From: Corallium rubrum
Lineage: Eukaryota; Cnidaria; Anthozoa; Scleralcyonacea; Coralliidae
Direction of reading: 5' to 3'
Assembly: GCA_964035015.1 (NCBI GenBank)
Contig: OZ036007.1
Coordinates: 13,000,141-13,064,140, forward strand
DNA length: 64,000 bases
Of this stretch, positions 1 through 64,000 are shown one piece after another. The translations under genes and the position numbers were made by a program. The number at the start of each line of letters is the position of its first letter. The stretch's first letter is position 1. Below the pieces are notes generated by a model. That model did not search any database. It saw only the letters and a list, made by a program, of their open reading frames with translations, and had not been told where the DNA came from.

Positions 1-309
1 CATTTTTAGTTTGGAACAGGGTACCAGTGTAATAATTATCACACTTTTGATCTGGTGCAAGGTCTGTTCTTATATGTTGACAGTTATTTAGGCTAGCACA
101 AGGTACCCTATGTTTTCCTTCCTTTCAGTTTGGAACTGGGTACCATTTTTAGCCATTTTGTGTGAAACAGGGTAAAAAAATATGCAATTCCTTTGTCTGG
201 AGTGACCAACATAATTTAAGGGTTCAGTGGTATTAATACACCCCTGGGATTGAAGGCAGAGGTTATTAATAATAATAAACAATGAACACGAGGGGTGTGC
301 ATATAATGT
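1..309. other. non-coding, nothing recognised
   Basis: AT-rich sequence with short recurrent phrases around 'gtttggaac' and 'gggtacca' (positions 8-30 and 127-147), which suggests a decayed tandem repeat. I see no gene. Confidence 0.4.
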
Positions 310-425
310 ATTTCTAGTTATATGGTTAAGCTTTCGTCGTTCTACGACATCATCAGAACAACGAGGAGAATATAAACCGTGTTTTTATACAGAGGATATA
401 TGATTGATAAATTATGTAAAATATG
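310..425 (-). repeat. Penelope-like repeat end with hammerhead-like core (copy 1)
   Basis: On the minus strand this segment carries CTGATGA, then a 5-bp stem GTCGT/ACGAC closed by the loop AGA, then GAAA. This is the order of a hammerhead ribozyme core, although one extra U precedes the stem and I could not find a convincing stem III partner. The same roughly 120-bp sequence recurs on the plus strand at 62480-62610. Such motifs are known at the ends of Penelope-like retroelements. Assignment to that class is inference, as no reverse transcriptase lies next to it. Confidence 0.35.
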
Positions 426-1620
426 TAGTGTTAGTCACAAGCCAAGAGCAGAATAAAAGACGAAATAAAGAAAAATCATTTTGTCTTCGCAAGTCCCAGG
501 AGAGAAGTTATGCTTTGTTTTTGTGCTCATGCTTATGTCGCTAGTGTGAACCAGGCTAGATATAATTTCGAAGGTGTAGTAGTGAATTTTTTTGGTCATT
601 TATAGGGCTACCATGATATACATCATACAAAGCCCCGATAGAAATTCCTAGGTCTGGTATAGAATAAAACGTTTCCTGTTGTTGTTTAAGTTATCGTATA
701 GATATTGTTATCTATCAAGTGTCAAAGTTCGTTTTTCTAGCTCTCTGATTGGGCGAGCGGTCCTCGCGTGTGGCGGTCTGAAAATAGTGATGTTTCCCGC
801 GTAACCCATGGTGGGAAAAATATCAAAACCGGAAGTAGATGGTCAGGTTCAGTTTGTCTTTGTTTTTCCCCCACTTTTCCTTCATTAAAAACAATGTCTG
901 AAAGTTTTGCTCAACATTTTTGTTGTCATTTGTCACTTGATATATAACAAAACACTTATCTACTGGTATGGAAAACAGTGTGTTTTGTGGCCCCTCGACT
1001 GCTCGTTATTGCCCTCGGCTTCGCCTCGGGAAACAACGGCAGTCTCTGGAGTAAATAAGTGTATAATGATTAACAATTATTCACCGAAGTGGAGGTGAAT
1101 AGTGCTGGATATTCGCCGTGCCGCAAAGCGGCGAAGTGAATATCTACACAGTATTCACCGACACTGAGATGAATCATTGTTTTATCATATACCTCGTAAA
1201 TGAAATAAAATGTTTAACATTCTTATATTTCAGTCGATATTTCCATATACAAACAAGACACAGCCGCTAGCAACTTGGCGTACTCGATACTGATACATTA
1301 CTATATACTCTTCTAATTAATTTTGTTGATTTTCCTAATTATTCTATCACATTAGCCTTGTTTATCAACAAAATCTCCTGCTTCGGTTAAAAAAGCAAAA
1401 CTGGCCGCCATTTTGTTTTGCCCGCTGGTGAATAACGCAGGATATCCCGAGCTAGAGGAACCAATCAGGTTGCGTGAAAAGCACTATTCACCTGCGAAGT
1501 ATATGCTGATATTATATGCATGAGTAAAAACTAAATTATAATTTTGTCTGTCCTTATTCGCAGGCTTGACTTCATTCGTTTGTTTTGCCTTTTGTTTTGT
1601 GCTAGTGTGAACCAGACTTC
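426..1620. other. non-coding; possible non-autonomous transposon remnant
   Basis: No gene is supported. Positions 1070-1180 and 1428-1500 contain repeated, partly inverted phrases of the type 'attcaccg' and 'ggtgaata', and a GC-rich stretch near 750-830 could be an old promoter or element end. The short frame after the ATG at 894 closes within about 20 codons. Confidence 0.3.
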
Positions 1621-1974
1621 AAGGCTCTCTGTCACAAGTGACGAGCATGCGCACAAATGTTAAGTTTGAAAAAATTCGTGAACAAAATCAACGGGTTCAA
1701 TATGGCCTCGAATTGAAGAGGCTAATTCGCGGTTGAATACTTTACGGCTCTGTTTACATATTCATGATGATAGAAAGTGGAAACTCACATCGTCACTGTC
1801 ATCTTCACTGTCATCTAAGTCGTTTTCCCCTTCTCTTCGTTCCAATATCATTTCGCTGTCCTCGAGAATGGACATGCAGAATGGAACCAAACTCTTCACG
1901 TTCCGCCATTTTGTTGTCCTGCGCCCGCGCGAGAGAATCTGATAGCAAGCGGTAATTAGGTGACAGAGAGCCTT
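1621..1974. mobile_element. small MITE with 15-bp terminal inverted repeats
   Basis: The left end reads AAGGCTCTCTGTCAC at 1621 and the right end is its reverse complement (gtgacagagagcctt) ending near 1974. No transposase frame is inside. The open frames crossing it are not recognisable proteins. The target duplication is unclear, so the superfamily is left open. Confidence 0.5.
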
Positions 1975-2031
1975 TAAGGATCTTTTCCAGTCATCGCAAA
2001 AACCAGCTCGCTGCGAGTGTTTGCATGTAAT

Positions 2032-2152
2032 TAAAAACAACTCGCAGTGCTTGTTTCTCGTTGTGACTTCTTTTTAATGTTGCTGCGAATACTTGTATCG
2101 CATTAAAAAGAACTTACAACGAGAAAATGAGCACTGCGCGCTGTTTTTAAGT
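2032..2152. repeat. short inverted repeat
   Basis: Sequence around 2032-2080 (aaaaacaactcgcagtgc, later ttctttttaatg) recurs inverted at 2100-2152 (cattaaaaagaa, later gcactgcg..gttttt). It is probably a small hairpin MITE. No terminal duplication could be fixed. Confidence 0.4.
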
Positions 2153-2393
2153 AGATGCGCATGCGGAAAAGAGCCTCTATGCATGTTTTCTGTTTGTTTT
2201 TGAACTGATATCTTAGGATATCTAGACAAAGTACGTACAGCTTTTTATGAAAGTTTGTGGAAAGATTTATTATATACTGACCAAGGAATAATCCATTAAA
2301 TTTTGCTTTGTTTTGTTGAGAATTGGATGAGACTTCATGAAAATCTGACCAACTACACAGTTGATGAGGTTAGCGTGTATAAATAAAGATTTT

Positions 2394-2395
2394 AC

Positions 2396-2427
<32 letters not shown>

Positions 2428-2567
2428 GTACCACCAGTACCACCAGTACCACCAGTACCACCAGTACAACCAGTACCACCAGTACCACCACTACCACCAC
2501 TACCACCACTACCACCACCACCACCACCACCACCACCACCACCACCACCACCACCACCACCACCACC

Positions 2568-2604
<37 letters not shown>

Positions 2605-2606
2605 AG
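2394..2606. repeat. ACT/ACC trinucleotide microsatellite
   Basis: About 210 bp of ACT and ACC triplets with an interspersed AGTACC sub-block. It gives open frames of poly-Thr, poly-Gly/Ser and poly-Val in different frames. These are artefacts of the triplet period and not genes. Confidence 0.95.
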
Positions 2607-2936
2607 ATTCTCCATGTATATGGAGACAATTGCTTGATTCATGCGATCATTATCCTTCTTATTTTATGTAAACACTTTTGCAGAATTCCGGTACGAGCGC
2701 AATCAAGCGTTTTATTTATTTATACTTGTGTAGGTTTCGTGAGCCAACCTGGTTATCAGGATGGCTTGTCTTTTTTAAAAACATCTCTAATAATTAACCT
2801 GCTGATGGACGTACACAGTCTCTCAGTGACTTCTTGTTTCGACATCCTTTAGCTTCTCAAAACGCGAACGAAACTGGCCTCTTTTATTTTTAAAGAGAAC
2901 AGTTTGTTTTGAACGAAGTTATTCTAATAACTATAA

Positions 2937-3416
2937 AGCCCCGGTCAAACGAGGATGAGAGTTGATGAGAGTTGGTAAGCGAGAGTTTGTCTGAGAGTTT
3001 TCTCAACTCTCATGCCCCGGTCAAACGAGGATGAGAGTTGATGAGAGTTGACCATGAGCGTTGACGAGAGTTGTAGGATTTATCGCGCGTAGCAAGGAAT
3101 GAATTTCGAGGTAAACAAAGTTCGTATTTTTAAATTCTCGTACTGGACAAATAAATAGACAGATATATTTTGCATTCTGGCCTTTTCTTGTCACGAAAAG
3201 TCACGCTAAACTCTCATCAACTCTCATATGCCAACTCTCATGACCGGTCAAACGAGCAAAAACTCTCATCAACTCTCATTAAAATTTGAACCAGCTCAAA
3301 GTTGATGAGAGTTGATAAGAGTGCATGACAGTCGATGAGAGTTGGTGGCCAAACGCGACCGAGAGTTGCAACTCTCATCGACTCTCATCAACTCTCATCC
3401 TCGTTTGACCTGGGCT
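2937..3416. mobile_element. 480-bp MITE, PIF/Harbinger-like (TAA duplication)
   Basis: The ends are inverted copies of about 38 bp beginning AGCCCCGGTCAAACGAGG, with one C/A mismatch, flanked on both sides by TAA (2934-2936 and 3417-3419). The left terminus is repeated internally at about 3012. The interior is built from GATGAGAGTT and its complement. A 3-bp TWA target duplication is typical of PIF/Harbinger elements. No transposase is present. Confidence 0.75.
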
Positions 3417-3419
3417 TAA

Positions 3420-4296
3420 GAATTTAGGGGTTCCTTTGTACTCCCTTGTCACAACAACTATATTAGTGGCTTGCAATCAATCCCCTGATATTTAGAGGAC
3501 AAAGACACATCGGCCGGTAGGTACAATAGCATCTAATTTAATATGCTTTTGTAAATATGCTTTTGTAAATCCCAAACACCCTCGGGGGTGTAAATAATTA
3601 TAGCTGTCAATAATATGCACACTGTAATTTGTTATAAATATACAAAAATAAATTACAAATAACTATTATAATGTGCTTGTATGTCTTTATTAAAGGACAA
3701 GAAAGTTAACATGTGCGCAAACTAAAGTCATTGACGTACTTTAAAGTAACCTAAATTATATTTATCGCCATCCGTTGGGTATTCTCGATAATTTATACGC
3801 TAGATAAAACAAACAAAGTCTTAGCCTAATTAGATTTCTTGCTCCACTGCACTTTGCCTCGTTTCCATATTTTGCTCTAAAAATGTATACATTTTCGCGT
3901 TCGCCCAACCCCCTTTTTCGCCCTTTTGAGTGGCACTCAATTACGTCGCAGATTACGCTGCTAATTAACGCATAAATTAATACGACTAAAATGGTGACGT
4001 CATGGGTGGATCTTTTGATCCACCCGATCCACCCGACTCAGAACCCTCTTCCCTATACTACAAAGCTATATATGGTACTACTAAGGTATATATGGTACTA
4101 CTCTGGTTTAAAGAAAAACAAAAGTCAAGTTTCCTATTATAAACTGATGTTACCACAACACTTGTCGATATCTCTTAAATACAGTAAAGAGAACTATATG
4201 GGGTTACCACATCAAATGGGTATCTCCTCGAAATTAAAATTATGGAAAAATGGGATTACCACTTGATAATGTGGATCTCTCCCCGAGATTAAGGGG
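3420..4296. other. non-coding, nothing recognised
   Basis: AT-rich sequence with a short direct repeat near 3543-3567 (tatgcttttgtaaa twice) and one near 4062-4100 (tatatggtactact twice). I see no supported gene. Confidence 0.4.
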
Positions 4297-4645
4297 CCGA
4301 TTATATACATGAATGGTAATATTCATCCCGGGTTGAAATGTCAGCCTGGTAAAAACGGCTGAGATTTAAACCAGGCCTTGTAAATAGATGAGGGTTTAAA
4401 CGAAATTTCCATTGCATAAAAGGAATTACATCCGGGCCTGAAATTCAACCTGGGATAGAATTTTCAGCCCAAACCGGTCGATTGGGTTGAAATCGCTCAT
4501 GCATGTATTTGATTAACATTTTATTCCACCTGTGAACCGTATTGATCGTTCATTACGCAGCCATAAATCAGAAATTCTTCATATTGATTAAAATTTTGGT
4601 TTCAGCGCGGTTTGAAATCGCTCATGCATGTATATAATCGCTGGT
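4297..4645. mobile_element. probable MITE with imperfect inverted ends
   Basis: 'gccgattatatacatgaatg' near 4297 is matched in inverted orientation by 'catgcatgtatataatcgct' near 4625-4644. A further internal copy of 'gaaatcgctcatgcatgta' lies near 4490. There is no coding content. Confidence 0.4.
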
Positions 4646-4964
4646 CAATTTCAGCACGATTGACGGGCTTTTAAAGTTGTGAAATCAACTGCCATTTGAG
4701 TTGACATTTTTTGGTTGACTTTGGCAGTCTTTTAAAGTTCCTATGAAGCGAAAATTATTATTGCCTTAAATGAAAGAACTCTCAAAATGACAAAGTAACA
4801 TCTTTTGCAGTTCTTCGTTTCCGTGCCTCGTTGTTGAGATATTTCAATTTTTTTGATATGCAAATTAAACACTTTGACGTCACACGTGTATAATGAGTTA
4901 TCAAGGAAGGTTCGGTATTTTTTCTATTATCAAACGAAATAAATTAAAAACCTGTATGTCTAAA

Positions 4965-5124
4965 GGCTAGTTTCTACTCAGGAAAATTGTCCGCAGGATA
5001 GGAACGGACAGGAAAGTTTCTTTTGTGTTAAAGTCATTAGTTCCGACCGAGAGCTCACAAGACAAAGAAAACTTTCCTGTCCGTTCCAGTCCTGAGGAAG
5101 ATTTTCCTGAGTGGAAACTAGCCT
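4965..5124. mobile_element. 160-bp hairpin MITE
   Basis: Near-perfect palindrome: AGGCTAGTTTCTACTCAGG at 4964-4982 and its complement ending at 5124 (cctgagtggaaactagcc). A second inverted pair lies inside (ggacaggaaag / ctttcctgtcc). It resembles the TTAA-associated hairpins at 24771-25170. Confidence 0.65.
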
Positions 5125-5164
5125 CAATGCTGTATGGGAAATAGACGCACAGGATCGGCTTCGA

Positions 5165-6390
5165 AGTGATTCACGTTGTGACAACGTCGTCAGAACGTTG
5201 GGCGAACGTTCCCACAACGTTGGGATACAAGGTTGTGAGAACGTTATTTTGTGGACTCCCACGAACGATCTATTAACGTTAGAATATAACGTTACAACTG
5301 AACGTTCATACAACGTTCTGGGAACGTTCCTACAACGTTCTGAGAACGTTCCTACAACGTTCATACAACGTTATAATAACGTTGTGATACAAGGTTGTGA
5401 GAACGTTCCTACAACGTTCCAAGAACTTTCAGAAAAACTATATGCAATTAAATAAAAATAACTGATATTCAACTCAACATCACTGTGTTCATTGAAACAG
5501 ATATCTTCTGTTTCAGAATGAAACAGATATGTGCTGCAAATACGTTTTGGACTGAAAATCCAGCCGCCTTGTCACGAATTCGAAGTTTTAATAAGAACCA
5601 GACACAGTGCTAAAGAGCGGTGCCCTGTGGCATTCAAAACATCGCGTTAAAAATGTGGCGACAAAAAAATACTATTGATTCCTCACGAACGAACGAACGA
5701 AATCACAGCAGGAATATAAAAGCGTTGCTAAAGGGCACCGCAATTGCGCCCGAATGAGAACACGCTACTATGAAACAGGAACACATCTCTCGAAAATGAC
5801 TATAAGAATGTTACTGAGCTGTTATTAACCTAGTAAAACGGTAAAAAGTAGTTACATTTTGTATAACTTACTGACATTTGTGGCAGTATTCAAGACTTCA
5901 AGACAAGTCTAAACGGACAATCAGATGTCCCTCTTGCAACATTATATAGGCAGTTTCCGCGATTGCTCACAAAACAATTAAACAAGGTTAAAATAAAACG
6001 TTGCGGAGACGTTATTTCAACGTCACTGCAGTACGTCAAACTCCAACGTTGCTACAACGTTTATAAAACGAAACAATGTCACTGAAAAAACAAGGTTAAA
6101 ATACAACGTTGTGGAGACGTTATCTGAACGTCTTTGCAGTACGTCAAACTCCAACGTTGCAACAACGTTTATCAAACAACACAATGAAAAACTAGTGTTG
6201 AAATACAACGTTGTGGAGACGTTATTTCAACGTCACTGCAGTACATCAAACTCCAACGTTGCTACAACGTTTGTCGTACCAACATTCCGCCTGCCAAACA
6301 AAAACAATGTTGTGGCAACGTTGTTGGAAAGTTACGTCCGACCTAACCAAACCACAACCTTCTACCAACGTTGTGATTACGTTGTGTGCT
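5165..6390. repeat. AACGTT-rich palindromic satellite
   Basis: Dozens of copies of the self-complementary hexamer AACGTT, usually as CAACGTT or GAACGTT. Between 5995 and 6290 three copies of a roughly 104-bp higher-order unit follow one another, each with 'gagacgttat', 'gcagtac' and 'ctccaacgttg'. The short frames on both strands are low-complexity artefacts. Confidence 0.8.
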
Positions 6391-6836
6391 AGCTGGGGTG
6401 TGATGTCAAACTGAAATATCTCAACAACGAAGGATGGAAATGAAGAGCTGCAAAAGATGTTACGTTGTAGTTTTAAGAGTTCTTTCATTTAAGGGACCGT
6501 TCATTTATTATAGGGAATACCGGGTTGGCAAATCATGGGAACAGTTTTTCATTTTTTTTCAAACCCCGCAGTATCATGTCTCAAAAATTTCAACCCCCCG
6601 TATGACTTCAGGCATTTTTTTTCATACCCCGTAGAAATTTAAATTATAAATTTTAAAATAAAATGATATGTATTGGTCTCTAGTTTATAGTTTTAATAAT
6701 ACGAAACAAGAATGTGTTAATAGTATTAAATATATTAACATTATATAAAGCATATTTAATATAAAAATCTGTTTGCAACTTTCAAGCACTATATATATGC
6801 ACAGTTTCTATATAAAAAACCCCTCAAACTCTGTTT

Positions 6837-7472
6837 CTATTCCGAATCTGATTGGAAAATTTTCCACAACGGGTCTTCTTCAGTCAGATGACAGGTTGAA
6901 CTGCTTGGGAAAACAGAAGCAAGCACAACATCTGTGTCTGTACTCTGTTGATTCCCATCTCCATCTTCCTCTCTTTCAACATCACTGACATCACTCGGTT
7001 CACCGTTTTCATCATCTGAACACTCTGTTTTGGCATCACTGCTTTCCGAGTCTGAATCACTGCTTTCCTCAGTATCCATGTCTTGTCTAAGAACATGAGC
7101 CACAATCGTAGAAATCTTCTGTGCCTTTTTGCCGGAAGTGGATAAGTGATGGTAAGTTAAATATTTGTCTAAGTCTCTGACAACAAGTTTTTTTATTCCT
7201 TGTGACTGCACCAATTCTTTCCAGTCATAATCATTTGCCGTCTTCTTCGTGTTCTGTTGCTTGATACGTGCTCTTTCTCTCTTTCTAATACCAGACGTTT
7301 TCTCCAGCTCATCCAAATGGTTTACATATTTTTGTACGAGACTAGCATCAACTGAAAACTTTTCAGAAAATGTCTCAACTTCTGACTTACTCCTGAGATC
7401 ACCTTTGTCCCATAATCGTTTAATATTTGCAAACTCGAACAATCTGAAGATATGGGCTTCTGAACAATACAA
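6837..7472 (-). pseudogene. transposon-borne protein C-terminus with SAP-like helix region
   Basis: An open frame of about 211 codons that probably represents only the C-terminal part of a longer protein. There is no convincing ATG context, and the frame opens at an internal junction with an opposed ORF. A basic patch (KRERARIKQ) is followed by a segment reading DYDWKELV...LRVRDLDKYL-like (here KKLVVRDLDKYLTYHHL), which resembles the SAP-like helix-extension-helix found in many uncharacterised cnidarian transposon proteins. The last roughly 60 residues are very acidic (Ser/Asp/Glu runs). I infer a DNA-binding accessory or transposase tail. I do not recognise a catalytic domain. Confidence 0.45.
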
Positions 7473-8069
7473 TTATCACAAAAACGTATACGAAGAAATT
7501 GACAATTTTGTGGAAGAACTGAACAAAATTAAATCGGACATTGAAACGACCCATACTGCCATTGCCGCAAGACACAAGTTCTCTGTAACCAGTGCCGAAT
7601 CCTATCGAAAGCGGAAGCGCAAAGCCGACAATATTTACAAGAACAAAGTTCGAAAGCAAGAGAACGATATGCAGAGAATTCTCGATCTTGTGACTGCATT
7701 TTGTCGTAATGATGGGGATCTTCGGGACTCTAAATGTGATGTTATTAATACTAAGCTAAGTAAAGGACAAAAACACAAAATTCAGGAAATTACAGTTAAA
7801 GCGGCGTTACAGAAAAATGAGCAGATGTTTCTGTTCTCGACTCGTTGAAACCTGTATCGCATTACAATGCACTCCTTTTCTTGAGACGCGCAGATTTTTT
7901 TGGAGAAACAATGGTCGATTTAGTAGATGTAAGTCTCGAAAAAATGGCCAATAAGATCAGTACTTTCAAAGGTTTTGAATGCCAAAGCAGTTCAGACGTT
8001 GAAGAAACGAAAGACGACATCAGTGGCAGTGCAAGTGAAGAAACGGGTGACGATTGTCTGTCCAAATAA
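7465..8069 (+). pseudogene. transposon-borne coiled-coil/acidic protein remnant
   Basis: Plus-strand frame of about 128 codons (to the stop at 7846-7848) that reads as a lysine-rich helical segment (NIYKNKVRKQEND, then KLSKGQKHKIQEI). The apparent extension back to 7249 only shadows the opposed minus-strand ORF. A second frame at 7845-8069 overlaps the stop and ends in a Ser/Glu/Asp-rich tail like that of the opposed ORF. This suggests one protein broken by a frameshift. I do not recognise a family. The abrupt head-to-head junction with the minus ORF near 7460-7470 suggests an internal deletion or inversion in the parent transposon. Confidence 0.35.
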
Positions 8070-8684
8070 ACGCTTTGTCGCATTGTATTAATTCTAAACT
8101 TTGTAAATTTCAGACTGAACACTAGTCGTTTTAATATAGTGTTGACATTTCGCTTTTATATTTATATGTTCAAACTGTTGAATGGAAACAACTGTTACCA
8201 GTTCTAACAGTTCTAACTTCGATTTCACGTATAAACTTTTAAGTGTTTTGACAAAAACGTTTCGAAATTTAATTCATGTTTGTAATAGTATTCACTTCCG
8301 CCTTCCGGCTTGTATAATAAAACTAAGCATTTGATTGGCTTCTTCTATTTCAGGAACCAATCAGAGGCTTTGTTTACAAACCGGCTTGTGAATTTTCAAT
8401 TTTCATGTGAACTTCGCGAACTGGGGAATTTCTTAAAAGGAACATTTTTGTCAAAATGTGAATGTTGATTTTAATATACTTGTCAGTACTGCTGACACGA
8501 CTGTTAATATTAAAATTCAAACTTTTGCAAACCCCGTATTTTTTATGACTAAAATTTCTATCACCGGTCAAAAATACGATTTTTTCCCCCAAACCCCGGT
8601 ACATGTTTTGTCCAACCCGGTATTCCCTATAAATAATGAACGGTCCCTAAGGCAATAATAATTTTCGCTTCATAGGCACTTTAA

Positions 8685-8980
8685 AGTGCTTATAAACTCA
8701 AATAAGATATTACTGATATGGATTCCCCAGTGAAAATCTCCATGTAATCAGCCCCTAAAACCTACATAGGGAAAATGCGGCTTTAGCAATGTCCAACAAG
8801 TGTTTAAACCAAAGTAACACTATATACCATGTCATATCCCTCACAAAAACAAAAAGTTTTACTCTATTTTCAATCACACTTTTTTCCTAGTTTGGAAATA
8901 AACGTTTCAAGACAATGGAAAGTAATATAATTATACAAAACCGTACGGTGCTTTACGACGGCAACAATAGAACGTTGGTT
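8685..8980. other. non-coding flank of gene copy A
   Basis: AT-rich sequence downstream (minus-strand sense) of the last exon of gene copy A. It should hold that gene's 3' untranslated region, though I cannot place a polyadenylation signal with confidence. Confidence 0.35.
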
Positions 8981-9806
8981 TTAGTAACCTCCAAACCATG
9001 TCTGAGTTGTTGATGTCAAATTTCTTGAACAGCGGTGAGCTGGGTTTTGGCATCCATATGAGCCAAAATTATCTTCACCACGATTCCCGTTGCAAGGGAG
9101 GCTTTCGTGCGGTTGGAATGCACACTTGTTTACCGTAGTAAACCAAGAGTCGATGTGCAATGGCACCCCCCGGCTAGTAACTTGAGCTACCAGGGTCGTG
9201 CATTTTGTACAGTTCTGCCCACGAATGTCAATATATTCAACTTCTTTGCATGCTGCATCATCATACGTCAAGACATTAATTTTATCGTTGGCAGCCTGAA
9301 CGTAATCTGTGTACACGTACCACACCATCACTATCATACTGACATGTCATGCGCCATTTACTAGAATCTTGTTGAATGGATTTCATTCTGGATTTTGAAA
9401 GGCGGTAGGAGTCCCAGACAGGACTGTCTTGGTTTACTGGACCATCCACACGGAAGGATTTTTTGAATTGATCTTTATTTTGAAGTTGGTATGATTGAAC
9501 AAGTGTCCAAGCCATGGTTGAATGTAAGTCGAAATCACAAAAAACTTCAAAAGGTTTCATGTTTTCATCGAACACCATGAACTTTCCGGGAACCCGACTG
9601 TCATTCATATAACTTCGACATGACTTGTGTGCATAACGTTGGCAACGTTTTCCTGTATAACCATCAAGGCACTTGCATCTGAAGCGGTGTGTTGTGTAGT
9701 TTGTTGGACTGAAGGCAGATTCACATGTTCCACCGTTGAGACAAGGGTAAGAATACTTGCAACAATCCCATCCAGGTCTACAGTTAGGGAATTTTATTGA
9801 ATTGTC
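8981..9806 (-). pseudogene. gene copy A, last exon: EGF-like plus fibrinogen-like domain (frameshifted)
   Basis: Last exon of a PAN-EGF-fibrinogen-like gene, probably a secreted or type-II membrane adhesion/lectin-like protein. The exon starts after a good acceptor (ttttcag, minus strand) at 9806 with GAC AAT TCA and ends at the TAA at 8983-8981. First comes one EGF-like repeat (CLNGGTCES, then CKCLDGYTGKRC). A fibrinogen-C-like domain follows (FEVFCDFD, WTLVQSYQL, YRLSKSRM, GEDNFG). The protein ends TQTWFGGY. A 4-bp insertion (gtac, 9317-9320), absent from copy B, shifts the frame in mid-domain; without it the exon is 822 bp, a multiple of three. The break could be genuine decay or an assembly error. 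The function is inferred from the domain family. Confidence 0.75.
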
Positions 9807-10129
9807 CTGAAAATGAAATAGTCACAAAAATGAAGAGGTACCATGCAATTAACACATTTTTGTTTTTTACATCATTTATAAAGTTACTGTAGACCTTCGC
9901 GAGATTAACATCGTATTTAACTTTCAATTTTGCACTTTATTAGATCTTTAGTGTGGTGTGATGGATTTTTTCCACCGTTTTTATACTTTATAGTTCTAAG
10001 CAGTAAAAATCATCGATTCTTAGCTTCTTTGCATGGAAAGAGAGATTTTCATCTAAAGTCGGAATTTCTTCAGTTGATAAACAGCTTTACAAGAAAGCCG
10101 AACTAAACTTACAAAAGTTAAAAATTAAT
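9807..10129. other. intron of gene copy A, no feature
   Basis: Intron sequence between the last exon and the 3' end of the LINE. It contains the polypyrimidine tract of the acceptor. Nothing else is seen. Confidence 0.45.
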
Positions 10130-11127
10130 TAGAAGCATGATGTGAGGCCTCTTTTGAACTCATTGATGTTTTCACTGCAATTTACATTTTCCGGCAAGTT
10201 GTTCCAAATTTTACATCCAGAATTTGCAAAACTTTTTTTTAAGAATTCAGTAGGTGCTTGAGGTAAAACAAGACACAACTTTCTGTTTCGCAGGGAATAT
10301 GCATGTATCTATCATTAATGGTAGACATTTTAAAATGGTCTCGTAGATAGGGAGGGGCCATGTTGTTTAACACTTTATACATCATTATTAACTTGTGCAT
10401 ATCTCGTGTTTCTGTAAGATTTTTCCATTTTAATTGTTGTCTTATTTCATTAGATCTGACTTCATAACCTTGACAGGTAATCACTCTTGCCGCACGGTTT
10501 TGCACCTTTTGCAGTCTGTGGGCTGTTGCCAAAGGCATATTGTCCCACACAACATATATCACAATAATCAAACAATGGTTGAATTAATGACTTGTATACT
10601 GTAATTGAAGTTTGCTGAGGAACAAAACGTCTTACTTGTCGAAGACCTGAAATTCCAGCACTTACTTTTTTTGACATATTGTTGATATGATCTAACCATG
10701 ATAATCTTTCATCTATATATACCCCTAGAGATTTGGTTACCCTAACTCGTTTTATAGGTTTGCCTTGTCAAGATTATAGTCAGACCCAACAAACATATGT
10801 ACTCTGTTTTAGTTACGTTTAGACTGAGTTTATTTGCTTTTAGCCATTCACTAATATTTTCGAGATCTTTGTTGGCAAGAGTTATTATTTCTCGAATAGA
10901 TGTTCCAGTAGTTGTTATGTTAGTATCGTCAGCATACATTCGAGCAGTGGAATATTGCAGACAATGTGGAAGATCATTAATATAAATGAGAAGTAATAAT
11001 GGTCCCAGAATGGAACCTTGGGGAACGCCACAGTTTAGTGTGCGTTCTTTTGACAGAAAGCCGTTAACACAACATTTTTGTCGGCGATTGTGCAAATACG
11101 ATTTGAACCAAGGTAAAGTATTTGCGT

Positions 11128-11385
11128 GAATGATGTCTTACACTGCTAAAGTCAACCGAAAAACTTTTCGGCTGACTCGAGCGGGATTTGAACTCGCACC
11201 TTCGGGATTCCGGTGCGCCGCTCTACCTGTTGAGCTATCGAGCCGCACAGGAATTGGAGGCGAGTTCTATCCAACTTAAGTGCACGAGATATTCTCGCGA
11301 CAACTTAACGCTTATCCGTGAGGACGTGCAGTGTTTCAATTCTAATTCAGAATCATTCTCATGTCTCTGAGGATGATTCTGAATT
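11128..11385 (-). mobile_element. tRNA-derived SINE inserted in LINE
   Basis: A 258-bp insertion flanked by the 11-bp direct repeat AGTATTTGCGT at 11117-11127 and 11386-11396, the hallmark of LINE-mobilised insertion. On the minus strand it contains a tRNA-like core (11174-11244) preceded by about 115 bp that starts with a hairpin (gaatcat-cctc / atgattc). Removing it rejoins the RT coding region of the host LINE. Confidence 0.8.
11174..11244 (-). tRNA. tRNA-like module of SINE (pseudo-tRNA)
   Basis: The acceptor stem GGCTCGA pairs with TCGAGTC over 7 bp. The D arm is gctc-aacaggta-gagc and contains the A-box (TAGCTCAACAGG). The T arm gcgag-TTCAAAT-cccgc contains the B-box and pairs at 4 of 5 positions. 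The anticodon arm is distorted, so I do not assign an anticodon. It most likely serves as an internal RNA polymerase III promoter for the SINE and not as a working tRNA. Confidence 0.6.
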
Positions 11386-12389
11386 AGTATTTGCGTCAAC
11401 TCCATAACTTTGGAGCTTACAGAGTAATATGCCATGGCTTACAGTGTCAAATGCCTTTGCTAAATCCAAATAAACTACAGAATTAAGAAGTCCCTGATAG
11501 AAGTGTACTCGTGGTAGAGTGAAATGGCCTAAAGCCTGATTGTTTTTCATGCAATAAACTATTTTTAATGAGATATGTATATAACTGATCGTAAACAATA
11601 CGTTCAAAAACGGCACAGTACAGAGATAGGTCTGTAATTGCATGTTTACGTCGTCTTTAGCTTCGGTTTTATATATTGGGGTATAACCTTTGGAAGTTTC
11701 CACTCGTCCGGAAATACGGCTGTTTGTATGGAAAAATTGAAAAGGTCACATAAAGATTCAGAAATAATAGGCGCTGCATGTTTGAGTAGTTTACATGGTA
11801 TTTGGTCTAAGACAGTTGCTTTCCTATCGGGTATTAAACTAAGTAATTTAGAAACGACATTTGGTGTTGTAGGTTTCAAAGTAAATACCGAACTAGCTGT
11901 TTTCAAATAATCAAAGTACAATTTAGTAGTCTGAAAATCAGTTGATGTCAATTTCAATCCAATTTCCGAAAAGTGTTTGTTAAAACTTTCTGATATATCC
12001 GCATCGTTATTGATTTCTTGGTTTCCAATTTTTAGAGAAGGAATGCTGTCAGATTTAGAGTTGCGAGACATCAATTCAATTGATTTCCAAACTTCCTTTG
12101 AGTTTCCCGAGTTAGCTTCAAAGAAGTGGTGATAATAATCCTTTTTATCTTTTCTAATCTTGTTGTTGCAATTATTTCGGGCAAATTTCAAGTTTTGCCA
12201 GTCACTGGGATTATTAGATGTCACCGCTGCTTTTTTAAGATTGTCTCGGTTAACTAGTAATTGTTTTAAATGAGGCGTCATCCAGGGACTCTTTTTGTTT
12301 CTCACTCGTTTTCGTTTGAATGGTGTATGTTTATCAACAATAGACAAAAACATTTTTTCCATAATTCCCACCGCGGTCATTGGAATCAC

Positions 12390-13142
12390 CTAGGTTATTA
12401 ATAGTTGACCAAGCGAGATTGTTAAATCATTTTTGAAGCTAATGACGTTGAAATTTTTCATATTTCGAACATGTATAACTTTATGCGTATTCTTATTTGG
12501 AATAGCGATCTTCCGTATTCCGTAAATAAGGCTATGATCGCTTATACCTAAATGTACCACTTCTAGTATTTCGTGTGCATCTATAGTTGGCTCGACAATA
12601 AGTTGTTCAAGTTGGTATATTTCAGAAAGCGAGTTTAATTGTTGAGTAGGTCGATAAGTCCTGTTGCTGAGTAAGTCACAGTTAAGATCTCCTAAGACGA
12701 AAATTTCCTTTGCTTCGTAATCAAGCACTTTGACAGCGTTTGAAATGTGATCAAAAAATATATCAGGGTTACAGTCAGGTGGTCTGTAAGCAACAACTAT
12801 AGCAAAAGGTTTACTGTTTGGTTTGGTAACTTCCACTATAATGGCTTCAGTGTTATTTGTCATCAAGTCGTATCGAACTTTATAATTGATGTGATTTTTT
12901 AAATAAATACAAACCCCACCACCGTTTCGGTTTCGATCTTTTCTATTTAAATCATAGTTGTTTAGTTTTACTTGATTACTAGTTATGTTATTATCAAGCC
13001 GTGTTTCATTAAAGGCAATTAGATCGATATTTTGATGGGTTATCCAGGCTCGAGCGTCTTCTGTGTGTAAAGGAAGACTGGTAATATTTAAAGAGACCAT
13101 TTTAAAACCTCTTACCTGCGGGATTTGTAAATTTTCAGACAT
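12390..13142 (-). pseudogene. LINE endonuclease (EEP/APE-like) ORF
   Basis: Begins at a true ATG at 13142 (MSENLQIP). Conserved blocks of the exonuclease-endonuclease-phosphatase fold are present in order: SLNITSLPLH (start of domain), DLIAFNETRLD (catalytic Glu), GGGVCIYLK, VVAYRPPDCN, FVLGDLNCDL (Asp/Asn metal-binding loop) and HLGISDHSLIYG (catalytic Asp-His). About 250 codons remain before the frame is lost at 12390, where it should continue into the RT linker. The protein would nick target DNA for target-primed reverse transcription. There is no ORF1 upstream; the DNA beyond 13167 belongs to the tandem-duplication block. Confidence 0.8.
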
Positions 13143-13261
13143 AACATCATATCTTCTATCAACAGGTCAATAAGATTAATTAAATAGCTTTTAAAATTTT
13201 TCGCAAGATTAATTGTTCCTTGGGGTTAAGATGTATAGCTTTCGTCCGTTTAAACAGCTTG

Positions 13262-14770
<1,509 letters not shown>

Positions 14771-14772
14771 TC

Positions 14773-14956
14773 TCAGAGAGGGAGAGAAAGGGAGAGAGAG
14801 GGAGAGAGAGGGAGAGAGAGGGAGAGAGAGGGAGAGAGAGGGAGAGAGAGGGAGAGAGAGGGAGAGAGAGGGAGAGAGAGGGAGAGAGAGGAGAGAGAGA
14901 GAGAGGGAGAGAGAGGGAGAGAGAGGGAGAGAGAGGGAGAGAGAGGGAGAGAGGGA
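14773..14956. repeat. (GGGAGAGA)n microsatellite
   Basis: Regular 8-bp array with one off-register point near 14889. The Arg/Glu/Gly and Leu/Ser/Pro frames are artefacts. Confidence 0.95.
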
Positions 14957-15150
14957 TTGTATATTGCCATCATGCATGTATATAGAATATGTATAGGTCC
15001 CCCTGTGCAGTGACCTTTTTTCTGGCAGATTTTTTAAATTGGTTACTGTAACGAGAAGACGATCAAGCTCAAGGAAGCGCAGAATGTATATATGCGGCTA
15101 TATTCAACGGTTCAATCCTAGATTAAAATATTAAGATAAATTACTTTTAC

Positions 15151-15466
15151 CTGCTGAAACGCAATTGGCAACATGTCATAATAAGAACAACCTTCTAATG
15201 TCCTTAATGCTGATGGAGCTTCAAATTGATGGGAGGAAACCAGCTGGCATCCTGTGTTGACACACATCTGGAATGTCACGCAAAGACAGTCCTTGAGACA
15301 CGCAAAGAAACATTCCACGATGGTTTTCATCGTCAGGTTACGAAATGCGTGTCCATAAAGAGCTTTGTCTTTCAAGGCTTTTTCGAAGTCCACCTCGTAT
15401 TGTGTCTGCACCAGAACATAAAGTCCAATCGTTAGTAATACCACGACAGCTGCCTTTAAAACGAAT
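15151..15466 (-). CDS. gene copy A, PAN/apple-like exon with N-terminal hydrophobic segment
   Basis: A 316-bp exon between an acceptor (gtttgttttag) at 15467-15468 and a donor (CAG|gtaaaa) at 15150. It ends in phase 0, which matches the phase-0 start of the EGF exon at 9806. It encodes a hydrophobic helix (AAVVVLLTIGLYVLV), a signal anchor or signal peptide, followed by a cysteine-rich PAN/apple-like region (ECFFACLKDCLC, FQMC, TGCQL, EGCSYYD). The same acceptor and donor are kept in copy B, where the DNA just upstream is not open. This supports the exon start chosen here over the longer open frame to 15555. A first coding exon with the ATG must lie upstream and is not identified. The product is probably a membrane or secreted binding protein. 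Confidence 0.7.
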
Positions 15467-15914
15467 CTAAAACAAACGTTTGTTGTTAGCGCTTCCGAAT
15501 TTTGTCGTGCGCGCTCGATTCTGTTTTTAATATAATCATTATAATAGGGGTGCAAAAAGAAATTCAGCGAGCGTGAGATCTGGATAAAGGGATATTGGAC
15601 GAGTTGAATCTCGCTTTCGGACCGAAGATAAATTATTATATAGTACAGCCCATGTTTATATAACCAATATAGTGAAATAAAAGTAACGTGTTGCGTAGGC
15701 AGTGTTGAAACAACAATCGAAAATATAGTAGGGTTTGGGTTTGATATAATAATAATAATGGAAACTTTATTAAATGTTTTTCTTTTCTACATATACAATT
15801 ATAAATCTCGCTTATTAAGGTGATTTACAATTGGCTACTTGAATCACAACTAATAATATATAATAACAACTGATGACTAATGACTATATAATAAAACATG
15901 CAAATTTATACACA

Positions 15915-16205
15915 AATATTTCAAAAAGCTAATAATTCGGGATTTCCCCATTCCTTATTTCGGCAGCAGAAAATGTAGTACGTATAGTTCTGATAGCTAT
16001 AGTCATCATTTTCCTTACGCAGTACATTTGGTGCTTGTTATCAAGACCAACCTTATCTAGCATATCTAAAAAAGTAGAACACTCATTCGCAAAAACACCT
16101 AGGGAACTCATGGAGAGATTTATAAATTTTACATCATTAAAATGTTCACTTTGCTGTTTTACTAGTTCACTATATTTATCTTCTTTCCGTTGAATCCAGG
16201 TAGAT
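15915..16205 (-). pseudogene. retroelement protein scrap (copy 1)
   Basis: The minus strand reads INLSMSSLGVFANECSTFLDML, then HQMYCVRKMMTIAIRT, and in a shifted frame CCRNKEWGNPE. This is a conserved segment seen in cnidarian retroelement ORFs near a reverse transcriptase. At least one frameshift is present. Class identification is from memory of the family and is tentative. Confidence 0.4.
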
Positions 16206-16286
16206 CGACAAAGAGGTTTGAACCGTTAACAGTTTGTAAGGTATTTGCAAGAAAGTTAAGAATTGAATTGTGCCTCCTCCTTCATA

Positions 16287-16287
<1 letters not shown>

Positions 16288-16349
<62 letters not shown>

Positions 16350-16350
16350 T
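16288..16350. repeat. (TAA)n microsatellite
   Basis: About 60 bp of TAA repeats. The counterpart at 20586-20678 is about 30 bp longer, which explains the change in offset between the duplication copies. Confidence 0.95.
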
Positions 16351-16394
16351 TTAAAATATAGTCATTATTTACAAATTGTAAGATAAATAATTCC

Positions 16395-17050
16395 ATTGCT
16401 AATAATGGTTATAATAATATCAATAGTTAGTGTGTTCTAGAAACGGTAATAGAGTTCTTCAGGTTAATTCATTCCATAGCATTGGGGCGGTAACGGAAAA
16501 GGCTCTCATTCCATATGTCTTTAGATTGTATTTGGATACCACTAAGAGTCCTTTGCTAATTGAGCGTAATGGTCTAGCAGGTGTATATGGGGCTAAGATA
16601 TCCCGAAGATACAATGGGGCCATGCCGTGGAGTGCCTTAAATGTCAGTATTAAAATCTTAAAAACAATCCTTTCTTTTTTTAAACAACTTTATTTAACGA
16701 GGGTAATAACACATAACAGTTTGGTAGTAAACTGATAAACTTGTGGCACTCTAATTGGGAGCCAGTGGAGGTCTTTCAGGATGGGTGTAATATGTTCAAA
16801 TTTTCTAGTATAAGTAAGAAGTCGTGCTGCTGAGTTTTGCACGTATTGAAGCTTTTGTAAAAGATGTTGTGGTAGCCGGCCGGTTAATAACGAGTAGAGT
16901 TACAATAATCTAATGTCGTAGTAACAAAAGCATGGATTAAAATTTCACAGTGTTGATACGACAGAAATTTTCTTACAGTAGCAATATTTCTGTGGTGGTA
17001 GAAAGCTGTTTTGTAGATCATCAAATTCACTTGTTTGTTCATAGATCGTC
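16395..17050 (-). pseudogene. RTE/CR1-type reverse-transcriptase C-terminal fragment (copy 1)
   Basis: The minus strand reads, across frames, LPQHLLQKLQYVQNSAARLL, HITPILKDLHWLPI, ALHGMAPLYLRDIL and MRAFSVTAPMLWNELT, followed by a stop. This is the standard C-terminal region of many animal LINE RTs. Several frameshifts and an internal stop make it a relic. The plus-strand open frame at 16430-16735 is its shadow. Confidence 0.7.
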
Positions 17051-17247
17051 AAACCACACCCCAATGTTTTTAGCAGAATCAGATGCCTGAATCAACTCCG
17101 TGCCAGCATAGATACATTTCAGTGGTGGTGATGGTCGACGGTGGGCGTTTAGCAATTTCCTATAGTGTTCTCATTTATACGATCGACCTTTGGCAATTCT
17201 GAATTCAAGCTATACTATATGTACGCATGTACATTGTACAACAGAAC

Positions 17248-17310
<63 letters not shown>
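17248..17310. repeat. (TTA)n microsatellite
   Basis: About 60 bp. The counterpart at 21576-21650 is slightly longer. Poly-Ile, poly-Leu and poly-Tyr frames across it are artefacts. Confidence 0.95.
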
Positions 17311-17485
17311 CAACAATCTTTATACAGATTATTTCTTGTTCAGTATACGAGGTGCATATTGTATATATATATATATATATATCAATAAGATTAATTAAAT
17401 AGCTTTTAAAATTTTTCGCAAGATTAATTGTTCCTTGGGGTTAAGATGTATAGCTTTCGTCCGTTTAAACAGCTTGGATCAATGT

Positions 17486-19063
<1,578 letters not shown>

Positions 19064-19065
19064 TC

Positions 19066-19252
19066 TCAGAGAGGGAGAGAAAGGGAGAGAGAGGGAGAGA
19101 GAGGGAGAGAGAGGGAGAGAGAGGGAGAGAGAGGGAGAGAGAGGGAGAGAGAGGGAGAGAGAGGGAGAGAGAGGGAGAGAGAGGGAGAGAGAGGGAGAGA
19201 GAGGGAGAGAGAGGGAGAGAGAGGGAGAGAGAGGGAGAGAGAGGGAGAGAGG
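19066..19252. repeat. (GGGAGAGA)n microsatellite in duplication copy 2
   Basis: Perfectly regular counterpart of the array at 14773-14956, without its off-register point. Confidence 0.95.
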
Positions 19253-19448
19253 GATTGTATATTGCCATCATGCATGTATATAGAATATGTATAGGTCCCC
19301 CTGTGCAGTGACCTTTTTTCTGGCAGATTTTTTAAATTGGTTACTGTAACGAGAAGACGATCAAGCTCAAGGAAGCGCAGAATGTATATATGCGGCTATA
19401 TTCAACGGTTCAATCCTAGATTAAAATATTAAGATAAATTACTTTTAC

Positions 19449-19764
19449 CTGCTGAAACGCAATTGGCAACATGTCATAATAAGAACAACCTTCTAATGTC
19501 CTTAATGCTGATGGAGCTTCAAATTGATGGGAGGAAACCAGCTGGCATCCTGTGTTGACACACATCTGGAATGTCACGCAAAGACAGTCCTTGAGACACG
19601 CAAAGAAACATTCCACGATGGTTTTCATCGTCAGGTTACGAAATGCGTGTCCATAAAGAGCTTTGTCTTTCAAGGCTTTTTCGAAGTCCACCTCGTATTG
19701 TGTCTGCACCAGAACATAAAGTCCAATCGTTAGTAATACCACGACAGCTGCCTTTAAAACGAAT
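19449..19764 (-). CDS. duplicate PAN/apple-like exon (duplication copy 2)
   Basis: Identical in structure to 15151-15466, with acceptor at 19765-19766, donor at 19448, the same hydrophobic helix and the same cysteine pattern. If the tandem duplication is real, gene copy A has two PAN exons in series. The exon is 316 bp with asymmetric phase (phase 0 at the donor, one extra base at the acceptor), so splicing both exons together would break the frame. Only one can be used per transcript. Confidence 0.65.
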
Positions 19765-20212
19765 CTAAAACAAACGTTTGTTGTTAGCGCTTCCGAATTT
19801 TGTCGTGCGCGCTCGATTCTGTTTTTAATATAATCATTATAATAGGGGTGCAAAAAGAAATTCAGCGAGCGTGAGATCTGGATAAAGGGATATTGGACGA
19901 GTTGAATCTCGCTTTCGGACCGAAGATAAATTATTATATAGTACAGCCCATGTTTATATAACCAATATAGTGAAATAAAAGTAACGTGTTGCGTAGGCAG
20001 TGTTGAAACAACAATCGAAAATATAGTAGGGTTTGGGTTTGATATAATAATAATAATGGAAACTTTATTAAATGTTTTTCTTTTCTACATATACAATTAT
20101 AAATCTCGCTTATTAAGGTGATTTACAATTGGCTACTTGAATCACAACTAATAATATATAATAACAACTGATGACTAATGACTATATAATAAAACATGCA
20201 AATTTATACACA

Positions 20213-20503
20213 AATATTTCAAAAAGCTAATAATTCGGGATTTCCCCATTCCTTATTTCGGCAGCAGAAAATGTAGTACGTATAGTTCTGATAGCTATAG
20301 TCATCATTTTCCTTACGCAGTACATTTGGTGCTTGTTATCAAGACCAACCTTATCTAGCATATCTAAAAAAGTAGAACACTCATTCGCAAAAACACCTAG
20401 GGAACTCATGGAGAGATTTATAAATTTTACATCATTAAAATGTTCACTTTGCTGTTTTACTAGTTCACTATATTTATCTTCTTTCCGTTGAATCCAGGTA
20501 GAT
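20213..20503 (-). pseudogene. retroelement protein scrap (copy 2)
   Basis: Duplicate of 15915-16205 with the same frameshift, offset 4298 bp. Confidence 0.4.
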
Positions 20504-20584
20504 CGACAAAGAGGTTTGAACCGTTAACAGTTTGTAAGGTATTTGCAAGAAAGTTAAGAATTGAATTGTGCCTCCTCCTTCATA

Positions 20585-20585
<1 letters not shown>

Positions 20586-20677
<92 letters not shown>

Positions 20678-20678
20678 T
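20586..20678. repeat. (TAA)n microsatellite in duplication copy 2
   Basis: Expanded copy of the array at 16288-16350. Confidence 0.95.
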
Positions 20679-20722
20679 TTAAAATATAGTCATTATTTAG
20701 AAATTGTAAGATAAATAATTCC

Positions 20723-21378
20723 ATTGCTAATAATGGTTATAATAATATCAATAGTTAGTGTGTTCTAGAAACGGTAATAGAGTTCTTCAGGTTAATTCAT
20801 TCCATAGCATTGGGGCGGTAACGGAAAAGGCTCTCATTCCATATGTCTTTAGATTGTATTTGGATACCACTAAGAGTCCTTTGCTAATTGAGCGTAATGG
20901 TCTAGCAGGTGTATATGGGGCTAAGATATCCCGAAGATACAATGGGGCCATGCCGTGGAGTGCCTTAAATGTCAGTATTAAAATCTTAAAAACAATCCTT
21001 TCTTTTTTTAAACAACTTTATTTAACGAGGGTAATAACACATACCAGTTTGGTAGTAAACTGATAAACTTGTGGCACTCTAATTGGGAGCCAGTGGAGGT
21101 CTTTCAGGATGGGTGTAATATGTTCAAATTTTCTAGTATAAGTAAGAAGTCGTGCTGCTGAGTTTTGCACGTATTGAAGCTTTTGTAAAAGATGTTGTGG
21201 TAGCCGGCCGGTTAATAACGAGTAGAGTTACAATAATCTAATGTCGTAGTAACAAAAGCATGGATTAAAATTTCACAGTGTTGATACGATAGAAATTTTC
21301 TTACAGTAGCAATATTTCTGTGGTGGTAGAAAGCTGTTTTGTAGATCATCAAATTCACTTGTTTGTTCATAGATCGTC
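20723..21378 (-). pseudogene. RTE/CR1-type RT C-terminal fragment (copy 2)
   Basis: Duplicate of 16395-17050 at an offset of 4328 bp, with isolated substitutions only (for example near 21044 and 21288). Confidence 0.7.
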
Positions 21379-21575
21379 AAACCACACCCCAATGTTTTTA
21401 GCAGAATCAGATGCCTGAATCAACTCCGTGCCAGCATAGATACATTTCAGTGGTGGTGATGGTCGACGGTGGGCGTTTAGCAATTTCCTATAGTGTTCTC
21501 ATTTATACGATCGACCTTTGGCAATTCTGAATTCAAGCTATACTATATGTACGCATGTACATTGTACAACAGAAC

Positions 21576-21650
<75 letters not shown>
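21576..21650. repeat. (TTA)n microsatellite in duplication copy 2
   Basis: Expanded copy of the array at 17248-17310. Confidence 0.95.
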
Positions 21651-21697
21651 CAACAATCTTTATACAGATTATTTCTTGTTCAGTATACGAGGTGCAT

Positions 21698-21699
<2 letters not shown>

Positions 21700-21741
<42 letters not shown>
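21700..21741. repeat. (TA)n run at duplication end
   Basis: A long TA run marks the right boundary of the second duplication copy. The matching run in copy 1 (17361-17382) abuts the start of copy 2. Confidence 0.9.
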
Positions 21742-21747
<6 letters not shown>

Positions 21748-21839
21748 TTTTACATGCTGCTAGCTATCAACAAAGGACCCCTGTAACGAGGACCTGTAAC
21801 GAGTTTCTCAGTACTGACTTTGCGTCAAGGATGTTATAA

Positions 21840-22930
21840 GAAGTGCATTAATTAGACCGGTAAAAATATATATTCAACTACATTGCACTTAGCTGGCACC
21901 AGTTTTCATTCTTTAACAGTCGAATGTTTATAGTTTTAGAAAAATATTTTTTCTTTTTAAATAGGACAGGCTTGCCAGTTTTAGTTATGGTAAAAATAAA
22001 TTTAAAGAAAAAACTAAAAACATCATAAGAGCATCACGCAATATTGACCAAAACTAACTTTATTTATACCGGTAGTGGAGAACCTTATAGATCAGTCGTA
22101 CATAAACTCACGGCCGTTTTCCTTAGAGCTAGTAGCTATAGTATAAGTCTCATCACTGTGATAGGTCCAGTGTTACTACAGGAGGAAACTGGAGTACCCG
22201 ACGAAATGCGATGTTTGGCAAAGTCTTCTCGCATGTGACCAAATGTATAGTATTAATTTATCTGGTAAATGCACTAGTGTAGAAGGAGTGTCAAACCCGA
22301 GTGCAGAGGTGAAAGGCGCATGCCATAGTCACTCTGCTGTCAACAGTTGTAAAATTGTTAAAGATCATGAAAAACACTATTTGTTAGCTAGGGTGTTTGG
22401 TCTCGGTTGGGAGGCGTATAAACTTAAGCTGACACAAGCTTCTAACTATAATACAGTGTGTATCAAAAAAATTCGAACCCTTAGAAAATGAATTAGCATT
22501 CGTTTCAAACAACCTATTGTAGTAGTTTGAAAGCTCTAAACACTTCTGAGCCACGGATGCGTACAAAAACACGGTCTATACACCTGGGAAATTAAGTTAA
22601 CTTGAAGTGCATGCATGGTGAAAGTATTTAAAAGCTTTTTCTCTTCCTGTTTAACTTATGCATATGTGCTGATTACTCAGCGCTTTTAGGGCTTTCAAAC
22701 TACTACAATAGGTTGTTTGAAAAGAATGCTAATTCATTTTCTAAGGGTTGAATTTTTTTGATACACACTGTAAAATCCAGTGTTAGTTTTAAAAGCGTAC
22801 CTCATTTTTGTTTGATGAAACAACCTGATCACTTTAGACGTATAGAATTCTCCTTGTCGATGTTAATATCTAATTCTACAGTGCAGTGCACGTCGCTTTT
22901 TTACCGCTGTAGTCAAGCCGTTTTATAAAT
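21840..22930 (-). repeat. dispersed repeat RF1, copy 1 (inverted)
   Basis: Reverse-oriented relative of 26586-27235 and 63105-63990. Shared landmarks are 'aaaaatgaggtacg' (here 22795-22812, inverted), 'gcgacgtgcag', 'acaactgttg' and 'gcgagaagactttgcc' (here near 22215-22235). The homology with copy 3 resumes at 24100-24200, beyond an inserted element. A mariner-type MITE (22454-22770) also interrupts it. No coding capacity is recognised. Confidence 0.7.
22454..22770. mobile_element. 317-bp Tc1/mariner-type MITE (TA duplication)
   Basis: Long inverted ends beginning CAGTGTGTATCAAAAAAATTC, continuing through 'aattagcattc' and 'cctattgtagtagtttgaaagc' on each side (about 80 bp), flanked by TA at 22452-22453 and 22771-22772. 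The interior is about 150 bp of non-coding DNA. It is inserted in repeat RF1; the other RF1 copies lack it and show the empty site. Confidence 0.85.
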
Positions 22931-23004
22931 ATTTAAAGGCACAGTGTCACCATGACGCAAACTTGAAAAACTTCGCGAACAAATTTTTTTCATGTCACGT
23001 CATT

Positions 23005-24094
23005 ACCAGAAATTTGGGTCATTTGTGCCGCTGCTCTCGGTAAGTGGCTATATTCGCCTAGACTTGCTCCAAATCCATCTCTTAGCGCTAGTTTTTGCGG
23101 GCGAGCGGAAAGGCGGGAAAGAGCAAAAGCGGGAGGAAAGAGGCGGACTTGTTTCGCTTGCAGGTTTTTGAATCTAATTAAATATTCTGGTGGGAAATCG
23201 CTGAAATGTACATCGCCCTGTTTTGATGTGTTTTGGGTTGTCGTACATGCAACGGAAAGTGGTTCTACCCCTACTAAAACGTTTTCAAGAGTCTGTTTAA
23301 CTCCAACTTCCAAAGATAGCACTTGCATAGCAATTTAGCCAGAATATAATTACTTCCCGAATTACGTCACCAGTTGAAAAATTCACCGGTGAATTTTGGC
23401 GCGCTGCAGGTGGGAAAAGTCCTTTTCAACGAGGAACCAAAAGGTCAAAAATGTTTGAAAAGGACTTTGAGAAAGTCTAATATTCGCCTAATAATATAAT
23501 TATGTACGTATTATAGAATTTCTAATGAGTGTGATTCTACTGTATTCTAGTGTTTCTCATTATTCAGGTCATTAAGTTCTTTAGAATTCGCCTAAATCGT
23601 GCATGTATGTATATATAAACAACCTGTAAACGACGATAAGGACTGTAAAATCAAGCAAGTTCAAACGCTTTTGGAAGTAACATGCTAGAGACAAGTGAGG
23701 ACCTTTATGTGCTCTCGAAGTAGATTGACTCATGCCGAATGCAACGCGAGTCAGGCACTTCGCATCGCCCGTAACGTTGTCGGTCAATTTGGCAAATTTC
23801 TAGAACCTGTTTGCAAGGATTACTATGGCTAATACTATGGATAGTGGCGCTTTCAGTGCAAAAATAAGACGAGCTAGGGAAGTACTTTGTCGTCGAAGTA
23901 AGCAAGCGTTTTTTTAGTTATAACTGTTCCTTAGTCCATGCTGAAGTCAAATGGAGTCGGGCAAAGAAGAAATATGGCACCACTTAAGCAAAATCTGAAT
24001 TATTATGTGCTCTCATTATTATTTACTGTTGAGAATCTCCATTATTATGGTCCTTAATACGCGCGCCACCATCTTGTCCCAAATTTCTGGTAAT
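23005..24094. mobile_element. TIR transposon/MITE family T2, copy 1 (with nested insertion)
   Basis: The ends are inverted copies of CATTACCAGAAATTTGGG. The body (23000-23060 and 23490-24094) is the reverse complement of 36648-37308 in gene copy B. A 420-bp element (23061-23480) is nested inside. The whole unit is inserted in repeat RF1, interrupting homology to 63105-63240. No transposase is recognised; the 68-codon frame shared by both copies is not a known protein. Confidence 0.7.
23061..23480. mobile_element. 420-bp insertion with 10-bp target duplication
   Basis: Flanked by the direct repeat TATTCGCCTA at 23051-23060 and 23481-23490, and absent from the homologous T2 copy at 36648-37308. 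The ends are weakly inverted (gacttgctccaaa versus gactttctcaaag). A 9-10 bp duplication fits a MULE-like element. The interior is GC-richer than the surroundings and has an open minus frame of about 110 codons that I do not recognise. Confidence 0.7.
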
Positions 24095-24770
24095 GTATTA
24101 CGTAGAAGCGCTCAAAACAATTTTCGTTACCTATTTATAACCACTTTATTTAAGCACTATTGTCTAACTGTAAAACAGTCAAATGTCCAAAATGTTCGCA
24201 CCATTGCTCGTCAAGTATAATAATGATGGATACCGTTTTTCAAATATTTACAAAGAACCAGGCGCGAGCGCGCCCTCCTCCTGCCTGATCATAGCTTGCC
24301 AGCTAAATTGCGAGTTCAGCCGTGGTTCCAAGCCAAGAATGCTCCAAAAGTCGTTTTGTTCTACATACGAAGTTAAAAGTTGATGTCCACTGTCTTCGGA
24401 ATGTTTGATTTATGGTTCATCAGCTCTGCCGATTTCTAAATTCTGGCATTCAATCCAAATATCTCGACGTGACGACGTCCTTCGTTTATTTTTTCATCTA
24501 TCGCCGTCTGTGTACCGAAGTTCTTCAACTCTTCAATTTTTTTGCCAGGACATTCTACAGCAAAGGAATAGTTTTCTTTTGTTTTGGTACTTTTTCTCAC
24601 AAACTTGCTCGGCTTTTTCGTTTTTTTTCTTATCATTTTATACCTTTTTGCAGTGTATAAGCATAGTGTATAAGTACAAAAATATGTTTTTGTGAAAACA
24701 TTTCTCCGACCGGAAGTAATGCCTTTAGCAACCAGTTGCCTAGCAACGAAATACGCCCGAACACCGTTAA

Positions 24771-25170
24771 AGCTGGTTTTCCACTAGCTAGACGATTTTC
24801 ATCGCGCGAAGCGACTTTCTTTTGTTCGAATTCAATAGATTTCTGATTAGTTCCAGCTCAGAGCTGATGAGACAAAAGAAAAAGTCGCGAAAAAAGTCGC
24901 CTGGTGGAAAACTGGCTTTTCCACTAGGCGGAATTTTGCGCGCGGAGCGGAATTTTTCTTTGTCTTTTCTAATTAGTTCCACCCGAGAATTAATCCGCCT
25001 AGTGGAAATCGGCCTTTAAGCCCATTCTCCACTAGGTGAATTTGTTCGCGCGAATCGAATCGAAATACCCGTTCATGCAAGTTTTCGCGCCAATTTTCTT
25101 ACTTGCCAATCATATTGCCGGAGAATTCGCTTCGCGCGAACAAATTCGCCTAGTGAAGAACTGGCTTTAA
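24771..25170. mobile_element. chain of TTAA-flanked hairpin MITEs
   Basis: At least three palindromic units follow each other: 24771 to about 24917, about 24918-25015, and 25020-25166. TTAA stands at 24767-24770, 25016-25019 and 25167-25170. Each begins with a variant of AAGCTGGTTTTCCACTAG and ends with its complement. Cores contain self-complementary GCGCGAA/TTCGCGC words. A fourth unit starts at 25171 but lacks its second half. The chain suggests insertion of TTAA-targeting elements into one another's flanking TTAA. Confidence 0.7.
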
Positions 25171-25302
25171 GGCGGTTTTCCACTGGGCGACATTTGTCGA
25201 CCGACTCGACATTTTTCTTCTGTCCTGGCTAATTAGTTCCATTCGAGCAACCTGGTTGAAACTTCATGTCCAAAATAACCTGAGTACTTCATGAAAGCCT
25301 TA

Positions 25303-25319
25303 CCCCCCCCCCCCCCCCC
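25303..25319. repeat. poly-C run
   Basis: Seventeen consecutive C. Comparable homopolymers are the C run near 34846-34864, the G run near 35484-35501 and the G run near 58503-58519. Confidence 0.9.
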
Positions 25320-25370
25320 GCTAATCCTAACCAATAAATTCGTGCATATTGGACATAAACTTATTACCAG

Positions 25371-25838
25371 CAACCTCGTCCCCAGGGCATTTTGCCTCCA
25401 CGTTGGGAGTTGGCGAAAATGGCCCTGGCATCGGCTGGTCACGTGACACCCAGAATATTGGGGTGTTTTGGCAAGAAAATTTATGCGGTCTTTGTGTTTC
25501 GTTTTTGTATAATACGTATACATGAATAATAAATAAGAAATATTTAACGCTCTGCCGAATCACTCATGTGAACCTTTATCATAAATGCAACTGGCTAGCA
25601 TTATTCATCATGATACTCCCCGCGATTATCCAGGATACATTTAAATGTCGGGAAGAAACATATATCTAATGTTGTTCTTGACTTTAACCAAAGCTATCGT
25701 TACAATTCTTTGGATGAACTTCGCAGAGTGGATTTATTGCAATTCATATTTTGATGAATAAATTACACTGTATCGGAATTAATCAAGTTTTTAAACCGGC
25801 CAATCCGATTATAAAATCGACCAACCGATGCCAGGGCA
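25371..25838. mobile_element. MULE-like MITE, copy 1 (right end truncated)
   Basis: Starts CAACCTCGTCCCCAGGGC and contains the same interior as 52607-53127 but in the opposite orientation. The right terminal repeat stops after 'ccgatgccaggg', losing about 50 bp that are present in the complete copy. No target duplication is therefore visible here. Confidence 0.7.
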
Positions 25839-26585
25839 GCAGATTTACACGTAATTTAATATTTCAGAAAGCAAATCGAGACTTATTAGAGGACTTCAAC
25901 CAGGACGGCGACTTCTATTTCTACGGCACAGTTTATATACAGTATATATCGCACAACACTGAGGAAACCGACGTGAATAAACATCGATTTGGGCATGCAG
26001 TCTGGCTTTCTTGAGAATTAATACATTGTCTTGTCATAATAAAATACTGTAAATCAAAATTATAAAAACATTGTCTTTGCGTGATTCAGTTTAACCACGT
26101 TTCAAAATTATCCACTGCCAGTAAGTTATCTTCGCCCTCGAAACGCGTGACCAGCCCCACACGATCGGAAATTGCGGCTGTCGACGGGGACCTAACTGGC
26201 TGACCTGGATTAGCTACGCATGCGTAGAACGAATATCTTGCGTGGAAACGTAATAAACGTGAGCCAGCACGCACGTGGCCTGCGAACTGCCCCTTGAAAG
26301 TTGTTTCGATCGTACATATAAAACAAGATGGACGAAACAGGAAAACAAATCGACCGACGACCACGCTACAGCCACATGGCGCCACTTGATCACATGATCT
26401 GTTACTACTAGATCACATTCGCCTGTTACTTACTTCGTTATAATATCGGCAGCAATCGGCAAACACCGCCTTAATAATAACTTGGAGCGTTTTGTGCGCC
26501 GACGAATCTGATAGTTGAGGTACCCATTACGTCACAAAATTGCAAATACCCAGTCGGACAGTCACTGAAGGTTTTTACGGGGGCT
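25839..26585. other. non-coding; open frames not recognised
   Basis: Contains an open frame of about 99 codons on the minus strand (26086-26385) and the end of one of 87 codons on the plus strand (25751-26014). Neither resembles a known family. The 26100-26400 stretch is GC-richer and could be a promoter/5' exon region, but nothing decides this. Confidence 0.3.
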
Positions 26586-27235
26586 ATAGCAACGTAGACG
26601 CAAAAAGCGACGTGCAGCTGTTTAATATTAACATCGACAAGAAGAATTCTATACGTCTATAAAAGTGATCAGGTTGTTTCATCAAACAAAAATGAGGTAC
26701 GTTTTTTAAACTAACACTGGATTATATTATACTAAGTGTATAAGTCAAAAGAGTTTTGAAAAACGCTTGTGTCTGCTTAAGTTTATACGCCTCTCAACCA
26801 AGACCAAACACCCCAGCTAAAAAAACAGTGTTTTTCATGATCTTAACAATTTTACAACTGTTGGCAGCACACTGATTACGGCATGTGCGCCTTTCACCTC
26901 TATAACACGAGTTCGACACTACTTCTACACTACCGAGTGATGACACTTCGGGGCGAGTTGGCCTGGTTATATTAACCGAGTGGCCCGCTTCGCATATTTA
27001 TCATCTTTTGTTTCAAACTTTCGATTAAATGGCAACCACGCGAGCTGGCCCGCCTTACTGGGATCCCAGTTGCTGCTTGCCGAGCCAACTCGATTAAGCG
27101 AGTTGAAAATTTCATCTTCTCCCCATGTAATCGGCTTTTTGCCAAGTTGGCCCGGAAAAGCCGGCTGAAAAACTGTTTGACTCGCTCTGCCGCACGTTTG
27201 TTTACTTGATTGTAAGAGCATCAAAACAACGTTTG
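26586..27235 (+). repeat. dispersed repeat RF1, copy 2
   Basis: Same sequence and orientation as 63300-63990. It includes 'gcgacgtgcag', 'aaaaatgaggtacg', 'ttttgaaaaacgcttgtgtc' and the later block with 'gagttggcc' and 'catgtaatcggctttttgcc'. The homology continues to 'tttgtttacttgattgta'. No gene is recognised inside. Confidence 0.7.
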
Positions 27236-27421
27236 TGCGTTTCGAGACAAGCGAAGACTTAATAAATTAAGGCCTGCGCTATAAACGTCGCACAATAGAC
27301 GAATATAATTCAGACGAATTTCATTCGAATTAACTTCGTCGGTAATTATGCGACGTAAATGCGACGTTTAAACGTCGAATTTCAGTCGAATTTAATTGTT
27401 TTTACATGGATTCGTGGATCC

Positions 27422-27539
27422 TGACCTATATATATATATATAACTGGACTGCGTGCTCCTATTACCTTTGAGTTAGGAAAAGTGTCCCCCACTGACCTAT
27501 ATATATAACTGGACTGCGTGCTCCTATTACCTTTGAGTT
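27422..27539. repeat. 70-bp tandem duplication inside TIR
   Basis: 'tgacctatatata..aactggactgcgtgctcctattacctttgagtt' occurs at 27422 and again at 27492. The second copy ends at the target-site duplication of the next element. Confidence 0.8.
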
Positions 27540-28367
27540 CAATCTCGAGCCCATAGTCACCCCCTTTTCGGTCAGCGGGAGAGCGCGGGGGAGACTCTGG
27601 GGAAATTGGATTTAATTACCCCTGAAATGAGGGGTTCCGGTGGTTATGCGCATGTTCGCAGCCTGAGCTGCTGTGCAGAATGTGCCGTGTGTTCAGATCA
27701 TGAGTTCGTTTCAATTTTGTTTGAAAATACTTTATTTCTGAGAAGTGAGAACCCTCCATGCAGATCGAATGCACGTTAAAATTATCGGAAAGAGACTGGC
27801 ACTGCTGGTTGTGGCGCTCGACATAAACATGCTTGAAATCCAAGGTAAAATATCAATTCACGACGCCAATATCGTCCTCGGAGCACCTTTAATATGCATG
27901 CCTTCGACTCGATCAAAAGCCTTTAGTCCTTTACGAGTTGCGAAGGCTGATTCCTTCTTTAATTGTCTTAAATATATGCTTTTTCGTTGTTTAAATTGTT
28001 TTATTTATACATCAAGTATAGCGACAAATGACAGCAAGGTTTGTTTCGTGTATTGCGATTATTTGCCATTCGAAATTCGTCTTTACTTTGTTTATGACGT
28101 TTGTTTCAATTATTTGTGTCACTGAGACCTTGAGAGAAGAGAAGAAGAAGAGATGTAAATGAGGCGTCTAAATTTGAAGATATATATGTTAAATATTGAA
28201 TAAAGCAATATATGACTTTCATTATTTCACAGTCTGTTATGTTTTGAATCGATGAATTCAATAAATTTAAATGAACCAATCACAACGGAGAATCAATCCA
28301 GTTTCCCCAGAGTCTCCCCCGCGCTCTCCCACTGACCAAAAAGGGGGTGACTATGGGCTCGAGATTG
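27540..28367. mobile_element. 828-bp MULE-like MITE with 9-bp target duplication
   Basis: Inverted ends of about 70 bp begin CAATCTCGAGCCCATAGTC. The 9-bp direct repeat CTTTGAGTT flanks it (27531-27539 and 28368-28376). The interior has an open frame of about 126 codons (27745-28125) that matches nothing I recognise and is probably non-coding. A 9-bp duplication is the usual mark of Mutator-like elements. Confidence 0.8.
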
Positions 28368-28470
28368 CTTTGAGTTAGGAAAAGTCCCATTTTCACTTTC
28401 AAAATGGCGGCATTTATGTTTTTTTGCTAATGGTGAAGGTCGCTGACCGATACCTATAAGATCTCTAGTT

Positions 28471-28822
28471 CGTGTTGGACATGTTCGGTATTTCGCTTTT
28501 TTTAAGAAAACTAAGCTATTTGGTCGGATAAACTGTACGTGTTTTGTAGCCAGATGAATTCTCTTTCTTCCAGTATATTTGATAGCTTCTACAGTAGTTT
28601 ATTTCTCGAGAAAACATTCGGAGAAGACATTATAATACATACGGAAAAAAATAGCGGCCGCTATTATGATTTGGACATGTTTGGTATTTCGCTTTTTTAG
28701 GGAAACTAAGCTATTTGGTCGGATAAACTGTACGTATGTTGTAGCAAAGTGAATTATCTTTCTGCCAATATATTTTATAACTTCTACAGTGGATTATTTC
28801 TTGAGAAAACGTTTGGCAAACT
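28471..28822. repeat. diverged direct repeat, period about 198 bp
   Basis: 28471-28625 and 28668-28822 share the order 'ttggacatgtt', 'ggtatttcgctttttt', 'aactaagctatttggtcgg', 'ataaactgtacgt' and 'cttctacagt', with about 15 per cent difference by eye. I see no gene. Confidence 0.75.
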
Positions 28823-28824
28823 TT

Positions 28825-29989
28825 GTCGAATTTTTGCCAAGTCAGCATAATATCGTCCTGGTCTCGAGTTTGTGTAAACAAAATATTTCGGTGGTTTTTC
28901 ATGTATATTTAATATTTATGTTTGTTTCTGAGCGGCCCAGGATGTTTTCATGATAAGAGTCTTATTGTAGTTCTGAACTACAATAATAATAATCCTAGAC
29001 AATATTACTGTTGTAGCTTTCTAGCAGTCTGAATTAAAGACGTGCCGGCCGGCGGTACGGCTCGAACACTTGGCAATAAAACTAGCAATAATCTTAGATT
29101 AGTGAAGTGCGTTCGGTGTAGACGTTGACCAAAATGTTAATATTCCATGAGTAGAAATAAATTTCAAATCAGTCGTTCAAGATTTCGAAATTTGGTAAAG
29201 TTGATCACTAACCGGACAATGATTCACATACACGAGTTCATTTTACTTAACGTATTTGTGGATGTCTGCGCGCGTATATTAATAAAGACAAATCTTCAAT
29301 ACTCCATAAGTTAACGCAACAATAAATTTTAATAACCCAGCATGTAAATATCAATCAATATGTGTACGATATAAACAACCCAAACTTAACAAATCTTTAC
29401 CCGAATTAAGGTCATTTACTATTATGAAGCAACTATGTAAACCAACTAATGTCATTAAATATAAACTGTGCAATAAAGTGCAACAATGTTTTGCCCCAGC
29501 TACTATGTCATTAACCAAAAAGTTAAGCAATGTCTTTAACTATAAACTAACTAACCGAACCAATGTTAAACTTGAACCAATGTTAAACTGAGAAATAAAG
29601 TGCAACAAATGTTTTCCCCCAGCTTTAAGTCAATTAAGTGTATAACTATGCACTAAGCAATGTCAGAAGGAATAACTTCGCTAACTTGAGAACTGAGAAG
29701 TTAGACTGTCATATGTGAACACAAGAGACGTTTTGTAGTTTTCGAGAATGATCGCAGTTATGTCGTCTATCCAAACCCTTCAAGCAGAGCGAAGTTAAAT
29801 CTGCTGTGAACTCTAGCTGACAAAAAGCATGTGGTTTGGTAGCGAATTGAAATGTCGGATTTCTAATCGATAAAACAGCGCAACACAAATTCTTGATGCT
29901 TTGATAAGTATCTTTAATCATATGTAACACTTAAAGGTAAAAAAAAATAACACAATTCCACTTACCTTCATACGGAGGCTTGTAGGTAT
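28825..29989. other. non-coding AT-rich interior of the 27271-33864 element
   Basis: Contains a weak direct repeat: 'aataaagtgcaacaatgtttt..ccccagct' near 29471 and again near 29593, 122 bp apart. No gene is supported. Confidence 0.4.
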
Positions 29990-32942
29990 CATGACATTTT
30001 TTTTTACTTTAGCGACTTTTTTTTTGGATTAGCGACTTTTTTTTTTGGATTAGCGACTTTTTTTTTTTGGATTAGCGATTTTTTTTTGGATTCGAAAGTT
30101 TCATTGAAATTGCACCAAGTATTCGAATTCACGTAATTCAATCGATCATTCATGATCAGGCGATAGTGGATAAAACCACTATATCTCCAAGCACTCGGCT
30201 TCCAGCTAAACCCGTGGGGAAAGAAGGGACACGCTCGCAGTCTATAGCGCTCCGAGCTCTCACTCCAAGCTTTCGCTCCAAGCTCTCGCCTTCGAACTCT
30301 CGCCTTCCGAGCGCCTGGCTTATGGCTCAGAGTCGACAGCAAGTCGCGGAGGGCTCGGAGCCGAGAACGTGAGAGCCAAGAACTTGGAGGCGACAGGTCG
30401 TTGGCGAGAGCTGCATGCATAGGGAACAACATCATGGGGGAAAGAGCGCGTAGCTGGGAGCAGGGAGCAGAGAGAACGGAGGTGAGAGATCGGAGCCGAG
30501 CTCTCGCTTCTCGCCTCCGAGTTCCCGATTGGCTCGAAGCTCTCTGCTCCAACTTCTCGACGCCCAGCTCTCGCCTCCCAGTTCTCAGCTCCGAACCCTC
30601 TGCTAAGTGCTCTCAACTGCCAGCCATGGACCGAAAGTGAGGGCTTAGCGGGTAGAGCTCGGAGGCGAGAGCAAAGAGCTCGGAGCATCGAAGGGGAGAA
30701 CTCAACCTCTCGCCTCCGTGCTTCCGGCTCCGAGTTCTGCCTTCCGGGTTCTTGTCTTCCGAGCTCTCGTCTTATGGTCAGAGTCGACAGGAAGTCGCGG
30801 GTAAAAAATATTTTTGGGATCACTTCCCGTGGGACTTCCGGGTTGGGTTGGGGGAAATTTTACGGGGAAGCCTATGATCAGTATTTTTGTGGGGGTCTGG
30901 TACAAAGTGATCCTAAAATAAATCTCTGCAGTCGCAGAGGGCCGGGAGCCGCGTTGATCGTAGAGAGTTCGGAAACAACACCAATGTGGCGAGAACGCGG
31001 AGCTGGGAGCACAGAGCCGAGAGAACGGAGGCGAGAGTTAGAAGCCGAGCTCTCAGATCAGGGCTTTTCGCTCTCGCTTCCAAGCTATCTCCACCAAGCT
31101 CCCGCCTCCGTGCTCTAGCCTCTCAGCCCATGACTAGGATTCGAGAGCACGCAGCGGCGGGCTTGGAGCCAAGAACTTATGAGCGGTCGTTGGCAAGAAC
31201 TATAAGTAGGAAGCAACACCACGCAGGAGAGTGCTCGGAGCTGAGAGCCCGGAGTCGAGAGCGCAGAGCCGAGAGCACGGACCAGAACTTGCCTCCGAAC
31301 TCTTCCCTCCAAGTTCTCGTCTCCGTGCTTTCGGCCCGTGGCTCGCAATCGAGAACGTAGCGGAGGGCTGGAAGACGAGAACGGGGATGCAAGAGCTTGG
31401 AGGCGAGAGCTGGGGGCCGAGAACTCGAGCCGAGAAATCCGAGCCGAGTAGTCGGAGGCAAGAAGCAAGAGCTCGGCTTCGCGCTCTCGGCTAGGGGAGA
31501 AGCGAGAGCTCGGCTTTATTTGTGCTTTCGGCTGCGCGCTCTCTGCTCCGAACTCTCGCCATCCGAGCTCTCGGCTCATGGCTCTGGGTCGACAGCAAGT
31601 GGCGGAGGATTCGGAACGGAAGACGTGGAGCCAAGAACTTGCAGGAGAGGGGTTGTTGGCGAGAGCTGGGAAACAACACCATGGAGGACAGAGCGCAGAG
31701 CTGATAGCTCGCAGCCGAGAGCACGGAGGTGAGAGGTCGGAGTTAAGCTCGCGCTTTTCGCCTCTGAGTTCTCTGCTGGAAGCTCTCGGCTCCCCAGTTA
31801 TCGACTCTGAGCACGCCGCTGCGTGCTCTAGTCATGGGCAGAGAGGCTAGAGCACGGAGGCGGGAGCTTGGTGGGGATAGCTTGGAAGCGAGAGCGAAAA
31901 GCCCTGATCCGAGAGCTCGGCTTCTAACTCTCGCCTCCGTTCTCTCGGCTCTGTGCTCCCAGCTCCGCGTTCTCGCCACATTGGTGTTGTTTCCGAACTC
32001 TCTACGATTAACGCGGCTCCCGGCCCTCTGCGACTGCAGAGATTTATTTTAGGATTACTTTGTACCAGACCCCCACAAAAATACTGATCATAGGCTTCCC
32101 CGTAAAATTCCCCCAACCCAACCCGGAAGTCCCACGGGAAGTGATCCCAAAAAAATTTTTGCCCGCGACTTCCTGTCGATTCTGACCATAAGACGAGAGC
32201 TCGGAAGACGAGAACCCGGAAGGCAGAACTCGGAGCCGAAAGCACGGAGGCGAAAGGTTGAGTTCTCCCCTTCGATGCTCCGAGCTCTTTGCCCTCGCCT
32301 CCGAGCTCTACCCACTAAGCCCTCACTTTCGGTCCATGGCTGGCAGTTGAGAGCACTTAGCAGAGGGTTCGGAGCTGAGAACTGGGAGGCGAGAGCTGGG
32401 CGTCGAGAAGTTGGAGCAGAGAGCTTCGAGCCAATCGGGAACTCGGAGGCGAGAAGCGAGAGCTCGGCTCCGATCTCTCACCTCCGTTCTCTCAGCTCCC
32501 TGCTCCCTGCTCCAAGCTACGCGCTCTTTCCCCCATGATGTTGTTCCCTATGCATGTAGCTCTCGCCAACGACCTGTCGCCTCCAAGTTCTTGGCTCCCA
32601 CGTTCTCGGCTCCGAGCCCTCCGCGACTTGCTGTCGACTCTGAGCCATAAGCCAGGCGCTCGGAAGGCGAGAGTTCGAAGGCGAGAGCTTGGAGCGAAAG
32701 CTTGGAGTGAGAGCTCGGAGCGCTATAGACTGCGAGCGTGTCCCTCCTTTCCCCGCGGGTTTAGCTGGAAGCCGAGTGCTTGGAGATATAGTGGTTTTAT
32801 CCCTATCGCCTGATCATGAATGATCGATTGAATTACGTGAATTCGAATACTTGGTGCAATTTCAATGAAACTTTCGAATCCAAAAAAAAGTCGCTAATCC
32901 CAAAAAAAAAGTCGCTAAAGTAAAAAAAAAATGTCATGATCG
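29990..32942. repeat. 2.95-kb GC-rich palindrome (foldback element)
   Basis: The left arm (29990-31137) and right arm (31829-32942) are inverted copies around a spacer of about 690 bp that is itself made of the same words. The ends are ATCATGACATTTTTT followed by tandem 'tttttttttggattagcgac' units (four on the left, two on the right). The arms are a degenerate GC-rich minisatellite of GAGCTCGGAG / CTCCGAGCTC words containing SacI-like GAGCTC palindromes. A unique marker, 'cacttcccgtgggacttcc', lies in each arm (about 30821 and 32120). Open frames of up to 182 codons here are Arg/Ser/Glu-rich artefacts. Confidence 0.85.
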
Positions 32943-33640
32943 CAGGAAAAACTCAAAATCTCCTTCTGTCTTCGCAAAATGTGGAAAGCACATGGAAAAA
33001 GATGCGGCACGAAAACGAGGCAATATACACGAAAACGAGGCAAATGCTAAACACGAAAGCGAGGCAAATGTTACATCCAAAAATCTCGAAAGGACACAGC
33101 ATCCAGCCGTGACGTCACGATTAGGAAGCGTTCTCCTTCGTCGAACGCAATAAACAAGACTGTCAATACACTGGTCATGGAAATCTACAAATATTTCGTT
33201 TTATGACGTCGCCAGCTCTATAAAGAACCGCTGAAGATCACGAGAAAATCGTAAAGAAGCGAGGCGTACCGAGTTCTTCTTAGGGGCTGTTTACATGAGA
33301 GGCGATATTCCTATTTGGTCAGACAAATAATCCAGCAGGCCTCTTGAGTCGTTCCACAACCAACTTGCATGCACTAACTCTTTCCTGTCCGAATTTATTG
33401 GTCTTTACTCTTTAGTATATTATTCTGGCCATTTAGTATTTTATTCACCTCTGGGGATGCCCTTGGACAGGAACGATTTATAAACGATCTCTCTAACTCT
33501 TTCCTGTCCGAATTGGTGTTTAGCATTTTATTCTGGCTGCATGACGCCAGACGATTTTATTCACATCTGGGGAATCCCTCGCTCGCATATGTGTATTTAC
33601 ATAAATATTCTTTTTTCCTACGATAAGTACATGTCATGCC
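32943..33640. other. non-coding, short direct repeat
   Basis: 'ctaactctttcctgtccgaatt' occurs at 33376 and at 33494, with similar downstream 'ttattcac(c/a)tctgggga' blocks, giving a duplicated segment of about 118 bp. Also 'cacgaaa(a/g)cgaggcaa' is repeated three times at 33010-33068. I see no gene. Confidence 0.45.
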
Positions 33641-33867
33641 AGTGATCGCTACCATTAGCAGAAGGACCCATGCATAAATGCCGCCATTTTGAAAGTGAAA
33701 ATGGGGACACATTTTTGGCCAGCACCCGCAGTCCAGTTATATATATAGGTCAGTGATCCTGATGAATTTAATCGAGTTATACGTCGCAGTTTCGTTGAAT
33801 AAAATTCATACAATTAAATGCGTCTGAATTAAATTCGTCTATTGTGTGACGTTTAGCGCAGGCCTAA

Positions 33868-34840
33868 GACGCTTTCGCTGAGTTAGCCAAGACAATAACA
33901 ATCTTTTTATTGACGATAGTTACAAAAAATTGCATCGACATAAATAACGGTGTAAAACTACAGTAAAACTAACGTAACTCTGCCCAAATCGAAGATCGAT
34001 AATTTGTAAATATCTTCAATCGTACATTGTTAGTTAATTCTTTTTTATATCACATTATACAGCGCAAGGACGCACGTATATATATCCCAAGACGGGGTTT
34101 CGAATGTCAAATCACACACACGCGCACGCATGCAGGTATGCCCAAATATGTATATAAATACAACTCTACGCTCTAACTCCTTATGGACATAAACCACATT
34201 CCGACTAAACTAACCAACCAACCACAAACGTACACGCAAAACTAACTCGTCACTCAACGAAAACCACACCCGTGGTGATAAATACAGCCTACACAACGGT
34301 CACAAACCACTTTCAATTCTACTTTGACAAAGAGGCGAAGAGCAACTTTGGCCAACAGTAGAATCAAATACCGGAGTATAATGGCAGGACGCTACGGACT
34401 ACCAAGACACCACAACGACTTCAGTAAGATCATTATTAAATTACCTTATAGTGGTTTATACGTGTTTTACAAAACTAATTGTCTTACACTGTCTTTCTCT
34501 CCAATATCTACTAACTGACTATACACTAACAATTGACAACCAATGCCAAATCCCTCCTGAAGAAGACCAGAAGGTCGACACGCGTCGAGGGTTAACCTGA
34601 AAAACACAAAATTACTATTCTCTTTTCGATCTTTCTTTACGGTCAACGTCACTATACTGAACTAGTCACCACCACTAGCGCCATGGATATCCATAACGGT
34701 TGGCTAACTGTGTATGCTATGTCCCGCTTCTGAAGGCAATGCCGATGGAGGTCCCATTACCTATTTAAATCTTATACCATTGCGAATTTCGGGTTGAAAT
34801 CATCGGTGTCAACTCAAAACTCATCGGTGTAACAGGACCG
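33868..34840. other. non-coding; possible Penelope-like motif near 34557
   Basis: No gene is supported. The phrase 'ctgaagaagaccagaaggtcgacacg' near 34556-34582 resembles the 3' signature of Penelope-like elements (CTGA-GA, hairpin, then a purine-rich core), but the core does not match a hammerhead. The frame at 34324-34518 is unrecognised. Confidence 0.3.
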
Positions 34841-34880
34841 GATCCCCCCTCCCCCCCCCCCCCCCACACACACACTTCAG

Positions 34881-34938
34881 AACGCCCCCGGGGGACCAGA
34901 TGCCTCCCGGGCATCTGGTGCTCCCCCCCGGGGGCGTT
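34881..34938. repeat. strong GC hairpin
   Basis: Two nested inverted pairs: aacgcccccggggg with cccccgggggcgtt, and inside accagatgcc with ggcatctggt, around a loop of a few bases. It lies beside a C run (about 34846-34864). It is probably a small foldback or replication-derived palindrome. Confidence 0.7.
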
Positions 34939-35560
34939 TAAAATACTTCTTATTCCAAGTTCGAAATGTATTGAAACTTGTCTCAAAACTAACAATAAAA
35001 CTCTTAGATGGTTACTTGTTATTGCTTTGTTATTAATATAATAGTGTAGTTCGCAGTTTTTCAAAAAACGGTATATACGGAAGTACTTATTATGCATTCA
35101 CAAACGCAGTAGATGCCTTTTTTCAATGAGCGATGACTCTCAAAAGCGACCCGTATTGGTCATGCATACTGGTGTACGTAGTACGTGGAGATAGGTGATG
35201 CTGGCTTTGCCATGCATGTGCCATTCTTTGCCATTCTGGGGGTAGGTGATCAGGAATGGCTTTGCCATTCATGTGTTTCACCATCAAAACTTAGTGGCAG
35301 TCCAATTAAGCCGAAGTTTTTATTAAATAAATAAGTTTATATATTGCAGTTTTTGTAAATATATATTTAGCTGTTATAATTTATCATTCAGAAATATATA
35401 TATATTACCTTTAAAAAGTTTTGTCCACATTACACGTATATCAATTATCCTGTAAGGAATCATTCGGAGGAAATCTGGCCCTGGGGGGGGGGGGGGGGGG
35501 GGACACATTTCATAGGAAAAATGTCCCGGGGGGGACACATTTTTGGGGGGGCCATATTTC

Positions 35561-35670
35561 CTGTGACACCGGGTTAGCCTGGTTAACTTGGCTCACGCGA
35601 TTGATTAGGATCTTACTGTGGTTTTAAAACTCGCAGAAACTAAATTTACAAAGAAGAATTGGTTTAGTTT
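35561..35670. repeat. dispersed short repeat (pair with 61775-61875)
   Basis: 'ggttaacttggct' followed by 'ttttaaaactcgca(g/t)(a)aactaaatttac(a/g)aagaag' and 'aattggtttagtt' occurs here and again at 61775-61875 in the same orientation. No function is assigned. Confidence 0.6.
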
Positions 35671-35744
35671 AGATGTAAACAAATCTAAACGTTAATTCAA
35701 ATCTCCTTTTGCGGCCGAGGAAACATTTCGCGTCACACTCTTTA

Positions 35745-35790
35745 CGTTTCTCTCTGATGAAGGGCCTTCGCTCGAAACGTTAGACTCCTA
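35745..35790 (+). repeat. Penelope-like 3' signature with hammerhead-like core
   Basis: CTGATGA, then a short stem GGGC-CTTC-GCTC, then GAAAC, in hammerhead order, with GCGTC about 25 bases upstream offering a short stem III (CG pairs) and a cleavage-site-like GUC. Stem I is poor, so it is probably a decayed ribozyme. It lies upstream of gene copy B. Confidence 0.35.
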
Positions 35791-36095
35791 CATTCTCTGT
35801 TTCAGCAGTATATCTAATCTTACTAAATTTCTATTGTTGTTTCAACACTGCCTACGCAGCACGCTACTTTTTTTTTCACTATTGGTTATATAAACAAGGA
35901 CTCTCGCCTCTACTATATAATAATTTATCTTTGCTCCGACAGCGAGATTCGAGTCGTCCAATATCCCCGTTTATTCAGATCTCACGCTCGCTGAATTTCT
36001 TTTTGTTCCCCTATTCTTCTAATAAGTGTATTAAAAACATAAATCGAGCGCGCATGACAAAATTCAGACGCGCTCACAACAAACGTTTGTTTTAG

Positions 36096-36411
36096 ATTCG
36101 TTTTAAAGGCAGCTGTCGTGGTATTACTAACGATTGGACTTTACGTTCTGGTGCAGACACAATACGAGGTGGACTTCAAAAAAGCCTTGAAAGACAAAGC
36201 TCTTTATGGACACGCATTTCGTAACCTGACGATGAAAACCATCGTGGAATGTTTCTTTGCGTGTCTCAAAGACTGTCTTTGCGTGACATTCCAGATGTGT
36301 GTCAGCACAGGATGCCAGCTGCTTTCCTCCAATCAATTTGAAGCTCCATTAGCATTAAGAACATTAGAAGGTTGCTCTTATTATGACATGTTGCCAATTG
36401 CGTTTCAGCAG
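36096..36411 (+). CDS. gene copy B, PAN/apple-like exon
   Basis: A 316-bp exon with the same boundaries as in copy A: acceptor tgttttag at 36088-36095 and donor CAG|gtaaaa at 36412. It encodes the hydrophobic helix (AAVVVLLTIGLYVLV) and the cysteine-rich PAN/apple-like region (ECFFACLKDCLC, STGCQL, EGCSYYD), with few changes from copy A (for example STGCQL in place of NTGCQL). The reading frame is intact through the exon and broken upstream of the acceptor, which supports the exon call. The gene points away from copy A, so the two copies are inverted relative to each other. Confidence 0.7.
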
Positions 36412-37365
36412 GTAAAAGTAATTTATCCCTTTAATATTTTAATCTAGGATTGAGCCGTTGAATATAGCCGCGTATACATATCTATACATATTCTATATAC
36501 ATGCCCGCGAGAAATTTGGTATAATACAAGTATAATATTTGGCATTTCACCTGATTAAAATACATCAGAAATATATGGTGAATGAAAATTTCGAGCATCA
36601 AATCTTCAGAGAACGCTGTAGCAACAACAACATACCCATAAACAAAGGTCATTATCAGAAATTTGGGACAAGATGGTGGCGCGCGTGCGTATTAAGGACC
36701 ACAATAATGGAGATTCTCAACAGTAAATAATGAGAGCACATAATAATTCAAATTTTGCTTAAACGGTGACATATTTCTTCTTCGCCCGACTCCAATTGAC
36801 TTCAGCACGGACTAAGGAACAATTATAACTAAAAAACCTTTGCTTACTCCGACGACAAAGTACTTCCCTAGCTCGTCTTATTTTTGCACTGAAAGCGCCA
36901 CTATATCCATAGTGCTAGCCATAGTAATCTTTGCAAACAGGTTCTAGAAATTGACCAAATTGACCAACAACGTTACGAGAGATGCGAAGTGCCCGACTCG
37001 CGTTGCATTCGGCATGAGTCAGTCTACTTCGAGAGCACATAAAGGTCCTCATTTATCTCTAGAATTGTACTTCCAAAAGCGTTTGAACTTGCTCGATTTC
37101 ACAGTCCTTATCGTCGTTTACAGGTTGTTTATATATACATACATGCACGATTTAGGCGAATTCTAAAGAACTCAATGACCTGAATAATGAGAAACACTAG
37201 AATACGGTAGAATCACACTCATTATAAATTGTAGAATACATAATTATATTATTTGGCGAGTATAGTCGCTGACCGAGAGCAGCAGCACAAATCACCCAAA
37301 TTTCTGATGTTTCCAAAAATGTGTTAATTGGTACATCCTAATTTTTATGAGTATTTCATTTTCAG
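36412..37365. other. intron of gene copy B
   Basis: Bounded by the PAN-exon donor and the EGF-exon acceptor (catttttcag-type, at 37356-37365). It contains transposon T2 copy 2 (36648-37308). It is about 950 bp, against about 5.3 kb in copy A, where the LINE and part of the duplication have inflated the intron. Confidence 0.6.
36648..37308. mobile_element. TIR transposon/MITE family T2, copy 2
   Basis: Ends CATTATCAGAAATTTGGGAC and its complement (cccaaatttctgatg). The body is the reverse complement of 23000-23060 plus 23490-24094, without the 420-bp nested insertion found there, so it preserves the empty site. Confidence 0.7.
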
Positions 37366-38100
37366 GACAATTCAATAAAATTCCCTAACTGTAGATCTGG
37401 ATGGGATTGTTGCAAGGATTCTTACCCTTGTCTCAACGGTGGAACATGTGAATCTGCCCTCAGTCCAACAAACTACACAACACACCGCTTCAGATGCAAG
37501 TGTCTTGATGGTTATACAGGAAAACGTTGCCAACATTATGCACACAAGTCATGCCGAAGTTATATGAATGACAGTCGGGTTCCCGGAAAGTTCAGGGTGT
37601 TCGATGATAACATGAAACCTTTTGAAGTCTTTTGTGATTTCGACTTACATTCAACCATGACTTGGACGCTTGTTCAATCATACCAACTTCAATAAATAAC
37701 GATCAATTCAAAAAATCCTTCCTTGAGGATGATCCAGTAAACCAAGACACTCCTGTCTGGGACTCCTACCGCCTTTCAAAATCCAGAATGGAATCCATTC
37801 AACAAGATTCTAGTAAATGGCGCGTGACATGTCAGCATGATAGTGATGGTGTGGTGTACACAGATTACGTTCAGGCTGCCAACGATAAAATTAATGTCTT
37901 GACGCATGAAGGTAGTGCATGCAAAGAAGTTGAATATATTGACATTCGTGGACAGAACTGTACAAACTGCACGACCAAGGTGTGGCAAACAATATTCCCC
38001 CGTTATCCACTACATATTTTCACTGTTAAGACGGCTTGTACATTTCAACCAAGTGGTGGCCGGTATTGCAAAAATGTGGGTGGCGAAGATAATTTTGGCT
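37366..38100 (+). pseudogene. gene copy B, EGF plus fibrinogen-like exon (5' part, broken)
   Basis: Starts GAC AAT TCA after the acceptor and encodes the EGF-like repeat (CLNGGTCES, CKCLDGYTGKRC) and the start of the fibrinogen-like domain (FEVFCDFD, WTLVQSYQL). A stop (TAA, 37693-37695) follows because the local sequence is 2 bp longer than in copy A. The remainder reads on in the shifted frame (DSYRLSKSRM, YTDYVQAANDKINV, EYIDIRGQNC) up to GEDNFG. There the exon is cut by the insertion of a LINE at about 38101. The last codons, including the stop, lie at 41617-41692. Confidence 0.8.
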
Positions 38101-38366
38101 TGTTTTGTTTTGTTTTGTTTTGTTTTGTTTTGACAACTTTATTGGGAATAGCTAGATTTAAATTACATACTAACAGAAAAAAACAAAACAAAAAAAAGGA
38201 AAACAAAAAAACAAAAAAACTAGCTATTAGACCCAAAAGGGCAAGTGCGAACGGGACCGATGGACCCATGCAAGGCACCGCCCCTAGGGTAAAAATAAAT
38301 AAATAAAAAAAAATTTATATCTAATTATGAGAAAACGAATTATTTACATGTATAAATTGAAGTTAA

Positions 38367-40550
38367 TTAATGGCCAGATGCTCTATGGCATGAGCAGGTT
38401 CTTACTAAGGACCAAGTACAAAGTCTATCAGGATCGAAAGTTGAATGTAAAAGATTAACCATTCTTTGGTGGACAAAGTGTTGAAAAGATTTAGAGCTAG
38501 AAAATACACTTTCAGTTGCCAAGGTATGAATAAAGTTCCATAATTTAACGATACGATTAAAATAGGAGCCCTGAAACAAACTGGTCTTACATAGAGGAGT
38601 TCTCAGATTCAAGGAGTTGCTTTGTTTTGTGCGGCCATGAGATATTAGGGTTACAAAGTTATACACATTCAGGTCAGTGTTACCATGCAGGCAATTATAA
38701 AAAAATACTAGGACTTTCTGCTCTCTGTCGTAGACTAGCGGCAGCAGATCCAGGGTGACAAGCCTTTCTTTATACGATATTTCACCACGGCGAGTTCTAA
38801 GAATCCATCTCGTGGCCCTCCTCTGAACACGCTCAATTTTTTCCTTGAGGCAGGACTGGGTCGGGGACCAGACTTGTGTCCCAAAGCAAAGTTGCGATTT
38901 GACAAACGATAAATACAGTGTCCGCCTGACTGTCACATCCGTCAAAAGTGGACAGCTCCGCTTAAGTAGTCCAAGGAGCTTATTGGCTTTAGCTACAATG
39001 ACGTGCACATGTTTATCCCATGAAAGGGTGCTAGTAATAATCACTCCAAGATCTTTCTCTTCTGAGACACGCTCAAGCGGTACTTGATTAAGGCTGTAAT
39101 TATATGTCAAAGGGTTTCTCTTCCGTGTCACTGTTAGCGCTTTACACTTAGACGCATTAAAGCGGATGTTGTTTCGCTTTGTCCACTCGTCCAAGCGTGA
39201 TAGAGTATTCTGTAAGGCTATACAATCATATGCGGACGTTATACTACGATAGATTTTAGTATCGTCGGCATATAGCGCAACCATCGCTCCACCTTCCACT
39301 ACGTTCGGTAGATCGTTTATGAAAATCGTGAACAATAGTGGGCCCAGGAGGCTCCCTTGGGGAACACCAGAGGTGACAGGTGTCCAGTGTGAGGCAGCAC
39401 CGTCCACAACGACTCGTTGTACTCGCCCTGTTAAACAATCAGTAAACCAAGATAACAGCTGACCTGACACCCCGTATGCATTCAACTTGGCCAGGAGGAT
39501 TTTATGGTCAACGCTGTCGAAAGCTTTGGCAAAATCCAAATAAATCAAATCTGTTTGAATGTTTTTGTCCAAGTACTGACCAATTGTATGGAGCACCGAC
39601 AATAGCTGCGTCACGCATGATCGATTTTTTAAAAACCCGTGCTGTATCTCAGTTATTGAGTGACTTAGATGTTCGTATAGGCGAGATAGCACACAACGTT
39701 CTAATACTTTGCTTATTATAGGCAGTAGTGATATCGGGCTATAGTTTTCCGCAGGCTCTTTCGAGTCCTTTTTATGTATCGGTGTTATATGAGCAGATTT
39801 CCACTCGCTCGGGATACGTCCACTGCGAAGTGATTGATTAAAGATTGCACACAAGCTCGGGGCAATTTGATCGCTACATTCTTTCAGGAGACGTGAGGGT
39901 ATACCGTCGGGACCGCCAGCTTTGTTCGAATTTAGCTCTTTCAGATATTCCCTGACTTCGTCAACAGAGACTTCAATGTGCGAAATTTCCATATTGGTGA
40001 TGTTAATTAAATCAAAATCATTGTTTACATCTGGAGCAGCGGCCCGAAAAACGGAAGAGAAAAACTTATTAAAGAGCTCTGCTTTTTCGGCCGCTTTCAC
40101 AGCTGTATCTCCCATGAAGGAAATTATAGAGTTGGCACCAATCCTACCACGCAGAAATGCTTTGTGGTAGTTCCAAAAGAGCTTTGGATTATCCTTAAGA
40201 CCGGTTTCAATTTTAGCCAGATATTGTCGATGTTTCTCTCGGACTAGTATCTTAACTTGCTGGCTTAGATTTCTAAGTTTCTGCTTACGTTCCGGTGTTT
40301 TGTTCTTACGGAACTGCCTAAGCGCTGCATATTTTTTGCGTATCAGGTGGCGCACTTCACCGTCTATCCAAGAAGGAGAGTTTTTGTCGTAAACTGTTTT
40401 CACAGGAATGTGAGCTTTTACAGCGGTCAAAAACAAATCCTTCCAATTAGACCAATGCTCATCAATGTCATCCGAGGCAACGATATCAAAGGGAACTCTC
40501 CCAAGAGAGTCCCTCAGGTCATTAAAGTTCCCATTCTTATAATCAAACAC
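38367..40550 (-). CDS. LINE reverse transcriptase region of EN-RT polyprotein
   Basis: A long uninterrupted frame of 727 codons. RT blocks in order: KAGGPDGIPSRLLKE (finger region), IPSEWKSAHITPIHKK, LDFAKAFDSVDH (catalytic Asp), SGVPQGSLLGPLLF, ALYADDTKIY (catalytic YADD) and LGVIITSTLSWDKHV. A thumb/C-terminal region with QRRATRWIL and VKLWNF follows. It copies the element's RNA at the nicked target site. The apparent first residue is a GTG; the true protein starts in the endonuclease ORF and the two were one polyprotein before a 1-bp deletion near 40612. There is no RNase H. The last gene of the element ends near 38367, followed by about 230 bp of 3' UTR and the tail. Confidence 0.9.
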   Translation of the reverse strand: MFDYKNGNFNDLRDSLGRVPFDIVASDDIDEHWSNWKDLFLTAVKAHIPVKTVYDKNSPSWIDGEVRHLIRKKYAALRQFRKNKTPERKQKLRNLSQQVKILVREKHRQYLAKIETGLKDNPKLFWNYHKAFLRGRIGANSIISFMGDTAVKAAEKAELFNKFFSSVFRAAAPDVNNDFDLINITNMEISHIEVSVDEVREYLKELNSNKAGGPDGIPSRLLKECSDQIAPSLCAIFNQSLRSGRIPSEWKSAHITPIHKKDSKEPAENYSPISLLPIISKVLERCVLSRLYEHLSHSITEIQHGFLKNRSCVTQLLSVLHTIGQYLDKNIQTDLIYLDFAKAFDSVDHKILLAKLNAYGVSGQLLSWFTDCLTGRVQRVVVDGAASHWTPVTSGVPQGSLLGPLLFTIFINDLPNVVEGGAMVALYADDTKIYRSITSAYDCIALQNTLSRLDEWTKRNNIRFNASKCKALTVTRKRNPLTYNYSLNQVPLERVSEEKDLGVIITSTLSWDKHVHVIVAKANKLLGLLKRSCPLLTDVTVRRTLYLSFVKSQLCFGTQVWSPTQSCLKEKIERVQRRATRWILRTRRGEISYKERLVTLDLLPLVYDREQKVLVFFYNCLHGNTDLNVYNFVTLISHGRTKQSNSLNLRTPLCKTSLFQGSYFNRIVKLWNFIHTLATESVFSSSKSFQHFVHQRMVNLLHSTFDPDRLCTWSLVRTCSCHRASGH

Positions 40551-40582
40551 TTGACGTTTTGCTGCTGTTGCTCGTTTGAACT

Positions 40583-41500
40583 TCAGCCGAATCCTAAACT
40601 CAGCAACATAATATCTGATGGAAATTTACCGTCTCGTGGATGGAAAGTCGAAACACCATCGATAATCTCAGGGCAATTGCTCAGTAGAAGATCAAGTTTA
40701 TTGCCTGCGATGTGGGTGGGTCCAGGGATGAATTGTTGAAAGAAATTATCCCCCATAATCTGATCACAGAATACGTTGTGATCAGCTCTAGAACCAATAT
40801 TTACAGGCGTACACTGATCCTCTAACCAGTCGAGTTCGGGTAGATTAAAATCCCCTACTAATACAATGCAACTAGACTCGCAGTTCGTTTGAAGCGAATA
40901 GTTCAAGTCAATAAGAGACTCAGGCACAGTGTCGGGGTGGTAAAAACAATATATTAATACTGGTTTACCTTGTCCTTTTCTGATCTCTACAACGACCAGT
41001 TCTGCTCCCCCTCTTTCAAGGTCTGGGCGTCTCAGAGCATGAATGTCAGCTTTTACAGCTATGAGAACTCCACCACCAGTCCGATCTTTTCTGTCTAGGC
41101 GGAAGATAGAATACTCCGGAATAATCTCGCTGTCCAAGACAGTGCGGTTGAGCCAGGTCTCGCATATACAAACGACATCAAAGTCCCCGCTGTAAACAAG
41201 CTGCTGCAATAATGTCATTTTGCAAATTTTGTTTGCGAAGCCTTCGGAGGTCACGAAAGCTTTCACACTCCTGGCATTTAGATACAAGGCACGCAGACTA
41301 TCACTCCAACGTTCAGGACCAGGATTCAGCGAAATATCCATGTAAATAGTCAGGTCAATGTCACGGTGAAGATCCGGCGGCGAACAACAAGTATAGCCGT
41401 GTTTGGTCCACTTCACTTGCTGTTGGCGAAGTGGGGCAAATATACGCCCCTGAGTTATTACTGGACGAATCGAGTGAGGATAGAATGCTTGTTTAGGTGA
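40583..41500 (-). CDS. LINE endonuclease region of EN-RT polyprotein
   Basis: Open on the minus strand from upstream of 41500 to 40583. Motifs in order: DISLNPGP, a phrase common upstream of the endonuclease in jockey-group LINEs; LYLNARSVK (domain start); FDVVCICETWLN (catalytic Glu); DRTGGGVLIAV; IYCFYHPD; VLVGDFNLPELDW (metal-binding loop); and FPSD before the expected catalytic His. A single missing base at about 40612, seen by reading both frames, separates this ORF from the RT ORF. The frame beyond would continue HYV.EFRIRL. The exact start is uncertain: the open frame runs past the likely 5' end of the element into flanking exon, and no ATG with good context stands out. Confidence 0.8.
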   Translation of the reverse strand, partial: SPKQAFYPHSIRPVITQGRIFAPLRQQQVKWTKHGYTCCSPPDLHRDIDLTIYMDISLNPGPERWSDSLRALYLNARSVKAFVTSEGFANKICKMTLLQQLVYSGDFDVVCICETWLNRTVLDSEIIPEYSIFRLDRKDRTGGGVLIAVKADIHALRRPDLERGGAELVVVEIRKGQGKPVLIYCFYHPDTVPESLIDLNYSLQTNCESSCIVLVGDFNLPELDWLEDQCTPVNIGSRADHNVFCDQIMGDNFFQQFIPGPTHIAGNKLDLLLSNCPEIIDGVSTFHPRDGKFPSDIMLLSLGFG

Positions 41501-41616
41501 AGAACTGCTCACATTGAGTTTCTCCAACACCACGGAAGCCCGAAAAGGCACGTTTGGTCGCCATTTTGGTCTGTCATAACATAACCCCAACTCTAAACAT
41601 AACCCTAACCTTCTCC

Positions 41617-41692
41617 GTAATCTCAAAACACAGCACACCGCTGCTCATCCAATTCAACATCAACAACTCAGACATGGTTTGGAGGCTACTAA
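41617..41692 (+). pseudogene. gene copy B, severed 3' end of last exon
   Basis: Reads SQNTAHRCSSNSTSTTQTWFGGY then TAA. Copy A ends CQNPAHRCSRNLTSTTQTWFGGY then TAA. Only about three codons around the insertion point are missing or altered. This stretch therefore proves that the LINE at 38101 to about 41616 landed inside the exon. Confidence 0.85.
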
Positions 41693-41759
41693 AGCCAACA
41701 GTCTATTCTTGCTTTAATAAACATTTTGAGTTTGGTAATTATCAGTAGCCGGTTATGTG

Positions 41760-42630
41760 TTTACGTCTGTTTGTCTGTTAAGCTATAACTAGAATATCTC
41801 AACAAATATTGAACAATTCTTTATGTAGCTTTGTCGAAGGTTTGGACATAGACCAAAACACCAACCCATTGAATTTTGGTTGAATTTGGTTGAGAACTGG
41901 ATGTAAATTTTAGAAAAAAATGGCTGTAACCTTCTCAGCAGAAGAACTGATTTAAAAAGACTTGATTGTGCGGAACCTTTAACAAAACCTTTCGCTGAAT
42001 TAACAAATAAGAATGGACTTGGCAGTTCCATTGTTTGTATAGAATAGAGCGGGACATGCAAAGTTTGTTGTGATTTCCCCCCCGTTAATATTACGAGTGG
42101 AATCAAGTATTTTATTAGTAGGTGCATGTGTAGGTTTGGTGCAGCTATCTCCTAATAACCCGCTAGCGTAGATATATGTAGTCTTTAAGTGCCATCTATA
42201 GTTTGTAATGTTAGTTTTGATAATCTTGAAACGTTTACTTTCGATTAAAACTAGCGTAATGGCATAGTCGGCTCGTGCTTCGAATCTTGTAATAATTATA
42301 TCTTTACTTTATTGTTGCTAAGGAACCTCGAATTTCCTTTGGTTTACTGAATAATTGCTTCAATAAATTTCTAGTTATTTCTTGTAGTCGTAAAATAATT
42401 TTTTCGAGCTTGTTATTTGGAATATAAATGTAAATCCTATATGAATCAACGTTAGTGGCAATATTATCAATGTAAATTTTAATAAGATATTTCACTTTCA
42501 TTGGACAAATTCTACAATTTGTGTACTTTCTGGTTTTTCTTTTTCCCCCTGGTATTTCGTGGAGAAGATCTCTTTTTTTTTGCTAAATATTTCATTCATC
42601 GTGAACTCATATGTTAATATTCTTAAAGAC
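41760..42630. other. non-coding, nothing recognised
   Basis: AT-rich sequence downstream of gene copy B. The short open frames are unrecognised. Confidence 0.4.
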
Positions 42631-42639
42631 TATTATTCA

Positions 42640-43440
42640 TTTGGGTCAAGTTTTTATTCGGGCAGACGTTTTTATTTGGGTTTACTATTTATTTGTGTTG
42701 ACTTTCTATTTGGGTTGACTTTTTATATTTGGGTTGACTTTCTCATATGGGTTAACTTCTTATTTCTGTTTTTTTGTGAGGACTTTTTATTTAAGGCGAC
42801 TTTTTATTCGAGTTTTTACTGAGTTTGGAGTTTGGACTAACTTTTTATTTGGGTTGACTTTTGATTCGGGCTGACATTTTTTTTGTTGACTTTTTATTTA
42901 GGTTGATTTATATTGGCGTTCACCTTTTTTTTAGATTGGCTTTTCATATTTGGGTTGAATTTTTATTGGGGTAGTCTTATTTTGAGATTGACCTTTTATT
43001 TGGGTTGACTTTCTATTTGGGTTGACTTTTAATTTGGGCTGACATTTTATTTGAGTTTACTTTCTATTTAGAATGATTTCTTATTTGGGTTGACTTTTTT
43101 ATTGGGATAGACTTATTTTTAGATTATTGACCTTTGATTTGGGTTAACTTTTTATTTGGGTTGACTTTTTATTTGGGTTATTTGGGTTGACTTTTTATTT
43201 GGGCTGACATTTTACTTGAGTTTACTTTCTATTTGGAATGACTTCTTATTTGGGTTGACTTTTTTTCAGGTTGACATTTTTATTTAGGTTGGCATTTCAT
43301 ATTTGGTCGAAGTTAAGGTAGACTTATTTTTAGATTGGCCTTTTATTTGGGTTAACGTTTTATTTGGGTTGACTTTCCATTTGGGTTGACTTTTTATTTG
43401 GGCCGACTTTTTATTTGGGCTGAACTTTTTGTTGAGTGTT
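42640..43440. repeat. TATTTGGGTTGACTTTT satellite, about 800 bp
   Basis: Imperfect tandem array of a unit of about 20 bp, TTTTTATTTGGGTTGACTTT, with variants (GGGCTGACA, GAGTTTAC, AGGTTGG). At 42927-43290 there is a longer-range order, with 'aatttttattggggtag' and 'gggatagacttatttttag' recurring about every 150-170 bp. Confidence 0.85.
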
Positions 43441-44308
43441 TACGTTTAATTTGGTTGATTGTATATCTAGTATGGAGTCTATGCACGTTTTCAGTCATGG
43501 CATAATTGGCGACTTATTGCCATACACTTCATGAGTTGTTTGAATGTAGCGTCTTAGTTACGAAACAGTTCATTTTCTGTGACGTAACGTCACATTCCCT
43601 CATTCGTGGGTATCTACATTTTTACTTGTAGATTTGACTTCAGCCATTTTGACAAACGTTACATCTCTATTTCGAAATAACTAGCCTATTGTGACGACAC
43701 GTAGCGTCACATTTACTCATTGGTAGATATTCGAGTGCGAATACATTGATCTAGAAACCGTTAAAGGAGAGGGTGCTAATCCCGACCTGGGTAAAATCCC
43801 TTATACGCAAGTTTACAAGACTGGTCAAATCTCGCATCGAGTTTATTTATATAGGAGTATGGTAGGTTAGGTCATTTGCCCAGCTAGGATTTTTGGGCAC
43901 TGGTAACTTATTGAACAAAATCTTTTCACCAAGAATGTGTTTTGGGTGAAAAAAAATACATAAATATACAATGGAAAGAGAAAATGCAGTTCAATAAAGC
44001 AAGAAAACTTTAAGGGGATGACAAGAACTATTAACTCGAAGGAAAAGCGTTGAGGAAAAGTCGAAAAGATTGAGAAAACCGAAAACGTACAGAACTGTCA
44101 CAACGACAACGAAACAGCGGAAGAGAAGAAAGTTATTTGCTTAGCAAAGAAAAGGGAAGATAACAAACTGAGGCAGTGAGAAAAACGGTAAATATGTATA
44201 CTACAGAGAGAAGGCAATGGGGAAGTGTAGTGCATGATTATAGCGAGAGAAACGGCATGGTTTAAAACAGCTGTTTTCTTAAAAGTCTAAACGTGAGTTT
44301 ATAATACG
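43441..44308. other. non-coding, nothing recognised
   Basis: Contains 'acgtagcgtcacat' and 'gacgtaacgtcacattc' (43580-43720) as a diverged direct repeat of about 120 bp. No gene is supported. Confidence 0.4.
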
Positions 44309-44590
44309 TGCACTGTAAAAACAAATTGGTTAAAATGACCAAAAAAAATTGGTCGTTTGGATGCATCTGAGACAACCAGTTTAAAATGGTCAAAACAACC
44401 AAAACAATAATTGGTCAAAACAACCAAAAAAGAATTGGTCAACATAACCAATTCTTTTTTGGTTGTTTTGACCAATTATTTTTTTGGTTGTTTTGACCAT
44501 TTTAAACTGGTTGTCTCAGATGCATCCAAACGACCAATTTTTTTTGGTCATTTTAACCATGTTAAAATGGTTAAATATAACCATTTAAAA
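44309..44590. repeat. hairpin of TTGGT/ACCAA words
   Basis: 44340-44445 is followed directly by its own reverse complement at about 44450-44555 (for example 'ttggtcgtttggatgcatct' and 'agatgcatccaaacgaccaa'). This is a near-perfect foldback of about 105 bp per arm centred near 44448. Confidence 0.85.
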
Positions 44591-44685
44591 TAGGTTAAAA
44601 TCACCATTGCACTGTTATTTGAAAGTAGTTAATTTAACTACAGAAACGTAGTTAAAAAAAAAAGGACAACTACAATTTTTGTGGT

Positions 44686-44810
44686 AATTTTAACTACATT
44701 TATTTAACCACACTTTTGTAGTAATTTTAACTACATTTATTTAACCACACTTTTGTAGTAATTTTAACTACATTTATTTAACCACACTTTTGTAGTAAAT
44801 ATAACTACAT
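44686..44810. repeat. 37-bp tandem repeat
   Basis: 'ttttgtagtaattttaacta' plus 'catttatttaaccacac' is repeated about three times, with diverged flanking copies from 44620 to 44900. Confidence 0.8.
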
Positions 44811-44971
44811 AAAATAACTGCACTTTTGTGGTAAATTAATTTAACCACTAAATTTAACCATTTATTTTACTAGAATTTAAAAGTAAATATAACTACATAT
44901 ATTTAACTACATTAGTACATTTCGGGGGTTAATTTAACTTGCACTTATTATTTACAAATTTTAAGATATTT

Positions 44972-45175
44972 ACAGACGATTTCACATCACTTTTGACAAA
45001 AGTGCATTCGAATATTTGCAAGTTCATTCGGATGTTCCCAAGCTCATTTGAACTGATGCATTTCATTGGCTACATGGAATTCAATACCTAATCAAATGCG
45101 TAAGTTGAAATAAACTTGCGAATATCCGAATGAAGTTCAGAAATTGTTGTTAAAAGTGATGTGAAATCGTCTGCA
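44972..45175. mobile_element. 204-bp MITE
   Basis: Inverted ends (t)(g/a)CAGACGATTTCACATCAC at 44973 and its complement ending at 45175. The interior has a second inverted pair (cgaatatttgcaag / cttgcgaatatccg). There are no genes. Confidence 0.65.
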
Positions 45176-45199
45176 ATTAAAAAAAAGTAATAAAGTTAA

Positions 45200-46330
45200 A
45201 CAATCTTGGCTGATAGGTGCATAAAATAGACATGCATAAAAAACTTTAATAATTTTAAACTAAACTAAGTTCTTTTAAAAATGTGTTGATAGCCCCTCTT
45301 TTCTTCGAATTGTTACAATTGTCCATCAATAATAAATATTGTTTCAATATACAAAAACCTGTTCCTTGACTAGGAAGGGTACTCCATATTAAAAATATAG
45401 CAGCTACCAACCAATAATGAAAGCAGCTAGATAATCATCCCCTCTGCAGCAATATAAATTAGGTCAAGGCATGACAAACTTCCTGACATAACATTAGTCA
45501 TGGCTCAACTGACTTTGCAATTTCAACATCAATTGATTCATCATTCTGATATAAGAAAAAAGAAAAGCATTAGAATTGCTCTAAGAGGTGCCCAGGCAGT
45601 GTAAAATATAATATATTGGGCAATATCAAATGAAAAAAAAGTGGTAAACTGTTGTGTTGATACTGCAAAAAAACAACAATCTTATCAGCTGCCACCTTTG
45701 ACAATTTTTTCATATGCATCTGATGTTACAAGCTGGGTACAACTGAAGATTACTTTTAGTGAATTCTGTTTTCACAATATTGAATTACAACACTTTCAAT
45801 AGAAAACACTCAGCTATCAGTGAATTTATGTAAATTTAAAATACTGTATTTGTACCCAGCTTGTGGTATCACTAACCCCCAAGTTACAGTAATTGGGCAC
45901 AGTATTAAAACAAGATGGGGGATGATGCTATAAAATTTGTGTTTTGCCAGAATTAGTAATACATTGTTATACAAAAGTATATCTTCTTCTGGTTATTTTA
46001 ATTACCTGTAAGTATTTTTATTAATCAAAACATATCATAAACTAAAATTTTGATTTTTTTGTGATTTTTGGTTGTCTAAATGTTCATTACCATTTAACCC
46101 ACTGATGCCTACAATAGACTGTCTGAGGAATCATCTGCTGATAAACAGAGTAAAACAATAAAGGGGGCATTTTTGGCTGGCTCAAGCAGCAATGGGTAAA
46201 TTAATCACTTGATCCAATGCCATTGCTACCTCCCCTTTAGAGAGTAAAATCATCTCATAATTTAAATTACTAGTATTTCAATATTAAACTTTATATAGAA
46301 AATATATTTAGGACTACTTTCCATCATATA
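45200..46330. other. non-coding, nothing recognised
   Basis: AT-rich single-copy-looking sequence. I see no open frames worth reporting. Confidence 0.4.
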
Positions 46331-46559
46331 CTGTATCACAGATGGGCTCTCCGTAATGACCTACTAGCTGACTAGCTTTCCACGGTTAAGAGTAAGGTTC
46401 CGTCCAAAGGTCACATACTCATACATTCTTCCTAACTACAAGATTGCAGTTACTGAACAAATAATTCGAACATAAAATTCTACGTCCCTAGCAAAATTCT
46501 TGTAGGGATGTTCAGTGATTGATGTACAAGGAATATGCAGACTGTATCTGCATACTACT

Positions 46560-46585
46560 ATACTAATACATATACATATATATAC

Positions 46586-46669
<84 letters not shown>

Positions 46670-46813
46670 ACATACTACCATTTGCGTTCAAGTGTTTAGT
46701 GTTTAGCGAGTAGTCAAACTTATAGTTGTCATTGGATAACATTTGTTTCAAAACCCGGAAATTACTAGTTATTCGCTAAACACTAAACACTTGAACGCAA
46801 ATGGTAGTATATG

Positions 46814-46873
<60 letters not shown>

Positions 46874-46900
46874 GTGTGTATATATATATGTGTGTATATA

Positions 46901-46970
<70 letters not shown>
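46560..46970. repeat. (TA)n arrays flanking a hairpin
   Basis: Long TA runs with TATG and TGTG interruptions at 46567-46665 and 46817-46970. Between them, 46672-46809 is an inverted repeat ('catttgcgttcaagtgttta' and its complement). The Tyr/Ile frames are artefacts. Confidence 0.9.
46672..46809. mobile_element. 138-bp hairpin MITE set inside (TA)n
   Basis: Arms of about 45 bp (tactaccatttgcgttcaag, then tgtttagtgtttagcgagta) around about 50 bp of loop. The flanks on both sides are TA repeats, as expected for an element that targets TA. Confidence 0.7.
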
Positions 46971-46971
<1 letters not shown>

Positions 46972-47162
46972 CAAATAGAAAATCGCTTGCGTGTCTCTGT
47001 ACTGTGATACAAACACGAATGACGTGATTTCAACCGGAAAAAATGCCTAGTGGAAACACGAGGCGAAGCCGAGTGTTTTCACACATTTTTTCCGGTTGAA
47101 ATTGCATCATTCGTGTTTGTATCACAGTACAGAGTCACAAAAGCGATTTTCTATTTGTTTTA
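46971..47162. mobile_element. 192-bp hairpin MITE
   Basis: Inverted ends AACAAATAGAAAATCGCTT and complement; the arms continue through 'tctgtactgtgatacaaaca' and 'ttcaaccggaaaaa'. It adjoins the (TA)n array on the left. Confidence 0.75.
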
Positions 47163-47394
47163 TAAAATAAGTAACCGTTTTACGAGGTAAAAAACCAAGG
47201 AGAAGCCACCAAAGTGACCGAGACTCAGCTGACGAATGATGGCGTAATCAAATAAATACGCCAGTGATTACGTGAGATTTAACCAAACAGAGCATGCGTT
47301 GTACAATATAAAATGAAAATGACGTCAAACGTGTCTCTGTACTCTGAGTGAAAATGGCTCTCGTCCAATCAGAGCGTGCGTAGCATACCTGTTA

Positions 47395-47755
<361 letters not shown>

Positions 47756-47759
47756 CCAA

Positions 47760-49080
47760 ATAGCCTGGAAATGTATAATTTAAAATCCTGATGTATCAAA
47801 AATCTCAGTATACAGCATAATTGTAACTTTCAAAAACACATACAGTCAGACCAATATATGACCTGCTAATATTATTTTGAGATATCAACCACCTATATTG
47901 GATAGACCACTATGTCATTTAGTCAATGAATAAATTACTAGTATATGAATTAAGCTTTATATTTAAGAATTTTACTTACCAATAACATCATGTTGAATGG
48001 TTGAACACAACTGAACAAGGTAACTCTCCCCTATAGATGTACTAGAAAATAAAATAAAATAAATGAATAAGCAAACAAACAAACAAACAAACAAACAAAC
48101 AAACAAACAAGCACACGAAACATACTGTAATAGTCTGTCACCAACAATGATTTCAGAATGATGATGAATTCTGCTAGTGAAAACACACTAATCACAAATA
48201 ACTTTGACCTCAATATTTGAATGCTTTGGTTTTACATAAGATAACCCTTATCATGAAAGCAACGGTGACTAAAGAATGGCAAAGAAGAAAGAAGGATTTG
48301 AGAGTTTGTTAGGAACTACAATTGCCTGAAATGAGAAGAGATTCCAGCCGCCATGTTGACGACAAAAGATGATGACTTACTGTAATAAACATTGACTTCA
48401 ACTACACTATTAACTTCAGTATAAAATGGTTTGTATTGGACAATCAAACAGGAAATTTGACAACGAGAGCCAGAGAAAATTTCACATTACAATAAGTAGG
48501 ACAATAGAAAACAAACGATAAATACTATTAAATCTCTGATGAGTGTTTACCTCGTGTTCTTGCCCGAGAGTATTTATAAGAAGCTTCTTGGACTATCTTG
48601 GTTCAACTGGATTTTGATGGCTTTTAGTTGCATATCCTTTGTCGGTATGTCCTTTTGTTAACCTTTTGTGTTTGAATTTGAATGGCTTGATACACAAGCA
48701 ATATAAAATGGATGGAACGCCTTGGGTAGGTATTCACGTCCACAGGGCTGCGAGTATACCGACTACCGAGATCTTTTCTGACAAGTTTCCATTACGTTTA
48801 CGATTTGAAATCAACATGTCAACCCATACTAGAAAATAGTATTACTATTGATTATTAGTATTACTATTGATTATTAGTATAGGCAAACATATGATAGGGA
48901 GTACAATTAAAGATTCACACTACGAGTGATAATTCATTTGTGATGGTGGTGGATTCAAGCAATAGAAACTCTTGGTAATAAAGGACTTCTTGTTTGCGAA
49001 GGATCAGGCAGACTATCTTCACCGAAGTAACATGTTTTTCTTACGGAGAGATGTACCTGGGCGATGAGTCATGTTTCAAT
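47760..49080. other. non-coding; (CAAA)n at 48069-48113
   Basis: One AAAC/CAAA tetranucleotide array of about 45 bp. Otherwise no supported gene. Confidence 0.5.
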
Positions 49081-49084
49081 GTAT

Positions 49085-49640
49085 TTATATATTTTACACC
49101 ACCGAAAATATATTATTACACTGCCGAAAACATCTTTTACTACAGAAAATATATTACACCAGGGAAAATATATTTCACTGCCGAAAACATCTTCACTACC
49201 GAAAATATATTATTACACTGCCGAAAACATCTTTTACTACCGAAAATATATTTCACCACCGAAAACATCTTTCACCACCGAAAATGTATTATTACACTGC
49301 CGAAAACATCTTTTACTACAGAAAATATATTACACCAGGGAAAATATATTTCATTGAGTGCCGAAAACATCTTTTACTACAGAAAATATATTACACCAGG
49401 GAAAATATATTTCACTGCCGAAAACATCTTTTAATTCCACAACAATCCTCGATTACTCGCACAAGATGAAGCGGGTCAACTTGGCCCACGTACATGCCAT
49501 GCATTCCTGTTCCGCAGAGAACATTTCACTACCCAACATATATTACACTGCCGAAAACATCTTTTACTACAGAAAATATATTACACCAGGGAAAATATAT
49601 TTCACTGCCGAAAACTTTTACTACAGAAAATATATTACAC
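49085..49640. repeat. minisatellite of ACC(A)GAAAATATATT / GCCGAAAACATCTT units
   Basis: Blocks of 19-20 bp ('ccgaaaacatcttttactac', 'agaaaatatattacaccagg', 'gaaaatatatttcactg') follow each other in a higher-order unit of about 57 bp. The array is interrupted at 49435-49510 by unrelated sequence and resumes to 49640. Open frames here (97 to 146 codons) are artefacts. Confidence 0.85.
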
Positions 49641-50780
49641 CATTATTGCCAAAAAAAATTGCGCCCATAGCTGACACCCATCCCACGGAACAATCACGCT
49701 TGGTTATGACGCCAGCCTCCTACCTCCTCTAGGACTCCAATATTAGTCGATGGACGACTTTGACTGGTAAATAAATAACAAGTGTTAATAAAACAGTTTT
49801 AGTGATATTTCATTTTATGAATTTCTGTTATAAGGATGTCTGTTACTTAAGTCTCTTGGTCAATGCGGAATGCTTTTTGTGAGTTATCCAACTATTGTGC
49901 TTTTGTTTATATGGAATGCTTTTGTGAGTGTCATAGCTCATTGGAAAAAGAGCTTTTTTCGACAACAGCTTTCTAAGGAGATTTTCCTGTACCGAAATGA
50001 CTAATTTATAGCGAAACGGCCGGCTTGTATTGGAGCATTTGACATTGAAATTTAGCACATGTCTAAAATGCTAAATACTTGTCAAATCTGCATCTAGGCC
50101 ATTCTAGGGTGTAGAACCGCTGGACACAGGCAGGCTAAGTTATTGGTTCCCATGCCCCAGCTTTCGGTTCGTTTGTTTCATGAAGATCATGGCCGAATAC
50201 TGGGCCGAATGTTTATGTACTCATTTTATTAATGTAAAAGTTCGTTTGTATTAAGCTACATTCAGATTTGACGTTTGGTAGCGAAACAACTTTATGTATG
50301 TAGTCTATGTAATTTGTGGGCGAAACGACTTTGGTTTGTGGGCGAAACGACTGTGGGCGAAACGACTTGTGGGCGAAACGACCGGATACCATTTCAAAAC
50401 GTGGCGCGATAAGATGAGATGACGCTATCCCAAGTATCAATGCGCACTCGCTAGCTGCGCGGCCACATGTGCCTGACAGCGCCTGCCCTGGACGGCAACA
50501 ACCCCTCGCCCGCTTTATATGCATTTTAACCCACCCCCCCTCCCCTAAAATACTTACAGTTAGTTTACAATAGTTTAGCTGCCGCTGAGTTTTGGCATCC
50601 CCGAACGTATACCTTTCTGTACCTCTCCCCACCTCCAAATCTGCCTAAGATAAGCCCCAAAGCCCAGGAAGAAGTATAATAAAAGAGGATTGACGACCAT
50701 ACTTCCTACATCGAGTCACGTGATTCAATTCAGAGCAAATCAGATATTTTTTTGTTTATTACTTGATTTTTACCTTTATC
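49641..50780. other. non-coding; small GTGGGCGAAACGACT repeat
   Basis: 50317-50390 holds four to five copies of 'gtgggcgaaacgac'. The minus-strand frame of about 140 codons over it (50213-50638) is unrecognised. No other feature. Confidence 0.45.
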
Positions 50781-50785
50781 AATTT

Positions 50786-51070
50786 ATATTTGGTTGTGAA
50801 TGTGACCAATTTATAATTGGTTAGGTTATGACCAATTTTTAATTGGTTATAGATATGACCAATTTATAATTGGTTAGGTTATGACCAATTTATAATTGGT
50901 TATAGATATGACCAATTTATAATTGGTTAGGTTATGACCAATTTATAATTGGTTATAGATATGACCAATTTATAATTGGTTATAGATATGACCAATTTAT
51001 AATTGGTTATAGATATGACCAATTTATGAATGGTTACGGATATGACCAATTTAGAATTGGTTGCGGTCAT
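50786..51070. repeat. 27-bp tandem repeat (TATGACCAATTTATAATTGGTTA)
   Basis: About ten units alternate 'gttatagatatgaccaattta' and 'gttaggttatgaccaattta', each with the inner palindrome CCAATTTATAATTGG. It grades into looser 'ttggt/accaa' words up to 51290. Confidence 0.85.
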
Positions 51071-51290
51071 GAACAAATTTAAATTGGACATTTTGAGTCA
51101 TTCAACATTAATTAGCGACCAATATGAAATTGGTTGAATTTACCATTTTAATTTGGTTGAAAATACAACCAATTAAGTATTGGTCGAAACAACCAATATT
51201 TAATTGGTCATGTCTGACTAACCAATTCTTCAATTGGTTAAAATGACCAATTCAGATTGGTTACAACCAATAAAAATTGGTTGTTTTAAC

Positions 51291-51416
51291 CAATCAGTTT
51301 TTACAGTGTGGCATTGTGACAAGCGTTTTTCCTGTTTTCTCATCAATATTTTCAATCAGTTTTTACAGTGTGGCATTGTGACAAGCGTTTTTCCTGTTTT
51401 CTCATCAATATTTTCA
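51291..51416. repeat. 63-bp direct tandem duplication
   Basis: 'tcagtttttacagtg..ttttctcatcaatattttcaa' occurs twice in succession, so the CACTGTAAAAA terminus is present twice at this end. Confidence 0.9.
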
Positions 51417-51460
51417 AATAAGTTGTTTTTTTCCACCTTGACAGTGCATGATGTCCGATT

Positions 51461-51625
51461 AATAACTATTTACTAACTGAGAGTGAGGTCTGTACGTTAA
51501 AATATCAAACCGAGGTTTTTCTGTATTGACCGAGCGATAGCGAGGTCAATACAGCAAAACCGAGGCCATGGTATTTTACCGTACAGACCGAACAGACGAG
51601 GTTAGTAAGTTGTTTATTATATGGC
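51461..51625. mobile_element. 165-bp hairpin MITE
   Basis: Inverted arms include 'actatttactaactgag' with 'gaggttagtaagttgtt', 'gaggtctgtacg' with 'cgtacagacc', and 'accgaggttttt(c)tgtattgacc' with 'ggtcaatacagcaaaaccga'. There are no genes. Confidence 0.7.
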
Positions 51626-51794
51626 ATAAATCAGTGCAAAAATTAATATCGATGGATAATTAGTTTATCCATTACATCCAGTCACGCGCCATGGTCACGC
51701 GACTGAATATGCGAGTAATGCGACAATTTGTGCTTGAGGCGGCGTGGCGAATTCAACAAAACACACACGGAAACATACGGTGGCCCACAAGCGC

Positions 51795-52525
51795 AAAACA
51801 CAATACACACAACGAAAACACAATACACACAGCGAAAACACAATACACACAACGAAAACACAATACACACAGCGCAAAACACAATACACAAAACGAAAAC
51901 ACAATACACACAGCGAAAACACAATACACACAACGAAAACACAATACACACAGCGAAAACACAATACACACAACGAAAACACAATACACACAGCGAAAAC
52001 ACAATACACACAGCGAAAACACAATACACACAACGGAAACACAATACACACAGCAAAAACACAATACACACAACGAAAACACAATACACACAGCGAAAAC
52101 ACAATACACACAGCGAAAACACAATACACACAACGAAAACACAACGAAAACACAATACACACAGCGAAAACACAATACACACAACGAAAACACAATACAC
52201 ACAGCGAAAACACAATACACACAGCGAAAACACAATACACACAACGAAAACACAATACACACAGCGAAAACACAATACACACAGTGAAAACACAATACAC
52301 ACAGCGAAAACACAATACACACAGCGAAAACACAATACACACAACGAAAACACAATATACACAGCGAAAACACAATACACACAACGAAAACACAATACAC
52401 ACAGCGAAAACACAATACACACTTCCAAAACACAATACACACAACGAAAACACAATACGCACAGCAAAAACACAATACACAGTGCCAAAACACAACACAC
52501 ACAGCGAAAACACAACACACAAAAG
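51795..52525. repeat. 20-bp minisatellite, left arm
   Basis: About 36 units of CACAATACACACA(G/A)CGAAAA. Because 20 is not a multiple of three and the unit lacks stops in several frames, open frames of 200-290 codons arise on both strands. They are not genes. Confidence 0.95.
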
Positions 52526-52606
52526 AAATGGTTAGCGGATTTCGCCGCCAAATTGTGCAATACGTCGTGTTAGCGAGTCTACAAAGACTTGCGCTATGAT
52601 AAATGT

Positions 52607-53127
52607 CAACCTCGTCCCCAGGGCATTTTGCCTCCACGTTGGGAGGTCGGCGAAAATGGCCCTGGCATCGACTGGTCGATTCTATAATCGGATTGGCCGG
52701 TTTAAAAACTTGATTAATTCAGATACAGTGTAATTTATTCATCAAAATATGAATTGCAATAAATCCACTCTGCGAAGTTCATCCAAAGAATTGTAACGAT
52801 TGCTTTGGTTAAAGTCAAGAACAACATTAGATATATGTTTCTTCCGACATTTGAATGTATCCTGGATAATCGTGGCGACTAGTATCATGATCAATAATGC
52901 TAGCCAGTTGCATTTATGATAAAGGTTCACATGAGTGATTCGGCAGTGGGTTAAATATTTCTCATTTATTATTCATGTATACGTATTATACAAAAACGAA
53001 ACATAAAGACCGCATAAATTTTCTTGCCAAAACACCCCAAAATACTGGGTGTCACGTGACCAGCCGATGCCAGGGCCATTTTCGCCGACTCCCAACGTGG
53101 AGGCAAAATGCCCTGGGGACGAGGTTG
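52607..53127. mobile_element. 521-bp MULE-like MITE, complete copy, in left arm of the foldback
   Basis: TIRs of about 70 bp beginning CAACCTCGTCCCCAGGGC, flanked by the 9-bp repeat GATAAATGT (52598-52606 and 53128-53136). The opposite arm of the foldback (about 55125-55165) lacks it and shows the unoccupied site. It is the same family as 25371-25838. Confidence 0.88.
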
Positions 53128-53212
53128 GATAAATGTCTTTTCGTCGCCAAAACGGAACAATAATACTTATGATCAGATATATAACACTGGTCTTAACTTC
53201 GCTTTTTCAAGG

Positions 53213-53825
53213 CAGGCAGGTAGGACGGACGGAGGGAGGGAGGGACGGACGGAGGGACGGTACGGAAAGACAGACGGAAGGGCGGACGGACGGACGGATG
53301 GAAGGGAGGACGGACGGACGGAAGGAAGGAAGGAAGGAAGGAAGGAAGGAAGGAAGGAAGGAAGGAAGGAAGGAAGGAAGGAAGGAAGGACGGACGGACG
53401 GAAGGACCGATGGAAGGAAGGACGGACGGAAGGAAGGACGGATGGACGGAATTAGGAAGGACGGACGGAAGGACGGACGGACGGACGGAAGGACGGAGGC
53501 GGGGATGAAGGGAGGGCAGGACGGACGGAGGGAGGGCAGGACGGACGGAGGGAGGGAGGGACGGACGGATCCACTGACGTTGCCACGGACGGACGGACGG
53601 ACAGAGGGAGGACGGGACGGAAGGATGGACGGAGGGACGGAGAGAGGGAGGGACGGAAGGAAGGGACGGAGGGAGGAAGGGATGGAGGGAGGGAAGAAGG
53701 GAGGGAGGGAGGGAGGGAGGAAGGCAAGAAGGAAGGAAGGAAGGAAGGAAGGAAGGAAGGAAGGAAGGAAGGAAGGAAGGAAGGAAGGAAGGAAGGAAGG
53801 AGGGAGGGAGGGAGGGAGGTAGCAA
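53213..53825. repeat. GGAC/GGAA/GGGA purine tetranucleotide array, left arm
   Basis: About 610 bp of nearly pure G/A with C only in GGAC units. A short unique marker, 'ccactgacgttgccac' (53570-53585), recurs inverted in the other arm. The Arg/Lys/Gly and Pro/Ser frames are artefacts. Confidence 0.95.
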
Positions 53826-53939
53826 GCGAGGACCGAGAACGTAGAACTTAGATCTTCGTAGCTTTCTTGGGCGTGAACGTTATTGCGTACCTTCCTTTCT
53901 ACGTTCCTCCCTACGTTCCTACCCTTCTTCCTTCCTCCC

Positions 53940-55058
53940 TTAATTCTTACCGTCCTTCCTTCCTTCCTTCCTTCCTTTCTTCCTTCCTTCCTTCCTTCCT
54001 TCCTTCCTTCCTTCCTTCCTTCCTTCCTTCCTTCCTTCCTTCGTTCCTTCCTTCCTTCCTCCGTCCCTGCCTCCGTCCATCCGCCTCTCCGTCCATCCGT
54101 CCGTCCCTCCGCCCGATCCGTCCCCGTCCGTCCGTCCGTCCGTCCCTCCGTCCGTCCTGCCCTCCCTCCGTCCCCGCTTTCCGTCCTTCCGTCTGTCCCA
54201 TGCACCTCCCCTCCCTCCGTCCGTCCGTCCGATTGCCCGTCCCTCCATCCGTCCGTCCGTCCGTCCCTCCCTCCTTCCCTTCCTTCCTCCCTCCCTCCCT
54301 CCCTCCGTCCTGCCTTCCGTCCGTCCTTCCGTCCTGTCCCTCCGCCCTTTCCTCCGTCCGTCCTTTCTGCCTGCCTTGAAAAGCAAAGTTAAGACCATGC
54401 AGTGTTATATATCTCATCCTAAGCAGTGTTATATATCTCATCCGTCCGCCCTGCCCTCCCTCAGTCCCCACCTCCGTCCTTCCGAGTTCCGTCCGTCCCG
54501 CCTTCCCTCCGTCCGTCCCTCCGTCCGTCCGTCCCGTCCTGCCCTCCCTCCCTCCGTTACCACCTCCGTCCGTCCGTCCGTCCGTCCGTCCTTCCGTCCC
54601 TCCCTCTCTCCGTCCATTCTTCCGTCCCGCTCTCTCTCCGTCCGTCCGTCCGTCCGTCCGTCCGTGGCAACGTCAGTGGCTCCGTCCCTCCCTCCGTCCG
54701 TCCGTCCTGCCCTCCCTCCGTCCCCGCCTCCGTCCTTCCTTCCGTCCGTCCCGCCTTCCCTCCGTCCGTCCCTCTGTCCGTCCCTCCCATCCTGCCCTCC
54801 CTCCCTCCGTTACCACCTCCGTCCGTCCGTCCGTCCGTCCGTCCTTCCGTCCCTCCCTCTCTCCGTCCACCCTTCCGTCCCGCTCTCCCTCCGTTCGTCC
54901 GTCCGTCCGTGGCAACGTCAGTGGCTCCGTCCCTCCCTCCGTCCGTCCGTCCTGCCCTCCCTCCGATCCGTCCCCGCCTCCGTCCTTCCTTCCGTCCGTC
55001 CCTCCGCCCGATCCGTCCCTCCGCCCCTCCCTCCCTCCCTCCCTCCGTCCTTCCTGCC
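53940..55058. repeat. CCGT/CCTT/CCCT pyrimidine array, right arm
   Basis: Complementary counterpart of 53213-53825, longer by internal duplication. 'gtggcaacgtcagtggc' occurs twice (about 54663 and 54908), and a short piece of unique arm sequence (gcgaagttaag-like, tatatatct) is stranded at 54377-54442. These show rearrangement within the arm. Confidence 0.95.
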
Positions 55059-55214
55059 TGCCTTGAAAAAGCGAAGTTAAGACCAGCGTTATATATCTGA
55101 TCATAAGTATTATTGTTCCATTTTGGCGCGACCATAAAAGACATTTGACATCGCAAGTCTTTGTAGACTCGCTAACACGACGTATTGCACAATTTGGCGA
55201 CGAAACCCGCTGAC

Positions 55215-55680
55215 CATTTTTGTGTGTGTTGTGTTTTCGCTGTGTGTGTTGTGTTTTCGCTGTGTGTGTTGTGTTTTCGCTGTGTGTGTTGTGTTTTGGC
55301 AGTGTGTGTTGTGTTTTCGCTATGTGTATTGTGTTTTCGTTGTGTGTATTGTGTTTTCGTTGTGTGTATTGTGTTTTGGTAGTGTGTATTGTGTTTTCGC
55401 TGTGTGTATTGTGTTTTGCACTTATGGGCCACCGTAGTGTATTGTATTTTCGCTGTGTGTATTGTGTTTTCGTTGTGTGTATTGTGTTTTCGCTGTGTGT
55501 ATTGTGTTTTCGTTGTGTGTATTGTGTTTTCGCTGTGTGTATTGTGTTTTCGCTGTGTGTATTGTGTTTTTGTTGTGCGGTATTGTGTTTCGCTGAGTGT
55601 ATTGTGTTTTCGTTGTGTGTACTGTGTTTTCGCTGTGTGTATTGTGTTTCCGTTGTGTGTATTGTGTTTTGCACTTGTGG
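55215..55680. repeat. 20-bp minisatellite, right arm
   Basis: Complement of the left-arm array, about 23 units. An extra copy of the element's terminus (gcacttatgggccaccgta, 55419-55437) lies inside it, so the outer part of this arm has been duplicated. Confidence 0.95.
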
Positions 55681-55887
55681 GCCACCGTAGAAACAAGCAA
55701 ACAAGTCAAGTTTGTTTTAAATATCTTTATCTGGGAAATATAATCGCAAGATTAAATTTAAATAACGATGAAAAAAGATTAACAAATCAAGAAAACTTAT
55801 TGTCGTAACTGGCTTAAAACATTCGTATAAAACTCAAAGTTATTTGAAAAATATATTACGGCTGTTCGATCAAAGTGTCAACAAAAC

Positions 55888-57365
55888 TTAGCCTTCTTCA
55901 TCGCTTTCAATCACAAGTCTTCGTCGCTTTTTCTCTTGGAATATCTTCACTGGACCATTGAAAATCTGGAATTGACACCCTGAGATGCTGCTTATACTTG
56001 CACCAGCGAAAACTGCTTGGCTGTTTGAATCTTCCTGGTATGAATGTGTTGCTTCGAAATGCTGCAGCTGGCCGAGCTGGATTTCCGACTGGGACGTATC
56101 AACTGGCTCACGTATCGCTGGTTGTAAATTTTCAAGAGGATTAAGTGCTCTTCTTGGTTGGTTTTGTGCTGATGGTTGAGTTCCGCTGAGTATACTGGAC
56201 ATCTGAAGCTGATGTTGTTCGCTTGCTGATTTATACGACTGTAGACTTTGCAGGTTCTTGTGTCCACTCAGCTGGGCCACAAAGATTTTGGGAGTGTTGG
56301 CGTCTAATAGCCTCGAGATACTGGTTTTTCTAACAGAATGGTTACTTAATTTCCCCCCGGCTCGCTGAAGACTAGCATTTTCTGCTGCTTTGCTGACGAA
56401 CTTGCCAATTTCATTCTTACCCAGAGGAGATTTCATATACCAAATGTTGTTGTTTTGATGGCGGTTCCCATGTCTGACAGCAAGGAAAAACGGCGCGTCT
56501 GCTGTATTCATTTCGACTGGACGATAGCTCTTGAAGATTTTATAGTATTCAACAGGGCATCTTTCTGATCCGGTGGCATAAATCTTCGGTTGAAATGATC
56601 TTTGGTGACCGTTTTCTTGACCTCTACGTGTTTTCGTGCCACGCTCACAGCCTCACATAGCCAGACGAGCATTTCGCGACCATCAATATTGGTTTCGAGT
56701 TGAATATCGCCCCAACGCAACTTACGGCTTTCGCCTCTCGCCCTGAAGCCAAAATGGAGTGCCACAAACCACCACATGGTTCTCTGGAGGACTTCTGGTC
56801 CAGACATACCAAACTGTCCGCATTCAAACAGTTTGTCCTCTTCTTCTTGCGTGAGAACGCGAGTAGCATTTGGCTTGTTTCCCGTGCCGGCTTTGTTTAC
56901 CAAACTTTTTCGTTTCGCTGCAAGGACTTCGCGGGATATCTTAAACTCTTTGTCTATCAGGATGTTAAACTGGGATTTGTTGTCGGAAAGGAACCGCTGA
57001 ATACTCCTTTGGAAACTTGAAATCGTGTCCGGTTCGTACTCTTCTCCATTTATTTTACGGATATCTTTGAAAAATTTGGGCAACAAGTGGTCAAGCTCCT
57101 GTACTGGTAAGTGCAAAATGTTTAGATGTTGTTTGTTTATTTCAGCTAGGTATCGGTTGAATGCATTCATGTCGCTTGCTGTTTTTTTTACCGTATTTAC
57201 GCTTTTCTGCTCTCTTATAAAACTGTCAATTTCTTCCTGGCTGTTTCGCTGCTCGTAGACGTCGTCGCTCTGTACTTCGTGAAACTGATAAAAATTACTT
57301 TCGTATTCTTCATTTTCAACTTCTGGATAATAAAACTCGCTCTCAGAATGCACCTCGTCGCTCAT
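55888..57365 (-). pseudogene. Crypton/KIAA1958-like tyrosine recombinase, frameshifted
   Basis: Minus-strand gene starting at ATG 57365 (MSDEVHSE). The N-terminal acidic region is followed by a core-binding-like domain (TASDMNAFNRYL; SFQRSIQRFL), a TQEEEDKLF segment, and the catalytic domain: first Arg in ALHFGFRARGE, then HxxR in NHSVRKTSISRLL and the SGHKNLQSLQSYK segment with His and candidate nucleophile Tyr. The C-terminal tail is Gln/Ser-rich and ends in RRRL and acidic residues. The frame changes in the middle because of an 8-bp near-duplication (CTCACAGC 56644-56651 beside CTCACATA); in the shifted frame the sequence runs GHQRSFQPKIY then ERCPVEYYK and continues in frame into NTADAPFFL. 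The length of about 490 residues fits intronless Crypton-type recombinases. It would cut and rejoin DNA without a DDE enzyme. Confidence 0.8.
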
Positions 57366-57630
57366 TTTAATAAATTTCTACTTCTTGTAAGTACAATTTA
57401 TTGAATTTTAAAGTTTTTGCTATTGTTTTCCTCGCACGGCAATAAAAATTCCGTATTGCCCACGGGCGATACGGGAAACTCCTGCCACGTCAGTAGCCAA
57501 TCAAATTGCGCGATTCACCAAAACAAATGCTTGCCATATAATCCCCGAGAAAATATCAAAACTTCACAATCATTGGAAAGAAGTGTAAAATATAACCCTA
57601 ATATTTTGACAAAATTTTACCGCCTGCCTC
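57366..57630. promoter_or_regulatory. upstream region of the tyrosine recombinase
   Basis: Non-coding sequence that should hold the recombinase promoter (minus-strand sense). It includes 'gccaatcaaattgcgcg' near 57493, a CCAAT-like word. No TATA position can be fixed. Confidence 0.3.
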
Positions 57631-57705
57631 GGTAGTCTGGTGGTTAACATAGTTGACTTGCACAGTAATATGGTCGAGTTCAAACCCTGGAAGCGACGTG
57701 CAATT
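57631..57705 (+). repeat. weak tRNA-like sequence
   Basis: An A-box-like TAGTCTGGTGGTTAAC and a B-box-like GAGTTCAAACC about 45 bases apart. The acceptor and anticodon stems do not pair well, so it is a tRNA pseudogene or SINE head at best. A similar A-box-like word (tggcgtagtggttaa) stands at 60471. Confidence 0.3.
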
Positions 57706-58730
57706 TCCTTTATCTCAATATTTCTCACGAAATAGCATCCTTAAATTTTTCTTTGTTCCTCGTTACCTTTTTCTTCAAAAAATAGATTTATTAAAACTAC
57801 AGTTTTTTTATTTCAAATATTCTACTAGAATTAAAACTATATTTTAATCAACAGAAGTGGCTATTTCCAGTCCCCCAATAAAAAAGAGCGCAAGGGGGAA
57901 TATCAGGAGGTATTTACAAAAATTCATGCAAAAGCGGGCGAGGGGTTATTGCGTTCATGTATTTCTAGTAATATTGTTTATTTTCGCTTTGTTTCAATTG
58001 CTGGTTTTAAAGTTATTACAGTTTATTTTGCCGACGTGTCTTGCTGAAGACGCCAGTCTAGATCGAGTTTTTCTATAGGACGTGGCATATTTTCTTGATT
58101 ATTTTTATTTATTTTCAAATCAAGATCTGCATTTTGCTTCATCTCGCTGGTCTAATTAGACTGTGGTTTGTTTTCATCTATATTATATTTTGTTGTTGAG
58201 CTATTAATTTTCAGATTACGTTGCTTCAGTTCTGTCGTTTTAATAAATGTATGCATGGAAACCTTTTAAAAACTTGCAAGATCGTTGACATTGTCATTGA
58301 TTTTTTCCCATCAAAATATGTACATGAAAGCCATTTAAAGGCTTACTAAAAAACCCTTTCAAAACCTCGAGTAAACAAAATATGTTTTATAACCAGACTA
58401 TCCTCTGCTACCAGAGTTTATTTAAGTACTCTTTTCTTCAACCACTGTTACATGATTATTTTCGACTGAAAATTTTCCTTTGACTTTGAACATCGGGGAG
58501 AGGGGGGGGGGGGGGGGGGTGGATTACAAAAAAACAAAACACGTTGAAGCGTTGTCGCATTTATGTATTTCTAGTACACGTACTAAATGCAAAATAATGA
58601 TAGAAAACTTGCATTTTACTGAGGTTTCAGTTTGTTTATTGGTTTGTTCAACTGGTTGTTTATACTAAAACATTTAGACACTTGTGCTCATTGTCTATCA
58701 ACGATTGTTCACCTTCATCTTACTGTACTA
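57706..58730. other. non-coding, poly-G run at 58503-58519
   Basis: AT-rich with no recognised gene. The short frames of 60-75 codons have no similarity I know. Confidence 0.4.
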
Positions 58731-58732
58731 AG

Positions 58733-59240
58733 TTAGGACAATGTGATCCATCGTGAGCTATTTGGTAGGGAGTGCAGAGCAAATTCTTGGTCGCTGTATA
58801 AGAGATCTGCTATATGCTTGAATAGCAGATACTTCCCAACATTCCACATGCATGTAACGACTGCACGGTCGGTCTTCATTAAATGAGGAGAATCCGCGAA
58901 AAAGTGGATGAAACGTGACATTGCAAAAAGATTTGGTGTCTTATATACAACATAATACTTCAGATCTACTGCCAACTTGGAAAGGAGGCGGAAGAACTTG
59001 CGGTTAGAAGAAGCACCGCCGCTTACTGTAGCACACCCCCAGATATTTAACGAGAACTCCAAAGTAGGAACAACTTTCCTGAAAATTGGCATTAACTGGA
59101 AAGCAGTGACAGTTCCTGCAAAATAATATGCAATGACATGTTTTAAATGCGCATAATCCTCTTACAAGAAATGCCAAAGCATGGCTAGCCATAGAATGTT
59201 CTTCTTGCAGGTTGGCAAAATTGGTCATTGGAGTCTCCAA
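58733..59240 (-). pseudogene. THAP9/P-element-like transposase remnant
   Basis: The minus strand shows, across two frames, HALAFLVRG (typical of the segment before the DDE core), then NRKFFRLLSKLA, VYKTPNLFAMSRFIHFFADS, PHLMKT and GKYLLFKHIADLLYSDQEF. This order matches the central-to-GTP-binding region of P-element/THAP9-like transposases. The N-terminal THAP zinc finger and the C-terminal part are missing, and a frameshift lies near 59090-59150. It cannot be active. Confidence 0.65.
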
Positions 59241-59472
59241 TGGGGTTATGAATTGATGAAGCCTTTGTCTTTTTCCTCTCGGCTCTCTTCAAGGAATAGC
59301 TCGGGAGCATGGTCTACACACTTCTAGTCTTCGGGTTTAGAATTGTCCAGAATTACTCGACAATCAAGCAGAGCGATCCCGAACGGACCAACAGCCACAG
59401 GTTTTGACTAATGGTCTTCAGGCAATCAATCACACAAGCAGGAGCTTTCCACTAAGGATAGCAGTTCCTTAA

Positions 59473-61500
59473 AGTGGCAATACACTGTTAGTTTCAGGGA
59501 CTAATTTAACTCCCCAAAAATGGAGTAGAAGGGGAGTAAAATATGTGGAGTTATTTTAACTCCATTTTTAGAGATTAATTAACTCTTTAGTGGAGTTAAC
59601 AGGATGGGAATTGATTAGTGATGCAATTTTGAGGTCAAATTGCAGTGAGTTAATATAACTCCGTATTTGGGATTAATCAGTTAAATTCGACCAAACTAGA
59701 TAAACGTAACTCTGCTCCAAGATATTAAACTACACTTCATCAAATTACTTCTACAGCGCTTTTACGAACTTCAGCAAAAAAACACGAACCCCATCGCGGA
59801 TAGGGATCCTAGGGGACGTCGTTCAGCAAATTATGCTATATCAGCAATATCATTTTCAAGTCGTTATAGCTTTTAACCACGCCTCCAACTAAATTTTTAC
59901 GTGGAATTTTGATTTCATTAGATAAGATTGAAGTTTTGGCTAATGCTACTGCACTGCGATTGGACTATTTTCATCTGTGATGACAGTTTCTTTTGTGATG
60001 TCAATGGAAAGCTAACACAGTAACAGTTTCGTTCCTGCCGGGAACGAAACAAAAATTAAAATATTTTGTCCAAAATAGAAGTGGTTTTTATGTAATATAT
60101 CCTACACGAGGAGGAGTCAGTTCATCAGGATATCCAAACACCGAGACGTTTGTTGAAAATCAAAGTAAAGCCGAGGTTTTCGAACAATCCATTGTCATTT
60201 AATTGCTTCCTCCATACAACCAAATCTTTATCCTTCGAGGCGAAATGGATATCCTTCGAGGCGAAAGTTGGTTTAATTTATGTAATTTCTTCCTCCGATA
60301 TCCAAACCACCGTCTCGGTACTGATTCCATTGTTTTTGGCTCATGAATTATTAATGAGTTTGAGAAAAATATTGGACCACTGACCTATCAGAACTAGACA
60401 AATAACTGGCTCTTTACGAAAATTAGGTTATAAACAATAAATTTTAGTCTTTACAATAAGCAAGCTCGGATGGCGTAGTGGTTAAAGTAAGTAATCAAAA
60501 GTAAGTTGACTTCTAGACATGCCATGTATAATCACGTTGGGAGATCGATTGAGATGCAATCTTTTTTCTTTTTATTTTTATTTGACTCTCTAATATGGGT
60601 TATTTTAACTCCAAAACATGGGAGTTAATTTAACTAAAAAAAGGAGTTACCTAACTCCGAAAAGGGTGTTTTTTGAACCTTTTTTTTGTAACTCCTTTTT
60701 TGGAATTAAATTAACTCCTTCAAAATAATAGTGTACGACGAAAAAATCGTGAATCTAGTATTGATACCAGTAAACTAAAATTTCAAAATGAGGGATAGCT
60801 GCGTTTTCAGTTTCTCAAAATATTGTCTCATTCTCGAGATATTTATGTTTGTGAAACATGTAAATTAGGTGCCTCGTGACGTCATTTACTCCAAACAGGC
60901 AAAATGAGATTAACAAAATGACTAATATCTTTGAAACTATGAAGTAGAAAATCGAAATAATACAAACTCCACTGTGTCCATCATGTTGTTGCAACGGAAA
61001 CCGTTTTGAAACACGAGCATTTTTACTAAAAAATTTAAATATTAATTTTATGTTTCTTTTCAAAAAAATATGATAATTGAAACATTCGAAATACAATATT
61101 TGTGTGTCTACAAATATTCATGTCAATGAAATGCAGTAAAAGTTGTTTTGTGGAGAAAAAATAAACATTTTTACAACATTTTATGTTTTACAAACGGCAG
61201 CTATGGAAACAACATAATGTGAACGTTGGAGTGTATTTTTCCTATAACTATTCTTGTGCAAAGTTTGAATTATTTCTACCTCTTAGTTTCAGAGATATTA
61301 CTCATTTTGTAAATCTCATTTTTGCCTGAGTGAGTAAATGACGTCACGAGGCACTTAATTTACATGTTTCAGAAACTTATTAAATATCTCGAGAACGAGA
61401 CAATATATTGAGAAACTGAAAACGCCGGTATTCCTCATTTGGAAATTATAGTTTACTCGTATCAATACTAGATTCACGATTTTTTCGTCGCATTGCCACT
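59473..61500. mobile_element. 2.0-kb TTAA-flanked element with about 235-bp TIRs
   Basis: TTAA at 59469-59472 and 61501-61504. The ends begin AGTGGCAAT(A/G)CGACG, and the inverted homology runs about 235 bp, through 'tgcctcgtgacgtcatttac'. The left terminal repeat is split 10 bp from its end by the insertion at 59483-60733. The starting AGT and TTAA target resemble the 4736-8680 element. No coding sequence remains. Confidence 0.8.
59483..60733. mobile_element. 1.25-kb element with CACT(G/A)TTA ends, TA duplication
   Basis: The left end CACTGTTAGTTTCAGGG and the right end (inverted) CACTATTATTTTGAAGG both lead into 'aatttaa(c/t)tcc' words. TA flanks at 59481-59482 and 60734-60735. Removing it with one TA restores the terminal repeat of the host element. 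The body is rich in 'taactcc/ggagtta', especially at both ends. No transposase is present. Confidence 0.75.
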
Positions 61501-61504
61501 TTAA

Positions 61505-61960
61505 CCCCGTCACCTCTGATGGAACACTTTCTTTCATTGTAAATACTGTGGTCGTCAGGAATGGGCCAGCTAGTGAAAAGCATACACAGTAAATTCTAAC
61601 GCTGAATTGACAGTAACAGTGTATTACATCATACATTTCGAATTAAACGTCATCCTTTTCAGATTTATTCATTTCCCATGGGGTTAACGCTAACCGATGA
61701 AGCAGAAGCATTTCTTCAAGCATGTCGGTCCGATGTCTTGTCGGGATATCAGCATATCATGGCTTGATTAAGGTGCTGATTACATGAGTCGGGTTAGCTC
61801 GGTTAACTTGGCTGTTTTTAAAACTCGCATGAACTAAATTTACGAAGAAGAATTGGTTTAGTTAAAGGCTTAGTTTAAAGAACTTACGGATAAACAATTT
61901 TATCCATTGTGAGTTAAAATCATCATGAATCAAGCTGGAGGCCAGTAGAATTAGCTTATT
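61505..61960. other. non-coding; second copy of dispersed short repeat
   Basis: 61775-61875 repeats the sequence at 35561-35670. Nothing else is recognised. Confidence 0.45.
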
Positions 61961-61964
61961 TTTA

Positions 61965-62170
61965 TCAAGACTGCTCGCTTTCTTTTTTCTTTGGCTTTCT
62001 ATAGTATTGGATATAACCTCTTTCGTTTTTCATTGATTTCCTCATTACCATTGGGCTTAAAAGCATTACTTCTCTCCATTTCTCTGTCTGGAAAATAGTT
62101 GAATTTTACAACAACGGGTCTTGGTTTATCGTCCGCTTTCTTCTCCTGATTCCGTGTGATCTGCCAATTC
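61965..62170 (-). pseudogene. L1-type ORF1 C-terminal scrap
   Basis: The minus strand reads KKADDKPRPVVVKFNYFPDR, then EINEKRKRLYPIL and a stop. The RPVVVKF block followed by a KRKRLYPI-type helix resembles the C-terminal domain of L1/RTE ORF1 proteins (the transposase_22-type RNA chaperone). About 60 codons are preserved, with no reverse transcriptase nearby. Confidence 0.45.
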
Positions 62171-62459
62171 GTACATTAGCTTTAGCGTTTTACATTTGTA
62201 CTTTTGTTTCCAACAGATGATGTATGATTTCTGTAGTGTTTTCTTTCTCTGAGGCTTGTATTGGTTCTGAAATATTGTACAGTATGAGGAATTCCATCTA
62301 CGATGTTATCTATTGCTTGATTTGCTTCGGCGACAGGATTTAGATGTATATAGTGCAACGACATCAAGACGAAACGGATAGGAAAGCAATTGGTTATGTG
62401 ATCCCTTTGGTTATCTGATAGGCAAAGCGTTGTTTATGTATCCTTTGTTCATCATATAA

Positions 62460-62615
62460 TATAGTCTCAGATACATATTTACATTTTATACCTTATATTT
62501 ATATATTTTACATAATTTATCATATCCTCTGTATAAAAACTCGGTTTATCTTCTCCCTCGTTGTTCTGATGATGTCGTAGCACGACGAAAGCTTAACCAT
62601 ATAATAAATATTTTT
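62460..62615 (+). repeat. Penelope-like repeat end with hammerhead-like core (copy 2)
   Basis: Plus-strand copy of the repeat at 310-425, with CTGATGA, a GTCGT-AGC-ACGAC hairpin and GAAA. The stem is conserved between the two copies, while the loop changes from AGA to AGC. Confidence 0.4.
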
Positions 62616-63104
62616 AATATATTTTATACAGTAGCTAGCTTTTGGCCTCATTTAATTGATCTACAAAACTCTATTCAACTCAACATGCTCCGTTTAACCA
62701 AAATTTTACTGTAGTTTGTTGTTTCTCTTTATTCCTAAAATATATTTCACAAATTCATAGATAGCGTCTGTTTTACTGCTATATTCAACCGTCACATTTT
62801 CCTACTTACTTTCGAGACATTACCAGACTAAGTTGAAATGTTTTGGAAAGTCGCATCAATTGCAAATTTCTATTGAATTAATGATGAGCTACAAATATTC
62901 ACTTGAGCTAACCAGCTATTGGTTTTGAGTTCATTGAGTCGGAGAGTATAACCAAGACGAAGATGTTGTCAGAACTGAAGACATTTTAGTGTCGATTAGG
63001 GCATGTACATGCAGGACGTAAATATAGTGGATTAAACATTTTTGTATCTATCATATATCTATACGTTTAAAATTAATTATGGAAATCTTTTAACTTTCAA
63101 TTTG
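62616..63104. other. non-coding, nothing recognised
   Basis: AT-rich sequence without a supported feature. Confidence 0.4.
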
Positions 63105-63990
63105 TTTCTCAATCCTAAAATACACCTCAAAAGTATTTTGACTGTTTTATAGTTAGACAATAGTGCTTAAATAAAGTGGTTATAAATAGATAACGAAAAT
63201 TGCTTTGAGCGCTTTTGACCAGTAATGTGTGACATGAAAAACCCCTAATGAAAACTAATTAATTGGTATGCCAATGGTATACTTATAAAACGGCTTGACT
63301 AGAATAAAAAAGCGACGTGCAGCTCTTTAGAATTAGACATTAACATCGACAGGAAGAATTCTATACCTATATAAAGTGATTAGGTTGTTTTATCAAACAA
63401 AAATGAGGTACGTTTTTTAAACTAACACTGGATTATACTATACTAAGTGTATAAGTCAAAAGAGTTTTGTTAAACGCTTGTGTCAGTTTAAGAATTAAGT
63501 TTATACACCTAGCTAACAGTGTTTTTCATGATCTTTAACAATTTTACAACTGTTGGCAGCACACTGATTACGACATGTGCCTTTCACCTCTACAACACGG
63601 GTTCGACACTGCTTCTACACTACTCGGTGCAGTTATTAGATCAACCGACTACATTTGGTCAAATGCGAGAAGACTTTGCCAAACATCGCATTTCGTCGGG
63701 TACTCCGGTTTCCTCCTGACCTATCACGAGTAGTGCATGATGACACTGTCTTAAGAACCCATTACATGAGGCGAGTTGGCCCGGTTAAGCGAGTTGGCCC
63801 GCTTCGTATATTTATCATCTCTTCAGTTTCAAAATTTCGATTACATGCCAACCGAGCTGGCCCACCTTGCCGGGATCCCTGTTGCTGTTGAAATTTTCCC
63901 CATGTAATCGGCTTTTTGCTGAATTGGCCCGGCAAAGCAGACTGAAAAACTGTTTGACTTGTTCCGCCGCGCGTTTGTTTACTTGATTGT
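63105..63990 (+). repeat. dispersed repeat RF1, copy 3
   Basis: The most continuous copy. 63105-63240 matches 24100-24200 inverted, 63290-63740 matches 21840-22930 inverted, and 63300-63990 matches 26586-27235 direct. It runs to the window edge. No coding capacity is recognised. It may be a long non-autonomous transposon or a fragment of a segmental duplication. Confidence 0.7.
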
Positions 63991-64000
63991 ATGAATAAAT

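Follow-up and report, generated by a model that had tools for sequence, protein, structure and literature searches.

The 64,000-nucleotide stretch of Corallium rubrum DNA analyzed here (the window) contains a 3,914-bp foldback element that we place, with a probability of roughly 0.87, among the IS3EU/GingerRoot DNA transposons as a non-autonomous member moved by the mechanism proposed below. This placement is based on the element's ends and 6-bp target site duplication, which match published hallmarks of the group, and on same-ended elements in this genome that encode an IS3/IS481-like DDE transposase. A preliminary description had named no known superfamily for such a build and suggested an undescribed family, a view that these features do not support.

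The element occupies window positions 51776 to 55689 (genome coordinates C28:13051916-13055829) as a single inserted unit. Its left terminus, TACGGTGGCCCACAAG (51776 to 51791, + strand), recurs as an exact reverse complement at the right terminus (55674 to 55689, − strand), giving perfect 16-bp inverted ends of the form TACGG..CCGTA, and the direct repeat GAAACA (51770 to 51775 and 55690 to 55695, + strand) flanks the unit as a 6-bp target site duplication, both as previously described. Each arm combines three components: a minisatellite with a 20-bp unit, unique sequence of about 160 bp, and tetranucleotide arrays rich in purine or pyrimidine. By TRF, the minisatellite has about 37 copies in the left arm (51786 to 52521, + strand), where splitting into units shows ACACAGC and ACACAAC variants intermixed, and about 23 inverted copies in the right arm (55221 to 55670, − strand). 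Alignment of the arms places the unique sequence at 52522 to 52606 (outer part) and 53128 to 53208 (inner part) on the + strand and at 55061 to 55220 on the − strand, the latter having 18 genome matches including the window's own. A nested element of later origin (52607 to 53127) splits the left arm and has CAACC..GGTTG ends and a duplicated 9-bp GATAAATGT; it does not belong to the foldback proper and shares 469 bp at 95.7% identity with window positions 25371 to 25837. The two arms are 88 to 90% alike.

The purine-rich array (GGAA/GGAC/GGAG; 53209 to 53817, + strand) is followed by its inverted pyrimidine-rich partner (53890 to 54375, − strand), a duplicate, within the pyrimidine half, of the arm's inner unique sequence (54376 to 54445, − strand), and a second pyrimidine-rich array (54446 to 55060, − strand); TRF reports the inverted tetranucleotide repeats over 53890 to 55054. 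The earlier account of an approximately 610-bp purine arm with a pyrimidine partner holds, though "nearly pure" was an overstatement: the arm is 87.7% purine across 612 bp, with a longest uninterrupted run of 94 bp, and pyrimidines make up 87% and 81% of the partner parts, where the longest run is 90 bp. (GGAA)n/(TTCC)n blocks are present, with mirror half-lengths of 32 to 36 bp. The sequence would permit a cruciform, hairpin, or triplex, possible structures that our explanation does not need. The right arm also holds an internal copy of the end, the third in the element and either older or duplicated (55421 to 55436, − strand; CATAAG form, 1 mismatch); it coincides with an exact end-pattern match (C28:13055546-13055576). 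By eye, the open frames within the element resemble translated repeats. The analysis supports a single mobile unit that has no recognized gene of its own and is probably non-autonomous, as had been suspected.

The surrounding DNA (55690 to 57377, − strand) is a Crypton-like host repeat whose open reading frames match QRICH1 and DUF3504/tyrosine-recombinase domains in Pfam. Positions 55690 to 56100 of this repeat have 12 other nearly full matches at 90 to 99% identity, and five of the six host-repeat copies that we fetched lack the insertion and have a single GAAACA at the empty site. The 3,914-bp unit thus inserted whole into the repeat, duplicating 6 bp, which confirms the proposal that the mosaic moved as one element. 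The tyrosine-recombinase gene at 55888 to 57377 was rejected as the mobilizer since it is part of the host repeat, which exists foldback-free at the empty sites. Foldback reads are a known artefact, and a false inversion derived from long reads might produce such a structure. We assign this explanation a negligible probability, because the two arms are unequal in length and diverge in sequence by at least about 10%, and other loci share the same build; the target duplication and the empty sites argue against it as well.

Relatives with the window element's ends and build exist elsewhere in the genome. A 31-letter end pattern (up to 2 mismatches) has 20 matches in the 474-Mb genome and none in the reversed control, more than expected by chance; 17 belong to the window's family, 3 of these inside the window itself, and 3 to a coding family. 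The window family comprises about 12 loci. Among its five two-ended sites, the 6-bp duplication is exact at three (GAAACA, ATCGAG, and TTTTTA), has five matching bases at one, and is absent from one (C8:11055199-11057503). This count treats C13:12678629-12685910 and C14:340926-342851, which are the same insertion, as one site, and covers neither the one-ended copies (C39, C8:4006972, C15, and C237) nor a piece of 300 bp (L062, C23:6414125) whose two end-like sequences have nonmatching flanks. No end was found at up to 4 mismatches in the copies at C1:12731548 (L067) and C18 (L072). The preliminary description had predicted recurring 6-bp duplications and had named unrelated outer ends or an inconstant duplication as evidence against a mobile family; the duplications do recur, and the family stands on the whole, the C8 site without a duplication being the exception. 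The 7.3-kb C13 copy was considered as a coding partner and rejected, its coding part looking by eye like a nested LINE. Separately, the exact 16-mer of the end occurs in 16 viral-contig stretches.

Coding relatives were sampled as the best-scoring 30 of 102 transposase loci scored, from 1,257 candidates, with near-identical copies included, and were grouped by eye into about 16 families according to their repeat unit. All 30 carry the TACGGTGGCC end (0 to 1 mismatch of 12) 5' of the gene, and in all 30 this end (up to 2 mismatches) is absent from the 1.5 kb 3' of the gene. Both ends were found in four of the seven coding elements tried (A, K, J, and N). Their target duplications are exact in A (TAAAAC), K (GGAATC), and J (AAGAAT) and agree at 5 of 6 bases in N (AGATCA/ATATCA). 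The fetched sequence revealed no far end for the other three loci (L032, L036, and L041); next to L032 lies a piece coding for Bel/Pao-type retroelement domains. Family A matches the right end of the window element at 30 of the first 32 bases.

The predicted protein of these elements is related to IS3/IS481 DDE transposases. In family A it matches an rva_4 integrase core (6e-27), and the only NCBIfam matches of the transposase are to IS3 (1.3e-6) and IS481 (4.5e-5), both below curated cut-offs. All 20 aligned proteins share residues D158, D217, and E258, and the structure model shows an RNase-H-type order of elements. The best Foldseek matches of the model are IstA, MuA, foamy virus integrase, and TnsB, with low full-length TM-scores; a PDB sequence search gave no matches. 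HTH_21 is matched in the J and K transposases, below the Pfam cut-off. A transposase profile search found no relative in the viral contigs and two in the genome contigs. One (L079) has neither end (up to 2 mismatches) nor a 16- to 26-bp array; the other (L080), which comes from a sponge-symbiont bin, combines a TACGGTGGCCGA end with an 18-bp array 3' of the gene, a hint only. We assign the window element's candidate coding partner through the shared ends, and such a partner may mobilize it.

Published descriptions of IS3EU, as far as the available excerpts go, give TAYGG..CCRTA ends with a 6-bp duplication (PMC12730594) or TA..TA ends with a duplication that is usually 6 bp (PMC10045372), together with inverted repeats of >30 bp and an IS3/IS481-like DDE transposase. 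The window element and the two-ended coding elements have TACGG..CCGTA ends, which fit the first pattern; exact 6-bp duplications occur at three of five window-family sites and in three of four two-ended coding elements; the window's inverted arms (469 and 488 bp, 88.8% identity) exceed 30 bp; and the partner assigned via shared ends has the related transposase, with NCBIfam scores below cut-offs. In the same excerpts (PMC10045372, PMC12730594), a further gene in opposite orientation is present, as it is here. This gene is HECT-like in the three families examined for it (weakly supported in two), whereas the fungal elements carry alpha-kinase and TET/JBP genes (PMC12730594). The arms also differ: they are satellite-built here, and the excerpts mention no tandem arrays (PMC10045372, PMC12730594). 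Searches of open-licence papers brought up no IS3EU element with arms of tandem repeats or with a HECT gene; Repbase entries may show such arms.

An undescribed foldback superfamily moved by an unknown transposase is very unlikely in view of the IS3EU-like ends and duplication and of family A, whose end matches so closely and which encodes a DDE transposase. In its favor are the repeat-like open frames noted above and the absence of the window element's 20-bp unit from any coding element among the 102 candidates scored and the best 30 examined. Two established groups were also rejected: duplications are 7 or 8 bp in the P superfamily, which includes Galileo, and about 9 bp in the Foldback/MuDR type (FB/MULE), compared with 6 bp here.

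Within the IS3EU/GingerRoot placement, the arms of the coding relatives suggest what the arrays may do. If only arrays of period ≥8 with at least 4 copies are counted, 29 of 30 sampled loci have a tandem array separating the TACGGTGGCC end from the gene (L045 has a 2-copy array only), and its period is 20 to 22 bp in 25 of the 29. Other periods are seen in arrays that lie beyond the element or downstream of the gene, apart from a single AT-rich array of period 20. When the units are read inward, C outnumbers G in 16 of 17, and the remaining one is a tie. Unit sequences differ between families, and motif sharing is marginal: CACAA, ACACA, and ACAAA occur in 9 of 17 units, against a shuffle 95% limit of 8, units of families G and H being taken from arrays of 2 to 3 copies. 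Only 6 of 17 families have their own unit extending up to the end.

The position of the arrays 5' of the gene, ending 59 to 436 bp upstream of the transposase match, would fit promoter or regulatory repeats that persist as relics in non-autonomous copies. We consider this improbable, given that all four two-ended coding elements have arrays in both arms, including the arm distant from the gene, and that non-coding copies have them too. Alternatively, the IS3EU placement may be correct and the arrays neutral, with hairpin arms and gap repair promoting slippage and no role in transposition. Copy numbers that are far from equal in the two arms (A, 15 and 40; window element, 37 and 23), purine arrays that look expanded as well, and the differences in unit sequence are consistent with this reading; the regular end-side placement, the shared period, and the strand polarity weigh against it, and we regard it as rather unlikely.

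Our tentative proposal, held at somewhat under even odds, is that a whole anthozoan IS3EU lineage uses family-specific arrays of approximately 21-bp units, two helical turns long and with a single strand polarity, as landing pads that offer the transposase many sites, resembling the ends of Mu, Tn7, and IS21 but with tens of sites; within each family, the transposase head and the satellite would be matched to each other. Apart from this wider proposal, our main reading is that transposase supplied in trans by a coding element would recognize the conserved end and the repeats, pair the two arms, cut, and join with a 6-bp stagger. Each unit of about 20 to 22 bp (about two helical turns) would offer one predicted site for the helix-turn-helix regions that precede the catalytic core, and arrays of units would raise avidity. 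Copy number may drift through unequal exchange or slippage, and mutual pairing may homogenize the arms. The purine/pyrimidine arrays would be internal filler of the window family, unneeded for recognition.

Arms of short tandem repeats are also found in Foldback (FB) of Drosophila and TU of sea urchin, which have 8- to 9-bp duplications and other ends. Galileo of Drosophila likewise has other ends and a 7-bp duplication, and its transposase is of the P type with a THAP domain. Its long inverted repeats are internally repetitive, and multiple transposase-binding sites have been shown in it (PMC3688188, PMC3573991); by analogy, the arrays here may be multiple binding sites. Tetris of D. virilis is a non-autonomous modular foldback with tandem repeats within its inverted repeats, although its units are about 220 bp (PMC4079207).

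On our best reading, the foldback is a variant with satellite-built arms within the known IS3EU/GingerRoot group. Foldback elements have so far been classed by their odd arms and not by their enzyme; here, such arms can be linked to a group of transposases. The approximately 16 families in one genome form a natural series of unit sequence versus transposase sequence, so the purpose of minisatellite arms becomes testable. The findings also suggest how transposons may seed minisatellites directly; if the landing-pad proposal is true, satellite DNA would be born as a functional part of a transposon and left behind as minisatellites when the element decays.

The foldback structure proposed in the preliminary description is present in the window sequence. 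The element (51776 to 55689, 3914 bp) has a left terminus (51776 to 51791) that is an exact inverted copy of its right terminus (55674 to 55689), and GAAACA lies on both flanks. In each arm, a 20-bp minisatellite lies outermost, followed inward by about 160 bp of unique sequence and then by a tetranucleotide array that is rich in purines on the left and in pyrimidines on the right. Describing the purine arm as nearly pure was an overstatement (87.7% purine, with no pure run longer than 94 bp). Within the right arm there are also a third terminus and a duplicated stretch of arm sequence, both internal, and the left arm is interrupted by a nested element (52607 to 53127) that ends in CAACC..GGTTG and has a duplication of 9 bp. 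This nested element, of which the window has a partial second copy at 25371 to 25837, either arrived later than the foldback element or was carried along inside it. Elsewhere in the window, a 152-aa ORF (13831 to 14289 and 18124 to 18582) and a 222-aa ORF (15118 to 15786 and 19416 to 20084) are each present as two identical copies separated by about 4.3 kb, which points either to a recent tandem duplication at 13831 to 20084 or to one made in assembly.

The right flank of the foldback element is part of a repeat, with 12 other nearly full matches (90 to 99%) to 55690 to 56100. Window ORFs adjoining this segment encode QRICH1 and DUF3504/tyrosine-recombinase domains, so the host repeat (55690 to 57377) is Crypton-like. 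Six of the 12 matches were compared across the junction: in five the sequence is uninterrupted and GAAACA is present once, and in the sixth a small deletion affects the insertion place. The 3914 bp were therefore inserted together, with duplication of 6 bp, confirming that the mosaic is a single mobile element. At another genomic site (G000:C30:4422727-4431807), five host-repeat ends lie head to tail at a spacing of exactly 2167 bp, forming a tandem array.

Searching the 474-Mb genome for a 31-letter end pattern gave 20 matches, of which 17 belong to the window family (the element itself and the relatives sharing its ends and build) and 3 to a coding family; the reversed control gave none. The unique arm sequence has 18 genome matches, the window's own counted, and the window family comprises about 12 loci. 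Both ends are present at five sites, all with minisatellite and tetranucleotide arms. Exact 6-bp duplications flank those on contigs C28 (the window; GAAACA), C23 (ATCGAG), and C56 (TTTTTA); C14/C13, one insertion on two contigs that was counted once, has five matching bases, and the site on C8 has no target duplication. At two loci of this family (L025:2747-7423 and L068:850-5317), ORFs judged by eye to be LINE-like are inserted in the repeat arrays.

The same 16-bp end is found on a transposase-coding element (family A; C82:844170-850342) with a TAAAAC duplication and arms of 15 and 40 copies of a 21-bp unit, unlike that of the window. Family A matches 30 of the first 32 end bases of the foldback element, and family N, also transposase-coding, matches 29 of 32, with an identical 28-base prefix; despite this, the window's minisatellite unit is in neither family. 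An open frame of 410 residues in the C82 element encodes a transposase of integrase type, which matches the Pfam integrase-core family rva_4; its NCBIfam matches are to IS3 and IS481 transposases only, both under curated cut-offs. All 20 aligned transposase proteins have the same three presumed catalytic residues. The AlphaFold model (mean pLDDT 81, pTM 0.66) has the strand and helix order expected for an RNase-H-like core, and the best-ranked Foldseek hits are IstA, MuA, prototype foamy virus integrase, and TnsB, with low full-length TM-scores. A protein search yielded 1352 relatives, with Montipora, Xenia, and Dendronephthya among the 120 listed, pointing to an anthozoan source.

Arms built of tandem repeats occur generally among the transposase loci sampled. 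A genome search with the transposase gave 1257 first-look candidates; 102 were scored, and the best 30 loci were studied with 1.5-kb flanks (one flank set being shorter). The end TACGGTGGCC lies 329 to 1056 bp 5' of the transposase match in 30 of 30 loci (0 to 1 mismatch of 12) and on the 3' side in none (up to 2 mismatches, 1.5-kb flanks). Between this end and the transposase gene, 29 of these best 30 loci have an array of at least 4 copies, with a period of 20 to 22 in 25 loci and of 17, 18, 18, and 26 in the other four. Arrays of at least 4 copies elsewhere in the flanks have other periods, bar one AT-rich period-20 array. Unit sequences vary between families; read inward, C exceeds G in 16 of 17 units, with one tie. 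The far end, sought at seven coding loci, was found at four, one each in families A, K, J, and N; both arms carry arrays in all four, and the elements of A, K, and J have exact target duplications, that of N one matching at 5 of 6 bases. An rva_4 relative is also encoded on a contig from a sponge-symbiont bin (L080:268-3430), which has a TACGGTGGCCGA end and an array of 18-bp units as well; this hints that the trait extends beyond anthozoans.

In the features compared, the foldback element fits IS3EU/GingerRoot. These two groups constitute a single lineage whose elements have TA..TA ends and, in most cases, duplications of 6 bp, and Repbase contained 45 IS3EU families in 2022 (PMC10045372); fungal IS3EU elements have 6-bp duplications and TAYGG..CCRTA ends (PMC12730594). 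No description of satellite arms in IS3EU/GingerRoot was found in the open-licence literature searched.

An IS3EU transposase would mobilize the foldback element in trans, with the arm arrays serving as multiple candidate binding sites. IstA, MuA, and TnsB act on ends holding several sites of about 20 bp. The arrays could alternatively have been made by neutral slippage, an origin we consider less likely; a role as binding sites is suggested by their period near two helical turns, the strand polarity of their units (C over G inward), their position in both arms, and the helical segments predicted to precede the catalytic core. HTH_21 matches in the J and K transposases are weak and below the cut-off. 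Binding within the arrays would also parallel Galileo, in which the transposase THAP domain was found by experiment to bind sites in the tandemly repeated part of its long arms (PMC3688188).

In each of the three coding IS3EU families examined (A, J, and K), there is also a second gene opposite in orientation to the transposase (L026:3204-4648; L064:388-2343; L049:3251-4180 with L066:1-1242). The family A gene has a HECT match (1.4e-10). Those of J and K are 55% identical to each other and have no Pfam match; of the 120 homologues listed for them, one carries a precomputed HECT domain and one has HECT domain-containing in its name. A ubiquitin-ligase-like protein borne by a transposon would be worth study.
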